Position numbers and translations under genes: made by a program | The notes under the pieces: model-generated | The model's input: the letters and a program-made list of their open reading frames with translations, nothing else | Database searches by the model: none | Told to the model about the DNA's origin: nothing | In this document: positions 1 through 47,541 of the stretch, piece after piece | Numbering within the stretch: position 1 is the first letter of the stretch | Layout of the letters: each line of letters starts with the position of its first letter | NCBI GenBank assembly: GCA_018817405.1 | Contig: JAHITZ010000041.1 | Span: 1-47,541 of the forward strand | Length of the DNA stretch: 47,541 nt | Direction: 5' to 3' | From: Nanobdellota archaeon | GTDB lineage: Archaea > Nanobdellota > Nanobdellia > Pacearchaeales > GW2011-AR1

Positions 1-79
1 GGAATAGTGATTTTGAGCGGGCTTATGATTACGTCGAAAATCAACAGATGCACCACGCGTAAAACGAAAGGACGCCCAG

Positions 80-140
80 TTCCGAACGAAGTGAGGAATT
101 GACGCTTCGCGTCAACCCTTTAGGGCTGGGAGGATGTCAC
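80..140 (+). mobile_element. Possible right-end remnant of an IS200/IS605-type element
   Basis: A short structured stretch with a weak stem (TTCC/GGAA), a perfect 7-bp stem TTGACGC-TTC-GCGTCAA (99-115), a small CCC-TTTA-GGG stem, then GGGAGGATGTCAC. Terminal hairpins followed by a GGATGTCAC-like end are typical of the 3' end of tnpB elements, where they form part of the guide RNA. No convincing TnpB C-terminus can be read in the first 100 bases, and the left part would lie outside the window. It could equally be an unrelated structured RNA end. Confidence 0.3.
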
Positions 141-232
141 GCTAGTTCTATATTCTTTTTAGAAAAATCTAAATTTGGGGCTGGATTTAGAAAGAAGCAG
201 ACCTTAAAAAAAGAAAAAACAAAAAAATAAAA

Positions 233-466
233 CTATTTCTTCTTTGTTCTTTTCTTCTTAGGTAGCTTTCTTAATTGTCCCGCCACTCTGACCTTTCTTC
301 TCGTTCCTGGAACCTTCCTTAAGAATCCTTTGACTCGTGTTCTCTTTGGCTTGACTGTTTTTTTCTTTGGCAATCTTCTTAGTTGCGCTTTTACGCGGAC
401 TTTCTTTTTCTTGCCCGGAACTTTTTTAAGATAACCTTTGACTCTGGTTTTGTGTATTTTTGCCAT
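233..466 (-). CDS. Very basic 77-aa protein made of two tandem repeats
   Basis: I do not recognise the family. The protein is almost entirely Lys, Arg, Val, Pro and Leu. It consists of two copies of a roughly 30-residue unit: TRVKGYLKKVPG...VRVKAQLRRLPKKK, then TRVKGFLRKVPG...VRVAGQLRKLPKKK. The start is supported by a strong AAAGGAGG site six bases upstream (473-480). It has no signal peptide, membrane segment or Cys. The charge and the duplicated unit suggest nucleic acid binding, for example a chromatin-like or ribosome-associated protein; that is inference only. It is transcribed alone on the minus strand. Confidence 0.75.
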   Translation of the reverse strand: MAKIHKTRVKGYLKKVPGKKKKVRVKAQLRRLPKKKTVKPKRTRVKGFLRKVPGTRRKVRVAGQLRKLPKKKRTKKK

Positions 467-612
467 GCTTCGCCTCCTTTAATATAACAAGTTTTTGGAA
501 TGATTTAAATGTTTTGGGTGGTGGGTTTTTGAAGAAAATTTGCGAATGCTACGAAGGACATTAACCCCCCTAAAATAACAATCCTTAAATATCTCTGAAG
601 AATTCGAGTCTT

Positions 613-1131
613 ATGGCAAAACCAGAAGAATCCTGTAATCATAGACAGATGTTAAGAAGAAAAGGAGACTACTGTGGTAAATGCGGAGTTGATTTAAGAC
701 GCCCAATTCATTTAGAAGCATTCATCGCGATAAAAATATACACAGATTCTAAACTAATAAAAATAATTTTAGACCATCTTAGGGGGCTTGACCGAAGAGG
801 GCAGCATCATGTTGAGACCGAAATAATTACCTCGGGAAGAGCAATCTTTGATTATCTAAAAGAGATTGAACCAGGAGAAGAACACACCGTCACAGGCCGT
901 TTTGAGGGTATTAAAAAGGTACGGGATTACAATGTTGCCCAAAACTGTGGTGAATTACATTTCATGACTTTCATAAGAACAGCAGATACCCTTATCCAAA
1001 GAATTGCAGAAGCAAGTTATCTCAGCAACAGGTGCCGCATCCACATTATGTCTTACTCACCAAGATTGCTTTCAGCACGAGACTTAACAGACCTATTTCC
1101 TTATGGAGATAGAAGAATCACACACCTTTGA
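613..1131 (+). CDS. Hypothetical protein with an N-terminal Cys/His cluster
   Basis: 172 residues, no family recognised. The N-terminus carries C8, H10 and a YCGKCG knuckle near residue 20, which could bind zinc. The rest is a mixed alpha/beta soluble domain with several His and two more Cys and no membrane segment. A CTTAAATA box centred about 25 nt upstream of the ATG suggests a leaderless single-gene transcript. The start codon fits that spacing. No neighbour points to a function. Confidence 0.65.
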   Translation: MAKPEESCNHRQMLRRKGDYCGKCGVDLRRPIHLEAFIAIKIYTDSKLIKIILDHLRGLDRRGQHHVETEIITSGRAIFDYLKEIEPGEEHTVTGRFEGIKKVRDYNVAQNCGELHFMTFIRTADTLIQRIAEASYLSNRCRIHIMSYSPRLLSARDLTDLFPYGDRRITHL

Positions 1132-1164
1132 TAATATTTAAAAGTATATTTTTTAAGGTTGTTT

Positions 1165-1230
1165 ATGGATGATGTGGTACTAATAGGAGATATTCCTAAT
1201 AACACAGACAACAACAAAACTGCTCATTAA
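1165..1230 (+). CDS. Candidate 21-residue microprotein
   Basis: A tiny acidic reading frame (MDDVVLIGDIPNN...) ending in TAA. Its only support is a TATTTAAAA box centred about 25 nt before the ATG, the spacing seen for other leaderless genes in this window. It may be a chance frame in the spacer between two genes. The rest of the spacer up to 1332 shows nothing recognisable. Confidence 0.22.
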   Translation: MDDVVLIGDIPNNTDNNKTAH

Positions 1231-1332
1231 CAGGTCGACGACCCCTAGGAGAAGATTCAAAACTTTCCTCTTCTTCCCACGTGGTTGGTGTAATTTCCTA
1301 CAATAAACCTCCCCAAAAAACCCAACACCACA

Positions 1333-2190
1333 TTAACCTCCGCTGATGAAAAGCCTAACTCCACTGCTTATTAAAAAAGCAGCTATCATCAAAATGAAAG
1401 AATGTTTCAGCCCTGCTTTAATGCTTCCTTCTGTCAATTTCCCTATGACCAAGCCCACAAAAAATCCCTGTGTCAGGAGAAGATAAAGAAAAGGCCTGGA
1501 AAAATCTTCAGGATTCAATTTATCTGCACCACCTGTCGCTGAAAAATCATCTCCAGCTCCAAAACCACCAAAACCTCCAACCCCGGCAGTAAGCGGCAGA
1601 ATCTTGAACTCCATAATAAGAATTATCCCTATAAAAATAAAAAAAATCACATAACCCTGAACAATGAGCCCGTAAATTGCAGACTTTCTTTCCTTTTTTA
1701 GTTTTTCAACTTCAGAAATAGACTTTGCAGTTGAATCCAAAATATAATCAATATCTCCTCCTGCTTTTTCAGCTTCTCTTATCAGCGCAATCGCCCTTTT
1801 CACGACAGAGCTTCCTATATCCTTAGAAAACGTCTGAAAAGCCTCGTCTACAGGAATCCCGAGCTCTATCTGGTTGGCTAATTTTTCAACATGAGGATTC
1901 AAAACCCCGTAATTATTCTTTCTCGTATTAACTATTCCCTTGCTTATCGGCGTTCCAGCAGCTACGCTTTCTGCCAAATTCCTAGTAAACTCCAAAAACA
2001 TCTCGTTAATCTTTTGTCCTTTTTTATTTTCAAGAGCAAAGCCCATGACAAAGGGAAGAGCAACCACTCCAAATGCAATCCCCAGCAAAAAGAAAAGCAT
2101 CTTCTCATCCTTATAGAAAAAGATAAAACCAAACGCAGCAATCACTAGGCCTGCAATCATTCCAAACCAGTGCATTTTTTTCAAAGCCAT
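1333..2190 (-). CDS. Type II secretion/pilus F-domain membrane platform protein (TadC-like)
   Basis: 285 residues with two N-terminal membrane segments (about 8-25 and 31-52), a cytoplasmic T2SSF-type helical domain (roughly 60-165, including EAEKAGGDIDYILD), and C-terminal membrane segments with a Gly-rich loop between them. T2SSF proteins form the inner-membrane platform that couples the secretion ATPase to pilin assembly. It is the last gene of a minus-strand operon and starts one base after the preceding small membrane gene. Together with the longer T2SSF protein upstream it makes a split pair like TadB/TadC or the two-domain ArlJ/PilC. Confidence 0.85.
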   Translation of the reverse strand: MALKKMHWFGMIAGLVIAAFGFIFFYKDEKMLFFLLGIAFGVVALPFVMGFALENKKGQKINEMFLEFTRNLAESVAAGTPISKGIVNTRKNNYGVLNPHVEKLANQIELGIPVDEAFQTFSKDIGSSVVKRAIALIREAEKAGGDIDYILDSTAKSISEVEKLKKERKSAIYGLIVQGYVIFFIFIGIILIMEFKILPLTAGVGGFGGFGAGDDFSATGGADKLNPEDFSRPFLYLLLTQGFFVGLVIGKLTEGSIKAGLKHSFILMIAAFLISSGVRLFISGG

Positions 2191-2191
2191 T

Positions 2192-2563
2192 TTATTTTTT
2201 CACTCCTAGCTTTTTAAATTCTAAAGCAGTTTGATGAACAAATGCCCCTGCGTTTCCCCAAACCAAAAATAACCAGAATGGAACACTAATAAAATTGGAA
2301 AATGAATACGCCCAAACACCCTGGTTTACAGCAATAATTTCACCGGTTGTCCCCAATAACGCTGAAAAAATAAAAATAAGCAAAGTTAACTTAGATTTCC
2401 ATTTAATTAAACCACCAACACTAACAATCCCAACTAATGTAGAGGTCAATAATATGTTTTCATAAAACAAAACAGCAAACAATACATTTAAAATTGCAAA
2501 TATTGCATTAAAAATAATATTTTTCCATTCTTGCAGGATTTTTCTTTCTAATTTATTTTCCAT
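2192..2563 (-). CDS. Small multi-pass membrane protein within the pilus operon
   Basis: 123 residues with about four hydrophobic segments and a central GVWAYSFSNF...PFWLFLVWGN region. Motifs of that type (a W/Y-rich segment, then P-[LF]-WLF-WG) occur in small archaeal membrane proteins of unknown role. I do not recognise a named family with certainty. It lies between two T2SSF genes with 1-2 nt gaps, so it is co-transcribed with them. It may be a lineage-specific accessory of the pilus machinery, but position is the only evidence. Confidence 0.65.
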   Translation of the reverse strand: MENKLERKILQEWKNIIFNAIFAILNVLFAVLFYENILLTSTLVGIVSVGGLIKWKSKLTLLIFIFSALLGTTGEIIAVNQGVWAYSFSNFISVPFWLFLVWGNAGAFVHQTALEFKKLGVKK

Positions 2564-2565
2564 TT

Positions 2566-3879
2566 TCAGTAACTCGGCTGCCTTATCTGCAAAAATACAA
2601 GGAAGACAGCATTTAATAATGAGATTATAAAAACAGCCAATAAACTTATTTGAAAAGGTCCTAACCCTATGTTTATCCCTGAAATTGTCATCATAATCAG
2701 CAAAAGCAAAAAAATCATCGGAGCTGCAATCACAATGCTGATGTAAATATCTAAAAAAGTTTCCACGAGTTTAGTGTATTTTTGCCTTTCCAACCTGTAG
2801 CTAAGAAGCAGACTTTCCGCTCTTTTTTCAAAAAATTCTGATAGGTTTGCTCCAGAGGTTATTGTGGTTGACAGCCCAGACAAAAGCTCTGAAAGTTTTT
2901 CACTTGGAGCTGTTTTAGAAGAATTATTCAACGCAGTGGTTAAATCATACCCGTACAAGTTTATCTGATTCAAAATTTTTCTAATTTCTCTTCTCAGATA
3001 AGGATACTCTTTACTCAAACCAATTATTCTAAATATTTCACTTGGCTCAATCCCAGACCCAGATATTGCACTCATATGGATGACAGCAAAAGGCAATTCT
3101 TGGTCTATTCTTTTTCCGATAGATTTTTTTTCAGTTGAAGGATAAAAATAAAGCCCTAGAAAAACCAGCAATGGAATTGCCAGAGGTATCCAAAAAATTT
3201 TGCTCAATCTGATTAAATACTCTCCAGTGCGAAATTCAAAAAAAGGCCAAACAAATGACACATCAAAAAACAACAAAGAAATCATAACAAACACAGAAAT
3301 AATTGCTGAAAGAAAAACAGAGAGATATATCATTGCAACATAAGATTCAAATAAAACATCAATATTAGCTTTTCTTAATCCGTCGTAAAGGCCCTTAAAA
3401 CTGCCCTTTTTTACAGCCCTGCTCGCAGAATCCAAGAACACCCGGTTTGCTAACTTCAAATACCCACGAGACGCTTTGAATTCCTCAAACTTTTCTTCTC
3501 CCTGATGGTCTTTTTTCTTTAACTTTTTAATAAACTGCTCTCCTATATTCAGCTCTTGTAAAAATTTCTTTTTATCTCGCGACCTAAGAACAACATCAAC
3601 AGCAGGACCAGTTCTTTCAAATTTTACATTCTCCCAATCATGATAGGCATTTTTCTTTTTCTCAGAAACAGAAGGCAGTTTCTTTGCAACAGATATGTTT
3701 TTCAATATTCCAGGGATAGAACTGTTTATTATTTTCATTCCTTCAATCAAAGATTTAATAGCACCAATTAATAATCTCCTCTCATCTTCTTTCGCAAACC
3801 CGAGCTTTCCCATATAACTAGATACCTCTCTAAGCATCTCAATTTCCACACCAACATTTTTTTCCAATTCATCTATCAT
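2566..3879 (-). CDS. Type II secretion/pilus F-domain membrane protein (TadB-like)
   Basis: 437 residues. A long charged N-terminal cytoplasmic region (about 1-175) is followed by two membrane segments (about 183-210 and 228-250), a T2SSF helical domain (about 258-365, with SAISGSGIEPSEIFRII and LSTTITSGANLSEFFEKRAE) and two C-terminal membrane segments. The SGAxLxxFFxxRAE pattern is characteristic of T2SSF proteins. It works with the ATPase encoded two genes upstream as the inner-membrane platform for pilin assembly. It starts 3 nt after a 53-residue gene. Confidence 0.88.
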   Translation of the reverse strand: MIDELEKNVGVEIEMLREVSSYMGKLGFAKEDERRLLIGAIKSLIEGMKIINSSIPGILKNISVAKKLPSVSEKKKNAYHDWENVKFERTGPAVDVVLRSRDKKKFLQELNIGEQFIKKLKKKDHQGEEKFEEFKASRGYLKLANRVFLDSASRAVKKGSFKGLYDGLRKANIDVLFESYVAMIYLSVFLSAIISVFVMISLLFFDVSFVWPFFEFRTGEYLIRLSKIFWIPLAIPLLVFLGLYFYPSTEKKSIGKRIDQELPFAVIHMSAISGSGIEPSEIFRIIGLSKEYPYLRREIRKILNQINLYGYDLTTALNNSSKTAPSEKLSELLSGLSTTITSGANLSEFFEKRAESLLLSYRLERQKYTKLVETFLDIYISIVIAAPMIFLLLLIMMTISGINIGLGPFQISLLAVFIISLLNAVFLVFLQIRQPSY

Positions 3880-3882
3880 CTT

Positions 3883-4044
3883 TTACAGCATCTCGCTCAC
3901 CTTTTTTTGAAAATTCAATATCTCACGTTTAGCAGAAGCCATCTTAACAGCATCTTTTTCTCTGCTAGCCTGTTCTAATTTTTCTGTCGCATCTTTAATC
4001 GCTGTCAAAAGCTGGGCTAGAACAGTTATTTGCTCTTTTTTCAT
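3883..4044 (-). CDS. Small helical protein, first gene of the T2SSF sub-operon
   Basis: 53 residues (MKKEQITVLAQLL...VSEML), predicted as one or two charged amphipathic helices with a coiled-coil-like pattern and no Cys. The gene has a GTTTAAAT box (4065-4072) centred about 24.5 nt upstream of the ATG, the usual leaderless spacing here. It ends 3 nt before the T2SSF gene, so it is probably translated and opens this transcript. It may be a small structural partner of the platform protein. No family is recognised. Confidence 0.6.
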   Translation of the reverse strand: MKKEQITVLAQLLTAIKDATEKLEQASREKDAVKMASAKREILNFQKKVSEML

Positions 4045-4207
4045 CACTAAAGAAAAGAGAAGATGTTTAAATAGTTTTCAATTACTCAGATTCACACAAG
4101 ATTAATTTAACATCCCCAGGAGAGATTATAACAAATTCACAGCCCAATGATGTTTTATAATGATTTTGTATGATAACAATATGAAATTAATCAATTATAG
4201 TTTTCAA

Positions 4208-5734
4208 TCACTCCCCAATGCCATACTTGCTCAAAACCCCAACCGGATTTTTATGATACTCGTTTATTATCCATCCGACCTCGTCAAAGCCAAAGACTCT
4301 TTTTTTGTACAGCCCATAAAGGAGTTTTGCCCTTGTCAGAAGGTCTTGATATAATTTTTCAACAGGTATTCCAGTTCTGGTAGAAATTTTTTCAAGCGCC
4401 TTGCTATGTTTTTTTGAATAAAACAAATCTTTTTTAGGGTCCCATCTAAACGGCGTGTTAACCAAAGCAGTGCCTTCTTTATCAACATTTACCACCTCGA
4501 CAATTTCTCTTACTTTTCTGGTTTCTTGTTTTCCTACTGATGCATGCGTCATGATTGCAACACAATCCAAAGAATTAACCAGTGTTGGAGATAAATTAAT
4601 TGGAGGAGTCTGAAGTCTTCTGATTAAAGTGTCTATAGAATCAGAGTGCATAGTGCTGATAGAAGCATGCCCAGATGCCATTCCCTGAAACAAAACAAAA
4701 GCCTCTTTCCCCCTAACCTCTCCAACAATTAGATAATCAGGATTTTGCCTGAAAGAACTTTTTAAGATTTCAAACAAATCTATTTCTCCGATTTTCCCCA
4801 CACCTATTGAAGTTCTTGCAACAGAAGGAAGCCAGTTTTCTCTTGGCAGATTTATCTCTCGAGTATCTTCAATACTTACAACTCTCGCCTCCGGCGGAAT
4901 GAAAAATGCAAGAGCATTAAGCAAAGTAGTTTTACCAGAAGCAGTACCTCCTGTAACTAAAATATTTGCTTTGTGTTCTAACAGCACCCAAAAATAAGCA
5001 AGCATCTCAGGGCTTAAAGTGTTCATAGAAATTAGCTGTGTAGGTGTCCAGGGAATTTTAGTAAACTTTCTTATAGTAAATGTAGGCCCGCGGGAAGAGA
5101 CATCTTTTGTATATGTTGCATTAACTCTAGAGCCGTCAGGCAAAGTACCGTCAAGCAAGGGCTGTGCATAAGAAACATATCTCCCGGTGCGTTGCGCAAG
5201 TTTTTCTATAAAACTGGCAAGATTATCAAAATCATGGTAGGCAATATTGGTTCTTAAATTCCTGTAAATTCTGTGAACTACAAACAAAGGAGTATCAACC
5301 CCATTGCACTCTATGTCTTCTATAAAATAATCTCTCAACAGCGGATCAATCTCATTCAACCCGATAAAATCTCTAAAAAAATAATAAAACATTCTATCAT
5401 AACTTTCTGAAGAAATTTTAATGTTCAGTTCATCAATAAGTAAACGGGCTGTCTTGTCTATATAATTGGTCGTAGCTTCAAGTGTTTTTTCAACAGCCAC
5501 GTTGACATTAATCAACTCAAGCATTGCATTTTCAATTTTTTCAAGCACCTCTACTTCATAATCAGTCAAAATAGGTTCTTCTAATTCATACACCAGCTCG
5601 TTTAATTTCGCATTCCAATAAATATGGGCTGAAGCATAAGGTGAGATAAGCATGTACCTCACATCAATCCTCTTTTTATCCTCATATCTTGGAAGCGGCG
5701 GAACTGTTGGATTTAAATTAAGCTTTCCAATCAT
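4208..5734 (-). CDS. Secretion/pilus assembly ATPase (GspE/PilB/ArlI-type)
   Basis: 508 residues, a normal length for archaeal type II/IV secretion ATPases. An N-terminal domain (1-250) precedes the RecA-like core: Walker A TGGTASGKTT (about 261-270), the Asp box SIEDTREI, Walker B LIVGEVRGKE and the His box GHASISTMHSDS. ATP hydrolysis by the hexamer drives extraction and assembly of pilins at the T2SSF platform. The gene has its own TTTAAATA box about 26 nt upstream of the ATG, so it seems to be transcribed separately from the pilin genes upstream. The 163-nt spacer after it contains the promoter for the rest of the locus. Confidence 0.93.
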   Translation of the reverse strand: MIGKLNLNPTVPPLPRYEDKKRIDVRYMLISPYASAHIYWNAKLNELVYELEEPILTDYEVEVLEKIENAMLELINVNVAVEKTLEATTNYIDKTARLLIDELNIKISSESYDRMFYYFFRDFIGLNEIDPLLRDYFIEDIECNGVDTPLFVVHRIYRNLRTNIAYHDFDNLASFIEKLAQRTGRYVSYAQPLLDGTLPDGSRVNATYTKDVSSRGPTFTIRKFTKIPWTPTQLISMNTLSPEMLAYFWVLLEHKANILVTGGTASGKTTLLNALAFFIPPEARVVSIEDTREINLPRENWLPSVARTSIGVGKIGEIDLFEILKSSFRQNPDYLIVGEVRGKEAFVLFQGMASGHASISTMHSDSIDTLIRRLQTPPINLSPTLVNSLDCVAIMTHASVGKQETRKVREIVEVVNVDKEGTALVNTPFRWDPKKDLFYSKKHSKALEKISTRTGIPVEKLYQDLLTRAKLLYGLYKKRVFGFDEVGWIINEYHKNPVGVLSKYGIGE

Positions 5735-5821
5735 ATCGATTTTAAAGAAAACATTTATTTAAATTTATGTTAATGTGCTTTAGACCTATTTTTGATTAAG
5801 ACCTACCAGAACTCTCAACTA

Positions 5822-5932
5822 TAGTGAACCAACCGAAAAAATCAGTTGGTTTACTGCACCAAGAATCCTAGCAGTTGGATTCTTGGGGTTAGCGGAGCAA
5901 TTAAAGTCATCGAAAGATTTAATTGGTCTGCT
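5822..5932 (-). terminator. Three tandem hairpins between pilin genes and the ATPase gene
   Basis: First hairpin: arms at about 5824-5833 and 5845-5854 (GTGAACCAAC/GTTGGTTTAC, one G-T pair). Second: a perfect 10-bp stem CCAAGAATCC/GGATTCTTGG (5859-5868 and 5877-5886, 8-nt loop). Third: 15-bp arms with two mismatches (5891-5905 and 5918-5932), overlapping the 3' end of the pilin-like gene. They lie after the pilin transcript and before the ATPase promoter. A terminator or mRNA-stabilising 3' end is the simplest reading. Confidence 0.45.
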
Positions 5933-6467
5933 GTATATCCACATTAGTGATATTAACCCCACCACGATTTTCAAATGAAAACGAGTAAGGAGTTGAAGCA
6001 GCTGTGAATTTTGCCAGTTCTTCAGTTCCAGAATAAGTTAAGTTTGTCACATTAGTATAATCTAAAGTCAACCTGACAGAACTAGACCCTGCACCCTGTT
6101 CTGAAACCAAATCTATCTCCCCGTATTCTATCACAATCCCTGGCTCAGAATATGGCTCGCTCAAATCATCCAACACAAAGAAAATCTTATCTTCACCAGG
6201 ACTGATATACAACTCCCCGCGCTTCATCGCAAAAGCAGATATAACTCTCATGTTTCCAGGACTTTTATCCAACACATCATTGATCTTTTCATCCCAAACA
6301 CCAAGAGACTCAATTGTCTGCTCCACAACAATCCTGTCCTTTGCTTTGTTTATCTTCGGAGTAGCAATTGCTAAAACAAGCCCAATCAAAGCAAGACCTA
6401 TCAAAGTATACAAAACTGTTTCTATCCAAATCTGCCCTTTTTTTGTATTCCTCTTCATGTTAACCAC
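5919..6467 (-). CDS. Type IV pilin-like protein 3
   Basis: 182 residues. A short basic leader (RNTKKG) is followed by QIWIETVLYTLIGLALIGLVLAIATPKINK, the class III signal and hydrophobic N-terminal helix of type IV pilins, with a Glu soon after the KKG cleavage point as in classical pilins. The rest is a beta-rich extracellular domain without Cys. The first possible start is GTG; an ATG three codons later (6458) is equally possible. It is the third of three adjacent pilin-like genes, so it probably forms a minor or major subunit of the pilus. Confidence 0.82.
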   Translation of the reverse strand: MVNMKRNTKKGQIWIETVLYTLIGLALIGLVLAIATPKINKAKDRIVVEQTIESLGVWDEKINDVLDKSPGNMRVISAFAMKRGELYISPGEDKIFFVLDDLSEPYSEPGIVIEYGEIDLVSEQGAGSSSVRLTLDYTNVTNLTYSGTEELAKFTAASTPYSFSFENRGGVNITNVDIQQTN

Positions 6468-6474
6468 GCGACCG

Positions 6475-7017
6475 TTAGATTAATGAAATCGTGCATATCC
6501 TCCCCCTTATATCTATTTTATCTGTTTCATCACACACCCTGCCAGATTCCATCAATGGAGAGATTCCCACAAAATCAAACAGTTCAGTGCTGTTATAAAT
6601 ATATGTTCTAACTTCCCCTTGCACAGGAATATCAAAATTCTCAACAGACAAATCTAACATTCTCATTTCATTTGTAACAACAGCCCCATCTTCAACATTA
6701 ACAGCAATAGACTCTCCGCTTCTTAAAAATTGCAGTCTAAATCCCTTAACTTTTTCTGCTTTTTCTTCACTGACAGAATCTGCTTCAATAGAAAACCCAT
6801 ACATCCAATTTCCAGACACATTTTCATAGCAGTTATAATCAAAATCTTCATAAAAAGTAAAATAATCTTCATAACCCAAACATTCTGCTCCTTCATTCAA
6901 TTGGTTTTTAACCAAAGGCACAATAATCCCTGCTATAAAGCCTGCAGCTGCAATTGTTATAAGAATAATTGCAATTATTGCAACAATGGAAGACAAACCT
7001 TTTTTTCTGATTCCCAT
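6475..7017 (-). CDS. Type IV pilin-like protein 2 (Cys-containing)
   Basis: 180 residues with the archaeal pilin N-terminus GIRKKGLSSIVAIIAIILIT followed by more small hydrophobic residues. The peptidase site would be after KKG. The mature domain has five Cys (including ECLGYEDYF, NCYEN, RVCDE and RICTIS), allowing disulfides outside the cell. It begins 4 nt after the previous pilin gene ends and is followed 7 nt later by the next. Function: pilus or secretion pseudopilus subunit, by N-terminus and context. Confidence 0.82.
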   Translation of the reverse strand: MGIRKKGLSSIVAIIAIILITIAAAGFIAGIIVPLVKNQLNEGAECLGYEDYFTFYEDFDYNCYENVSGNWMYGFSIEADSVSEEKAEKVKGFRLQFLRSGESIAVNVEDGAVVTNEMRMLDLSVENFDIPVQGEVRTYIYNSTELFDFVGISPLMESGRVCDETDKIDIRGRICTISLI

Positions 7018-7021
7018 TTAC

Positions 7022-7486
7022 TTAGACCTCCACTACAACCTCAACACCATAATCAATGTCACAAACATACGGAACCATCTCTGATTCTGTTTCTCCAAGC
7101 AAAATAGGTATTGCAACAACAGTTTTCCCAAAAGTTGCTTCAGAAGGAAGGGTAAGATTCATTGTCTGTCCAGTGCCAATTGTTCCCCCTCCAACAGGCT
7201 GACCAACATCTACTATCTCTCCTTGCCCAAGGATTCTCATTTCTATAGCATAAATCGGAACATTTGCAATATTTTGTATAAACAATTCCCTTGTCCCATC
7301 ACGAGCTTCAGCCAAAAACCGAACATCTTCACACACCATCGCCACATCTTGTCCACCTTTTTCTATCACTTCTGGAATAAAGACCCTTGCCCACATAAAG
7401 ATGATAACTGCCAAAACCAAAGCCACAGAAACAAGCAATGTAGTAGCAATAACCGGAGACAATCCCCTTTTTTTCACTCTAATCAT
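7022..7486 (-). CDS. Type IV pilin-like protein 1 (archaellin/pilin N-domain)
   Basis: 154 residues. The N-terminus VKKRGLSPVIATTLLVSVAL followed by VLAVIIFMWA is the archaeal pilin N-domain (cleavage after KRG, SPVIA core). The extracellular domain is short, with two Cys (MVCEDV and PYVCDI). It is the promoter-proximal pilin gene: a TTTAAATAATT box lies about 25 nt before the ATG, so the transcript is probably leaderless. Its subunit role in the pilus is inferred from the N-domain and neighbours. Confidence 0.85.
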   Translation of the reverse strand: MIRVKKRGLSPVIATTLLVSVALVLAVIIFMWARVFIPEVIEKGGQDVAMVCEDVRFLAEARDGTRELFIQNIANVPIYAIEMRILGQGEIVDVGQPVGGGTIGTGQTMNLTLPSEATFGKTVVAIPILLGETESEMVPYVCDIDYGVEVVVEV

Positions 7487-7578
7487 GTATCTGAATAATC
7501 TTAATTATTTAAAAAGGTATTGAAATTAAAATTTTTGTTAAAGGAAAGGATTTGATTCTCAAAGTTAAAAAAACATTT

Positions 7579-8070
7579 TTATTCTGGGGGATTATATGTT
7601 GTTTGGCAAACATTGTCAATACAATCACACCAGCTTACAGCCGCAGCACATCCAAATTGATATTCTTCTAATTGATTACAACCTTTTGAATCAAAAGTAT
7701 CTTTATAATTTAAAACTTTATCTTCATCAATTGAATTATGAACACAAACACCACAACTTACAGGCGGCAGAACCTTTATGCAGTTATCATGAGAAGAACA
7801 GCTAATTGTTCGAAACTGCTGGTAATATGCATCTGATTCTTCTTCGATAAGCTTACATTGTTCTTCTAAGCTTTGTTGTGAAATTAAATCTTCTAACTGG
7901 CCTTGTAATTGTTCTACTTGCGATTGAAGATTTGTATTTTCTTGTTGCAACTGCATTATTTGGCTTTGCAAGTTAACAACAGAATCGTCAGAATTGTTTA
8001 GATAATATCCAGCAATAAACGCTCCAATTATTAGTATTATAATAATTAGAATTATTGTTTTGTTGTTCAT
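7579..8070 (-). CDS. Membrane-anchored coiled-coil protein with Cys-rich C-domain
   Basis: 163 residues. One N-terminal membrane anchor (about 5-24) precedes a Gln/Leu heptad coiled coil (about 32-68, QSQIMQLQQENTNLQSQVEQ), then a roughly 90-residue domain with nine Cys (CSSHDNC, CGVC, CDCIDNVC). The Cys pattern suggests an extracellular disulfide-bonded domain. Its promoter lies inside a perfect 10-bp inverted repeat. It is a single-gene unit after the pilin locus; a function in surface assembly is only a guess. Confidence 0.72.
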   Translation of the reverse strand: MNNKTIILIIIILIIGAFIAGYYLNNSDDSVVNLQSQIMQLQQENTNLQSQVEQLQGQLEDLISQQSLEEQCKLIEEESDAYYQQFRTISCSSHDNCIKVLPPVSCGVCVHNSIDEDKVLNYKDTFDSKGCNQLEEYQFGCAAAVSWCDCIDNVCQTTYNPPE

Positions 8071-8072
8071 AC

Positions 8073-8121
8073 ACAGAGGAAATTCTTTTTCTTTAAAAAA
8101 CTATCTTATTCTTTCCTCTGT
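8073..8121 (-). promoter_or_regulatory. TATA box enclosed by a 10-bp inverted repeat
   Basis: Arms ACAGAGGAAA (8073-8082) and TTTCCTCTGT (8112-8121) are perfect complements. Between them lies TTTTTTAAAG on the minus strand, centred about 25 nt from the ATG of the coiled-coil protein gene. One arm lies between the TATA box and the transcription start and the other lies upstream of it. This is the arrangement expected for a repressor that blocks TBP/TFB or polymerase. No regulator is identified. Confidence 0.5.
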
Positions 8122-8316
8122 ATAAGGCCAAGAGAAAGGTCAAAACAAATGTTATCCAACACAAGGGAGAGTAATTAATTTAGCAAAGGAATTAATACCA
8201 ATAAAATATGCAGATTATTTTAACACATTAACAATAGATTGAATTTAATTCTCTCCGATAACTAATGGTTTGGTTATTAATAAGTAGGCTGTATCAATTC
8301 CCATGAATCTGTACAA

Positions 8317-9264
8317 TTATCCTTCTTTCTTAATAAACTCATAAGCAGACCAAGCAGCAGTGCAACCCTCAGCAACTCCAGTAATTGCCTGCTTGAAAGG
8401 CTTGTCAGCAACATCACCTGCAGCGAAAACTCCTGGAACACTTGTCTCTGCAGTTTTGTGGTCAATAACTATCTCCTTCTTTTTATTTACCTTAACCCCC
8501 AGCTTCTCTGCCAACTCAGACAAAACCTCATGCCCGATTGCCACAAAAACCCCATCAAGACCCAACTCTCTCTTTCCTTTGTATTCTTTATCAAGTACAA
8601 CTCCCTTAACAAAATCCCCTCCTTCAACTTCAACAACATTTGCATTATTAATAACTTCTATTTTTTTGTTCTTTTCAATTCTTTCTAAATTAATTGGCTC
8701 TGCCCTAATCTTTTCTTTTCTGTAGATAATATAAACCTTTTTTGCATGCTCTGCTAATAACAACGCATCTTTTGCAGCACTATCACTTCCGCCAATTACA
8801 GCAACCCTCTTCCCTCGATATAAAGGCCCATCGCACAAAGCACAATACCCAATTCCCTTATTTTCAAACTCCTTCCCTCCTTTAACCGAATCAGGCAACT
8901 TCCTCCACTTTGTCCCAGTTGCAAACAAAATCGTTTTCCCAAAGTAGTCTCCCTTGCCAGTTTTAACTTCAAAACCTTTTCCAGATTTAGAAACCTTCTC
9001 AACTTTCTCTTCATTTATCGTAACTAACTCATAACTTTTAGCATGATTCTCAATATTCTCTGCAAGTTCAGCCCCAGTTAATTTAACAAAACCCGGATAA
9101 TTCTCCACAAGGTTTGTTGTTGTTATAACCCCACCAACAGGCATTTCACTTCCGTGAGAACTGCCCAGAACTAAAACCTTAAGACCTAAACGAGCACCAT
9201 ACATTCCTGCTGCCAGTCCAGCAACTCCTGCACCAATAACTACAAAATCATATTTATCCTTCAT
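8317..9264 (-). CDS. trxB: Thioredoxin reductase (NAD(P)H-dependent FAD flavoprotein)
   Basis: 315 residues from the chosen start. An N-terminal FAD dinucleotide fold (VVIGAGVAGLAAGMYGARLG, about 8-27), the redox pair CALC (C141, C144), a second Rossmann motif (VAVIGGSDSAAKDALLLAE) and the C-terminal FAD-contact FAAGDVADKPFKQ identify it. It reduces thioredoxin or glutaredoxin-like proteins with NAD(P)H. The second Rossmann fold has GGSDSA, the usual form. I chose the ATG at 9264 (MKDKYDF) because a TATA box lies 24.5 nt upstream; longer in-frame starts at 9270 and 9297 precede the family's conserved N-terminus and lie inside the promoter spacing. Confidence 0.92.
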   Translation of the reverse strand: MKDKYDFVVIGAGVAGLAAGMYGARLGLKVLVLGSSHGSEMPVGGVITTTNLVENYPGFVKLTGAELAENIENHAKSYELVTINEEKVEKVSKSGKGFEVKTGKGDYFGKTILFATGTKWRKLPDSVKGGKEFENKGIGYCALCDGPLYRGKRVAVIGGSDSAAKDALLLAEHAKKVYIIYRKEKIRAEPINLERIEKNKKIEVINNANVVEVEGGDFVKGVVLDKEYKGKRELGLDGVFVAIGHEVLSELAEKLGVKVNKKKEIVIDHKTAETSVPGVFAAGDVADKPFKQAITGVAEGCTAAWSAYEFIKKEG

Positions 9265-9284
9265 ATACATCAAAAAAGAAAAGA

Positions 9285-9292
9285 TTATATAA
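9285..9292. promoter_or_regulatory. Palindromic TATA box serving two divergent genes
   Basis: TTATATAA is self-complementary. Its centre is 24.5 nt from the first base of the thioredoxin reductase ATG on one side and 24.5 nt from the ATG of the YbaK-like gene on the other. That is the spacing of the other leaderless promoters in this window, so one box may drive both genes. Confidence 0.6.
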
Positions 9293-9312
9293 AACATTCG
9301 TTATCAGGGTTT

Positions 9313-9813
9313 ATGCAAAAAGAACTTGAAGAATATCTGGATAAACACAATATAAAATACAAAGAATACAAACACGAAGCCGTCTTCACAGTCGAACAAT
9401 CCCTAAGAGTTAAAGATTCCCTTCCACAAGATGTCTTCCACACAAAAAACCTCTTCCTCAAAGACGAATCCAAAAAATTCTTCCTTGTCTGTATGCACGC
9501 CTACTCCCTCCTCAACCTAAAATCCCTAAAAGAACTCCTCCACGCAAAAAAGAAACTCTCCTTCGCCTCAGCAGAACAACTAAAATCCCACCTCAATCTC
9601 ATGCCCGGCTCTGTCTCAATCTTCGGCATGATGTTCCCTTCATCTTCCAAAGTCACGCTCATCATCGACAAAAAGATATTCTCAGCAAAAAAAGTCGGTT
9701 TCCACCCAAACATTAACACAGCAACACTGGTTTTAGACCACACAAATTTTGAAAAGTTCCTGAACACTCTGGATTGCGAGAAACAAGCCCTCGATCTAGA
9801 AAATGAAAACTAA
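9313..9813 (+). CDS. YbaK/ProX-type aminoacyl-tRNA deacylase
   Basis: 166 residues spanning one YbaK/EbsC domain: an N-terminal helix, HEAVFTVEQS (about 21-30), KNLFLKDESKKFFLV, PGSVSIFGMM (about 98-107) and a C-terminal GFHPNINTATLVLD. The KNLFLKD and PGSVSxFG...HPNxNxATL pattern matches stand-alone prolyl-tRNA editing proteins (PrdX/ProXp), which hydrolyse mischarged Ala-tRNA(Pro) or related species in the cytoplasm. Substrate cannot be told from sequence. The next gene overlaps its end by 11 nt. Confidence 0.85.
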   Translation: MQKELEEYLDKHNIKYKEYKHEAVFTVEQSLRVKDSLPQDVFHTKNLFLKDESKKFFLVCMHAYSLLNLKSLKELLHAKKKLSFASAEQLKSHLNLMPGSVSIFGMMFPSSSKVTLIIDKKIFSAKKVGFHPNINTATLVLDHTNFEKFLNTLDCEKQALDLENEN

Positions 9814-10543
9814 ACAAGCCCTCATCCTCTCCCTTCTAATAACAGTCCTAATCGCCAACAACATTTTCTTTTTCTCCAACTTCAGCAAAACAGAAATCAA
9901 CCAAATAACAGTCCAAAGAGCAATCGACGGAGACACCTTCGTCACAACCCAAGGAGAAACAATCCGTCTCGAAAACATCAACACCCCTGAAAAATCCGAG
10001 CCAGGATATGAAGAAGCCAAATATTTCCTAAAACAATACGAAAACCAAACCCTTCAATTAGAAACCTCCCAAAAAGACAAATACGGAAGAACCCTTGCTA
10101 AAGCCTTCACTCCAAACTACTTAAATCTAGAAATAGTCCAAAACGGTTTAGCAACAAAATTCCTAGTCGAAAACGCAGAGATTCAACTCTTTGCCCAAGC
10201 AGAAGCTCAAGCAATCAAACAACAAAAAGGCCTCTGGAAAAAGTCCCCCTACTCCGAATGCCTCCAAACCCAAATAAACCCCAAAAAAGAAACCATCTTA
10301 ATAGAAAACTCTTGCCCCGACCTAAATCTCCAAGACTGGACCATACGAGACGAGGGCAGAAATAAATATAAGTTCAAAGTCCTTTCTTTTATAGAACTAA
10401 ACCTCCACACAGGCGAAGGAAATGACAACCAAACAGACATCTTCTGGAACTCAAAGAATGAAATCTGGAACAACGACCGAGACACTGTTTACATCCTTGA
10501 TTCTGAAAACGCTCTTGCTTATTACCATACTTACGGTTACTAG
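9803..10543 (+). CDS. Secreted/anchored thermonuclease-like protein with C-terminal lamin-tail-like domain
   Basis: 246 residues. A signal peptide or membrane anchor (about 6-25) is followed by a staphylococcal-nuclease fold: IDGDTF (about 41-46), IRLENINTPE (R55, E63), KYGRTLAKAF and EIVQNGLA. The Asp that binds calcium in the classical RLxxVDTPE motif is Asn here. The C-terminal 90 residues (ILIENSCPDLNLQDWTIRDE ... NNDRDTVYILDSENALAYYH) resemble a lamin-tail domain. Such pairs are known in secreted nucleases, which may act in DNA uptake or nutrient scavenging. Its start overlaps the deacylase gene by 11 nt, so the two are co-transcribed. Confidence 0.83.
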   Translation: MKTKQALILSLLITVLIANNIFFFSNFSKTEINQITVQRAIDGDTFVTTQGETIRLENINTPEKSEPGYEEAKYFLKQYENQTLQLETSQKDKYGRTLAKAFTPNYLNLEIVQNGLATKFLVENAEIQLFAQAEAQAIKQQKGLWKKSPYSECLQTQINPKKETILIENSCPDLNLQDWTIRDEGRNKYKFKVLSFIELNLHTGEGNDNQTDIFWNSKNEIWNNDRDTVYILDSENALAYYHTYGY

Positions 10544-11177
10544 TTCTGCTCTTGAAATAACATTCACATCCCCAGATTCAGTCCACCTTAACCAAGAGTT
10601 CGAAGTCTCCATCAATGCAGACTCAACAGAAACACACGACGTTAAAATCTTTGTCCACAATTCAGAGGACCAAAGCATTGCAAGAAGTGAATATATCTCA
10701 GAAATTTTTGACGATGACTGGAAAGACCCCTGGTACTATCTTAAAGAGTCTTTTCCAGATAAAAAAGAATACAAAATAAGAGTTATAGAATCTCCAGACA
10801 ATGGAAAAATTTGCGTGCGGTTGAGAAAAACCTCAACTCAAACAACTTCAATTGAATGCAAGCCTATTGAAGTAAAAGAATCCTCACAATCAGAAAATAC
10901 CAAACAAGAAAATAATCCAGACCAATATCAAACCCCTGATTCTGAAAAATCCTCCGAGCCATCAACTCCAAAAGAAAATCTTGAAAATCCTCAAGTTCAA
11001 AATCCAACAACCCTTTCCACGTTAAACAATAAAATCCTCCTAAACTCACAGCCAGGCCAATCGCAGGAGAAAGAACAAACATATACAAAACAATACAACA
11101 AAAGACAAGTAATCATCTACTCTTTCCTCTTCTTCTTAGTACTCATAATAATTCTCTTAGCTCTAAGAAAACTTTAA
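10458..11177 (+). CDS. Surface protein with signal peptide and C-terminal membrane anchor
   Basis: About 239 residues from this ATG. A signal peptide (LKTLLLITILTVTSSA) leads to a beta-sandwich-like domain of about 110 residues (ITFTSPDSVHLNQEFEVSIN...), then a Ser/Pro/Gln/Asn-rich linker of about 70 residues and a C-terminal membrane helix with a basic end (LRKL). The start is uncertain: an upstream ATG (10422), this ATG, and a TTG at 10497 giving a shorter signal peptide are all in frame, and all overlap the nuclease gene. It is translated with that gene and could hold a partner at the cell surface. Family not recognised. Confidence 0.68.
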   Translation: MKSGTTTETLFTSLILKTLLLITILTVTSSALEITFTSPDSVHLNQEFEVSINADSTETHDVKIFVHNSEDQSIARSEYISEIFDDDWKDPWYYLKESFPDKKEYKIRVIESPDNGKICVRLRKTSTQTTSIECKPIEVKESSQSENTKQENNPDQYQTPDSEKSSEPSTPKENLENPQVQNPTTLSTLNNKILLNSQPGQSQEKEQTYTKQYNKRQVIIYSFLFFLVLIIILLALRKL

Positions 11178-11479
11178 TTCCTACTTCTCCTTTTAAAATG
11201 TGTCTTTGTTTCACCATACACACTAGCTTGGTAATCTCTCCTCAAACCCAACTCCTCAAAAACCTCAGAAACATCCATTACCCTTAAACAAATAGGATTA
11301 TCATTTCTGTTTAAAAGAGTTACCACAACCCTTTCAGAACTTTCCATCTCCCTAAGTCTTTCTGCATACTCCCTCTGAGCAGCCCACACTATTCCAGACC
11401 CAGAAGATTCATTAATATACACCTTAACACCAACACCATCTTCAAAAGCAATTTCATAATGTTTTACCCTAACTTTCAT
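11174..11479 (-). CDS. Hypothetical 101-aa protein
   Basis: A soluble alpha/beta protein with a strand-rich N-terminus (VRVKHYEIAFEDGVGVKVYI), a central helix (AAQREYAERLREMESSE) and a basic C-terminal tail (KRRSRN). No family recognised, no metal or membrane motifs. It ends convergently with the surface-protein gene, overlapping by 4 nt. Upstream TATA-like sequence is AT-rich but not distinct. Composition fits a genuine gene. Confidence 0.6.
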   Translation of the reverse strand: MKVRVKHYEIAFEDGVGVKVYINESSGSGIVWAAQREYAERLREMESSERVVVTLLNRNDNPICLRVMDVSEVFEELGLRRDYQASVYGETKTHFKRRSRN

Positions 11480-11560
11480 ATCTCAAACACAAAACCCTCC
11501 TTTTTATTAATTGTCGTTCCCAATTATCTTTAAAAATTCTTAATTCTTTCTTTAAGCAAA

Positions 11561-12580
11561 ATGAAATACGTTTATATTCTCGCAATCCTAATTTTAATTA
11601 TGCCTGTAACACAAGCCCAAGAAGAAATAACCCTTTCTTCTTTAACGTTGAAAGAAAAAATTGCGCAATCAGTAATGGTCAAAGGCAATAAATTTGACGA
11701 TAAATTCACAGAGCTGGGAGTCGGAGGAGTGTTTTTAGACGGATTAGAGTCAGAAGAAGCCTACAAAGAATTAATCGAAAAATATCAAGATTCATCAAAA
11801 ATAAAACTATTTGTTGCTACAGACTTGGAAGGCTATTGGAATCCTTTTCCAAATTACAAAAGCAAATCATTTGGAGAAATTAAAAACCAGGAACAAGCTT
11901 ATCAATTAGGAAAAGAACATGGCCAAATTCTCAAGGAAACAGGATTTAATTTAGATTTCTCTCTTATTGCTGAATCAAAAAATACTGTTTGGCCTGGTCG
12001 TTCTTTTATCGGAAGTAATGAAGAAATAAAACAAAAAATAAAATTCTACATAAAAGGTTTACAAGAACAAAGAGTTATGGCAATTGCAAAACATTATCCT
12101 GGCGGAAGCATGCTCAAAGACCCCCATATTTTCAAAGTTAAAGCAAACATTTCTGAACAAGATCTGGAATTATTTGATATAGCGATTAAAAACAATGTTT
12201 CTGCGATAATGATAGGCCACACAATTGTTTCAGGAACAATAGACTCAAAAACAAAGCAAAGCACAGTTTCAAAAGAAGTTATATCACACTTGAGAGAAAA
12301 ACAAAAATTCAAAGGAATAGTCATTACAGATGCAATTGGAATGATGGGACTAAGATGGTCTTATCTGTTCAACCATGAAAAATTATATGTTGATTTAGCA
12401 AAAGCCGGCAATGATATAATCCTTGACTCTGCATTTAGTTTTTCAAATCACGGCGAGAGAGCTGAAAAAGGAATAAATGCTGTTGTTAAAGCAGTGGAAA
12501 ATGGAGAAATTTCAGAAAAAAGAATTGACGAAAGTGTTAAGAGGATTTTAGAGGCTAAGGGTTATCAGGTCATAAGCTAA
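11561..12580 (+). CDS. Secreted glycoside hydrolase family 3 (NagZ-like)
   Basis: 339 residues. Signal peptide (1-19) and a family 3 TIM barrel: ATDLEGYWNPFP near residue 87, KHYPGGSMLKDPH (178-189), SAIMIGHTIVSG and GIVITDAIGMMGL with candidate nucleophile D257. NagZ-type enzymes use an Asp/His dyad in KH(F/Y)PGHGxxxxDSH; here the loop reads GGSMLKDPH, so the final Asp (187) and His (189) remain while the PGHG His is replaced. Exported beta-N-acetylhexosaminidase activity is the family expectation, acting on amino-sugar glycans. A CTTTAAAAA box lies about 27 nt before the ATG, so it is a single-gene transcript. Confidence 0.85.
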   Translation: MKYVYILAILILIMPVTQAQEEITLSSLTLKEKIAQSVMVKGNKFDDKFTELGVGGVFLDGLESEEAYKELIEKYQDSSKIKLFVATDLEGYWNPFPNYKSKSFGEIKNQEQAYQLGKEHGQILKETGFNLDFSLIAESKNTVWPGRSFIGSNEEIKQKIKFYIKGLQEQRVMAIAKHYPGGSMLKDPHIFKVKANISEQDLELFDIAIKNNVSAIMIGHTIVSGTIDSKTKQSTVSKEVISHLREKQKFKGIVITDAIGMMGLRWSYLFNHEKLYVDLAKAGNDIILDSAFSFSNHGERAEKGINAVVKAVENGEISEKRIDESVKRILEAKGYQVIS

Positions 12581-12611
12581 CTTTTAAAAACTATCTTCTT
12601 CTATTAAAAAA

Positions 12612-13151
12612 ATGGATAAAATCAAAGCATCATTAATTTTAGAAATCCTGGGACGTCCAGTAGAGTATGTAAAAGAATCACTCAATACGGTTGTTGTCAA
12701 GATGGGCTCTGAAAAAGGAGTTAAAATTCTCAAGCAGCAGTATCACGAGCCAACGTTAGTTAAAGATACAAAAGACTTATTTACAGCATTTGCAGAAGTT
12801 GATGTAGAATTTGATTCCATATCAAACTATTTAGGGATTGTTTTTGCTTATTTTCCATCACATATAGAAATAACACTTCCAGAAAAAATTACCTTATCAA
12901 ACATTGATTTAAATGAGTTAGGAAATTCCCTTGTTCAAAGACTTCACAACTACGACGCCATTGTAAAGAAAGTGATGGCAGAACGTGAGATAATTGCAAA
13001 AAAGTTAAAACAAGTTGCACCTGAATTGTTTAAACAAAATGATGTTGAAGAAAAAGAAGTAATGAAATGGAGTAAGAAGAAAGAAAGTAAGAAGAAAGCT
13101 AAAAAGAAATCAGAGTTTAAGAAAAAATCTACAAAGAAAAAACAACTATAA
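12612..13151 (+). CDS. Conserved-looking hypothetical protein with Lys-rich tail
   Basis: 179 residues. An alpha/beta N-terminal domain (SLILEILGRPVEYVKESL, EKGVKILKQQYHEPTLVKDT, LFTAFAEVDVEFD) of about 105 residues is followed by a helical region and a Lys/Ser repeat tail of about 30 residues. I recall similar proteins only as unnamed archaeal (DPANN) genes and cannot give a function. A CTTTTAAAAAC box is about 25 nt upstream of the ATG. The tail suggests RNA or ribosome contact (inference). It ends convergently with the next gene, overlapping by 6 nt. Confidence 0.7.
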   Translation: MDKIKASLILEILGRPVEYVKESLNTVVVKMGSEKGVKILKQQYHEPTLVKDTKDLFTAFAEVDVEFDSISNYLGIVFAYFPSHIEITLPEKITLSNIDLNELGNSLVQRLHNYDAIVKKVMAEREIIAKKLKQVAPELFKQNDVEEKEVMKWSKKKESKKKAKKKSEFKKKSTKKKQL

Positions 13152-14915
13152 CTTCTTCTCAATCCCAGAAACCCTTGCCTTCAGCGGACTTTCCTTTGAT
13201 TTTCCAGTCTTTCTGTATTTAACAAATAAAATAATTATAACAAGAACAACAATCCCCCCAAGTAAATAACCAATCCAGGACTTGCTTCCTCCTGAAGAGG
13301 CGCTTCCACATTCTCCTGTGCAGCACAAACCATCAATCGCAGCAACTTTTGTTGTAGAGCAAACATCATCAGGACTACAGAATTTCCCCCCAGACAATTC
13401 AGAACAATAATAAGAAGGTCCTGAAACAGTGCTGTCCTTTGAATACTCTCTCAAAACTTGTCCTGCATCACTTGTAAGGTTAACTGTAAAGACCAGATAC
13501 TCATAAACATCTCCAGAATAAGCAACAACAACTCCCCTAACCCTGTTTCGCGGAGATTCTTTCAACGCCAAATTGAAATGAGCAGTTTCATTCACACCAA
13601 TAGAAATATTCTCCTCAGGAGAAATTATAAATCTATTTCTGTCGTAATCAAAGCGTAAGTTTTCTATCTCATTTTCTCCCTGATTTACAATTCCAAAAGA
13701 ATAAGAAAGAATTTCATCTGAAACCAAAACAGTGTCACGAATCACCCCAGGATTAATCATAAATCTCGGAGGCGCAAATGTTATTTCCAAAACACACTGC
13801 CCAATATCATAACTCAAACAATCTTTCGAACAACCCAAATCACCCCCAACATATCCAAGCGAACTGCAATTTTTTCCTTCTAAATCCTCACCATCGCAAG
13901 TTTCATTTCCTTCACTAATATTATCTCCACATTTTTGTTTAGGCTCTGGAAATTTATTACAAATCTCGTTATACCAATATCCCTCTGCATCTAAACAAGT
14001 TCCTGGTGTAAGACAAAGCCCAACATGTTCTGAATCACATTCTGCACCCTCTTCATAAAGATTACAAGTTTTATTATACCAATAACCACCCACATTGGTG
14101 CAATTATATTCTGTCAAACACAGCTCCAATTGTTCAGACCCACATACTTGTTCTGGTTCAGGTTCTTCAGGCAATTCACAACCATCAACATCAAAACTTA
14201 AACAACCCTCTGCACATGACAATGTTCCCCCAGCATACCCTTTAGAGATACAACTCTCTCCTCCTAAATCATCTTCATCACATACCTCACTGCCATCAAC
14301 CTGCCCATCACCACAAACATATTCTTCACCAAGTATGTAAGCAGGCACAGAATACCTTCCAACAGAAATCCTCGCAGAATAAACCCCAATCAAATCCCCA
14401 ATTGGAAAATCGATATGGTTTGTTCCAGGAACTAAATTAATCTCTCTCACCTCGGGAAAATCAATTTCTATTGTTTTGCTTGATTCATATAATGTAGCAG
14501 CTATTTCAAAATCATCACTAGCAAACACAAACCCCGGATTGATTGAATAATCTACTATCTCGCCCGCAACTATAAACTCTTTTTCATAATCAACAACATC
14601 AGGCACACCGCCAACAAAAGCGATAATATCTCTTACCTTCAAAGTATAATTCCCTGTGTTTTGAGGAGATATCAACCAAATATAATACCCTTGACCCAAT
14701 TTCCTAATATCATATTCAACAGCCACATCAATATATCCATCCCTAATAACACTAACTTGCTCCCTGGCAATCGGCGCCAAAATGCCTCCAGAAAACTCGC
14801 CAATCATTGTTTCCTTAGGAGCATAACTATCTCTTAAATCCGAGGACACAGCATAAATTCCTTGAACTAACATAACTAACACAACAAGCCCAGCAAAAAA
14901 CACCAATTTTTTCAT
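13146..14915 (-). CDS. Cys-rich surface protein A, C-terminal membrane anchor
   Basis: 589 residues: signal peptide (1-22), a beta-rich N-terminal domain (about 23-195), then Cys-rich modules: CGDGQVDGSEVCDEDDLGGE, two LCLT...GGYWYNKTCN-type modules, and another CGDxxSEGNETCDGEDLEGKN module. These are followed by a beta-sandwich (about 380-485), a Cys-rich CSELSGGKFCSPDDVCS...CCTGEC segment and one membrane helix near the C-terminus with a short basic tail. The CGDG...CDGxxLxG modules resemble Myxococcus-type Cys-rich repeats. It shares three module types with the gene upstream and is probably a cell-surface structural or adhesion protein. Transcribed in tandem with that gene (75-nt gap). Confidence 0.82.
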   Translation of the reverse strand: MKKLVFFAGLVVLVMLVQGIYAVSSDLRDSYAPKETMIGEFSGGILAPIAREQVSVIRDGYIDVAVEYDIRKLGQGYYIWLISPQNTGNYTLKVRDIIAFVGGVPDVVDYEKEFIVAGEIVDYSINPGFVFASDDFEIAATLYESSKTIEIDFPEVREINLVPGTNHIDFPIGDLIGVYSARISVGRYSVPAYILGEEYVCGDGQVDGSEVCDEDDLGGESCISKGYAGGTLSCAEGCLSFDVDGCELPEEPEPEQVCGSEQLELCLTEYNCTNVGGYWYNKTCNLYEEGAECDSEHVGLCLTPGTCLDAEGYWYNEICNKFPEPKQKCGDNISEGNETCDGEDLEGKNCSSLGYVGGDLGCSKDCLSYDIGQCVLEITFAPPRFMINPGVIRDTVLVSDEILSYSFGIVNQGENEIENLRFDYDRNRFIISPEENISIGVNETAHFNLALKESPRNRVRGVVVAYSGDVYEYLVFTVNLTSDAGQVLREYSKDSTVSGPSYYCSELSGGKFCSPDDVCSTTKVAAIDGLCCTGECGSASSGGSKSWIGYLLGGIVVLVIIILFVKYRKTGKSKESPLKARVSGIEKKL

Positions 14916-14990
14916 GACTTAATTAAATTACTCATCCTAATAAATGTTACTCAATAAAATTAAATTAATTTCTATTGAACCCACACAGTA

Positions 14991-17348
14991 TCATTTCCCC
15001 ATCTCTTTCAGTTTATTAAAAGTTTCTTCCATTTCTTTATCTCCTGGATATTTGCCTCTTACTTTTACAGCACCGCGCACTATGGGTCTTCGCATTGGCA
15101 TTCCAGGTCTTCTGCCAGCAGGTCCAAACCTTGGAGTCGGCCTTCTTCCAAATGGTCCTGCAGCTGGTGGCATTCCAGGTATTCCTTTCTTCTTACCTTT
15201 CCCTAACTTAAACAGCCAAAGTCTAAGTTTATCTCTGTAAACTATCCCTAACACAACCAACACAATTAAGATAAGAATAATCATTATCCAAACCCATAAA
15301 TTGCTTCCTTTTTCAACACAACTTCCGTCTTTACATTCTTCTCCTGAAGAACAATCATTGTCACTTACACATCCACCACCAGGTCCTGAGCTAGTTACAC
15401 ATCCACCACCAAGGCATATCTTTCCAGTAGGACAATCACCGTCATATGTACAGCCAGTTACTCCAATGGCTTCGCAAAGTCCTCCTATACAGCATGCCCC
15501 GTCAGAAGATTCCGTAATTCCGCCTGAACAAATTTCATCATAAGCACAAACATTTCCCCCTAAACTGGCACAGTTTTGTTCAGGCACTTCAACAGTGCAG
15601 CAAAACTCATAAGGACTAGCACAACCATGTGTTTCTTGAGGGAAAAAGCTTCCTTCTGCTTCTAAACATGCAGACATACTTGGTGCGCAGTAATACTGTG
15701 CAAGTTCACAATCGGTTATTAGATTTGTTCCTCCACCTCCTGTCCCATTAGTTGTACCGTTTCCAGTGCCAGGAGGAGGAACAGGCGGTTGTCCTGGGTC
15801 ACAACCACTTACATCAAAGGTTAAGCAATTACTCGAACAAGCAAGCACTCCTCCAATATATCCTTTAGACGTGCAGTTTTCTCCATCTAAATTAGTACCA
15901 TCACACACCTCACTTCCATTTATTTGTCCATCTGGACAAACAACTTCAGGCCCATCGCCCTCACAAACACTAACATCAAATGTGCATTCATTTTCTTCTC
16001 CAGCATCAACACAACCTAACTCACCGCCACCATAACCAATTAAAGTACAATTCTTATCATTTAAATCAACACCATCACAAGCTTCCCCTCCCGTAATCTC
16101 CCCATCACCACAAACAGGCTCTGGAATCGCATTACAAACTCCACCATACCAATAGCCCCCCTCATCAACACAGTCTTCTTCTGTTAAGCATAATGACAAG
16201 TAAGTAGAACTGCACTCAGGAGGTCTTTCTGGTCTTGCCAATTGTGAAGAATAAATCACAAATGCTGTATCTCTTACATTATCGCCATGCCAGCATCCAC
16301 TTTCATCCTGATGTTCAAATAAATAATCAACAGTGTTAGCATTTCCTATTTCTGGACTGTCAGCTCCGCCAAGAGCAAGCATTGCAAGACTTGTGTCATA
16401 GTATTTGTTGTAAGGAGTGTTTGACATTTCCCAATAAGCTCCCTCTGGCCTTGCTCTTTGACTTTCAATTATCTTGGAATAATGTTCTTCTCCACCTTCA
16501 AGTATAGCCATAAGAAAAGCACTTGGAAAATATCTTTCATTGTCAGATGCAAGAGCTCTTAAATAAGGAGCAAATTCAGAAATCTCTTCGCTGTTAGCAT
16601 ACAAAGCAACTGCAGCCCACAAACTGCCCTCATAATCGCACGCAGTTCCTTTTTTAAAGCACTTTGCAGTTATCTCTTCCAAAGTCCAAGAGCCAGCACT
16701 TGCCCCATGTGTTTGCGAAGAAACATAAGTCGGCCATCCAGAGTTTTTCTCATACAAAAGGTTTGTCTTAAAACTTTCATCACATTGAACATTAAACTCT
16801 TTACCAAGACAACTGTCTTTGATTTTCAGCCAATACCCTGAACTAGTAACTGTTAGACACGACCCAGGACTTCCACTTAACTTCATTTCTTCATCTATGT
16901 TTATTGAATGATCCCCCTCAGCATAATTAACAACACACGAAGCAGGACCATTATTATCAATTATAATCTGCAGATACCAAGTCAGCTCTTGTGTCACACC
17001 GCTTTGTAAAACAAGCCACTCTGTAATATTTCCAATATTTTCTCCCATACTCAACTTAGCTAACGCAACCTGTGAAGTCTCCTTAACCTTACATCCTGTA
17101 TTGGGCCAACAGAACTCTGTAGAACTCTTTTTTTGTTCGATAGTTTCATTTGCCTTCTCAACCTGAACCCTTGCCAAACTTGAAAAAACAGCTTCTTCTA
17201 AAGATAAAGTTGTTGAATCCACCCTCTCATCTAAACAATCAAATGCTTTGCTTATCTCAACACTATATTCTTCTTGCCCCAAACCCAAACTTAAAAACAA
17301 AATTAAAGAAACCATAATAACTATCCCAGTAAGCACCTTTTTTCTCAT
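14991..17348 (-). CDS. Cys-rich surface protein B with alpha-toroid-like N-domain and membrane anchor
   Basis: 785 residues. Signal peptide (1-24). The N-terminal 360 residues include helical repeats of the terpenoid cyclase/prenyltransferase toroid type (YYDTSLAMLALGGADSPEIG, then DYLFEHQDESGCWHG and DTAFVIYSSQ). Then come Cys-rich modules: a LCLTEEDCVDEGGYWYGGVC unit, two CGDG/CPDG...CDGxxLxxxNC units, a CASLGGNVCAYDEICSGG...CC unit, and two CxxDxDCxxGxxCxxGxC units. One membrane helix precedes a Pro/Gly/Arg/Met-rich cytoplasmic tail of about 75 residues. The order suggests an external sensor or adhesin with a disordered internal tail; the function is not known. Confidence 0.82.
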   Translation of the reverse strand: MRKKVLTGIVIMVSLILFLSLGLGQEEYSVEISKAFDCLDERVDSTTLSLEEAVFSSLARVQVEKANETIEQKKSSTEFCWPNTGCKVKETSQVALAKLSMGENIGNITEWLVLQSGVTQELTWYLQIIIDNNGPASCVVNYAEGDHSINIDEEMKLSGSPGSCLTVTSSGYWLKIKDSCLGKEFNVQCDESFKTNLLYEKNSGWPTYVSSQTHGASAGSWTLEEITAKCFKKGTACDYEGSLWAAVALYANSEEISEFAPYLRALASDNERYFPSAFLMAILEGGEEHYSKIIESQRARPEGAYWEMSNTPYNKYYDTSLAMLALGGADSPEIGNANTVDYLFEHQDESGCWHGDNVRDTAFVIYSSQLARPERPPECSSTYLSLCLTEEDCVDEGGYWYGGVCNAIPEPVCGDGEITGGEACDGVDLNDKNCTLIGYGGGELGCVDAGEENECTFDVSVCEGDGPEVVCPDGQINGSEVCDGTNLDGENCTSKGYIGGVLACSSNCLTFDVSGCDPGQPPVPPPGTGNGTTNGTGGGGTNLITDCELAQYYCAPSMSACLEAEGSFFPQETHGCASPYEFCCTVEVPEQNCASLGGNVCAYDEICSGGITESSDGACCIGGLCEAIGVTGCTYDGDCPTGKICLGGGCVTSSGPGGGCVSDNDCSSGEECKDGSCVEKGSNLWVWIMIILILIVLVVLGIVYRDKLRLWLFKLGKGKKKGIPGMPPAAGPFGRRPTPRFGPAGRRPGMPMRRPIVRGAVKVRGKYPGDKEMEETFNKLKEMGK

Positions 17349-17431
17349 TTAACTCACAAGAAGGATATGTTTAAAAAACCTTCCAATCTTTAAACAGATA
17401 CTCTCTTGATTGACAGAACCTTTGGATGTTC

Positions 17432-19009
17432 TCACTTTCTATCTCTTATCTTTCTCATCACATCCACCAGTGGATTCTTCGTCTTCGGCTTTTCTTTCAG
17501 TATTCCAATATCACGATAAAAAGCATCATTGGAATAATTCGGCGGCAAAATCTTTTTTTGTTGTTTCAAATGCCAATCAACCTGGCTTCTAATGTAACCT
17601 TCTTTCAAAGGCGGCTCATTGCGCCCATTCCATTCTCTTGTTTTCTTATTAATTTCCTCTGCACCATAACCAATCGACTTAAAAAAAGTCAGCAAAACAA
17701 ACAACCCTCTCTTTCGCCCATCTTCCAAACCTTTCAATAATTTCTTTATTGCCGGAGGAAAGTCTCTCTCATCAACATTTGAATAATCAAAATCTTTTCC
17801 TTCAAATTTCTTTCCCTCATATTTTTTTTCATAAACTTCCTGCTCCTCACTGTCCCTGGCTCTTTTCCATAACAAAGCATCTACCAACAATCTGGTCGCT
17901 TCTCCTTTTTTATTTTCAGGCATAAACTCTCTGATTTTAACTTTCATTGGATTTGCATCTTTTGGAGAAAAATTCTCAATTTCACTCTTTGAGATAACAA
18001 CACTTGCTAAAGCTGTTTTTTCATGCAGCGAATAAGGCATCCTAAATAAATGCCTTGGCGCAACCAAAACTAAATCCAGGCTTGCCATTTTATTTCCAGA
18101 CAAGCCTTCTTCAAAATCTTCAGCATCTTGTTTTTTCTCTGCATAAACAATCTTTCTCCCGCTTTCTTCCCCTGAAAATTTATCCCATGAACTCTTTTTA
18201 CAAAACTCACAATGAAAATAATCTTTCTCATCCACTACTTTTAAAATCCCTGCACAACCCTCATTTAAACATTTCAGCCTTTTCTTTGTGATTTTAACAT
18301 TTTTCCTTTCAATTGTTGTTCCACAAAGAGGACATTTAAATTTCACAATTTTTCCTTTCTTTCCAGGACGACTGCACTCCGGGCAGACAGCTTCTTTCAA
18401 ATCCTCTTTCTTTATTTTCGTCCTTGTTTCAAGAGCAGCAAAATTAATATCCATCTTTCCAATCTCTCGGTTATACTCTGGACGAATTTTATTTGTGATA
18501 AATTCGCAAATCGCCCTAGGCCATTCTGGAAAACTCACACTCTTTTTCTCCTCGTTAAATTCTTCTGGAAACGCTCCATTCCCTACAATAATATGAAATC
18601 CCTTGCTTCCTGAAAATTTCACACCATACTTCTTGATTCCATACTCTTCCAAAGTCTTAATTATTAAAAGAGATGCAATCTTAGAACAATCTAAAAACGG
18701 CGAATCAATATCAATTAATAAGTCCCACCCTTTTCTCAAGGAATCCATTTCTTTACTTGTTATCTCACTGCTAAGCCCAAGGGGGTCGTGCCAAATCTCC
18801 TCAGAAACATGAAACGACGTCGCTCCTTTTCTCACAGCCCCCATTACATCGCTTGAATATTGCAAAATGTCCGGCCGTTTTCCAAAACCCTCAAAATACC
18901 TCGGAACAACCTCTCTTTCAGAAGCAAACTTCAACAGCACATCCTGCACAGCCTTGTTCGAGTAATACAACTGCGTTATCTGCCTTATTCTCTTTTCTTT
19001 TGAATCCAT
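17432..19009 (-). CDS. priS: Single-chain archaeal primase (PriS domain fused to PriL C-domain)
   Basis: 525 residues from the chosen start. The PriS catalytic part has LLIDIDSP (acidic pair), KFSGSKGFHI and SLDLVLVAPRHLFRMPYSLHEKT, interrupted by a metal-binding insert with four Cys pairs (CPEC, CPLC, CLNEGC, CEFC). The last 130 residues match the PriL C-terminal domain (FPPAIKKLLKGLEDGRKRGLFV, then WNGRNEPPLKEGYIRSQVDWH and KILPPN). The normal Fe-S Cys ligands are absent; for example PPA replaces PPC, and the last 220 residues contain no Cys. Fused primases are known in Nanoarchaeum. It makes RNA primers for replication. The ATG at 19009 has a TATA box about 25 nt upstream; a longer in-frame start at 19099 would run through the promoter. 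Confidence 0.88.
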   Translation of the reverse strand: MDSKEKRIRQITQLYYSNKAVQDVLLKFASEREVVPRYFEGFGKRPDILQYSSDVMGAVRKGATSFHVSEEIWHDPLGLSSEITSKEMDSLRKGWDLLIDIDSPFLDCSKIASLLIIKTLEEYGIKKYGVKFSGSKGFHIIVGNGAFPEEFNEEKKSVSFPEWPRAICEFITNKIRPEYNREIGKMDINFAALETRTKIKKEDLKEAVCPECSRPGKKGKIVKFKCPLCGTTIERKNVKITKKRLKCLNEGCAGILKVVDEKDYFHCEFCKKSSWDKFSGEESGRKIVYAEKKQDAEDFEEGLSGNKMASLDLVLVAPRHLFRMPYSLHEKTALASVVISKSEIENFSPKDANPMKVKIREFMPENKKGEATRLLVDALLWKRARDSEEQEVYEKKYEGKKFEGKDFDYSNVDERDFPPAIKKLLKGLEDGRKRGLFVLLTFFKSIGYGAEEINKKTREWNGRNEPPLKEGYIRSQVDWHLKQQKKILPPNYSNDAFYRDIGILKEKPKTKNPLVDVMRKIRDRK

Positions 19010-19040
19010 AATCTTTGAAGTAAACAGTATTTTATATTGT

Positions 19041-19060
19041 TTGTTGTTTTCCCACAACAA
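19041..19060. promoter_or_regulatory. Palindromic element, copy 1 (primase and protease promoters)
   Basis: TTGTTGTTTTCCCACAACAA, with 6-bp inverted arms TTGTTG/CAACAA around an asymmetric TTTTCCCA core. It lies between two back-to-back TATA boxes, one for the primase gene (centre about 19034, minus strand) and one for the metalloprotease gene (centre about 19066). An identical 20-base copy precedes the PCNA gene. Likely operator or activator site. Confidence 0.6.
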
Positions 19061-19090
19061 GTTTAAATAAAAAGGAGTTGTTAACCAAAT

Positions 19091-20917
19091 ATGATTCAAA
19101 AGAAAACAATTCTATTCGTAATTGTTTTGTTTATCATTATTGCCATTTTTATAGCCCTGCAAAAAGATGTTTTATTCAGCCCACTAAATCTTAAAAAAAT
19201 CTCAAAACCTCCCTCGCTTGAGAGTTATCAAAAATTTTGTAGAAATCCTCTTCCAATCTACTCAACAACCATTCCAGATCCATCTGGAGATGCACCAGCC
19301 CACATAGATATCCTTTCCACAGAAATAGGAAGCATTAACAACAAAATACAATTCGTAATGGAATTAGAAGAAGAACCAATTGGAGCAGACGACACAATTT
19401 ACATTTGGTTCATAGATACAGACTTCAACGCCCAAACTGGACAACAGCACGGACAAATCGGAAGTGAATACAATCTAAGGATATACTATTACAACGGACA
19501 GTGGGATGCAGCGATAGACGACATTAACAACCAAGAATCCTGGCCAGCTCCATTTTTCATAGATAATAAAAGATTAATCCTCTCTGCGCCAAGAAATAAG
19601 ATAGGAGAATCAGAAGGTTTTGATTTTTATTTCGAAAGCAACTATCAAAATCAACAGTTCGATGATGGGAGTTACGGGACATACGATTTTATAGAAAATA
19701 ATAATTGGGATTTTGTTTTTAACATAGGAAACGAGGTATTTCCTGAGAGATTACAGAAAAAATCAATATATATTCCTAAACAAGATTCAGTTCCAATATC
19801 TCTCGTTGCAAAAAGAAATGGCCTTGAAGAAGAAGTAGATAGGAGATTAATAGAATTTTTCCCAGAATCATCAAATATAATAGACATAATAAATTTTGAA
19901 ATAACAGACATATCAACAGAATATTCTGATTTACTAGGTCATGAAGAATTTAACTTGGGAGCCTATCTTCGAGATTGTGATGTTATAACAAATGAAAAAA
20001 TAAACATCTTTATAGGAGATTTATATCAAGGAGACAACATTGCTTTTATAATTCCAGGAAAATTCAAGTGTCCAGAGAGTTCTTCTGATTGTGGAGCCCA
20101 AGAATGGCAGCACTCTTTTGACGAAATCCTAACAAGCTTCAACACAATCTACGTCACAGACCTAAATTACAATCTACAGTTACACCTCACAGGAATCTCT
20201 CCTATTGAAGGTCAGCCTTTGTTGTACGAATTTAATTATGATTTATGCGGCGGAGCTGGAGAACTAATCGGGCTGGGATGGGGCTGTATAAATTACAATG
20301 ATATGCCCGATTGGTTTGTCCTTTATCACGAAACAGGGCATATTTTTCAAAAGCACATTTTTGACGATCCCCATTTCATCGGAATGCAAGATTTAATAAT
20401 TGAAGATGATAGTTTATTCAGCGAAGGTATGGCAACGCTTGGGGAAATGTACACAATTAATACACTAACCTCTGGAACAGTTATTTATGATATTGATGAA
20501 CCAGAACTAAGTTCTATCATTGATGAGATAAATATTCAGTACGGTTTTTTAAATTCAACCGACTGTCAAGGCCATTCAAATGGTGATAACTGTTTCACAT
20601 CTCTCTGGGCTTACGAAAATGTATTTGGCAGCAACATTTCACTAATAGACCCAAATATTCTTGACGGAATTTTTTTGCAGTTAGCAGAGGAATTCAGCTG
20701 GGAGATTTATCCAAGATTTTACAAAGTGTTTTTGCCAGAGTTCCAATCAGACTATGCGCCTGTGGAAATTGGTCAAGGAGAAACATTTTTCATAGCAGCG
20801 TTGTCTGCAGCAGCAGGTCAAGATTTAAGACCGCAATTCCGCGAATGGAACTTTCCAATCAACGAAGACTATTTTGATCAAATTTATCCTGTCTTGTTAA
20901 ATATCATAAACAGTTAA
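19091..20917 (+). CDS. Membrane-anchored gluzincin-like metalloprotease
   Basis: 608 residues. N-terminal membrane anchor (about 6-24). A beta-sandwich of about 150 residues with DPSGDAPAHIDILS and WFIDTDFNAQTGQ resembles CBM9/DOMON-like binding domains. The C-terminal half has the zinc motif HETGH (413-417) and a downstream SEGMATLGE (E445) that could be the third ligand, as in gluzincins such as the M60 group. Paired Cys in the middle are compatible with an external location. It may cut surface or host glycoproteins (inference). The start is supported by a TTTAAATAA box 25 nt upstream. It shares its promoter region with the primase gene. Confidence 0.75.
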   Translation: MIQKKTILFVIVLFIIIAIFIALQKDVLFSPLNLKKISKPPSLESYQKFCRNPLPIYSTTIPDPSGDAPAHIDILSTEIGSINNKIQFVMELEEEPIGADDTIYIWFIDTDFNAQTGQQHGQIGSEYNLRIYYYNGQWDAAIDDINNQESWPAPFFIDNKRLILSAPRNKIGESEGFDFYFESNYQNQQFDDGSYGTYDFIENNNWDFVFNIGNEVFPERLQKKSIYIPKQDSVPISLVAKRNGLEEEVDRRLIEFFPESSNIIDIINFEITDISTEYSDLLGHEEFNLGAYLRDCDVITNEKINIFIGDLYQGDNIAFIIPGKFKCPESSSDCGAQEWQHSFDEILTSFNTIYVTDLNYNLQLHLTGISPIEGQPLLYEFNYDLCGGAGELIGLGWGCINYNDMPDWFVLYHETGHIFQKHIFDDPHFIGMQDLIIEDDSLFSEGMATLGEMYTINTLTSGTVIYDIDEPELSSIIDEINIQYGFLNSTDCQGHSNGDNCFTSLWAYENVFGSNISLIDPNILDGIFLQLAEEFSWEIYPRFYKVFLPEFQSDYAPVEIGQGETFFIAALSAAAGQDLRPQFREWNFPINEDYFDQIYPVLLNIINS

Positions 20918-20924
20918 ACTAATC

Positions 20925-20944
20925 TTGTTGTTTTCCCACAACAA
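20925..20944. promoter_or_regulatory. Palindromic element, copy 2 (PCNA promoter)
   Basis: An exact repeat of the 20-base element found upstream of the primase gene. It ends a few bases before the CTTTTTAAC box (centre about 20953) of the PCNA gene, so in both replication genes the element sits just upstream of the TATA box. The orientation of the core differs between the two genes. Confidence 0.6.
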
Positions 20945-20978
20945 TAATCTTTTTAACCCTGCTTACTTACCCAAAACC

Positions 20979-21710
20979 ATGAAACTCACACTACAAAGCC
21001 CTAAAATATTTGCAGATTTAATAACAATTATCTCAGAGCTAGTTACAGAAGTAAGGATAAAGATAAACAAAGAAGGAATAAGCCTCACAGCAATAGACCC
21101 TGCAAATGTTGCAATGATTTATTTTAAGATTCCCTCAACTCTTTTCTCTGATTTTGAGCTTGACAAAGAAGAGGAGGAATTAGGTGTAAACTTAAACAGT
21201 CTAAAAGCGGTGTTAAGGCGGTGCAAGCCAGGGGCAGCTTTAACAATAGAAAAACAGGAAAACTTACTCCAACTTGGAATTAGAGACAGAGTAAAAAGAG
21301 ACTTCTCCCTTGCTTTGATAGATATTGATGTAGAGGAAAAGCCACTGCCAGAATGGGAATTCAACTCAGTCATTAAAATAAACTCAGACACATTTACAGA
21401 AGTAATTGAAGATTGCGCTGTTGTCTCAGACGCCTGCACCTTTATTGCCGAGCCCGATAAATTTATTGTCGAAGCCCACGGTTTGAACAGCGCAAAAGCA
21501 GAATTCTCAACAGATGAAGCAGAAATCCATTCTGGAAACAGCACAGCCCGTTTCTCTCTTGAGTATCTAAGCAAGTTCATCAAAGGAGCAAAAATCTCAA
21601 ACCAATCCACCCTTTCATTCAGCGATAATCATCCAATGAGGCTTGACTTCCACACCGGCGAAGTCGTCCTGAGCTTCGTCCTAGCACCACGAGTCGAACA
21701 GGATGATTAA
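20979..21710 (+). CDS. pcn: Sliding clamp, PCNA
   Basis: 243 residues, the usual length for archaeal PCNA. Hallmarks are an N-terminal strand (LTLQSPKIFADLITIISEL), SLTAIDPANVAMIYFKIP, VNLNSLKAVLRRCKPGAALTIEK, and the C-terminal MRLDFHTGEVVLSFVLAPRVE that forms the partner-binding pocket. The trimeric ring tethers polymerase, ligase and FEN1 to DNA. I use the ATG at 20979 because it fits the TATA spacing and the conserved start (MKLTLQ); an in-frame upstream ATG at 20925 would lie within the regulatory element. Confidence 0.95.
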   Translation: MKLTLQSPKIFADLITIISELVTEVRIKINKEGISLTAIDPANVAMIYFKIPSTLFSDFELDKEEEELGVNLNSLKAVLRRCKPGAALTIEKQENLLQLGIRDRVKRDFSLALIDIDVEEKPLPEWEFNSVIKINSDTFTEVIEDCAVVSDACTFIAEPDKFIVEAHGLNSAKAEFSTDEAEIHSGNSTARFSLEYLSKFIKGAKISNQSTLSFSDNHPMRLDFHTGEVVLSFVLAPRVEQDD

Positions 21711-21740
21711 TTATTTATACTCCCAAGCATTTCTTTTTCT

Positions 21741-22280
21741 ATGAAATTCAAATCAAATTCTAAATCTACAGATCCTGAAGAATTGACAAGAATTGAATCC
21801 ACTTGGAACAAAGAAGAAAATAAAATTCTAAAAACAATCAATCAGATAACCTCCCTAGATATTTCTACAAGAAGCATAACCTGTGTTATTGACTCCACCA
21901 CCACAAACGGATACTACGGGGAAAATAAAATTTTCTTAGGGATCAAAGGCGGAATTGACAAAGACAACCTTCTCATGGTAATCGCCCACGAACTATTTCA
22001 TATTTTCTATTGGAAGATGCTAAAAAAATTAAAAATAATAACTAAGAGCAATCTCGGCAAGGAAATGTTCTGGGAATGGGCTCTGGCAGAAGTTACAGTT
22101 TATCTATTGCAAAAAGAAAGAAGAATGAAATGTTTCTGGTCGACAGCACAAATCAAACTTTACCCAGAAATAACAAAGGTCTATCAGAAAGTGGCCCCTC
22201 TTTGGAAGAAGGAAGCTTTTCAGGATTACATCATCAAATCATACAGCATTTTAAAGGACGACATCGAACAGGAAGATTAA
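21741..22280 (+). CDS. Small zincin-like protein (HExxH)
   Basis: 179 residues with IAHELFHIFYW (H83, E84, H87) in a helix after a strand-rich N-terminus, followed by a helical part. It has no signal peptide, so it is probably cytoplasmic. A possible third ligand is the Glu in FWEWALAEVTVYLL (about 115-125). Family not recognised beyond the zincin motif. Its own TTTATAC box is about 25 nt upstream of the ATG. It follows PCNA but is not in one operon with it by spacing (30 nt with a promoter). Confidence 0.65.
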   Translation: MKFKSNSKSTDPEELTRIESTWNKEENKILKTINQITSLDISTRSITCVIDSTTTNGYYGENKIFLGIKGGIDKDNLLMVIAHELFHIFYWKMLKKLKIITKSNLGKEMFWEWALAEVTVYLLQKERRMKCFWSTAQIKLYPEITKVYQKVAPLWKKEAFQDYIIKSYSILKDDIEQED

Positions 22281-22590
22281 TTTTCTGATCTCAAGGAAAT
22301 AAGATTCACAACAATGAAAATATTGATGCGATAAGTGATAAATTAACATCAAGGGCACTAAAACAAGCAGTGTCGAGTGTCTTCAACCCAATAAATCCAA
22401 TAACTGCAAAACCAACAGGTAACTTAAAATCTTTAGAGATTTTATTTTAAATCAGTCCAAATAATCTAAGAATAAGAACGCCGATTATTACAATCCCAAT
22501 CACCCAGAGAATTATCTCCCCGGCACTCCTCTTTTTTTTATAACTATGTTAACTAAATATTTTATTTAAGCTTAACGAATTATTTACTCT
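22281..22590. other. 310-nt spacer with two start-less coding-like fragments
   Basis: On the plus strand, 22289-22450 is an open frame of 53 codons ending in TAA with protein-like content (ISDKLTSRALKQAVSSVFNP) but no start codon. On the minus strand, 22447-22539 is an open frame ending in a membrane-helix-like stretch (GEIILWVIGIVIIGVLILRL), also without an ATG. Both may be decayed genes. A TATA box for neither is clear. Nothing else is recognised. Confidence 0.3.
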
Positions 22591-22845
22591 TCACTTCCCA
22601 ACAACCCTCCCAATTAAAACACCAACAACAAACCAAAAAACCAAACTAAAAATAAAACTCACTATCTCTGAATTAGAAAAAGCATAACAGCAACCCTCAA
22701 AAAGTTCTTCAAAAACAATTGAAGGCAAAATCATCCACACCAAGTAATTTCCTCCGAATAAGCCAATGATTAATGAAATAATAATCACAATAGGAAATAT
22801 CAATATTCCAAAGTTTAACCACGAGGGAAATTTATTCCATTTCAT
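22591..22845 (-). CDS. Small membrane protein
   Basis: 84 residues with two or three membrane segments (about 10-30, 30-45 and 60-80) and a Cys pair (GCCYAFSN). No family recognised. The basic N-terminus (MKWNK) is followed at once by hydrophobic sequence. It is a single minus-strand gene between plus-strand units, with an AT-rich upstream region (TAAATATTTATAC on the opposite strand, shared with the next gene's promoter). Confidence 0.55.
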   Translation of the reverse strand: MKWNKFPSWLNFGILIFPIVIIISLIIGLFGGNYLVWMILPSIVFEELFEGCCYAFSNSEIVSFIFSLVFWFVVGVLIGRVVGK

Positions 22846-22896
22846 AAGTTAAATCTGATGGGATAAATATTTATACTTTTCACTTCTCCAATCCCC

Positions 22897-23319
22897 ATGG
22901 AACTCTCACCAACGACCCTTCTATTTGCAGCAATAATCTTCTTCGTAGTGATTTACTTAACTTACAAACTTGCATCCTACAGAAAACATCTTGAATGGCA
23001 GTCCAACCTTATAAGATTAAAAAGCCAAATAGCTGATAATCAAAGAGCATGTATCAAAGGCCGTGTCGCCGAGACATTTGCACCTTTTCTTGAAGGTTTT
23101 CCATTCAAAGCCAGCGAATGCAAATTCATAGGAGACCCAATTGACTACGTCGCTTTTGAAGGCCTTAATGAGAGAGACATTAAGAAAATACATTTCGTAG
23201 AAGTCAAAGAAGGTACATCTAAGCTAAGTAAACATCAAAAACAAATCAAGGATTTGATTGACCAATTAGACTCAAACGACATCACGTTTGAAGAGTTTAG
23301 GTTTAAGAATGAAAAATAA
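22897..23319 (+). CDS. Predicted endonuclease related to archaeal Holliday junction resolvase (COG4741-type)
   Basis: 140 residues: one N-terminal membrane segment (about 8-24), a helical linker, then a PD-(D/E)XK-like core: GRVAETFAPFLEGFPF, CKFIGDPIDYVAFEGL with the catalytic-type Asp, HFVEVKEGTSKLSKHQKQI with the E-x-K pair. This is the pattern of the predicted membrane-linked nucleases distantly related to Hjc. It may act in DNA processing at the membrane or in restricting foreign DNA. A TTTATAC box lies 25 nt upstream of the ATG. Confidence 0.8.
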   Translation: MELSPTTLLFAAIIFFVVIYLTYKLASYRKHLEWQSNLIRLKSQIADNQRACIKGRVAETFAPFLEGFPFKASECKFIGDPIDYVAFEGLNERDIKKIHFVEVKEGTSKLSKHQKQIKDLIDQLDSNDITFEEFRFKNEK

Positions 23320-23334
23320 AAACCCTCACCGCAA

Positions 23335-23459
23335 CACTTATAAACCAAAATTTCCCACTCTCTCTAGAATCTAATTGAAGAAAGATTAGGACTATTCACC
23401 CAAATCTTTCTAATAAAACAAGGTTGAGTTGAACCTTCAAAAAATGGTAATAATAAGAA
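23335..23459 (+). promoter_or_regulatory. Promoter and structured leader of the ribosomal protein operon
   Basis: A CTTATAAAC box (centre about 23340) places the transcript start near 23365, leaving a leader of about 95 nt, unlike the leaderless genes elsewhere. It can fold into a 9-bp stem AGAAAGATT/AATCTTTCT (23379-23387, 23403-23411) and a 6-bp stem AAGGTT/AACCTT (23420-23425, 23432-23437). A short frame of 21 codons (23444-23509) starts in the leader and overlaps the uL3 start in another frame. A site of translational feedback is plausible. Confidence 0.45.
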
Positions 23460-24401
23460 ATGCCGAAGACATCAAGACCAAGAAAAGGAAGTTTACAGTT
23501 TTGGCCTAGAAAGAGAGCTGCAAAAGTTTTGCCTAGCGCCAACTGGAGACCTATTTCTGCTAAATCTGAAGGACTGCTAGGCTTTGTCGCTTACAAGGTT
23601 GCAATGGCAACTGCAATTGTCAAAGACACAACAGACAAATCAATGACCCAAAACAAACAGATAGCCCTTCCTGTTACAATCCTCGAAGTCCCAAGCATGA
23701 AAATTTTCTCAGTAAGATTTTATAAAAACAACAAGCCACTCACAGAGATAATTGTTTCAAATGAAAAAGAGTTAAAAAGAAAAGTTAGAGTTCCTAAAGA
23801 AGTTAAAAAATTAGATAATGTTCCTGAAGGTTATGATGACATAAGAGTTATTGCTTATTCTTTACCAAAACAAACTTCAATCAAAAAAATACCAGATGTG
23901 ATTGAAATAGCCATCCAGGCAGATAATAAGCTAGAATTTGTTAAAAATTTAATTGGAAAAGAAATATCTCTAGCTGATTTTGTAAAATCAAATCTATTGG
24001 ATGTTCGTGGATTAACAAAAGGCAAGGGAACACAAGGCCCTGTAAAACGGTTTGGTATAACATTAAAAGTTCATAAAACAGAAAAAGGTGTTAGAAGGCC
24101 GGGAAGCATTGGACCATGGCATCCTGCCCGAGTCACATTCCACGTTCCAATGGCTGGCCAGCTGGGTTATTTTTCTCGTTTAGTGTACAACCTCAATGTC
24201 ATCACTTCAGGGAAAATCACAGAATCAGATATAAATCCAAAAGCAGGTTTCAAACACTATGGAAAAATAAAAACTTCTTTCATTATTCTTAAGGGCTCTG
24301 TCCCAGGACCAAAAAAAAGACAGATTTTATTAACTCCAGCATTTAGACCATCAAAAATTCAAGCTAAAAAGAAATTTGAATTTCTGGAGGTCGTGCAATG
24401 A
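23460..24401 (+). CDS. rpl3: Ribosomal protein uL3
   Basis: 313 residues with the archaeal start MPKTSRPRKGSLQFWPRKRA and the conserved GKGTQGPVKRFG and RRPGSIGPWHPARVTFHVPMAGQLGYF segments. uL3 contacts the peptidyl-transferase centre of the large subunit and nucleates early assembly. First gene of the operon. No strong Shine-Dalgarno site precedes the ATG, but the N-terminus is the family's usual one. The stop overlaps the start of the next gene (ATGA). Confidence 0.97.
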   Translation: MPKTSRPRKGSLQFWPRKRAAKVLPSANWRPISAKSEGLLGFVAYKVAMATAIVKDTTDKSMTQNKQIALPVTILEVPSMKIFSVRFYKNNKPLTEIIVSNEKELKRKVRVPKEVKKLDNVPEGYDDIRVIAYSLPKQTSIKKIPDVIEIAIQADNKLEFVKNLIGKEISLADFVKSNLLDVRGLTKGKGTQGPVKRFGITLKVHKTEKGVRRPGSIGPWHPARVTFHVPMAGQLGYFSRLVYNLNVITSGKITESDINPKAGFKHYGKIKTSFIILKGSVPGPKKRQILLTPAFRPSKIQAKKKFEFLEVVQ

Positions 24402-24613
24402 TAAGAACAGAAGCCTATCAGCCCACGCCTAACGCATCAGATATACCTGCCCCACTCAAGCACTACGAATTGGCTATGTTCCCTAGGCTAACAGTCCGAT
24501 ACGGCATAAATCCAGCTATGGGAGATCTCTTGAAAACCTTAATATCTGGAAGCGGAGCGCCCGATAGGATAGCACACAAAGTCTTAGATAAAGTAGGAGA
24601 AGACGCAGAATGA
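24398..24613 (+). CDS. Unknown 71-aa protein inserted between uL3 and uL4
   Basis: Not recognised. It has a Pro-rich N-terminus (AYQPTPNASDIPAPLKHYEL) and a helical second half (NPAMGDLLKTLISGSGAPDR, HKVLDKVGEDAE). Overlaps of 4 nt with both uL3 (ATGA) and uL4 (ATGA) show it is translated as part of the operon. It is less Lys-rich than the ribosomal proteins. One of ten such insertions in this operon. Confidence 0.78.
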   Translation: MIRTEAYQPTPNASDIPAPLKHYELAMFPRLTVRYGINPAMGDLLKTLISGSGAPDRIAHKVLDKVGEDAE

Positions 24614-25389
24614 AAACCACCCTCTACAACTCAAAAGGCGAGAAAAAATCTCAAGTTGAACTCCCAGAACTTTTCAGCACAAAAGTTAGAGAAGACATTG
24701 TTCAAAAATATTTTGAAGCAGACAAGTTTATACAACCTTATGCATCATTTGTCGAGGCTGGAAAAAGACAATCAGCTTCAGGAACAATCTCCCACAAAAG
24801 ACATGATTGGAAAGGACATTATGGTCGTGGAATCTCTCGTATTCCTAGAAAAACAATGTCACGTAGAGGAACTCAGTTTATCTGGGTTGGTGCAAACGCT
24901 CCAGGAACAAGGGGTGGAAGACGAGCACATCCACCAAAAGGAATCGGCAAGGAAAAAAAGATAAACAAAAAAGAGATTACCTTAGCTTTTAACTCTGCCT
25001 TTGCTGCAACAGGACAAAAACATTACATATTGAAAAGATATTCAAGTTTAGAAAAAATTAACTCTGTTCCGTTTGTCATTGAATCACTTCCAAAAAAAAC
25101 AAAAGACCTCATTCAATTAATTAAACAAATACTCGACAATGCTTTTAATTTAGCATTTAAGAAAAAAACAGTCAGAGCAGGCAAGGGAAAACTCCGAGGA
25201 AGAAAGTACAAATCAAACGCAGGGGGTTTGATTATCATAGGAAACGAAGAAAAAGCAAAGTTCTCTGGAATTGAAGTTAAACATTTAAACAACATAACAA
25301 TTTCTGATTTATATCCCTTAGGAAGACTGACAATTTACACAAAGAAAGCTTTGGAAGAACTAAATGGAGAAAACAAAAACAAAAAATGA
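24610..25389 (+). CDS. rpl4: Ribosomal protein uL4
   Basis: 259 residues, the archaeal/eukaryotic long form. Seen: FVEAGKRQSASGTISHKRHD, GISRIPRKTMSRRGTQFIWV and GTRGGRRAHPPKG form the extended loop that reaches into the exit tunnel; KLRGRKYKSNAGGLIIIG is near the C-terminal part. Structural protein of the large subunit. It overlaps its neighbours by 4 nt on each side, indicating coupled translation. Confidence 0.96.
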   Translation: MKTTLYNSKGEKKSQVELPELFSTKVREDIVQKYFEADKFIQPYASFVEAGKRQSASGTISHKRHDWKGHYGRGISRIPRKTMSRRGTQFIWVGANAPGTRGGRRAHPPKGIGKEKKINKKEITLAFNSAFAATGQKHYILKRYSSLEKINSVPFVIESLPKKTKDLIQLIKQILDNAFNLAFKKKTVRAGKGKLRGRKYKSNAGGLIIIGNEEKAKFSGIEVKHLNNITISDLYPLGRLTIYTKKALEELNGENKNKK

Positions 25390-25628
25390 TACTAAAACCA
25401 ATAACCTCAGAAAAAGCAGTAAAACTAGTTGACTTAGACAATACTCTAATCTTCAAAGTTGAAAAAAAAGAGACAAAAGAAACAATTAAAAAAGAAGTTG
25501 AAAAAATATTTAATGTAAAAGTTGATAAAGTAAGAACATTGATAAGACAAAACAAAAAATATGCTTATGTAAAATTCGCAAAGGCCAATCCGGCAATCGA
25601 CATTGCGACAAAGCTGGGGATGATATAA
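25386..25628 (+). CDS. rpl23: Ribosomal protein uL23
   Basis: 80 residues, normal archaeal length. ILKPITSEKAVKLVDLDNTL and FNVKVDKVRTLIRQNKKYAYVKF are characteristic. uL23 sits at the tunnel exit and docks SRP and the Sec translocon. It starts with an ATGA overlap with uL4. Confidence 0.95.
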   Translation: MILKPITSEKAVKLVDLDNTLIFKVEKKETKETIKKEVEKIFNVKVDKVRTLIRQNKKYAYVKFAKANPAIDIATKLGMI

Positions 25629-25630
25629 AA

Positions 25631-25816
25631 ATGAGAAAAATAAAAGGAAATAAATTAATCAGTAATGCAGCAGACTTAGAAAACCTTAATGTTGGAGAAG
25701 ATTATGCAGGAAAGATATACGAGCCAAACGATCCAGAATATAAAGATAAAATAAAACCTACCGTAGAAGCAGGAATGGTGAGTAGGAGGATAACAGAAAA
25801 ATGGGAAAACGAATAG
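25631..25816 (+). CDS. Unknown 61-aa protein between uL23 and uL2
   Basis: Not recognised. A small acidic/basic mix (NAADLENLNVGEDYAGKIYE, PNDPEYKDKIKPTVEAG) with no Cys or membrane segment. Its last 16 nt overlap the uL2 start, and its coding sequence contains the AGGAGG site that would serve uL2. Translation of this frame may therefore affect access to the uL2 start. Start ATG lies 2 nt after the uL23 stop. Confidence 0.65.
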   Translation: MRKIKGNKLISNAADLENLNVGEDYAGKIYEPNDPEYKDKIKPTVEAGMVSRRITEKWENE

Positions 25817-26502
25817 TTTCACAGGCTAGAGGAAAAGGCTCACTTACTTACAGAGTCAGGAAAAAAGCCTTTAACAAAAAAATAGGTTATCCTTCTACGG
25901 CAAAAACAGGAGATGCAGAAATAATTGCAATCATTCATTCTGCAGCCCACTCCGCTCCTTTAATGAAAGTTCTCATAGACAATCAAACTTTTTACAACCC
26001 CGCATTCAACCAAGCATTTGTCGGACAGAAAATACACATGGGGGATAAAGCAGACGAAGGAAACGTCACCGCCTTGAAACATATTCAACAAGGAACACAG
26101 ATTTATAACATTGAACGAAACCCCGGAGATGGCGGCAAAATGATAAGAACAGCAGGGTCTTCCGCAGTTGTAACAAAAAAACTTGAAAATAAGAAAGTCA
26201 CAATAACAATGCCCAACAAAAAACAGATAATCCTAAACGAAAATTGCAGGGCGACAATTGGTATTATTGCTGGAGACGGACGGCTCAACAAACCTCTTGT
26301 AAAGGCAGGTACAAAATACTATAAAATGAAGGCCAAAAGTAAACTCTGGCCAAGAGTTTCTGCAGTCGCAGTAAATGCAGTTGACCATCCATTCGGTTCT
26401 GGCCGAGGAAAAAACGTCGGATCTAAAATTGCAAAAAGAAATGCTCCTCCAGGAAGAAAAGTCGGTCACATTCGCCCAAGAAGGACAGGATATAGAAAAT
26501 AA
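25801..26502 (+). CDS. rpl2: Ribosomal protein uL2
   Basis: 233 residues, archaeal form. MGKRIVSQARGKGSLTYRVR, PGDGGKMIRTAGSSAVVTKK and SAVAVNAVDHPFGSGRGKNV are diagnostic; the His in VDHPFG is the conserved residue near the peptidyl-transferase centre. Structural core of the large subunit. The AGGAGG site ten bases upstream supports this start. Confidence 0.97.
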   Translation: MGKRIVSQARGKGSLTYRVRKKAFNKKIGYPSTAKTGDAEIIAIIHSAAHSAPLMKVLIDNQTFYNPAFNQAFVGQKIHMGDKADEGNVTALKHIQQGTQIYNIERNPGDGGKMIRTAGSSAVVTKKLENKKVTITMPNKKQIILNENCRATIGIIAGDGRLNKPLVKAGTKYYKMKAKSKLWPRVSAVAVNAVDHPFGSGRGKNVGSKIAKRNAPPGRKVGHIRPRRTGYRK

Positions 26503-26503
26503 A

Positions 26504-26920
26504 ATGGCACACAAAAAGAAACAAAAAGAACAAGTAAGAAGAAAGGAATTGATTTACAGAGGCAAAACCCTTGAAGAACTAAAAACCCTCGACGTTCGCG
26601 AATCTGCAAAATTCTTGCCTTCCCGCAGCAGGAGATCAGTAATAAGGAATTTTCAGACAATAGAAAAATTCATAAAAAGGTGCGAAAAGAAAGTAGCAAA
26701 GAATAAGAAAATCAAGACACATTTAAGGGACTTAATTATTGTCCCTCAATTAGTTGGTTCAACCGTTGGAATCTACAACGGTAAAAATTTCCAAGAAGTT
26801 TCAATCGTAGTTGAAATGATTGGTCATACTCTTGGAGAATTTGCTCCAACCAGAACAAGAGTAAATCACGGAAGCGCAGGAATCGGAGCAACTAAATCCT
26901 CCCGCGCCCAGAAGAAATAA
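26504..26920 (+). CDS. rps19: Ribosomal protein uS19
   Basis: 138 residues from the ATG two bases after the uL2 stop; a longer in-frame start at 26375 is inside uL2 and is rejected. ELIYRGKTLEELKTLDVRES, FLPSRSRRSV, and the C-terminal VEMIGHTLGEFAPTRTRVNH...GIGATKSSRAQKK identify the archaeal protein. It lies in the head of the small subunit. Confidence 0.96.
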   Translation: MAHKKKQKEQVRRKELIYRGKTLEELKTLDVRESAKFLPSRSRRSVIRNFQTIEKFIKRCEKKVAKNKKIKTHLRDLIIVPQLVGSTVGIYNGKNFQEVSIVVEMIGHTLGEFAPTRTRVNHGSAGIGATKSSRAQKK

Positions 26921-26922
26921 AA

Positions 26923-27543
26923 ATGACAGACGAAACAACTAAACCAAAAACAGAAGAAAAGAAAAAAATAGAGGCAAAACCCTTGCCGGTTGATAAGGAA
27001 AAAGCTAGAGAGATAGAAGAAAAGATGAAGGAAGAAAAAGTCAAGTCTATTCCCCCATCCAACGAAACAGAAGAAAAAGCCAAAGAAAAAACAGAAGACA
27101 AAAAAGAACCGGTAAAACAGGAAATCAAGAAAAAAGAAGAAGCAATTGCAAAAGGAGCAGCTCTTCCCATATCAAAGAAGCATAGCATCTACATCTGCAG
27201 GCTCATAAAAAACAAATCAATTGACCAAGCAATTTCCGAATTAGAGCAAGTAATTAAACTGAAAAAAGTCGTTCCCTTCAAAGGCGAAATCCCCCATAGA
27301 AAAGGCATGGGCCCTGGAAGATATCCTGTTAAAGCTGCAGGTTATTTTATTAATTTACTAAAAGGTCTGAAAGGAAATGCGATTACTAATGGTCTTGAGT
27401 TAGAAAAAACAAAAATCTGTCTTGGTAGTGCAACATGGGCAAACAGGCCGATGCGTCGCGGCGGCCGTTTAGCAAAAAGAACAAATGTTTTGTTAAAGGC
27501 AAAGGAATTTGAAGAAAAAACAATGAAGGAGGGGAAGAAATAA
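26923..27543 (+). CDS. rpl22: Ribosomal protein uL22 with a long charged N-terminal extension
   Basis: 206 residues; the conserved uL22 core (AAYICRLIKNK-type helix SIYICRLIKNKSIDQAISEL, FKGEIPHRKGMGPGRYPVKA, SATWANRPMRRGGRLAKRTN) starts near residue 80. The first roughly 75 residues are a Lys/Glu-rich extension without homology, probably disordered on the ribosome surface. uL22 lines the nascent-chain tunnel with its long beta-hairpin. The extension is unusual compared with typical archaeal uL22 (about 150 residues). Confidence 0.93.
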   Translation: MTDETTKPKTEEKKKIEAKPLPVDKEKAREIEEKMKEEKVKSIPPSNETEEKAKEKTEDKKEPVKQEIKKKEEAIAKGAALPISKKHSIYICRLIKNKSIDQAISELEQVIKLKKVVPFKGEIPHRKGMGPGRYPVKAAGYFINLLKGLKGNAITNGLELEKTKICLGSATWANRPMRRGGRLAKRTNVLLKAKEFEEKTMKEGKK

Positions 27544-27544
27544 A

Positions 27545-27763
27545 ATGATAAGGATGAAAGGATGCGTGCAAATCCGAGAGGAGATAGAAGAAGCAGAGCA
27601 ATTAACTGACGATGGAAGATACCAAGAAGCAAGAGACGCCATTAGGACAGCAGAATTAATGTTATCTGGTTATGCTTCCTGGAGATATGGAAAGGGAGTT
27701 AGTGTGCTTCAAGAGGAAATTAGCCAGGTAAATCAACAAATAGATGAGGGGGAAAAGAAATAA
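27545..27763 (+). CDS. Unknown 72-aa helical-hairpin protein between uL22 and uS3
   Basis: Not recognised. A two-helix pattern (EEIEEAEQLTDDGRYQEARD, then SVLQEEISQVNQQIDEGEKK) with a TPR-like first half and an aromatic turn (YASWRYG). The single gap base after uL22 and the single base before uS3 indicate co-transcription. Its 3' end carries the GAGGGGG-type site used by uS3. Confidence 0.72.
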   Translation: MIRMKGCVQIREEIEEAEQLTDDGRYQEARDAIRTAELMLSGYASWRYGKGVSVLQEEISQVNQQIDEGEKK

Positions 27764-27764
27764 A

Positions 27765-28490
27765 ATGGAAGAAAAAAAATTTGTAGCATTCAAAAAAGAC
27801 GAATTAAAAGTCAGAGAACACATTAAGAACTCTTTAGGCAAAGGAAGGATTAGTGCAGTAAATATTGAATACACTCCGGTCGGAGAAAAAATTAGGGTAT
27901 TTACTTCTCGTCCAGGGATAATAATTGGTAGAAAAGGTGAAAAAATAGAAGAGTTAACAAAAGTACTGAAGAGAAAATTTAACCTCGACAACCCGCACAT
28001 TGAAATTGTAGAAATTAAAGAACCTCTATTAGACGCCCAGTTAGTTGCAGATGAAATCGCTCTATTGTTAGAACGCAGAGGATCATTGAAATTCAAAGTC
28101 ATAGCATACAAAATGCTGCAGCAGATCATTAATGCCGGCGCTTTGGGAACAGAGATTGTCTTGTCTGGAAAACTTCCAAGCGATAGAGCAAGGACATGGA
28201 GATTCACCCACGGCTATTTGAAAAAAACAGGCGAGCCTGCAAAGATAGTAGATCGCGCTCAAAGTCAAGGCACAACAATTTCAGGAGTTGTTGGAGTGCA
28301 GATAAGCATCTTAAAACCAGACGCAGAACTAAGCGACCAAATCAAAGTCAACGAAGAAATGAGACAAAAAATTAAAATCACTTCAGAAGAATTAGCACAA
28401 GCCGATAAAGAAAAAGAAGAAGAAAAAACAAAACCAACTCAAAAGAAAACAGTCAAAAAGACAACAAAGAAAAAGAAGGGGGTGAAATAA
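27765..28490 (+). CDS. rps3: Ribosomal protein uS3
   Basis: 241 residues from ATG 27765; an in-frame GTG/ATG at 27744 would overlap the preceding gene and lacks the family's N-terminus. The KH domain (RPGIIIGRKGEKIEELTKVL) and the C-terminal domain (LPSDRARTWRFTHGYLKKTGEP, then SGVVGVQISILKPDAEL) are clear. It sits at the mRNA entry site and has helicase-like function. A Lys/Thr-rich tail of about 25 residues follows. Confidence 0.96.
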   Translation: MEEKKFVAFKKDELKVREHIKNSLGKGRISAVNIEYTPVGEKIRVFTSRPGIIIGRKGEKIEELTKVLKRKFNLDNPHIEIVEIKEPLLDAQLVADEIALLLERRGSLKFKVIAYKMLQQIINAGALGTEIVLSGKLPSDRARTWRFTHGYLKKTGEPAKIVDRAQSQGTTISGVVGVQISILKPDAELSDQIKVNEEMRQKIKITSEELAQADKEKEEEKTKPTQKKTVKKTTKKKKGVK

Positions 28491-28720
28491 TGCCTATCCT
28501 AAAATCAAAAGAAATAGCAAAGATGAGTGAAAAAGACAGAAAAGACAAACTAAAAGAATTAAAATTAGAACTAGTCCGGGCAAATGTCACAGCAAACAGG
28601 ACAAATGCCAAAACCAAAGAGCTTAAAAGGGCAATTTCAAGATTATTAACAATGATGAACACACAAAAAACAAAGTCAACAAATCCTCTCACAAGAGAGG
28701 GGGAGTTGAAAAAGAAATAA
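28490..28720 (+). CDS. rpl29: Ribosomal protein uL29
   Basis: 76 residues, a two-helix protein (KSKEIAKMSEKDRKDKLKEL and ELVRANVTANRTNAKTKELK) typical of uL29, near the tunnel exit. TAATG overlaps with uS3 and the SUI1 gene show translational coupling. The C-terminus is slightly longer than usual. Confidence 0.9.
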   Translation: MPILKSKEIAKMSEKDRKDKLKELKLELVRANVTANRTNAKTKELKRAISRLLTMMNTQKTKSTNPLTREGELKKK

Positions 28721-29016
28721 TGGATTCAGACGAATTCGGTCTACCAACAGAAACCGATGTGTTTGAGGAAATCGCAAAGAGCGAACAGCAGATAAAAGTG
28801 ACAACCCAGACAAGGAGATACGGAAAAAAAATAACACTTGTCGAGGGTTTTGACAAGCATGTAGACATCAAGGCAACTGCAAAACGCCTTAAAGAAGAAC
28901 TAGCCTGCGGCGGCACTGCAAAAAACGGTGTTGTTGAACTGCAAGGAGACCACAGAAAAAAAGTAAAGCCCATCCTTGTTAAGTTGGGATTTGCAGAAGA
29001 AGTAATAAGCGATTAA
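28720..29016 (+). CDS. Translation initiation factor aIF1 (SUI1)
   Basis: 98 residues. QQIKVTTQTRRYGKKITLVE, HVDIKATAKRLKEELACGGT and VVELQGDHRKKVKPILVKLGF match eIF1/SUI1 proteins, which check start-codon recognition on the small subunit. It occupies its usual archaeal position after uL29. The next canonical gene in many archaea (rnp1, the Rpp29 subunit of RNase P) is missing here; uS17 follows after 19 nt. Confidence 0.95.
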   Translation: MDSDEFGLPTETDVFEEIAKSEQQIKVTTQTRRYGKKITLVEGFDKHVDIKATAKRLKEELACGGTAKNGVVELQGDHRKKVKPILVKLGFAEEVISD

Positions 29017-29035
29017 ATCCACATCAAGGTAAAAA

Positions 29036-29419
29036 ATGAAAGAAAAAGCAAAGAAAACAGCGAAAGCAGTAGAAACAATAGAAAAGGAATTAAAAGAAAC
29101 AAAAAACCCAGTGAAAACTCCTGGAATTTCCACAAGGGGAAGAACATTTCAAGGTAGAGTTACAAGAAAATTTCCTAAAAGAGTCAGCATTGAATTTGAA
29201 CGCACAATTAAAATTCCCAAATACGAGCGTTTCCTAAAGAAAAAAACAAGAATCCACGCCCGCTTGCCCGATACAATGGCAGACCAAATTCATGTCGGAG
29301 ATTTTATCAAAGTCCAGGAATGCCGTCCACTAAGCAAGATAATTCATTTTATTATTATTGAGAAACTCAAGTCCGTATATCCAGAAAACTCGAATGAAAA
29401 AGAGGAGGAAGGGAAATGA
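29036..29419 (+). CDS. rps17: Ribosomal protein uS17
   Basis: 127 residues. A basic N-terminal extension (about 35 residues) precedes the OB-fold core: GRTFQGRVTRKFPKRVSIEF, RTIKIPKYERFLKKKTRIHA and GDFIKVQECRPLSKIIHFII. A primary 16S rRNA binder. It ends in a Glu/Lys-rich tail and overlaps the next gene by an ATGA. Confidence 0.95.
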   Translation: MKEKAKKTAKAVETIEKELKETKNPVKTPGISTRGRTFQGRVTRKFPKRVSIEFERTIKIPKYERFLKKKTRIHARLPDTMADQIHVGDFIKVQECRPLSKIIHFIIIEKLKSVYPENSNEKEEEGK

Positions 29420-29688
29420 AAAAACTAATTAGAAGTTTAGATAGAACTGAGAAAATGGTAGACAGATACTGCCTATCTTCTCTTTACAACGCAGATAGAA
29501 ATAGAATTCCCAAGGTAGCAAGAGCTTTAAAAGATGCCGAGAAAGATGTAACGGCTTTTATCCAAAAATATAACAGTTTTCGCGGATTTTCACGAGTTGA
29601 AACACAAATTATAGACATGTGGGAATTTATTGACCGCACTCGGTCTTATGTTGATAGTATGAAACAATCGGAGGGGGTGGCAGCATAA
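29416..29688 (+). CDS. Unknown 90-aa helical protein after uS17
   Basis: Not recognised. Predicted all-helical (LDRTEKMVDRYCLSSLYNAD, VARALKDAEKDVTAFIQKYN, ETQIIDMWEFIDRTRSYVDS), with one Cys and many aromatic and Arg residues. ATGA overlap with uS17 and a TAAAATG junction with the next gene place it in the operon. Confidence 0.72.
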   Translation: MKKLIRSLDRTEKMVDRYCLSSLYNADRNRIPKVARALKDAEKDVTAFIQKYNSFRGFSRVETQIIDMWEFIDRTRSYVDSMKQSEGVAA

Positions 29689-29689
29689 A

Positions 29690-30049
29690 ATGGCAAAACA
29701 AGAATTACATTTAGAGATCAGTTTTGAAAAATCGAGAAATTTAGGAAGTCTCCAAGAATACACAGCAACCGAATTAACAGAACCAGCAAATAACTCAGAT
29801 TACGTATTTGGAACTGTTAATTCTGGGAATACAAGAGGAGGATATTCTGGATTAGCAAGAAAATTAGCACCAAAACTAGAGAGGGGTTGCATAAAACAAG
29901 TTGTAATTAGGCCTGGAAGATCACACAACCGCAACAAATTTCAGATAATCCCTGCCTCAAGAAATGAATTAAGTGTAATTCAAAAACACCTCTCAAAAAA
30001 AGGAATTGACGTAACTATTAATCTGGTGGGAGAAGGACAGGTAGCATAA
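29690..30049 (+). CDS. Unknown 119-aa protein before uL14
   Basis: Not recognised. A mixed strand/helix protein (GTVNSGNTRGGYSGLARKLA, GCIKQVVIRPGRSHNRNKFQ, LSKKGIDVTINLVGEGQVA) with a basic, Asn/Ser-rich middle. It could bind RNA (inference). A GGAGGGGG site upstream and the single-base gaps on both sides show operon membership. Both this and the preceding gene fill the gap between uS17 and uL14, which are normally adjacent. Confidence 0.74.
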   Translation: MAKQELHLEISFEKSRNLGSLQEYTATELTEPANNSDYVFGTVNSGNTRGGYSGLARKLAPKLERGCIKQVVIRPGRSHNRNKFQIIPASRNELSVIQKHLSKKGIDVTINLVGEGQVA

Positions 30050-30050
30050 A

Positions 30051-30476
30051 ATGGCAAAATCAAAAATAATCTCAGGAAAGGCAATAAGCGCAAAAGCAAC
30101 ACGCGGTTTAAACATCGGCAGTATGGTTTTAGCTAGTGACAATAGCGGAGCAAGAGTAGTAAGAATCACCGGAGTTAAACATGGAAAATCCACAAAAAAA
30201 AGACAGCAATATGCAAAGCTTGCTGATTGGGTCAAAGTTTCTGTTCGGGCGGGAAAGCCAGATATGAAAGGACAGGTTTTTGATGCCGTTGTAATCCGAC
30301 AAAGAAAACCATGCAGACGCCTCACCGGAGAAAGAATCTGTTTTGAAGACAATGCTGTCGCACTTCTCAAAGATGACAAAGGAAATCCAAAGGGCACTCA
30401 AATTAAAGGTCCTGTTGCAAGGGAGGTACAAGAGCGCTGGCAGCAAGTTGCTAAAATTGCTCAGTTTGTATTATGA
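30051..30476 (+). CDS. rpl14: Ribosomal protein uL14
   Basis: 141 residues. ISAKATRGLNIGSMVLASDN, SGARVVRITGVKH, VRAGKPDMKGQVFDAVVIRQ and VCFED-type ICFEDNAVALLKDDKGNPKG identify archaeal uL14, at the subunit interface. Starts one base after the preceding stop; its stop overlaps the next start (ATGA). Confidence 0.96.
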   Translation: MAKSKIISGKAISAKATRGLNIGSMVLASDNSGARVVRITGVKHGKSTKKRQQYAKLADWVKVSVRAGKPDMKGQVFDAVVIRQRKPCRRLTGERICFEDNAVALLKDDKGNPKGTQIKGPVAREVQERWQQVAKIAQFVL

Positions 30477-30763
30477 AATTCACAAGTATACTACATACAG
30501 TAAGGGATGCAATCGCACCTTCAAAAAGTGCACAATTAGTAAGTCAATGGATTACACGAATGAGAGACGGTCTAGCTGAAATTGCTAATTATCAGGGAAA
30601 CGGAATGAAAGACGAGGCAACCGAATCATGGAGAAATATAAGGTTAGCACCGCTATCAATAAGGAACCGTTTACAAGAACAAGGGGCTTCAGGCCATTAT
30701 CTGAGAAGAGTAGATCTTTTTGTATCTCAACAACCAGAATATGGAGGACACAGCATAAAATGA
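30473..30763 (+). CDS. Unknown 96-aa protein between uL14 and uL24
   Basis: Not recognised. Helical with a basic C-terminal half (RDAIAPSKSAQLVSQWITRM, RDGLAEIANYQGNGMKDEAT, RNRLQEQGASGHYLRRVDLF). Overlaps uL14 and uL24 by ATGA. A GGAGGA site within its 3' end probably serves uL24. Aromatic and Gln content differs from the Lys-rich ribosomal proteins. Confidence 0.72.
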   Translation: MKFTSILHTVRDAIAPSKSAQLVSQWITRMRDGLAEIANYQGNGMKDEATESWRNIRLAPLSIRNRLQEQGASGHYLRRVDLFVSQQPEYGGHSIK

Positions 30764-31206
30764 AAAGTAAATTCTCAACTTCATGGATAAGCAGCAAACA
30801 ACCTCGCAAGCAGCGCAAATACAAAGCAAACGCTCCACTTCACACAAAGCATAAGTTTTTAAGTGCCCAACTTTCAAAAGAATTAAGAAAGAAACATGGC
30901 AAGAGAAACATCCCTTTAAGAAAAGGCGATGAAGTGCTTGTTATGCGCGGCAGTTTCAAAAAGAAAAAAGCAAAAGTTGCAACCATTGATTTGAAACGAA
31001 CAAGAATTGCTTTAGAAAACATTCAGAGAACAAAGAAAGACGGAACAAAAGTCAATGTTTATTTCCATCCTTCATCTCTACAAATTCAAACTCTAAATAT
31101 AGACGACAAAAAAAGAATTGCCATCTTAGATAGAACAAAGAAACAAATTCAAAAAACAAAGCCAGGGGAGGAAAGTAAAAATGCACCAAACAAGGTCTCA
31201 GGTTAA
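30760..31206 (+). CDS. rpl24: Ribosomal protein uL24
   Basis: 148 residues from ATG 30760, supported by GGAGGA upstream; the longer frame starting at 30628 lies inside the previous gene. STSWISSKQPRKQRKYKANA, NIPLRKGDEVLVMRGSFKKK and TKVNVYFHPSSLQIQ (KOW motif) identify it. Assembly initiator of the large subunit. Its tail overlaps the eS4 gene by 26 nt. Confidence 0.95.
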   Translation: MKSKFSTSWISSKQPRKQRKYKANAPLHTKHKFLSAQLSKELRKKHGKRNIPLRKGDEVLVMRGSFKKKKAKVATIDLKRTRIALENIQRTKKDGTKVNVYFHPSSLQIQTLNIDDKKRIAILDRTKKQIQKTKPGEESKNAPNKVSG

Positions 31207-31807
31207 TAAAAAAATCCCAATACCAAGAAAAGGAACAAAATACGTAGCTAGGTCTCTCTCCCATTTGAAAAACTCTGTCCCTGTTGTGATTGCTGTGAGG
31301 GACATGTTAAACCTTGCCAATACAACTCATGAAGTAAAAGAAATGATTAAACAAAAACTGTTAAAAATAAACGGGAGAGAAGTTAAAGATCACAGAGACA
31401 GCATCAAATTGTTCAACCTTTTCGATGCTGACAACCAATACCTCTTGACATTAACCACTAACGGAAAATTTGTATTCAAAGAAACAAAAAATAAAGAAAG
31501 ATCATGCAAAGTGATTAACAAAAAAGTCCTGAAAGGAAAAAAGATACAGCTAAATCTGCACGAAGGCTCAAACATTCTTTCTTCAGATAAAAAAATCAAC
31601 ACCCAAGATACTATTTACCTTGACCACGAAGGAAAAATAACCAAACACATTCCATTTGAAAAAGGAAAAGAATGCATTGTTATCAAAGGCAAATTCTTAG
31701 GGCAAAAAGGAAAAGTCGAATTCATCGAGGATAACAAAGCAAAAATAAAACTTAAAGAAAAGGACATTGAAACTGAATTAGACAAGAATGGAGTGATTGT
31801 ACTATGA
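31181..31807 (+). CDS. rps4e: Ribosomal protein eS4
   Basis: 208 residues. VARSLSHLKNSVPVVIAVRD, REVKDHRDSIKLFNLFDADN and a KOW region (GKECIVIKGKFLGQKGKVEF). Present only in archaea and eukaryotes, so it confirms the domain of life. The GGGGAGGAAAG site within uL24 supports the start. Confidence 0.95.
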   Translation: MHQTRSQVNKKIPIPRKGTKYVARSLSHLKNSVPVVIAVRDMLNLANTTHEVKEMIKQKLLKINGREVKDHRDSIKLFNLFDADNQYLLTLTTNGKFVFKETKNKERSCKVINKKVLKGKKIQLNLHEGSNILSSDKKINTQDTIYLDHEGKITKHIPFEKGKECIVIKGKFLGQKGKVEFIEDNKAKIKLKEKDIETELDKNGVIVL

Positions 31808-32340
31808 CAGAACAAAAAACAGTCCAAGTAAAAAAACAAAACCCAATGAGAAAAATCAAGTTAGAAAAAGTTGTGCTTAGTTGCGGAGCTACAGGTCCCA
31901 ACTTAGAAAAATCACAAACGCTTTTGGAAATGTTATCAGGAAAGAAAGCGCAAATTATAAAGGCGGGGCCAAAAAGAAGAATTCCTAACTTTGGTGTAAA
32001 ACCAAATCTTCCTCTTGGAACCGCAGTAACCTTGCGCGGAAAAGAAGCCTTCGAAATTTTAAAAAAACTTCTCGGAGCAATAGACAACGAACTAAACGAA
32101 AAACAAATAGCAGAAAACGGTTTTTCTTTTGGAATCAAGGAATACATTGAAATTCCTGGGGCAGAATACAAAAGGGAAATCGGCATTCGTGGATTAAATG
32201 TAACGGCATGTTTTACCCGTGCAGGCATAAGGGTAAAAAGAAAAAAAATAAAAAAAGGAAAAGTGCCAGAAAGACAATATCCCCAGTCAGAAGAAATAAT
32301 AGAATACATGGAGGAAAATTTCGATACAGAAATAGAATAA
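31804..32340 (+). CDS. rpl5: Ribosomal protein uL5
   Basis: 178 residues. MRKIKLEKVVLSCGATGPNL, RRIPNFGVKPNLPLGTAVTL and FGIKEYIEIPGAEYKREIGI are the archaeal signature. uL5 holds 5S rRNA and contacts the P-site tRNA. ATGA overlap with eS4. A short Glu-rich C-terminus ends one base before the next gene. Confidence 0.96.
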   Translation: MTEQKTVQVKKQNPMRKIKLEKVVLSCGATGPNLEKSQTLLEMLSGKKAQIIKAGPKRRIPNFGVKPNLPLGTAVTLRGKEAFEILKKLLGAIDNELNEKQIAENGFSFGIKEYIEIPGAEYKREIGIRGLNVTACFTRAGIRVKRKKIKKGKVPERQYPQSEEIIEYMEENFDTEIE

Positions 32341-32341
32341 A

Positions 32342-32611
32342 ATGACCATAACTAAAGAAAAACCGATAAAAGTATTGAGTGGATGGGTGCCTTTAGAGGA
32401 TTTTGAAACCGGTGAAACTGTAATGTTTCAACATAGTGGGAGAACCTACAAAGCCGAATTTCAAGGATCATTTCTTGATGTTAACTTTATGCGCAAGAGA
32501 GCAATTTTTGTTAGCCCTATAAGAGAAGTTTACGATTTTCTGTGCCTCGCCGATGAAGTGAACTTTGATGGAAATATGTTTCCCATCCCAAGGAGGTATC
32601 AAGAAGAATGA
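32342..32611 (+). CDS. Unknown 89-aa protein between uL5 and uS14
   Basis: Not recognised. A beta-rich small protein (IKVLSGWVPLEDFETGETVM, SGRTYKAEFQGSFLDVNFMR) with one Cys; could be an SH3-like barrel. Overlaps the following gene by ATGA. Together with it, it separates uL5 from uS14, neighbours in most archaea. Confidence 0.7.
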   Translation: MTITKEKPIKVLSGWVPLEDFETGETVMFQHSGRTYKAEFQGSFLDVNFMRKRAIFVSPIREVYDFLCLADEVNFDGNMFPIPRRYQEE

Positions 32612-32967
32612 CAGCAACACAAGCACAACAAAGGTTAGTTGAAGGAAGACAGGAGAACTTTAAAGCACAGGCAGAATATTTTAAAAATAATATAGAAGAA
32701 TTAATGCAAGTTTATGGAGGAAGATATGTTATAATTTACGATGAAAGGGTTGTCGATTCTGATATTAATGAGATGGAGTTATCAAGGCGGGGAGGATTAA
32801 GATACAGGGCTAATCTAGATTTTGCTAAAGAGAAAACACATGTTCCAATTTTTTATGTCCCCCAAACTCGAAAAGAACTTCAAGATATTACAGAATCTGT
32901 TGATGAAGAAGGATACCGTATTGCAGATTTTGAGTCGCCCGTTTCAAAAGGAGAAGTAATAAAATGA
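32608..32967 (+). CDS. Unknown 119-aa protein resembling DUF5678-type domains
   Basis: A helical N-terminus is followed by IEELMQVYGGRYVIIYDERV and VDSDINEMELSRRGGLRY, then VPIFYVPQTRKELQDI. The pattern (leucine helix, GGRYVIIYDxRVVDSD, VPIFYVP) resembles small prokaryotic proteins of the DUF5678 type, whose function is unknown. This assignment is from memory and weak. ATGA overlaps on both sides couple its translation with the preceding gene and uS14. Confidence 0.7.
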   Translation: MTATQAQQRLVEGRQENFKAQAEYFKNNIEELMQVYGGRYVIIYDERVVDSDINEMELSRRGGLRYRANLDFAKEKTHVPIFYVPQTRKELQDITESVDEEGYRIADFESPVSKGEVIK

Positions 32968-33194
32968 CAGCAAGCGATTGGAAAAAAATAACAAAGCAAT
33001 TAAGGAACAAACCCAAAGTCATGAAGAAGTTTTTGAAACATAACAAGCCGAAGGAAAGAAAAATCGGCATCGCAGCAAGAAAATGCGAACGCTGCGGTCG
33101 ATTCGGCGCTCACCTCAAACAATATAATCTAAACCTTTGCCGACACTGCTTCCGCGAAATCGCAGAAGAAATCGGCTTCAAAAAATACAGTTAA
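32964..33194 (+). CDS. rps14: Ribosomal protein uS14
   Basis: 76 residues, longer than the usual 50-55 because of a basic N-terminal extension of about 30 residues. The zinc knuckle CERCGRF...YNLNLCRHCFRE and the end EIGFKKYS define it. It is in the head of the small subunit. ATGA overlap with the previous gene. Confidence 0.95.
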   Translation: MTASDWKKITKQLRNKPKVMKKFLKHNKPKERKIGIAARKCERCGRFGAHLKQYNLNLCRHCFREIAEEIGFKKYS

Positions 33195-33195
33195 A

Positions 33196-33531
33196 ATGAC
33201 AACAGAAACACAACCACAACCAGATATAGAAGAAATGAGAATATTATTATTGAAAACTCATAGCATAACTAACGCACTGTCTATTTTTGGTAGCCATCTA
33301 AGATTGATGCAAGAATCTCTAAAAAGCGCGAGAAAGAATATGCTAAATGGAAGAATCCATCAAGCAGTAATCGATATCGAAACTTCAGCTAACTGTTATC
33401 TCTCTTCAGTTCGCCGTTTGCCTTCCGGTGATTATCAACCCATGATGGATTTAATGGGAGAAGTATTTTTTGGCGCAATGAAGGAATTTAGCAGCAGATA
33501 TATTTATCAACACGGAGGCCAAGCAGTATGA
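33196..33531 (+). CDS. Unknown 111-aa helical protein between uS14 and uS8
   Basis: Not recognised. Mostly helical (EEMRILLLKTHSITNALSIF, LMQESLKSARKNMLNGRIHQ, AVIDIETSANCYLSSVRRLP), with one Cys and a Pro/Gln N-terminus. It follows uS14 after one base and overlaps uS8 by ATGA. It resembles the 90-aa insertion after uS17 in size and helix pattern, but no alignment supports homology. Confidence 0.72.
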   Translation: MTTETQPQPDIEEMRILLLKTHSITNALSIFGSHLRLMQESLKSARKNMLNGRIHQAVIDIETSANCYLSSVRRLPSGDYQPMMDLMGEVFFGAMKEFSSRYIYQHGGQAV

Positions 33532-33902
33532 GCCAAGACACAGTAGCAGACGCGCTAAATCAAATGATGAACATTCGCAGAGCAGGAAAAGAAGTCGTAG
33601 AAGTAAAAAAACATTCCAAACTTCTACTCTCTATCTTAGCAATTGCCAAACTAAAAGGCTATGTAGAAAATTATAAGGCTGATGGGACAAAATTAAATAT
33701 TAACCTTGGTAAACTAAACGGTTGTAACGCAATCAAACCACGATTTATTATCAAAGTCGGAGACATAGACAAGTATATCAAAAGATATCTCCCTTCAAAA
33801 AATCTCGGAATTTTAATCATTTCAACTTCACAAGGCCTTATGACGCACCTTACAGCCTCAGATAAAAACCTGGGAGGGAGCTTAATTGCTTATTTTTATT
33901 AA
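33528..33902 (+). CDS. rps8: Ribosomal protein uS8
   Basis: 124 residues. DTVADALNQMMNIRRAGKEV, SKLLLSILAIAKLKGYVENY and the C-terminal NLGILIISTSQGLMTHLTAS...GGSLIAYFY are typical of archaeal uS8, a central binder of 16S rRNA. Confidence 0.96.
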   Translation: MSQDTVADALNQMMNIRRAGKEVVEVKKHSKLLLSILAIAKLKGYVENYKADGTKLNINLGKLNGCNAIKPRFIIKVGDIDKYIKRYLPSKNLGILIISTSQGLMTHLTASDKNLGGSLIAYFY

Positions 33903-33903
33903 A

Positions 33904-34449
33904 ATGAAAAACCCAATCCAAGAAAAAATCCAAATCCCAGAAGGCATTTCCTGTAGTTACATAAACAAAATATTAACTTGCACAAAAGATTCAACAATCA
34001 TGGAAAGAAAGATATCTCTCCCTGGAACAGAAATAAAAATAAACAACAACGAAATCTCCCTGAACTGCAAAAAAGGTAACAAAAGGAACTATAAAACAAT
34101 TAAGTCTAACATCGCGCATATAAAAAACATGTTTTCTGGTTTACAAGAGAAATTTGTTTACAAATTAGAATCTTGCAATGTTCATTTTCCTATGACCTTG
34201 AAAGTTGAAGGAACCTATCTCGTTATAAGCAACTTTCTTGGAGAAAAAGTTCCGAGACATGCAAAAATTCTGCCAAATGTAGAAGTAGAAATAAAAGGTC
34301 AGAAGATAGAGGTCTCTTCTTACGAAAAAGAAGCTGCAGGACAAACTGCGGCAAACTTAGAAAAATCCACAAAAATAAAAAGCAAAGATAAAAGAATTTA
34401 CCAAGATGGCATCTACATAGTTGAAAAACCACTGAGGAAAACACAATGA
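33904..34449 (+). CDS. rpl6: Ribosomal protein uL6
   Basis: 181 residues from ATG 33904, one base after the uS8 stop; an upstream in-frame ATG (33886) lies inside uS8. IKNMFSGLQEKFVYKLESCN, HFPMTLKVEGTYLVISNFLG and EKVPRHAKILPNVEVEIKGQ are conserved. It lies near the GTPase-associated centre. ATGA overlap with eL32. Confidence 0.95.
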   Translation: MKNPIQEKIQIPEGISCSYINKILTCTKDSTIMERKISLPGTEIKINNNEISLNCKKGNKRNYKTIKSNIAHIKNMFSGLQEKFVYKLESCNVHFPMTLKVEGTYLVISNFLGEKVPRHAKILPNVEVEIKGQKIEVSSYEKEAAGQTAANLEKSTKIKSKDKRIYQDGIYIVEKPLRKTQ

Positions 34450-34799
34450 CAAAGAAAAAATTCATAAGGCAGGAATCTAAAAGATATTCAAAAATTGGAA
34501 AGAACAGAAAAAAACTACAAAAATGGAGAAAACCAAAAGGCAGAGACAGTAAAATGAGATTAAAAAGAAAATCCTACTCAGCAAGCGTTTCTGTCGGTTA
34601 TAAAAAACCAAGAAAAACATCTGGAAAAATCCAAGACCTCCAGCCAGTCCTTGTCCATAATCTTAAAGAACTCAGCGAGATGGGAAAAAATTTTATAGCA
34701 ATCATCGCAAGAGTCGGGGCAAAGAAAAAACTAGAAATTATAAAACACGCTAAAGAGAAAAAAATCAAGATTTTAAATGTTAAGGAGGTTAAAGTATGA
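34446..34799 (+). CDS. rpl32e: Ribosomal protein eL32
   Basis: 117 residues. FIRQESKRYSKIGKNRKKLQ, WRKPKGRDSKMRLKRKSYSA, VGYKKPRKTSG match eL32, specific to archaea and eukaryotes. The preceding gene (uL6) overlaps by ATGA and eL19 follows by overlap, the usual archaeal order. Confidence 0.94.
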   Translation: MTKKKFIRQESKRYSKIGKNRKKLQKWRKPKGRDSKMRLKRKSYSASVSVGYKKPRKTSGKIQDLQPVLVHNLKELSEMGKNFIAIIARVGAKKKLEIIKHAKEKKIKILNVKEVKV

Positions 34800-35272
34800 A
34801 ACTAGAAAAAAAGAAAGCCCTCGTTGCCCGCACATTAAAAATAGGAAAAAACAGAGTTATATTCAATACAGCCCGCTTACCTGAATTAAAAGAAGCAATA
34901 ACAAAACAAGACATCAAAGATCTGAAAGAATCAGGAGTTATCATAATAAAAGAAAAAAAATCAAGAAGGAAAAAACAGAAAAGAAGAACAAGAAGAAGAG
35001 CAGGAAGTATAAAGAAAAAAGTAAAAACGCGAAAAAAAGACTATGTAACCTTAACACGAAAACTAAGAACCCACTTGTTTAGTTTAAGAAAACAAGAAAA
35101 AATTTCCTTAGAAGATTTTAAAGGATTAAGAAAAGAAATCAGAGCAAGCAATTTTAGAAGTCTTGCCCACATGAAAGAACGGCTCGCACAGTTAGAAACT
35201 GAAAAAACTGAAAAAGGAGTAAAGAAACATGCCAAAAACACAAAGACGAAGAAGAAGAGAAGCAAAAACTGA
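34796..35272 (+). CDS. rpl19e: Ribosomal protein eL19
   Basis: 158 residues. KKALVARTLKIGKNRVIFNT, ITKQDIKDLKESGVIIIKEK and RRKKQKRRTRRRAGSIKKKV with a long basic helix are those of eL19, which makes an inter-subunit contact. Its last 44 nt overlap the uL18 gene. A Lys/Thr tail ends the protein. Confidence 0.94.
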   Translation: MKLEKKKALVARTLKIGKNRVIFNTARLPELKEAITKQDIKDLKESGVIIIKEKKSRRKKQKRRTRRRAGSIKKKVKTRKKDYVTLTRKLRTHLFSLRKQEKISLEDFKGLRKEIRASNFRSLAHMKERLAQLETEKTEKGVKKHAKNTKTKKKRSKN

Positions 35273-35705
35273 TTATAAAACAAGATTTGCTTTGTTAAAA
35301 TCAGAAAAACCAAGACTAGTAGTCAGGAAAACAAATCGCTATATACTTGTTCAGATTATTGAATCAGATGTTGCACAAGACAGAGTCATAGTAAGAGCGA
35401 ATTCAATAGAATTATTACAAAAAGGTTGGCCTAAGGAAAAGGCAGGAAGTTTAAAGAGTCTTCCGGCAGCATACCTCACAGGGTTTTTATTAGTCAAAAA
35501 ATTAAAATCAAAACTAAATGAAGTGGTGCTTGATATTGGTTTGCAAAGAAATATCCAGATGGGAAGACTTTACGCAGTTTTAAAAGGAGCAACAGACGCA
35601 GGCTTAAAGGTTGTACACAGTGAAAAGGCACTGCCTTCAATTGACCGTATTGAAAAAAACGAAAACCTTAAAACCATATTTGAAAAAGTAAAGGAGAATA
35701 TCTAA
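35229..35705 (+). CDS. rpl18: Ribosomal protein uL18
   Basis: 158 residues. YKTRFALLKSEKPRLVVRKT, NRYILVQIIES and AAYLTGFLLVKKLKSKLNEV with LDIGLQRNIQMGRLYAVLKG identify archaeal uL18, the second 5S rRNA binder. It starts inside eL19, a 44-nt overlap that is large for this operon. Confidence 0.95.
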   Translation: MPKTQRRRRREAKTDYKTRFALLKSEKPRLVVRKTNRYILVQIIESDVAQDRVIVRANSIELLQKGWPKEKAGSLKSLPAAYLTGFLLVKKLKSKLNEVVLDIGLQRNIQMGRLYAVLKGATDAGLKVVHSEKALPSIDRIEKNENLKTIFEKVKENI

Positions 35706-35706
35706 C

Positions 35707-36534
35707 ATGGCAATTAAAGAAACAAAAAATGAACCAAAAGACCTTGTTGAAGCTGTTCCAGAGGAAATTGAAAAACTGGAAAAAGAAATAGAAAAAGTAG
35801 AAGAAAAAGAAGTTGAAAAACCAAAAGAAGAAAGAAAGGGAAGATTCAGAAGGGGCCAAAGAAACCCAGCAGAAGATACAAGGCTAGCTCTAGAATCTTG
35901 GATACCTAAAACAATTCTTGGAAGACTTGTAAAAACAGGAAAAGAAAAAGAAATAGACAAGATATTAGAAAAAGGAAAGAAAATCCTGGAAGCTGAAATT
36001 GTTGATTCTCTTTTAAGTATAGAAACTGAGTTAATTTTAATCGGTCAGGCTAAAGGAAAATTTGGAGGGGGCAAAAGGCGTGCTTGGAGACAAACCCAGA
36101 AAAAAACCAAGGAGGGAAATGTTTTATCTTTTTCTGCCATGGCTGTTGCAGGAGATAAAAATGGTCACATCGGGGTTGGTTTTGGAAAAGCTTCTGAAAC
36201 ACTTCCAGCAAGGGAAAAAGCAGTAAGAAAAGCGAAGTTGAACATAACAAAAATAAATCTTGGTTTTGAATCTCCTGAAGAAGAAAAAGAAGACAGCAAA
36301 CCACACACAGTTCCATTTAAGGTTCAGGGAAAATGCGGAAGCAATAGGATAACTCTTTGGCCAGCTCCAAGAGGAACAGGTCTTGCAATCGGCGACGAAT
36401 GTAAAAAGATTCTAAAGCTCGCAGGAATTAAAGACATTTATGCTAAAACACAAGGACACACCAAAACAACTTTCAATCTGGCAAAAGCATGCATGAATGC
36501 TCTTGAAAAAACAACAGAGCTGAGGTTACAATGA
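35707..36534 (+). CDS. rps5: Ribosomal protein uS5 with a charged N-terminal extension
   Basis: 275 residues. The first roughly 45 residues are Glu/Lys-rich and low-complexity. The uS5 core follows: TRLALESWIPKTILGRLVKT, QTQKKTKEGNVLSFSAMAVA, GDKNGHIGVGFGKASETLPA and CGSNRITLWPAPRGTGLAIG. It acts at the mRNA entry and decoding-fidelity region. The extension is similar in style to that of uL22. Confidence 0.95.
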   Translation: MAIKETKNEPKDLVEAVPEEIEKLEKEIEKVEEKEVEKPKEERKGRFRRGQRNPAEDTRLALESWIPKTILGRLVKTGKEKEIDKILEKGKKILEAEIVDSLLSIETELILIGQAKGKFGGGKRRAWRQTQKKTKEGNVLSFSAMAVAGDKNGHIGVGFGKASETLPAREKAVRKAKLNITKINLGFESPEEEKEDSKPHTVPFKVQGKCGSNRITLWPAPRGTGLAIGDECKKILKLAGIKDIYAKTQGHTKTTFNLAKACMNALEKTTELRLQ

Positions 36535-36950
36535 TAGCAGTAATAAGAATATCCGGTCTTGTAGGAGTTCCCAGCAGGATAAGAGAAACTCTTAACAGAC
36601 TTGGTCTTAGAAGAAAATATTCTGCGGTTTTATTGCCCCCAACAACTGAAATAATAAAATTATTAAAAAAAATTAGAAACTATGTATCTTTCGGTAGTAT
36701 AAATAAAGAGACCTTGATAGAATTAATTAAAAAAAGAGGTCGGCCCCTCAAATCAGGAACCAAGATAGATGCAGAAAAAACCGCATCCCAGCTAGACAAA
36801 AAAAACCTTAAAGATCTCGGATTAAAACCTTTCTTTAGACTTCATCCTCCAAGAAAAAGAATTGAATCAAAAAAACATTTTGGCGTTGGGAAAGGAGTCC
36901 TCGGAGATAATAAAGAAAAAATAAATGACCTCCTAAGGAGGATGTTATAA
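36531..36950 (+). CDS. rpl30: Ribosomal protein uL30
   Basis: 139 residues, archaeal long form. VIRISGLVGVPSRIRETLNR, LGLRRKYSAVLLPPTTE, and the C-terminal FFRLHPPRKRIESKKHFGVG are diagnostic. ATGA overlap with uS5; TAATG junction with the next gene. Confidence 0.94.
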   Translation: MIAVIRISGLVGVPSRIRETLNRLGLRRKYSAVLLPPTTEIIKLLKKIRNYVSFGSINKETLIELIKKRGRPLKSGTKIDAEKTASQLDKKNLKDLGLKPFFRLHPPRKRIESKKHFGVGKGVLGDNKEKINDLLRRML

Positions 36951-37141
36951 TGACCTCAAAAGGATTTGTCTGGGAATGTGAATGTGGAAACATAGAGTAC
37001 GGGCAATATCCTCCGCAAGAATGCTCTGGATGCCAAGCAATTGAAAGTTTTATAAAAGTTCCGGAAGAAATGGTAGAAGAGAAAGTGAAAGAAAATGTTT
37101 TATCCTTAAAACCAGGCGAAGAGGATGAAGAAGATGATTAA
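36950..37141 (+). CDS. Rubredoxin-like zinc-ribbon protein with acidic tail, between uL30 and uL15
   Basis: 63 residues. FVWECECGNIEYGQYPPQEC followed by SGCQA gives the Cys pattern and PP turn of rubredoxin-like ribbons found at the end of rubrerythrins (CxCG...PxxCxGC). Then an acidic tail EEDEEDD. With four Cys it can bind one Zn or Fe. It overlaps uL15 by 17 nt and starts at the uL30 stop. Role unknown; ribosome-linked by context. Confidence 0.75.
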   Translation: MTSKGFVWECECGNIEYGQYPPQECSGCQAIESFIKVPEEMVEEKVKENVLSLKPGEEDEEDD

Positions 37142-37523
37142 AAAAAGAAAAAAAGTTTCACGAGCAAGAGGAACTCACACGCACGGCCGCGGTTTTAAGA
37201 AAAAAGCCAGAGGCTCAGGTCATAGGGGTGGCGTTGGCAAGGCAGGAACAGGCAAAAGAGCAGACCATAAAAAAAACCTGACCATTTATCCGTTCGGTAA
37301 AAGCAAAACACTGAGAAAAAAACAAGTCCTAAAATTAAAAACAATTAATTTAAGAGATATCCAGGATAAGTTCAAAGGAAAAAAAGAAATCAAACTAACA
37401 GGCCACAAAATTCTCGGTCTTGGAGAAATAAAAGAAAAATTAACAATCCACGCATCAGCAGCTTCAAGCTCCGCGATAGACAAAGTTAAAAAAGCTGGTG
37501 GAGATGTAGTAATTATAAAGTAG
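37125..37523 (+). CDS. rpl15: Ribosomal protein uL15
   Basis: 132 residues. RARGTHTHGRGFKKKARGSG, HRGGVGKAGTGKRADHKKNL and the C-terminal LTIHASAASSSAIDKVKKAG identify archaeal uL15. Another ATG three codons in (37134) could be the real start. It ends in TAG, showing that TAG is used as a normal stop in this genome. Confidence 0.95.
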   Translation: MKKMIKKRKKVSRARGTHTHGRGFKKKARGSGHRGGVGKAGTGKRADHKKNLTIYPFGKSKTLRKKQVLKLKTINLRDIQDKFKGKKEIKLTGHKILGLGEIKEKLTIHASAASSSAIDKVKKAGGDVVIIK

Positions 37524-37557
37524 TAAACTTTATAAAGAGAATTCGTTAAGAAATTCT

Positions 37558-38262
37558 ATGGGAGAATTTATACCAACACCAGTTGTATGCGAAGGGAGAC
37601 ATTTTTCAACTATGGGGTCAATGGATAAATCTTTAGCAGAATGCCAATCAAAAGGATACACCGCCCTATTCATGCCAGAATATCTCGATGCGCAAATTGT
37701 GTCTCCAAGAGATTCAACAATTTTTGATACAGGTGCTGCAACATTAAGCATGATAATTTTAGGAAAAACAAGACAGAAAAATCCAGTAGCAATTTATGCT
37801 CATATACCTCATCATTTCTCTGTCCCAGAAAACATAAAAAGGGTGATTGAAGCAAAAAGAGTTGTAGGCCAAGGTTTTGGAATTATCCCTATGGAAGAAT
37901 TTGAAAGGCTACTTAAAATGGAGGACAATGAACGGGTTTTTGTGGTCGATTATGGCAGTTTTAATGAAGAAAATATAAATTCAATAGTTCCCGTCAAAAG
38001 AGCGTTAGAACATCCCCAAACAATACCTTTTTTAGGAGGAGAAGATAGAGCAAGAAAATATCTTAAAAAACACAAAGAAGTTTATGGCACCAAAAATATT
38101 AGAATTAATGTTCAAGGAAATATGTTCATGCCAGAAGAACCAGCTGCTGGATTTTTGAATATTTGGGGTAGGAATTGTTTACAAGAAGAAAAGGGTAGAT
38201 TAAACGCAACTCATAATATTTTAGGTCCAGGCGGATTTTTTGGAGCCAAACTCAAATTTTAA
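37558..38262 (+). CDS. Unknown 234-aa protein between uL15 and secY
   Basis: Not recognised. A soluble alpha/beta protein: GEFIPTPVVCEGRHFSTMGS, ALFMPEYLDAQIVSPRDSTI, AIYAHIPHHFSVPENIKRVI, RVFVVDYGSFNEENINSIVP, LGPGGFFGAKLKF. It has three Cys and several His but no known motif. Its own CTTTATAAAG box lies about 27 nt before the ATG, so it can be expressed apart from the ribosomal operon. uL15 and secY are normally adjacent in archaea, so this is an insertion. Confidence 0.75.
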   Translation: MGEFIPTPVVCEGRHFSTMGSMDKSLAECQSKGYTALFMPEYLDAQIVSPRDSTIFDTGAATLSMIILGKTRQKNPVAIYAHIPHHFSVPENIKRVIEAKRVVGQGFGIIPMEEFERLLKMEDNERVFVVDYGSFNEENINSIVPVKRALEHPQTIPFLGGEDRARKYLKKHKEVYGTKNIRINVQGNMFMPEEPAAGFLNIWGRNCLQEEKGRLNATHNILGPGGFFGAKLKF

Positions 38263-38294
38263 AAACCCTCTTTTTCTATCACTCTGTATAGAAC

Positions 38295-39692
38295 ATGGCC
38301 TCACCACTACAAAATATTTTGTATAACCTCCCAGAAGTTAAAAAGCCAATAGAGAAGAAACTTAGTTTCAACGCCAAACTAAAATGGACTTTGATAATCC
38401 TCGCAGCGTTCTTTATTTTAGCAAACATTGACCTCTACGGACTGTCAAAAAATGCCCTCGGAAATTTAGAGTTTTTACAAGTCATTCTTGCATCACAGTT
38501 CGGAAGCATCATTTCCTTAGGTATTGGTCCGATAGTTATGTCATCTATTATTTTGCAATTGCTTGTTGGTTCTGGAATCCTGAACATAGACACAAAAACA
38601 GAAGAAGGAAAAAGATATTTTCAGGGCTTGCAAAAAATAGGCGTCATCTTTTTCATAATCTTTGAAGCAATTGTTTATGTAGTCATGGGGGGTTTACAGG
38701 CAGCACCAGGCTTCACAGGAATTCTGATTTTCCAGTTAATTCTTGGAGGATTGGTAATTATGTACATGGACGAGGTTCTCCAAAAATACGGATTTAAAAA
38801 CGGCGGAGGGGTTTCTCTTTTCATAGTTGCAGGAGTTTCCTGGACTTTGTTCAATAGACTATTTCAATTCATAGGCCCAAGTGGGGAAAACTGCCTTTTT
38901 GATTTTTCAAATACTCCATGTTCAGGCAATCTTCTTGTCATAATCCAGTCTGTTATCAACGGCGCTCCAAGAGACGCACTCACGTCAATAGCTGCAATAG
39001 TTGCAACAGCAGCCATTTTCCTCGGAGTTGTTTGGGCGCAGTCTTTGAAAGTCGAAATCCCCTTAACTTATGAAAGAGTCAGGGGTTATGGGGTAAAATG
39101 GCCCTTAGCATTTTTCTATTCTTCAGTTATCCCTGTTATTTTAGTCGCAGCTCTTGCAGCAAATATCCAGTTGTTCGGAAGTTTAATAGAAAACTGGCTC
39201 GGGCATCCAACCTTTCTTGGAAGTTTTTCCGATGGAAGACCAATTTCAGGCCTTTCCTTTTGGATTTCTAGCACAAATCTTGTAGAAGCAGTAATACGCG
39301 GAAGTTTTCAATCTAGTTTTGTTCTACAAGGCATAATCCATCTTTTATTTTATATGACATTCGCAGCAATATTCTCAGTATTCTGGGTAAAAACTTCTGG
39401 CATGGACGAATCATCTCAGGCAAAAAATATCCTCGGCTCTGGTTTGCAAATCCCAGGATTTAGAAAAGATCCAAGGGTTTTGGAATCAATACTAAAAAGA
39501 TACATAATGCCCTTGACAATTATGGGGGGGTTGGCAATTGGAGCGCTTGCCTCTGTTGCAAATTTGCTCGGCGCACTCACTGGAGGAACTTCCATCTTGC
39601 TGGCAATTATGATTATGTATAACCTTTATCAAGGAATTGCACAAGAGCATGCAGTTGACATGCATCCTTCGTTGAGGAAGTTTATGGGTTAA
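38295..39692 (+). CDS. secY: Protein translocase subunit SecY
   Basis: 465 residues with ten membrane segments. The plug and pore helices are visible (LGIGPIVMSSIILQLLVGSG near residue 75) and the cytoplasmic loop RVRGYGVKWPLAF in the middle. SecY forms the channel for export and membrane insertion. Its usual archaeal position is after uL15. A TTTAAAAACC box lies about 33 nt upstream of the ATG. Confidence 0.96.
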   Translation: MASPLQNILYNLPEVKKPIEKKLSFNAKLKWTLIILAAFFILANIDLYGLSKNALGNLEFLQVILASQFGSIISLGIGPIVMSSIILQLLVGSGILNIDTKTEEGKRYFQGLQKIGVIFFIIFEAIVYVVMGGLQAAPGFTGILIFQLILGGLVIMYMDEVLQKYGFKNGGGVSLFIVAGVSWTLFNRLFQFIGPSGENCLFDFSNTPCSGNLLVIIQSVINGAPRDALTSIAAIVATAAIFLGVVWAQSLKVEIPLTYERVRGYGVKWPLAFFYSSVIPVILVAALAANIQLFGSLIENWLGHPTFLGSFSDGRPISGLSFWISSTNLVEAVIRGSFQSSFVLQGIIHLLFYMTFAAIFSVFWVKTSGMDESSQAKNILGSGLQIPGFRKDPRVLESILKRYIMPLTIMGGLAIGALASVANLLGALTGGTSILLAIMIMYNLYQGIAQEHAVDMHPSLRKFMG

Positions 39693-39988
39693 AGCCCCCC
39701 CATAAATTATAATCCAATAGGAGATCATCCAGTAATAAGTTAATCTAATCCCTTGTTAATAAATACTATTTCGCAATTTTATTAAATACAATTCATAATC
39801 AAGATAAATATTGAACAACAATAAAATTAATCCCTCCGATCCAATCGTCTCAATCTCAACACTTTTCAGAAATATTAAATCCATTAATCATTAGCCACAG
39901 TTTTTTTAATCAACCGAGCTCTTTTCAGTTGCAACCTAATTAAATAATTTTAAAAACCCCCTCTTCTTAATCTCTCTGCAAAAAGAAA
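39693..39988. other. 296-nt AT-rich spacer
   Basis: No open frame of note and no strong hairpin apart from weak AT-rich ones. Near its 3' end TTTTAAAAACC (centre about 39953) is probably the promoter of the next gene. The adenylate kinase gene that often follows secY is absent. Confidence 0.4.
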
Positions 39989-40516
39989 ATGAATAAATCA
40001 ATGAGGTCCTTGTTTTTAGTCGTTGTAATCAGCCTAGCAATCGCAGTATTCTGGAACAAGGTCCCGATAATCAGCCAATCAGTGCATTATGTTTTAGACC
40101 CAACAGCAGGCAAACTTTTAGATTGGAATGTTAACGTAGGCATTGCATCTGTTGCAACAGTAATTTCTTTGTTTATAATTTTAATTCAAAAATACACAAC
40201 AGACCAGGAAACTTTAAGACAGATAAAGAAAGAACAAAAATTACTGCAAGAAGAAATAAAAAAATACAAAGACAACCCTGGCAAGATGATGGAGCTCCAA
40301 AAGAAACAATTTCAATTTATTCCAAGAACATTTGAAATAACTCTAAGACCTATCATGTATACATCGATACCAATCATCCTTTTTTTCAGGTGGTTCCATG
40401 ATTATTTCACAGCAGACCCTGTAAAAATCTTCGGCTTCCTTGGATGGTTCTGGGCATACATAATCGCAAGCATAATCTTCACGACAATCTTCAGAAAATT
40501 GTTTAATGTTGCCTAA
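39989..40516 (+). CDS. EMC3/DUF106 membrane insertase (Oxa1/YidC superfamily)
   Basis: 175 residues with three membrane segments (about 5-22, 48-65, and a C-terminal pair) and a cytoplasmic coiled-coil hairpin (RQIKKEQKLLQEEIKKYKDN, PGKMMELQKKQFQFIPRTFE) between segments 2 and 3. Archaeal DUF106 proteins are Oxa1/EMC3-type insertases, commonly near secY. It would insert small membrane proteins. Confidence 0.88.
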   Translation: MNKSMRSLFLVVVISLAIAVFWNKVPIISQSVHYVLDPTAGKLLDWNVNVGIASVATVISLFIILIQKYTTDQETLRQIKKEQKLLQEEIKKYKDNPGKMMELQKKQFQFIPRTFEITLRPIMYTSIPIILFFRWFHDYFTADPVKIFGFLGWFWAYIIASIIFTTIFRKLFNVA

Positions 40517-40714
40517 TTCTTTTTTAGATTCACAATTCCTTGAAGTAAAATCGCTATCACAATTAAAATTCCCAAAACAAATAATAACAATCCAAGATTA
40601 TAAGGGATGAATTCATTATTAACAACATTTGCTTCCATAACAAAATTAAAACTTACTATTCCAATCACCACACCTAAAACAATCTGTATCCCCCAACTAC
40701 TTTTTAAATTTCAT
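40513..40714 (-). pseudogene. Small two-helix membrane protein, apparently frameshifted
   Basis: The ATG at 40714, 1 nt after the psmA stop, gives only MKFKK before a TAG. A frameshift of one base in the AAAAA run (deleting one A) would give about 66 codons ending at 40513: SSWGIQIVLGVVIGIVSF then NEFIPYNLGLLLFVLGILIV then a basic tail. Both halves are membrane helices. The open frame has no other good start codon. It could be an assembly or sequencing indel, a recent mutation, or a programmed shift. Confidence 0.4.
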
Positions 40715-40715
40715 T

Positions 40716-41435
40716 TCACTTAACAAACTTCTTCAACTCATCCCCTTGCATCCTCTTTAATTTTTCTTCACCAATTTTGATAAAACCAACATCAAACCTG
40801 TCCAAATCAAAATTCTTGCCCAAAACTTCTTTGAATATCTTTAAACAGAATCTAATTCCTTCATCTATGCTTAATCCTTCTTTATAATCTTTTCTCAAAA
40901 TTTCTTTTATCTTCTCGTCATTCTCCCCAATAGCATTTGCTTTGTATGTGAAAAGATTGCCATAAACATCTGAAGCATACAAATACGGCTTTCCCTTGTT
41001 CACTCCGGCAATCATAATAGAAACACCATATGGCCTTGCCCCGCCAAACTGCGTAAAATATTGTTTCCTGTCAGCAATCATTCTCATAATAATAATTGGC
41101 TCAACCGGAGAACCATAAGTAACCTTATTTTGCTGCGCTAAAACCTGGGCGTGGTCAATAAGCACGCGAGCATCTGCAAGAATCCCGGCAGAGGTTGCAA
41201 TAATATGTTCATCAATCTCAAATATTTTATATGCCGACTCAATATCAATCAACTTGTCCCTTATTCTCTTATCAGCCACAATAATAATCCCGTCTTTACA
41301 TTTAATCCCAATACTGGCGCTTCCAAAATTAACAACTTTCTCCGCATACTCAACCTGCAACAAGTGCCCGTCGGGTGAGAACATAGTCGCAGCTCTGTCA
41401 TATCCCATTACTTGATGCTGCATTTCTGATGGCAT
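40716..41435 (-). CDS. psmA: Proteasome alpha subunit
   Basis: 239 residues from the ATG at 41435; an in-frame GTG at 41441 (11 nt after GGAG) or 41453 is possible. MGYDRAATMFSPDGHLLQVE is the signature of proteasome alpha subunits, followed by GSASIGIKCKDGIIIVADKR and GVSIMIAGVNKGKPYLYASD. Seven copies form the outer rings of the 20S particle and gate entry. It is in a locus with SBDS, the usual archaeal order. Confidence 0.95.
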   Translation of the reverse strand: MPSEMQHQVMGYDRAATMFSPDGHLLQVEYAEKVVNFGSASIGIKCKDGIIIVADKRIRDKLIDIESAYKIFEIDEHIIATSAGILADARVLIDHAQVLAQQNKVTYGSPVEPIIIMRMIADRKQYFTQFGGARPYGVSIMIAGVNKGKPYLYASDVYGNLFTYKANAIGENDEKIKEILRKDYKEGLSIDEGIRFCLKIFKEVLGKNFDLDRFDVGFIKIGEEKLKRMQGDELKKFVK

Positions 41436-41442
41436 ATCCACT

Positions 41443-41640
41443 TTAGTCCACACTCCTTCTAAACTGGATGCTCAAAACTGTAAGAAGTTCTGATTCTTGA
41501 AGCGCCAAAAACTGAAAGTTTTTTAGCGTTTTTAATTTTGTTGTGTCCATTGTTAGAGAGTCCTCATTTAACAAAAGGGAATACAATGCTGTGTTTTTAA
41601 GCTTTTCTAACAATCCACAATAACAATCTTTATTACCCAC
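41443..41640 (-). CDS. Small ORF upstream of psmA
   Basis: 65 residues if the GTG at 41640 is used (35 if from an internal ATG). CYCGLLEKLKNTALYSLLLN then KNFQFLALQESELLTVLSIQ. It is a helical protein with Cys near the N-terminus. In many archaea psmA is preceded by the RNase P subunit gene rnp2, but no match is seen here. It overlaps the extended psmA start. It may be a leader ORF or a noncoding frame. Confidence 0.35.
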   Translation of the reverse strand: MGNKDCYCGLLEKLKNTALYSLLLNEDSLTMDTTKLKTLKNFQFLALQESELLTVLSIQFRRSVD

Positions 41641-41658
41641 AGGATATTAAAATAAAAA

Positions 41659-41898
41659 ATGGATTTTACTAGAGAAGGAGCAAGAACAGTAATATTCGAA
41701 ACATTGCCTGGCGTGAGGGAAGCACCAGCAGATGAAGCAACGTTTGCAGGGGATCTCAAGGCAGGAGAACCAGATATGCAGTTTTTGTTAAGCGAGTTTG
41801 AATTGCAGTTCGGAGTCCGATTTGGAGGGGGCTATTCTCCAGAAACAGTAGGAAATCTCATAACTGACGCCGAGAAGAGATATGGCACAAGGAGATAA
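41659..41898 (+). CDS. Acyl-carrier-protein-like 79-aa protein lacking the carrier Ser
   Basis: The second half (MQFLLSEFELQFGVRFGGGY followed by SPETVGNLITDAEKR) resembles helices 2 and 3 of acyl carrier proteins (L-x-x-EFE-x-x-FG-x-x...TVGxL). The DSL motif that carries phosphopantetheine is replaced by EPDMQ, so it probably does not carry acyl groups. This is a weak similarity. The gene lies between psmA and SBDS, divergent from the first. Confidence 0.55.
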   Translation: MDFTREGARTVIFETLPGVREAPADEATFAGDLKAGEPDMQFLLSEFELQFGVRFGGGYSPETVGNLITDAEKRYGTRR

Positions 41899-41935
41899 TA
41901 ACAATTCTTAAAAACCCAACATCCTTTACAACAAC

Positions 41936-42610
41936 ATGACAAACGTCGAAGCAAGAATAAGAATAAAAGAAAAACACTACGAAATCAACGTAGACTTGAA
42001 TGAAGCCCTCAAAGTAAAATCCGGCGAAGGCAACATTACTTTAGCTTTGCAGTCCCCGCAAATTTACTACGACCTAAAAAAAGGAACAGTCGCTTCTCAA
42101 TCTGACTTACAAAGCGCCTTTGGCACAATTGATATTTATGAAATAGCAAAACAAATAATCCAAAAAGGCGAAGTGCAAAAAACGCAAGAATATCGCGACG
42201 AAGAACGCGAGAAAAAAATCAAACAAGTCATCTCTCTCCTTCTTCAAAACGCAACAGACCAAAACAGCAGACCATGTACTGAAGAGAGAATCAAAGCAGC
42301 GATTAATGAAGTCCATTTCAATTTTGACTCTCGCCCAGCTGAAAAACAAATGGCTGACTTAGTTAAGAAATTAAAAGAAGTTATACCAATTAAAATTGAA
42401 ACAAAAAGGATAAAGTTAATAGTCCCTGCTCAATACACCGGCCAGCTCTACGGCGCTTTGCAGGAATACAAAGAAAGTGAAGAATGGCTTTCCAACGGAA
42501 ACCTGCAAGTGATTCTAAACATTCCAGCAGGCTTAGTCATGGACTTCTATGATAAAATTAATTCCATTGCACACGGGGCTATTCAGAGTGAGGAGTTGCA
42601 TGGAGAATAA
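41936..42610 (+). CDS. sdo1: Ribosome maturation protein SBDS/Sdo1
   Basis: 224 residues with three domains: FYSH N-terminal (MTNVEARIRIKEKHYEINVD ... ASQSDLQSAFGTIDIYEIAK), the central helical domain (NSRPCTEERIKAAINEVHFN then FDSRPAEKQMADLVKKLKEV) and the C-terminal ferredoxin-like domain. It releases the anti-association factor aIF6 from new large subunits. A CTTAAAAAC box is about 25 nt upstream of the ATG. Confidence 0.95.
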   Translation: MTNVEARIRIKEKHYEINVDLNEALKVKSGEGNITLALQSPQIYYDLKKGTVASQSDLQSAFGTIDIYEIAKQIIQKGEVQKTQEYRDEEREKKIKQVISLLLQNATDQNSRPCTEERIKAAINEVHFNFDSRPAEKQMADLVKKLKEVIPIKIETKRIKLIVPAQYTGQLYGALQEYKESEEWLSNGNLQVILNIPAGLVMDFYDKINSIAHGAIQSEELHGE

Positions 42611-43065
42611 TTCATCAAAATAGACATTTAGCACAATGCTAAATTTAAAAAAGAAATTTTGGATAGAGATATATAGGAATCAACAAATGTCATGAACCGA
42701 TACATATAATTCGTAGTAACCCTGTATAAAAAGAAAAGGTTATTTGTGCGACTTACGCTGTTAAACTAAAAAGGTAATCTCTACTTAACCGCATTAATGT
42801 TACTTTTGTACTTTAGAATAATTACCAATATTACCGTCGGAAAACACAATCTCCTTGCCACAAGAGATTTATTATTGATATACTAATACGGTGTGCTAGT
42901 CGGCAATTAATTGGGATTTGGTTTCAATATCTCTTACTTATCCTCTAATAATTTTTCTAATTGTTTCTTGATAATAATTTTTGTTGTCACGGTAACATAA
43001 TTATGATTAAGCAAACAGAAAAAACTTTCCAAAAACCTTAAAAACCCTCTCAAACCTTTATTTAA
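42611..43065. other. 455-nt spacer without a recognised gene
   Basis: No open frame with coding character on either strand. A small stem TTAGCA-CAA-TGCTAA lies near 42628. The last 30 bases carry the RNase P RNA promoter (CCTTAAAAACC, about 25 nt before the RNA). No conserved RNA motif was recognised in the middle; a small RNA cannot be excluded. Confidence 0.4.
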
Positions 43066-43388
43066 GTGAGTTGGATAGCTGGCTTCGGAACCCTTGCGTT
43101 AAATCGCAAAACGATGAAATGATTGTTGAGTTCTGAGGAAGGTCCGGGCATCGTGAAAAGCGATCGGTTGAAAAGCCGAGTGTCGCGAGGCACAGCTCTG
43201 GAACAGAAACGCCACCGCTCTCTCAGAGAAATGAACCATGCGGGAATCTACGAAGAGAGAGATTGGATGAAACGGCTATCTTCGCTGATGCAACCACCAA
43301 AGCCGTGGGCTTAGACAGATGCCAGCACGAACCGTTTGTCTCGCAAGAGAAACAAGATTCGACAGAACCCGGCCTATTTCCGACTCAC
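43066..43388 (+). ncRNA. rnpB: RNase P RNA (catalytic subunit)
   Basis: The 323-nt RNA starts with GTGAGTTGGA and ends with TCCGACTCAC, which pair as a 10-bp P1 helix with one G-U. Inside are the universal conserved region GAGGAAGGTCCGGGC (near 43134) and the 3' ACAGAACCCGGC (near 43361), which form the P4 helix. The protein-coding-like frame at 43123-43314 is inside this RNA and is not a gene. A CTTAAAAACC box lies 25 nt upstream. The RNA cleaves 5' leaders from pre-tRNAs. The Rpp29 gene is absent from its usual slot in the ribosomal operon. Confidence 0.92.
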
Positions 43389-43492
43389 ATTTTATTTTTA
43401 ACATAAAGAAAATAATGCAACCAAACAAATTGTTATGACTTAATAGTTACAAAAATAGAAAGATTTATATAGACTTAATTTTGAGTTAGTCT

Positions 43493-43792
43493 ATGGCAAA
43501 TCAACTTGAAGTAATAGCACAATTGAATTTGATAAAACCTACCGATATGACTGGCTTATCACGAGAAGAAAGATTGGCAGCTGTTGTTAGGGATAATTCT
43601 GATGGTTCTATTGCTCGGAAAATTGGACCAGAAGGGGCTACTTATGCTGTCGGGCTTCCTCTTCAAATAGCCGGTTATGATCCAAAAACTGAAAGAGCTA
43701 TTAATACAATAATTGAAGCAGCTGCCGTGGCTGCAAGAAGAGAAGGATTAATTCCAACAGAGATTAAGCTAACTATTCCCTATAAAGAATAG
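43493..43792 (+). CDS. Hypothetical 99-aa protein
   Basis: Not recognised. It contains GLSREERLAAVVRDNSDGSI, IGPEGATYAVGLPLQIAGYD and a helix (INTIIEAAAVAARREGLIPT). It has no Cys or membrane segment. A TTTATATAG box centred about 25 nt upstream of the ATG supports a leaderless transcript. Confidence 0.6.
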   Translation: MANQLEVIAQLNLIKPTDMTGLSREERLAAVVRDNSDGSIARKIGPEGATYAVGLPLQIAGYDPKTERAINTIIEAAAVAARREGLIPTEIKLTIPYKE

Positions 43793-43813
43793 GCAAAATA
43801 TATTTAAACAAAA

Positions 43814-44128
43814 TTAAATCTTCTCATACCGATCCTTATCCCTAACTCTTGATTTCTCAAGAACTCGATTCATCACTTCATCCAAATCAATATTGTGGGA
43901 ATTGGCCAAACAAATAAGAGTAAAGAAAATGTCCCCCATTTCATCAGCCATTTCTCTAGTTTCTTCATCGGCTTTCTTTTTCTTAGGGCCATAAATGTGG
44001 TTAATTTCCCTAGCAAGCTCCCCAACCTCTTCAGACAATCTTGCTAAAATTTCATGAGGTTTCCACTAAGGAGGTTCAAATTGTTTAACCCATTCATCTA
44101 CCTCTTTTTGATAGTCCTTTATTGGCAT
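43814..44128 (-). pseudogene. MazG-type nucleotide pyrophosphohydrolase interrupted by in-frame TAG
   Basis: From ATG 44128 the frame reads MPIKDYQKEVDEWVKQFEPP, then TAG (44066-44068), then WKPHEILARLSEEVGELARE and on to DEMGDIFFTLICLANSHNID. Homologues in this family have a Tyr or similar at the stop position (P-Y-W). The downstream part keeps the Mg-binding EExxE/ExxD pattern. A TATA box about 24 nt before the full-length ATG confirms that 44128 is the natural start. A TTG start at 44038 would give only 74 residues lacking the N-terminal helix. The enzyme would hydrolyse NTPs or dNTPs. One nucleotide change explains the break. Confidence 0.72.
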
Positions 44129-44211
44129 TATCTAAAGGAGAAATCTTAATATAAATAATTATTCGTGCTCCAAAAACATTTAAAACCTCTAATCTCTCAA
44201 TATTTTGTAGG

Positions 44212-44282
44212 GGGGACATAGCTCAATGGGAGAGCACACGACTGAAGCTCGTGCCGTCGGGGTTCGATTCCCCGTGTCCCCA
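44212..44282 (+). tRNA. tRNA-Phe (anticodon GAA)
   Basis: 71 nt without introns. The acceptor GGGGACA pairs with TGTCCCC, the discriminator is A and CCA is not encoded. D-arm GCTC-AATGGGA-GAGC, anticodon stem CACGA/TCGTG with loop CTGAAGC (anticodon GAA), variable loop CCGT, T-arm CGGGG-TTCGATT-CCCCG. An AT-rich box (CATTTAAAAC) lies about 30 nt upstream. Confidence 0.93.
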
Positions 44283-44357
44283 TTTCGGAATAGAACAAAA
44301 CAAAAATATACATCCCCCCTCACAAATCCTTAAAAACTTTCAAAACAAGGATTTTTC

Positions 44358-44663
44358 ATGGAAAAGACTCAAAAAGAGGACGATGAAAAAAAGAAAAAAA
44401 TAGACGACTGGGATTTCACAACCAAATATCGAATGTTATCCCCTGAACTAAAATTACTGCACCAAGTTAGACTATTAAGGTCTGATGTATGCACATTAGT
44501 TTATATCTTGGTTTCGCTCATTCCTCTCTATCTTGCCTTTAAACTCAATATTAGTTTTGCAGCTCTAACAATTACAATTTTGCTCTACGGATTTTACAGA
44601 CATTTAAAGATAAGAGATAACTTAAAACACCGATTTGAACACGCAAGTACATTCGGAGCATAA
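44358..44663 (+). CDS. Small membrane protein (two helices)
   Basis: 101 residues. A very charged N-terminus (EKTQKEDDEKKKK) is followed by a helix, then two membrane segments (about 47-62 and 65-82) and a basic C-terminus. No family recognised. A CCTTAAAAAC box lies about 28 nt before the ATG. It is separate from the neighbours. Confidence 0.6.
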   Translation: MEKTQKEDDEKKKKIDDWDFTTKYRMLSPELKLLHQVRLLRSDVCTLVYILVSLIPLYLAFKLNISFAALTITILLYGFYRHLKIRDNLKHRFEHASTFGA

Positions 44664-44759
44664 TCAATCAACATTCAGCATAATGTAAAAATATTTTGAG
44701 TCATAAACTTTCTGTAAAATAATCACAACATTTATAAAACAATTGCCCTTTTTATCTAA

Positions 44760-45038
44760 ATGAAAAAAGAGGCTGCAAAAAAACAAACTTCTGCAGACAA
44801 TAGTTTCGGAATTGCATCAGTAGTTTTAGGAATTTTTAGCATAGTTTTCGCCTCAGTTAATGGAGTCATCCTTGGAATCATCGGCTTAATCTTCGCAGTA
44901 AAACAGCAAAAAAGAGCTCCAAACAGCTGGGCCAAGTCAGGAAAAATCCTGTCCATAATAGGGATTATCTTAAGCATTGTCGTCTTAATCATAAGCGCAG
45001 TTTACTTAACAGATGTAATCAACAAATTAGGAGTATAA
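44760..45038 (+). CDS. DUF4190-like membrane protein
   Basis: 92 residues: a polar N-terminus, then two membrane segments. SFGIASVVLGIFSIVFASVN and SGKILSIIGIILSIVVLIIS, separated by KQQKRAPNSWAKSGK, match the layout of DUF4190-type proteins of unknown function. It ends 4 nt before the pilin-like gene, so the two form an operon. Confidence 0.68.
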   Translation: MKKEAAKKQTSADNSFGIASVVLGIFSIVFASVNGVILGIIGLIFAVKQQKRAPNSWAKSGKILSIIGIILSIVVLIISAVYLTDVINKLGV

Positions 45039-45042
45039 ACAG

Positions 45043-45630
45043 ATGTACTACAATAAACTAAGAAAAATAAAAAACAAGAAAGGAGCAATTGAACTTTCAA
45101 TTGGAACAGTTGTTATAATAGTTCTAGCAATGTCTATGTTGATTCTGGGCATAATTTTAATTAAAAATATTTTCGGCACAGCCACGGGAGCCATTAAAGA
45201 GATTGACCAAGGTGTTAAAAACGAACTAAACAAATTATTTTCAGAAAACCAAGATAAAGTTCTTGTTTTGTATCCAGATTCTGGGATTATTAAATTAGAA
45301 CAAGGTTCACAAGATGAAGGGTTTGTTGTAGCAATACGTAATACTGATAATCTCTTGACGAAAACATTCTCTTACAGGGTTGAAAAAGATGGCATTGGAA
45401 GTTGTGGAACGCAACACCCTCTTGATTCCGGGAAGGCAAGCATCATAGTTGGATCCATTGGTTCAGGTATAACTCTCAATGCGGGAAATATTATGGAAAA
45501 TCCCAGCCATGTCCGTTTAGGAATTTCAGATACAGCACCAACTTGCACATTCCGTTTGAAAATAACTGCCAATGATGGAAGCACAGATCTTCCACCGGCA
45601 TACATGGACATAGAAATACTTCCTAAATAG
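45043..45630 (+). CDS. Type IV pilin-like protein
   Basis: 195 residues. IKNKKGAIELSIGTVVIIVL followed by more small hydrophobics is an archaeal class III (pilin) signal with cleavage after KKG and Glu at +3. The extracellular part is beta-rich with two Cys (GSCGTQ and PTCTFR). It is a fourth pilin-like gene, distant from the main pilus locus, and follows the DUF4190-like gene. The stop is TAG. Confidence 0.75.
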   Translation: MYYNKLRKIKNKKGAIELSIGTVVIIVLAMSMLILGIILIKNIFGTATGAIKEIDQGVKNELNKLFSENQDKVLVLYPDSGIIKLEQGSQDEGFVVAIRNTDNLLTKTFSYRVEKDGIGSCGTQHPLDSGKASIIVGSIGSGITLNAGNIMENPSHVRLGISDTAPTCTFRLKITANDGSTDLPPAYMDIEILPK

Positions 45631-45674
45631 TCTTATTCAGTTAACCTTAAAAACCCACTACTTCTTCTTTTTTA

Positions 45675-46355
45675 ATGAAATCAGAACAACCAAAACCATT
45701 TTTAAACCATGAAAAATATAGATGGTTCTTTACATCTTCAGGGAAATTAGTCGTAGGCGGTAAATCCTCTCTACAAAACGACGAACTTCTAAAAAAACTA
45801 AAGCGCTCTAGACAGGATTACATTATAATGCATACTTCCACACCAGGAAGCCCGTTTGCAGCCATTCTCTCTGAGAAAAAACCATTAAAATCAGACATTG
45901 AAGAAACAGCAATCTTCACCGCTTGTTTTTCCCGCGCATGGAAAGAAAAAAACAAACAAGCATCTGTAGATATTTTTACACTCTCCAAGATATACAAAAC
46001 AAAATCCATGAAGATAGGAACTTGGGGAATTAAGGGAAAAATTGAAAGAAAAGTTGTAGAATTAAATTTAGTGTTAACAAAACAAGAAGGAAGATTAAGA
46101 GCAGTCCCACAAATCACTGTTAAAAACAAAGACAAATTACTGGCAATAACACCTGGAAAGATTGATAAAAGAGAAATGCTTCCTAAATTTCACGTTCTTC
46201 TGAAAGAGCATTTTAGCCAAGAAGAATTACTTTCTGCTTTACCTCCAGGAGGAGTCACAATAAAAGGAAAAACCAAACCACTAAAGAGCTCAGCAGAAAT
46301 TCCATCTTGCGTCACATGCGATGATTGTCCGCTTGAATGTCCATCACGAAAATGA
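45675..46355 (+). CDS. NFACT-R (RqcH-type RNA-binding) domain protein, stand-alone
   Basis: 226 residues. YRWFFTSSGKLVVGGKSSLQ followed by NDELLKKL is the NFACT-R/DUF814 core; DYIIMHTSTPGSPFAAI completes it. The N-terminal NFACT-N and helical parts of full RqcH are absent. The C-terminal half is a beta-rich domain, ending CVTCDDCPLECPSRK, a four-Cys cluster. In RqcH this domain binds tRNA on stalled 60S/50S subunits. A CCTTAAAAAC box lies about 25 nt upstream. The next gene overlaps by ATGA. Confidence 0.82.
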   Translation: MKSEQPKPFLNHEKYRWFFTSSGKLVVGGKSSLQNDELLKKLKRSRQDYIIMHTSTPGSPFAAILSEKKPLKSDIEETAIFTACFSRAWKEKNKQASVDIFTLSKIYKTKSMKIGTWGIKGKIERKVVELNLVLTKQEGRLRAVPQITVKNKDKLLAITPGKIDKREMLPKFHVLLKEHFSQEELLSALPPGGVTIKGKTKPLKSSAEIPSCVTCDDCPLECPSRK

Positions 46356-46588
46356 AACCAACCCTAACAAAATTCCAAATCGGCAAACAAGGCCTTACAG
46401 AAGGAACTCTCCATGCCCTTGAGTTAGCACTAAAAAACCACAAGCAAGTTAGAATCTCGGTGTTAAAGTCATGTTGTAGAGACCGAGAAGAATTAAAAAG
46501 ACTATCCAATGAAATAATCTCCAACCTGCCTTACAAACTAAACTGCAGAATAATTGGTTACACAATTATTTTGATAAATTATTTTTAA
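46352..46588 (+). CDS. YhbY/CRS1-type RNA-binding protein
   Basis: 78 residues from the ATG in the ATGA overlap with the NFACT-R gene; an earlier ATG (46337) lies within that gene. KFQIGKQGLTEGTLHALELA has the GKxGLT motif and RIIGYTIILINYF the C-terminal strand of YhbY domains, which resemble KH-like folds that bind rRNA precursors. It probably works with the upstream RNA-binding protein. No extension is present. Confidence 0.82.
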   Translation: MKPTLTKFQIGKQGLTEGTLHALELALKNHKQVRISVLKSCCRDREELKRLSNEIISNLPYKLNCRIIGYTIILINYF

Positions 46589-46821
46589 TTAACCACTTAA
46601 AATTACAATCGCAGCAATTTCCAAATTTATCTCCCCCTTTGCAACACCTCTTATAATGGTTAATTATTATTAATTAAAGGCGAGCGATTACGCGAGAGAA
46701 TTTTAAATATCAACTCAGAGCGTGAAGACGAGTAGAGCAAATTAGCGAGCACACTTCAATTGAGCTATTTGTCAGCTATATTAATTATCAATTAAAATTT
46801 AACATGCAATTTTTAAAGTTT

Positions 46822-47358
46822 TTAGAATGGGTCTTTTTTTAACCTAAGTCGTTTTTCCCGGTATCTGTCCATTTGATCCACAGTCAAAACTTCTCTTGGA
46901 TGATCACGAACGGAATAACTTCCACCCACCATTCGGAAAACTTTAGCCCATTCGTCATGTTTTACTACACCATCCCTATTTGTGTCAGCCATTAAAACAG
47001 TTTCAGCATATTTCTTGGCGTGTACTCTTTGGTGGTATTCACTATAAGCTCTGTGAGAAGCAAGACCTATCGAACCAAGTAAAAATATAAAAGCCATGCT
47101 ACCTAGAAAGGTGCTAATAGGGTCTTCAAGAGGAAAAAGGACAATTCCCTCTAAAGTTTCTCCTAAATTTCCTCCATGGCCTCCATTAATTTTCCCTTTC
47201 TTTCTTCTCGAAATACGACCATTTTGAGGATTACTATCTTGAACTACACTTCTTCGATTTTGTTCTTGGTAAGAGACAAAGATTGGGTAAACAGACATCA
47301 GGGCCCTTCTAAACAATTCAAGACCTGATTTAAAACAAGAATTTCTAACTTTTCTCAT
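46822..47358 (-). CDS. Membrane protein with one EF-hand loop
   Basis: 178 residues from ATG 47358, which has a TTTAAAAC-type box about 26 nt upstream; an upstream in-frame ATG is unlikely. A basic N-terminal region (about 1-60) is followed by one membrane segment (about 84-100), then the calcium loop DTNRDGVVKHDE (125-136) with all canonical acidic positions (D125, N127, D129, E136), and a C-terminal helix. The protein may sense or buffer calcium. No family assigned. Confidence 0.62.
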   Translation of the reverse strand: MRKVRNSCFKSGLELFRRALMSVYPIFVSYQEQNRRSVVQDSNPQNGRISRRKKGKINGGHGGNLGETLEGIVLFPLEDPISTFLGSMAFIFLLGSIGLASHRAYSEYHQRVHAKKYAETVLMADTNRDGVVKHDEWAKVFRMVGGSYSVRDHPREVLTVDQMDRYREKRLRLKKDPF

Positions 47359-47438
47359 AAAAATTAAATTCAATTACCCTATTTAAAACTTTCCAATAAC
47401 CGGCTCCATCCGGAATAGAAAATTAGTTGAAATATGAA

Positions 47439-47473
47439 GTGCTGATTTGTGTATGTTATTAGCAAATCAGCAC
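47439..47473. repeat. Perfect 11-bp inverted repeat at the right edge
   Basis: GTGCTGATTTG (47439-47449) and CAAATCAGCAC (47463-47473) are perfect complements with a 13-nt loop. The flank has no coding gene up to the window edge. It could be a terminator for a gene to the right (minus strand) or the end of an element outside the window. Confidence 0.45.
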
Positions 47474-47541
47474 AAGAATAAGTTGCATCGAGAATTCATA
47501 AATCTTTACCATCGGCTTGGTTTGCCGCTCCATTTCAATCA

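Follow-up and report, generated by a model that had tools for sequence, protein, structure and literature searches.

We report here a locus in a Nanobdellota archaeon at which a protease gene has probably inserted into the divergent promoter once shared by the primase and sliding clamp (PCNA) genes, splitting it and duplicating its centre. The locus lies in contig JAHITZ010000041.1, within the window (the whole stretch of DNA analysed, 47,541 bp long). A 20-bp element, TTGTTGTTTTCCCACAACAA, is present there as two exact copies on the same strand, at 19041-19060 and 20925-20944. Judged by its sequence and setting, this element is probably the duplicated centre of the ancestral promoter, consisting of two back-to-back half-sites. 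The locus would thus illustrate a route by which an incoming gene can settle in an essential divergent promoter with neither side broken, the centre being duplicated and one half borrowed. Its features are as follows.

17432-19009, minus strand: primase, 525 aa, a probable fusion of a PriS-like part and a PriL-like C-terminus
19030-19037, minus strand: primase TATA box, ATATAAAA, at -28 to -21 from the ATG
19041-19060, no strand assigned: element copy 1, whose left arm covers -38 to -32 of primase (minus strand) and whose right arm covers -37 to -31 of the protease (plus strand)
19061-19068, plus strand: protease TATA box, GTTTAAAT, at exactly -30 to -23 from the ATG, forming the first bases of the inserted stretch
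19061-20924, plus strand: putative inserted stretch, 1864 bp between the element copies, missing in relatives
19091-20917, plus strand: candidate M60/enhancin-like metallopeptidase, 608 aa, with HETGH at residue 413 and a later E
20925-20944, no strand assigned: element copy 2, whose right arm covers -41 to -35 of PCNA (plus strand) and whose left arm faces the protease gene's 3′ end
20949-20956, plus strand: PCNA TATA box, CTTTTTAA, at exactly -30 to -23 from the ATG
20979-21710, plus strand: PCNA (sliding clamp), 243 aa, Pfam PCNA_N (E=1.1e-13) and PCNA_C (E=1.1e-11)

The sequence-only reading had described an identical 20-base element occurring twice, each copy adjoining the TATA box of a replication gene (primase on the minus strand, PCNA on the plus strand) and the first also facing the metalloprotease promoter. 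Both the repeat and these positions were confirmed, and the assembly (a 1.07-Mb, 66-contig draft, 82% complete, the one genome of the species in the analysis) holds two copies only. The arms, given there as TTGTTG/CAACAA around an 8-nt core, measure 7 bp (TTGTTGT/ACAACAA) around a 6-nt core (TTTCCC). The match between the copies ends sharply at 20 bp on either side. No third copy was found in the window with up to 3 mismatches, and dinucleotide shuffles gave an expectation of 0.02. The pattern TTGTTGTN6ACAACAA has two sites in the whole assembly, both at the primase/protease/PCNA locus. A genome scan, suggested earlier as a way of finding the palindrome at further replication genes, found none that carries it; with 2 mismatches allowed there were 24 matches against 19 for the reversed control, which is the background level. 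Neither the GTDB species genomes (257 Gb) nor IMG/VR contained the exact 20-mer, and a zero-mismatch scan of 92 relatives for the palindrome gave nothing above background, with no occurrence in the 9 congeners. In relatives, the generic core pattern AACAAWNCTTWAAAA occurred at only about twice the frequency of its reversed control.

Relatives carry an empty site. In all seven congeners that have both together, primase and PCNA are arranged head to head with a single intergenic spacer (84 to about 150 bp) between them, and most of the relatives examined at family and order level show the same arrangement. A PCNA gene was identified in 51 of the 55 relatives. Where both genes were present on the fetched loci (25 relatives), they were always divergent, separated by a spacer of 300 bp or less in 20 and by another gene in 5; the short divergent arrangement is additionally seen in congener G008. 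The flanks of the putative insertion were joined with one element copy (19010-19060 plus 20945-20978) and aligned to the congener spacers, for comparison with the left and right junctions. The joined sequence scored higher than either junction (left/right) in G002 (87 versus 64/74), G003 (86 versus 56/84), G006 (78 versus 63/66), G008 (84 versus 61/72), and G004 (62 versus 61/60), the sole exception being G005 (60 versus 52 on the left and 62 on the right). In congeners G001 (89% complete) and G007, the primase gene was found and a PCNA gene was not; the region upstream of the G001 primase retains the primase half, TTTTATATTGTTTGTTATTCCC. In five other genera (loci L024, L026, L027, L029, and L040), primase and PCNA are separated by a different gene, and no element repeats flank it. 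By eye, these intervening genes appear to encode a Nudix-like protein, YjbQ-like proteins (twice), a PHP-like phosphoesterase, and a membrane-anchored protein.

The primase matches Pfam DNA_primase_S above the cut-off (E=5.6e-6), and its C-terminus matches DNA_primase_lrg under it (E=2.8e-4, 20.7 bits, cut-off 22.4). The protein appears to be a PriS-PriL fusion in one chain, its central stretch resembling a zinc ribbon; against the PDB, only a weak zinc-ribbon match was obtained. Together with PCNA, RFC, MCM, TFB, and a genome of about 1 Mb, this probable fusion marks the source as an archaeon, putatively of the DPANN kind. A fused primase is known in Nanoarchaeum equitans (PMC2643942). As in the PCNA-PriS-Gins15 (PPsG) cluster of archaeal replication genes, PCNA neighbours a primase gene; here, in contrast, there is one probably fused primase, divergent from PCNA, with which it would once have shared an intergenic promoter (PMC2643942). 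The PPsG study counted gene neighbourhoods, not promoters (PMC2643942). Directly past PCNA, a 179-aa open reading frame (21741-22280) contains an HELFH motif and has a sub-threshold match to DUF2268, a predicted Zn protease family (E=0.001); it was not found on the fetched congener loci.

The protease gene sits between the element copies and occurs in no relative examined, which points to an insertion that would have duplicated 20 bp of the divergent promoter. No homologue was found in 55 relatives, 9 congeners among them, and a search of 377 class genomes plus a phylum sample returned one weak N-terminal match only (80 residues, 29%). Searches of GTDB contigs, IMG/VR, phages, and the PDB likewise yielded no homologue or donor. 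The family assignment is as a candidate, the match to Pfam PF13402 (M60) being below the cut-off (E=0.0016, 18.5 bits, cut-off 25.8) and spanning residues 527-586, outside HETGH. The M60/PF13402 motif is HEXXHX(8,28)E (PMC3267712), and the protease contains it, with the E 27 residues after HETGH. The insert holds this single long open reading frame; no integrase, transposase, or Cas1 gene was found on its 1864 bp. Its G+C content is 35%, compared with 36% for the window. As for terminal inverted repeats, the insert ends share, by eye, only 6 bp (GTTTAA) in inverted orientation. Compared with known transposons, an exact 20-bp duplication lacking terminal inverted repeats or a recombinase fits no class tested. 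A single insertion event of 1864 bp on the branch of this species would be the parsimonious reading of these alignments. The true duplication may be shorter than 20 bp, since up to a few of these bases might come from the donor and match by chance. The repeats might also permit loss of the insert through recombination.

For primase, PCNA, and the protease alike, a 7-bp arm of the element directly precedes the TATA box and occupies the position of the TFB-recognition element (BRE), and the palindrome may therefore be read as two promoter half-sites placed back to back. Read toward each gene and counted from the ATG, ACAACAA is at -38 to -32 for primase, -37 to -31 for the protease, and -41 to -35 for PCNA, about 3 bp farther upstream in the last than in the other two. 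In Pyrococcus furiosus, the BRE is at -36 to -32 and the TATA box at -30 to -23 from the transcript start, and the BRE consensus is RRAAA (PMC6640164). ACAACAA occupies the BRE position but resembles RRAAA only loosely. Measured against a TATA box 23 to 30 bp upstream, the boxes of PCNA and the protease fall at -30 to -23 and that of primase at -28 to -21, as counted from the ATG assuming leaderless starts. The fit to the P. furiosus spacing is close if the genes are leaderless, as is suggested by the genome-wide TATA peak at -30 to -26 from the ATG. The likeness to the archaeal BRE/TATA core promoter thus extends to the positions of half-site and TATA box and to the TATA sequences; the order here is TATA-BRE-BRE-TATA, whereas the bidirectional promoters of P. 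furiosus are BRE-TATA-BRE, and ACAACAA stands in place of RRAAA (PMC6640164). Recognition of the half-site by TFB, or by an activator bound there, and the activity of the promoters are presumed from these positions.

On this account, two core promoters would have stood back to back in the ancestor, with an ACAACAA half-site occupying the BRE position next to the TATA box of each, and the half-sites, facing one another, would have had the appearance of an inverted repeat. Most likely, TFB would bind each half-site and TBP each TATA box, giving one pre-initiation complex per side. In the lineage of this species, a 1.86-kb stretch carrying the metalloprotease gene and its own TATA box would then have entered the promoter, with duplication of the central 20 bp. 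The left copy would have stayed with primase and the right copy with PCNA, while the protease would borrow, for its own BRE position, the right arm of primase's copy. There would be two copies of the element, then, because one ancestral divergent promoter was split with a 20-bp duplication.

A further reading can stand alongside the split promoter: that primase, PCNA, RfcS, RfcL, and MCM form a genus-level class of replication promoters, jointly expressed through a dedicated activator or a sequence-selective TFB. We regard it as possible but tentative. The half-site was surveyed in 841 kb of the genome (79% of the assembly), which contained 404 intergenic gene starts with a TATA box. Before any position filter, CAACAAN{0,8}TTWAA is barely enriched across the whole genome (87 matches versus 63 reversed); enrichment of CAACAA emerges solely at -42 to -36 from gene starts. 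CAACAA is present at -52 to -26 in 23 of the 404 starts, with a peak at -42 to -36. It precedes the TATA box in 5/7 replication genes (MCM, RfcS, RfcL, primase, and PCNA), the seven being those identifiable with a TATA promoter in the sampled genome, compared with 18/397 other genes (Fisher p=7e-6), and in 3/5 when primase and PCNA are left out (p=0.0012); these values are optimistic because the RFC genes were noticed via the motif. RfcS and RfcL were called by Pfam, and MCM by the motif GDPGVAK; homologues of the MCM gene occur in 51 relatives. Among congeners, 17/31 replication promoters contain AACAA, versus 6/33 control promoters from the same loci (p=0.002), and 10/31 versus 1/33 contain ACAACAA (p=0.002), values that are again optimistic since orthologues are not independent. 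Several results weigh against such a class. In the wider family and order, the difference is not significant (AACAA at 10/59 replication versus 10/95 control promoters). Within the genome itself, RadA has only a near match to the half-site and SMC none, non-replication genes carry it too, as do a ScpB gene and an XerA-like integrase gene, and a motif search of the sampled 79% turned up one TFB gene (L164:13164-14117). The half-site is thus a plausible candidate for a replication promoter element shared by these genes and confined to the genus. The fuller proposal, that the genes for clamp, clamp loader, helicase, and primase make up a genus-wide class with (A)CAACAA at the BRE position, read through TFB or an activator, which an orphan protease joined by inserting, is more speculative, and we hold it to be doubtful. 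The co-ordination of replication-gene expression in archaea has been little studied beyond a few model groups, and a literature search found no paper on co-expression of replication genes in small-genome uncultivated archaea. A BRE-position half-site common to primase, PCNA, RFC, and MCM, if true, could be tested with purified TBP and TFB.

As a separate observation, matches to MCM are split near residues 393-414 within reading frames of 1032-1675 aa in eight genomes (G002:C104, G014:C19, G017:C1, G028:C80, G029:C14, G030:C65, G031:C14, and G058:C62), suggesting inteins at a common site.

The palindrome might instead be the operator of a dimeric regulator that co-controls primase, PCNA, and the protease, the duplication being kept since both replication genes need an operator. 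Such an operator would account for the perfect 7-bp arms in both copies and the lack of divergence between them. G002 also has perfect 7-bp arms, and several congeners share a pyrimidine-rich core that ends in CC or CCC. We nonetheless consider it unlikely. The palindrome is absent from the rest of the genome and, at zero mismatches, from the 9 congeners, its arms coincide with the BRE position, and lone half-sites recur at other promoters. G002 is the only congener with two perfect arms, and there the spacing is 9 bp rather than 6; in G003, G004, G006, and G008, both halves are present with imperfect arms. This variation in arm spacing argues against a rigid dimer operator, and the persistence of both halves after loss of symmetry fits two separately constrained promoters. 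The shared replication-linked regulator put forward in the sequence-only reading accordingly fails as an operator placed at two promoters and survives only as the half-site (A)CAACAA common to MCM, RfcS, RfcL, primase, and PCNA. The comparison with promoters of relatives, also proposed there, divides in the same way: the half-site is enriched in congeners, but the whole palindrome is absent and the arm spacing varies.

Site-specific integration of a cargo gene, leaving attachment-like repeats at a recombination or integrase site, would also place exact direct repeats around a lineage-specific gene. The repeat length is within the range of casposon target duplications (1 to 27 nt, median 15) (PMC4046053), and in this respect the locus resembles casposons and other target-duplicating elements. 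Casposons, however, have terminal inverted repeats of 25 to 602 nt (PMC4046053), against the 6-bp GTTTAA here, and the insert differs from them in having neither Cas1 nor PolB and in carrying a single cargo gene. With no integrase or transposase on the insert, one long open reading frame, no further copies of the site, and no such repeats around the intervening genes of other genera, this explanation appears improbable.

It is very hard to credit that the locus is an assembly artefact in which two contigs were misjoined via a short repeat, although the draft has 66 contigs and the protease has no homologue in relatives. An overlap of 20 bp is shorter than usual assembly k-mers, the G+C contents of insert and window are nearly alike, and the protease TATA box is correctly spaced against copy 1. 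Least credible of all is that the repeats form RNA hairpins serving as terminators or mRNA elements: the 7-bp stem (-5.4 to -7.0 kcal/mol, z -2.3 to -3.8) and the position of copy 2, 8 bp past the protease stop codon, speak for it, but the stem is weak and A/U-rich, the position is tied to the TATA box in all three promoters, and copy 1, being upstream of the TATA box of each flanking gene, should not be transcribed from either promoter.

A survey of direct repeats in 298 kb of the same genome found a few long exact ones, none of which is a palindrome at a divergent promoter. Two direct repeats were noted. Direct repeats of about 52 bp with one mismatch, 1089 bp apart (L072:4486-4537 and 5575-5626; G000:C7:24486, 25575), enclose a stretch with small open reading frames only (72-109 aa), possibly a small insertion or a decayed element. 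An exact 41-bp direct repeat with copies 4.1 kb apart (L069:10272-10312 and 14369-14409) flanks the RfcL and RfcS genes.
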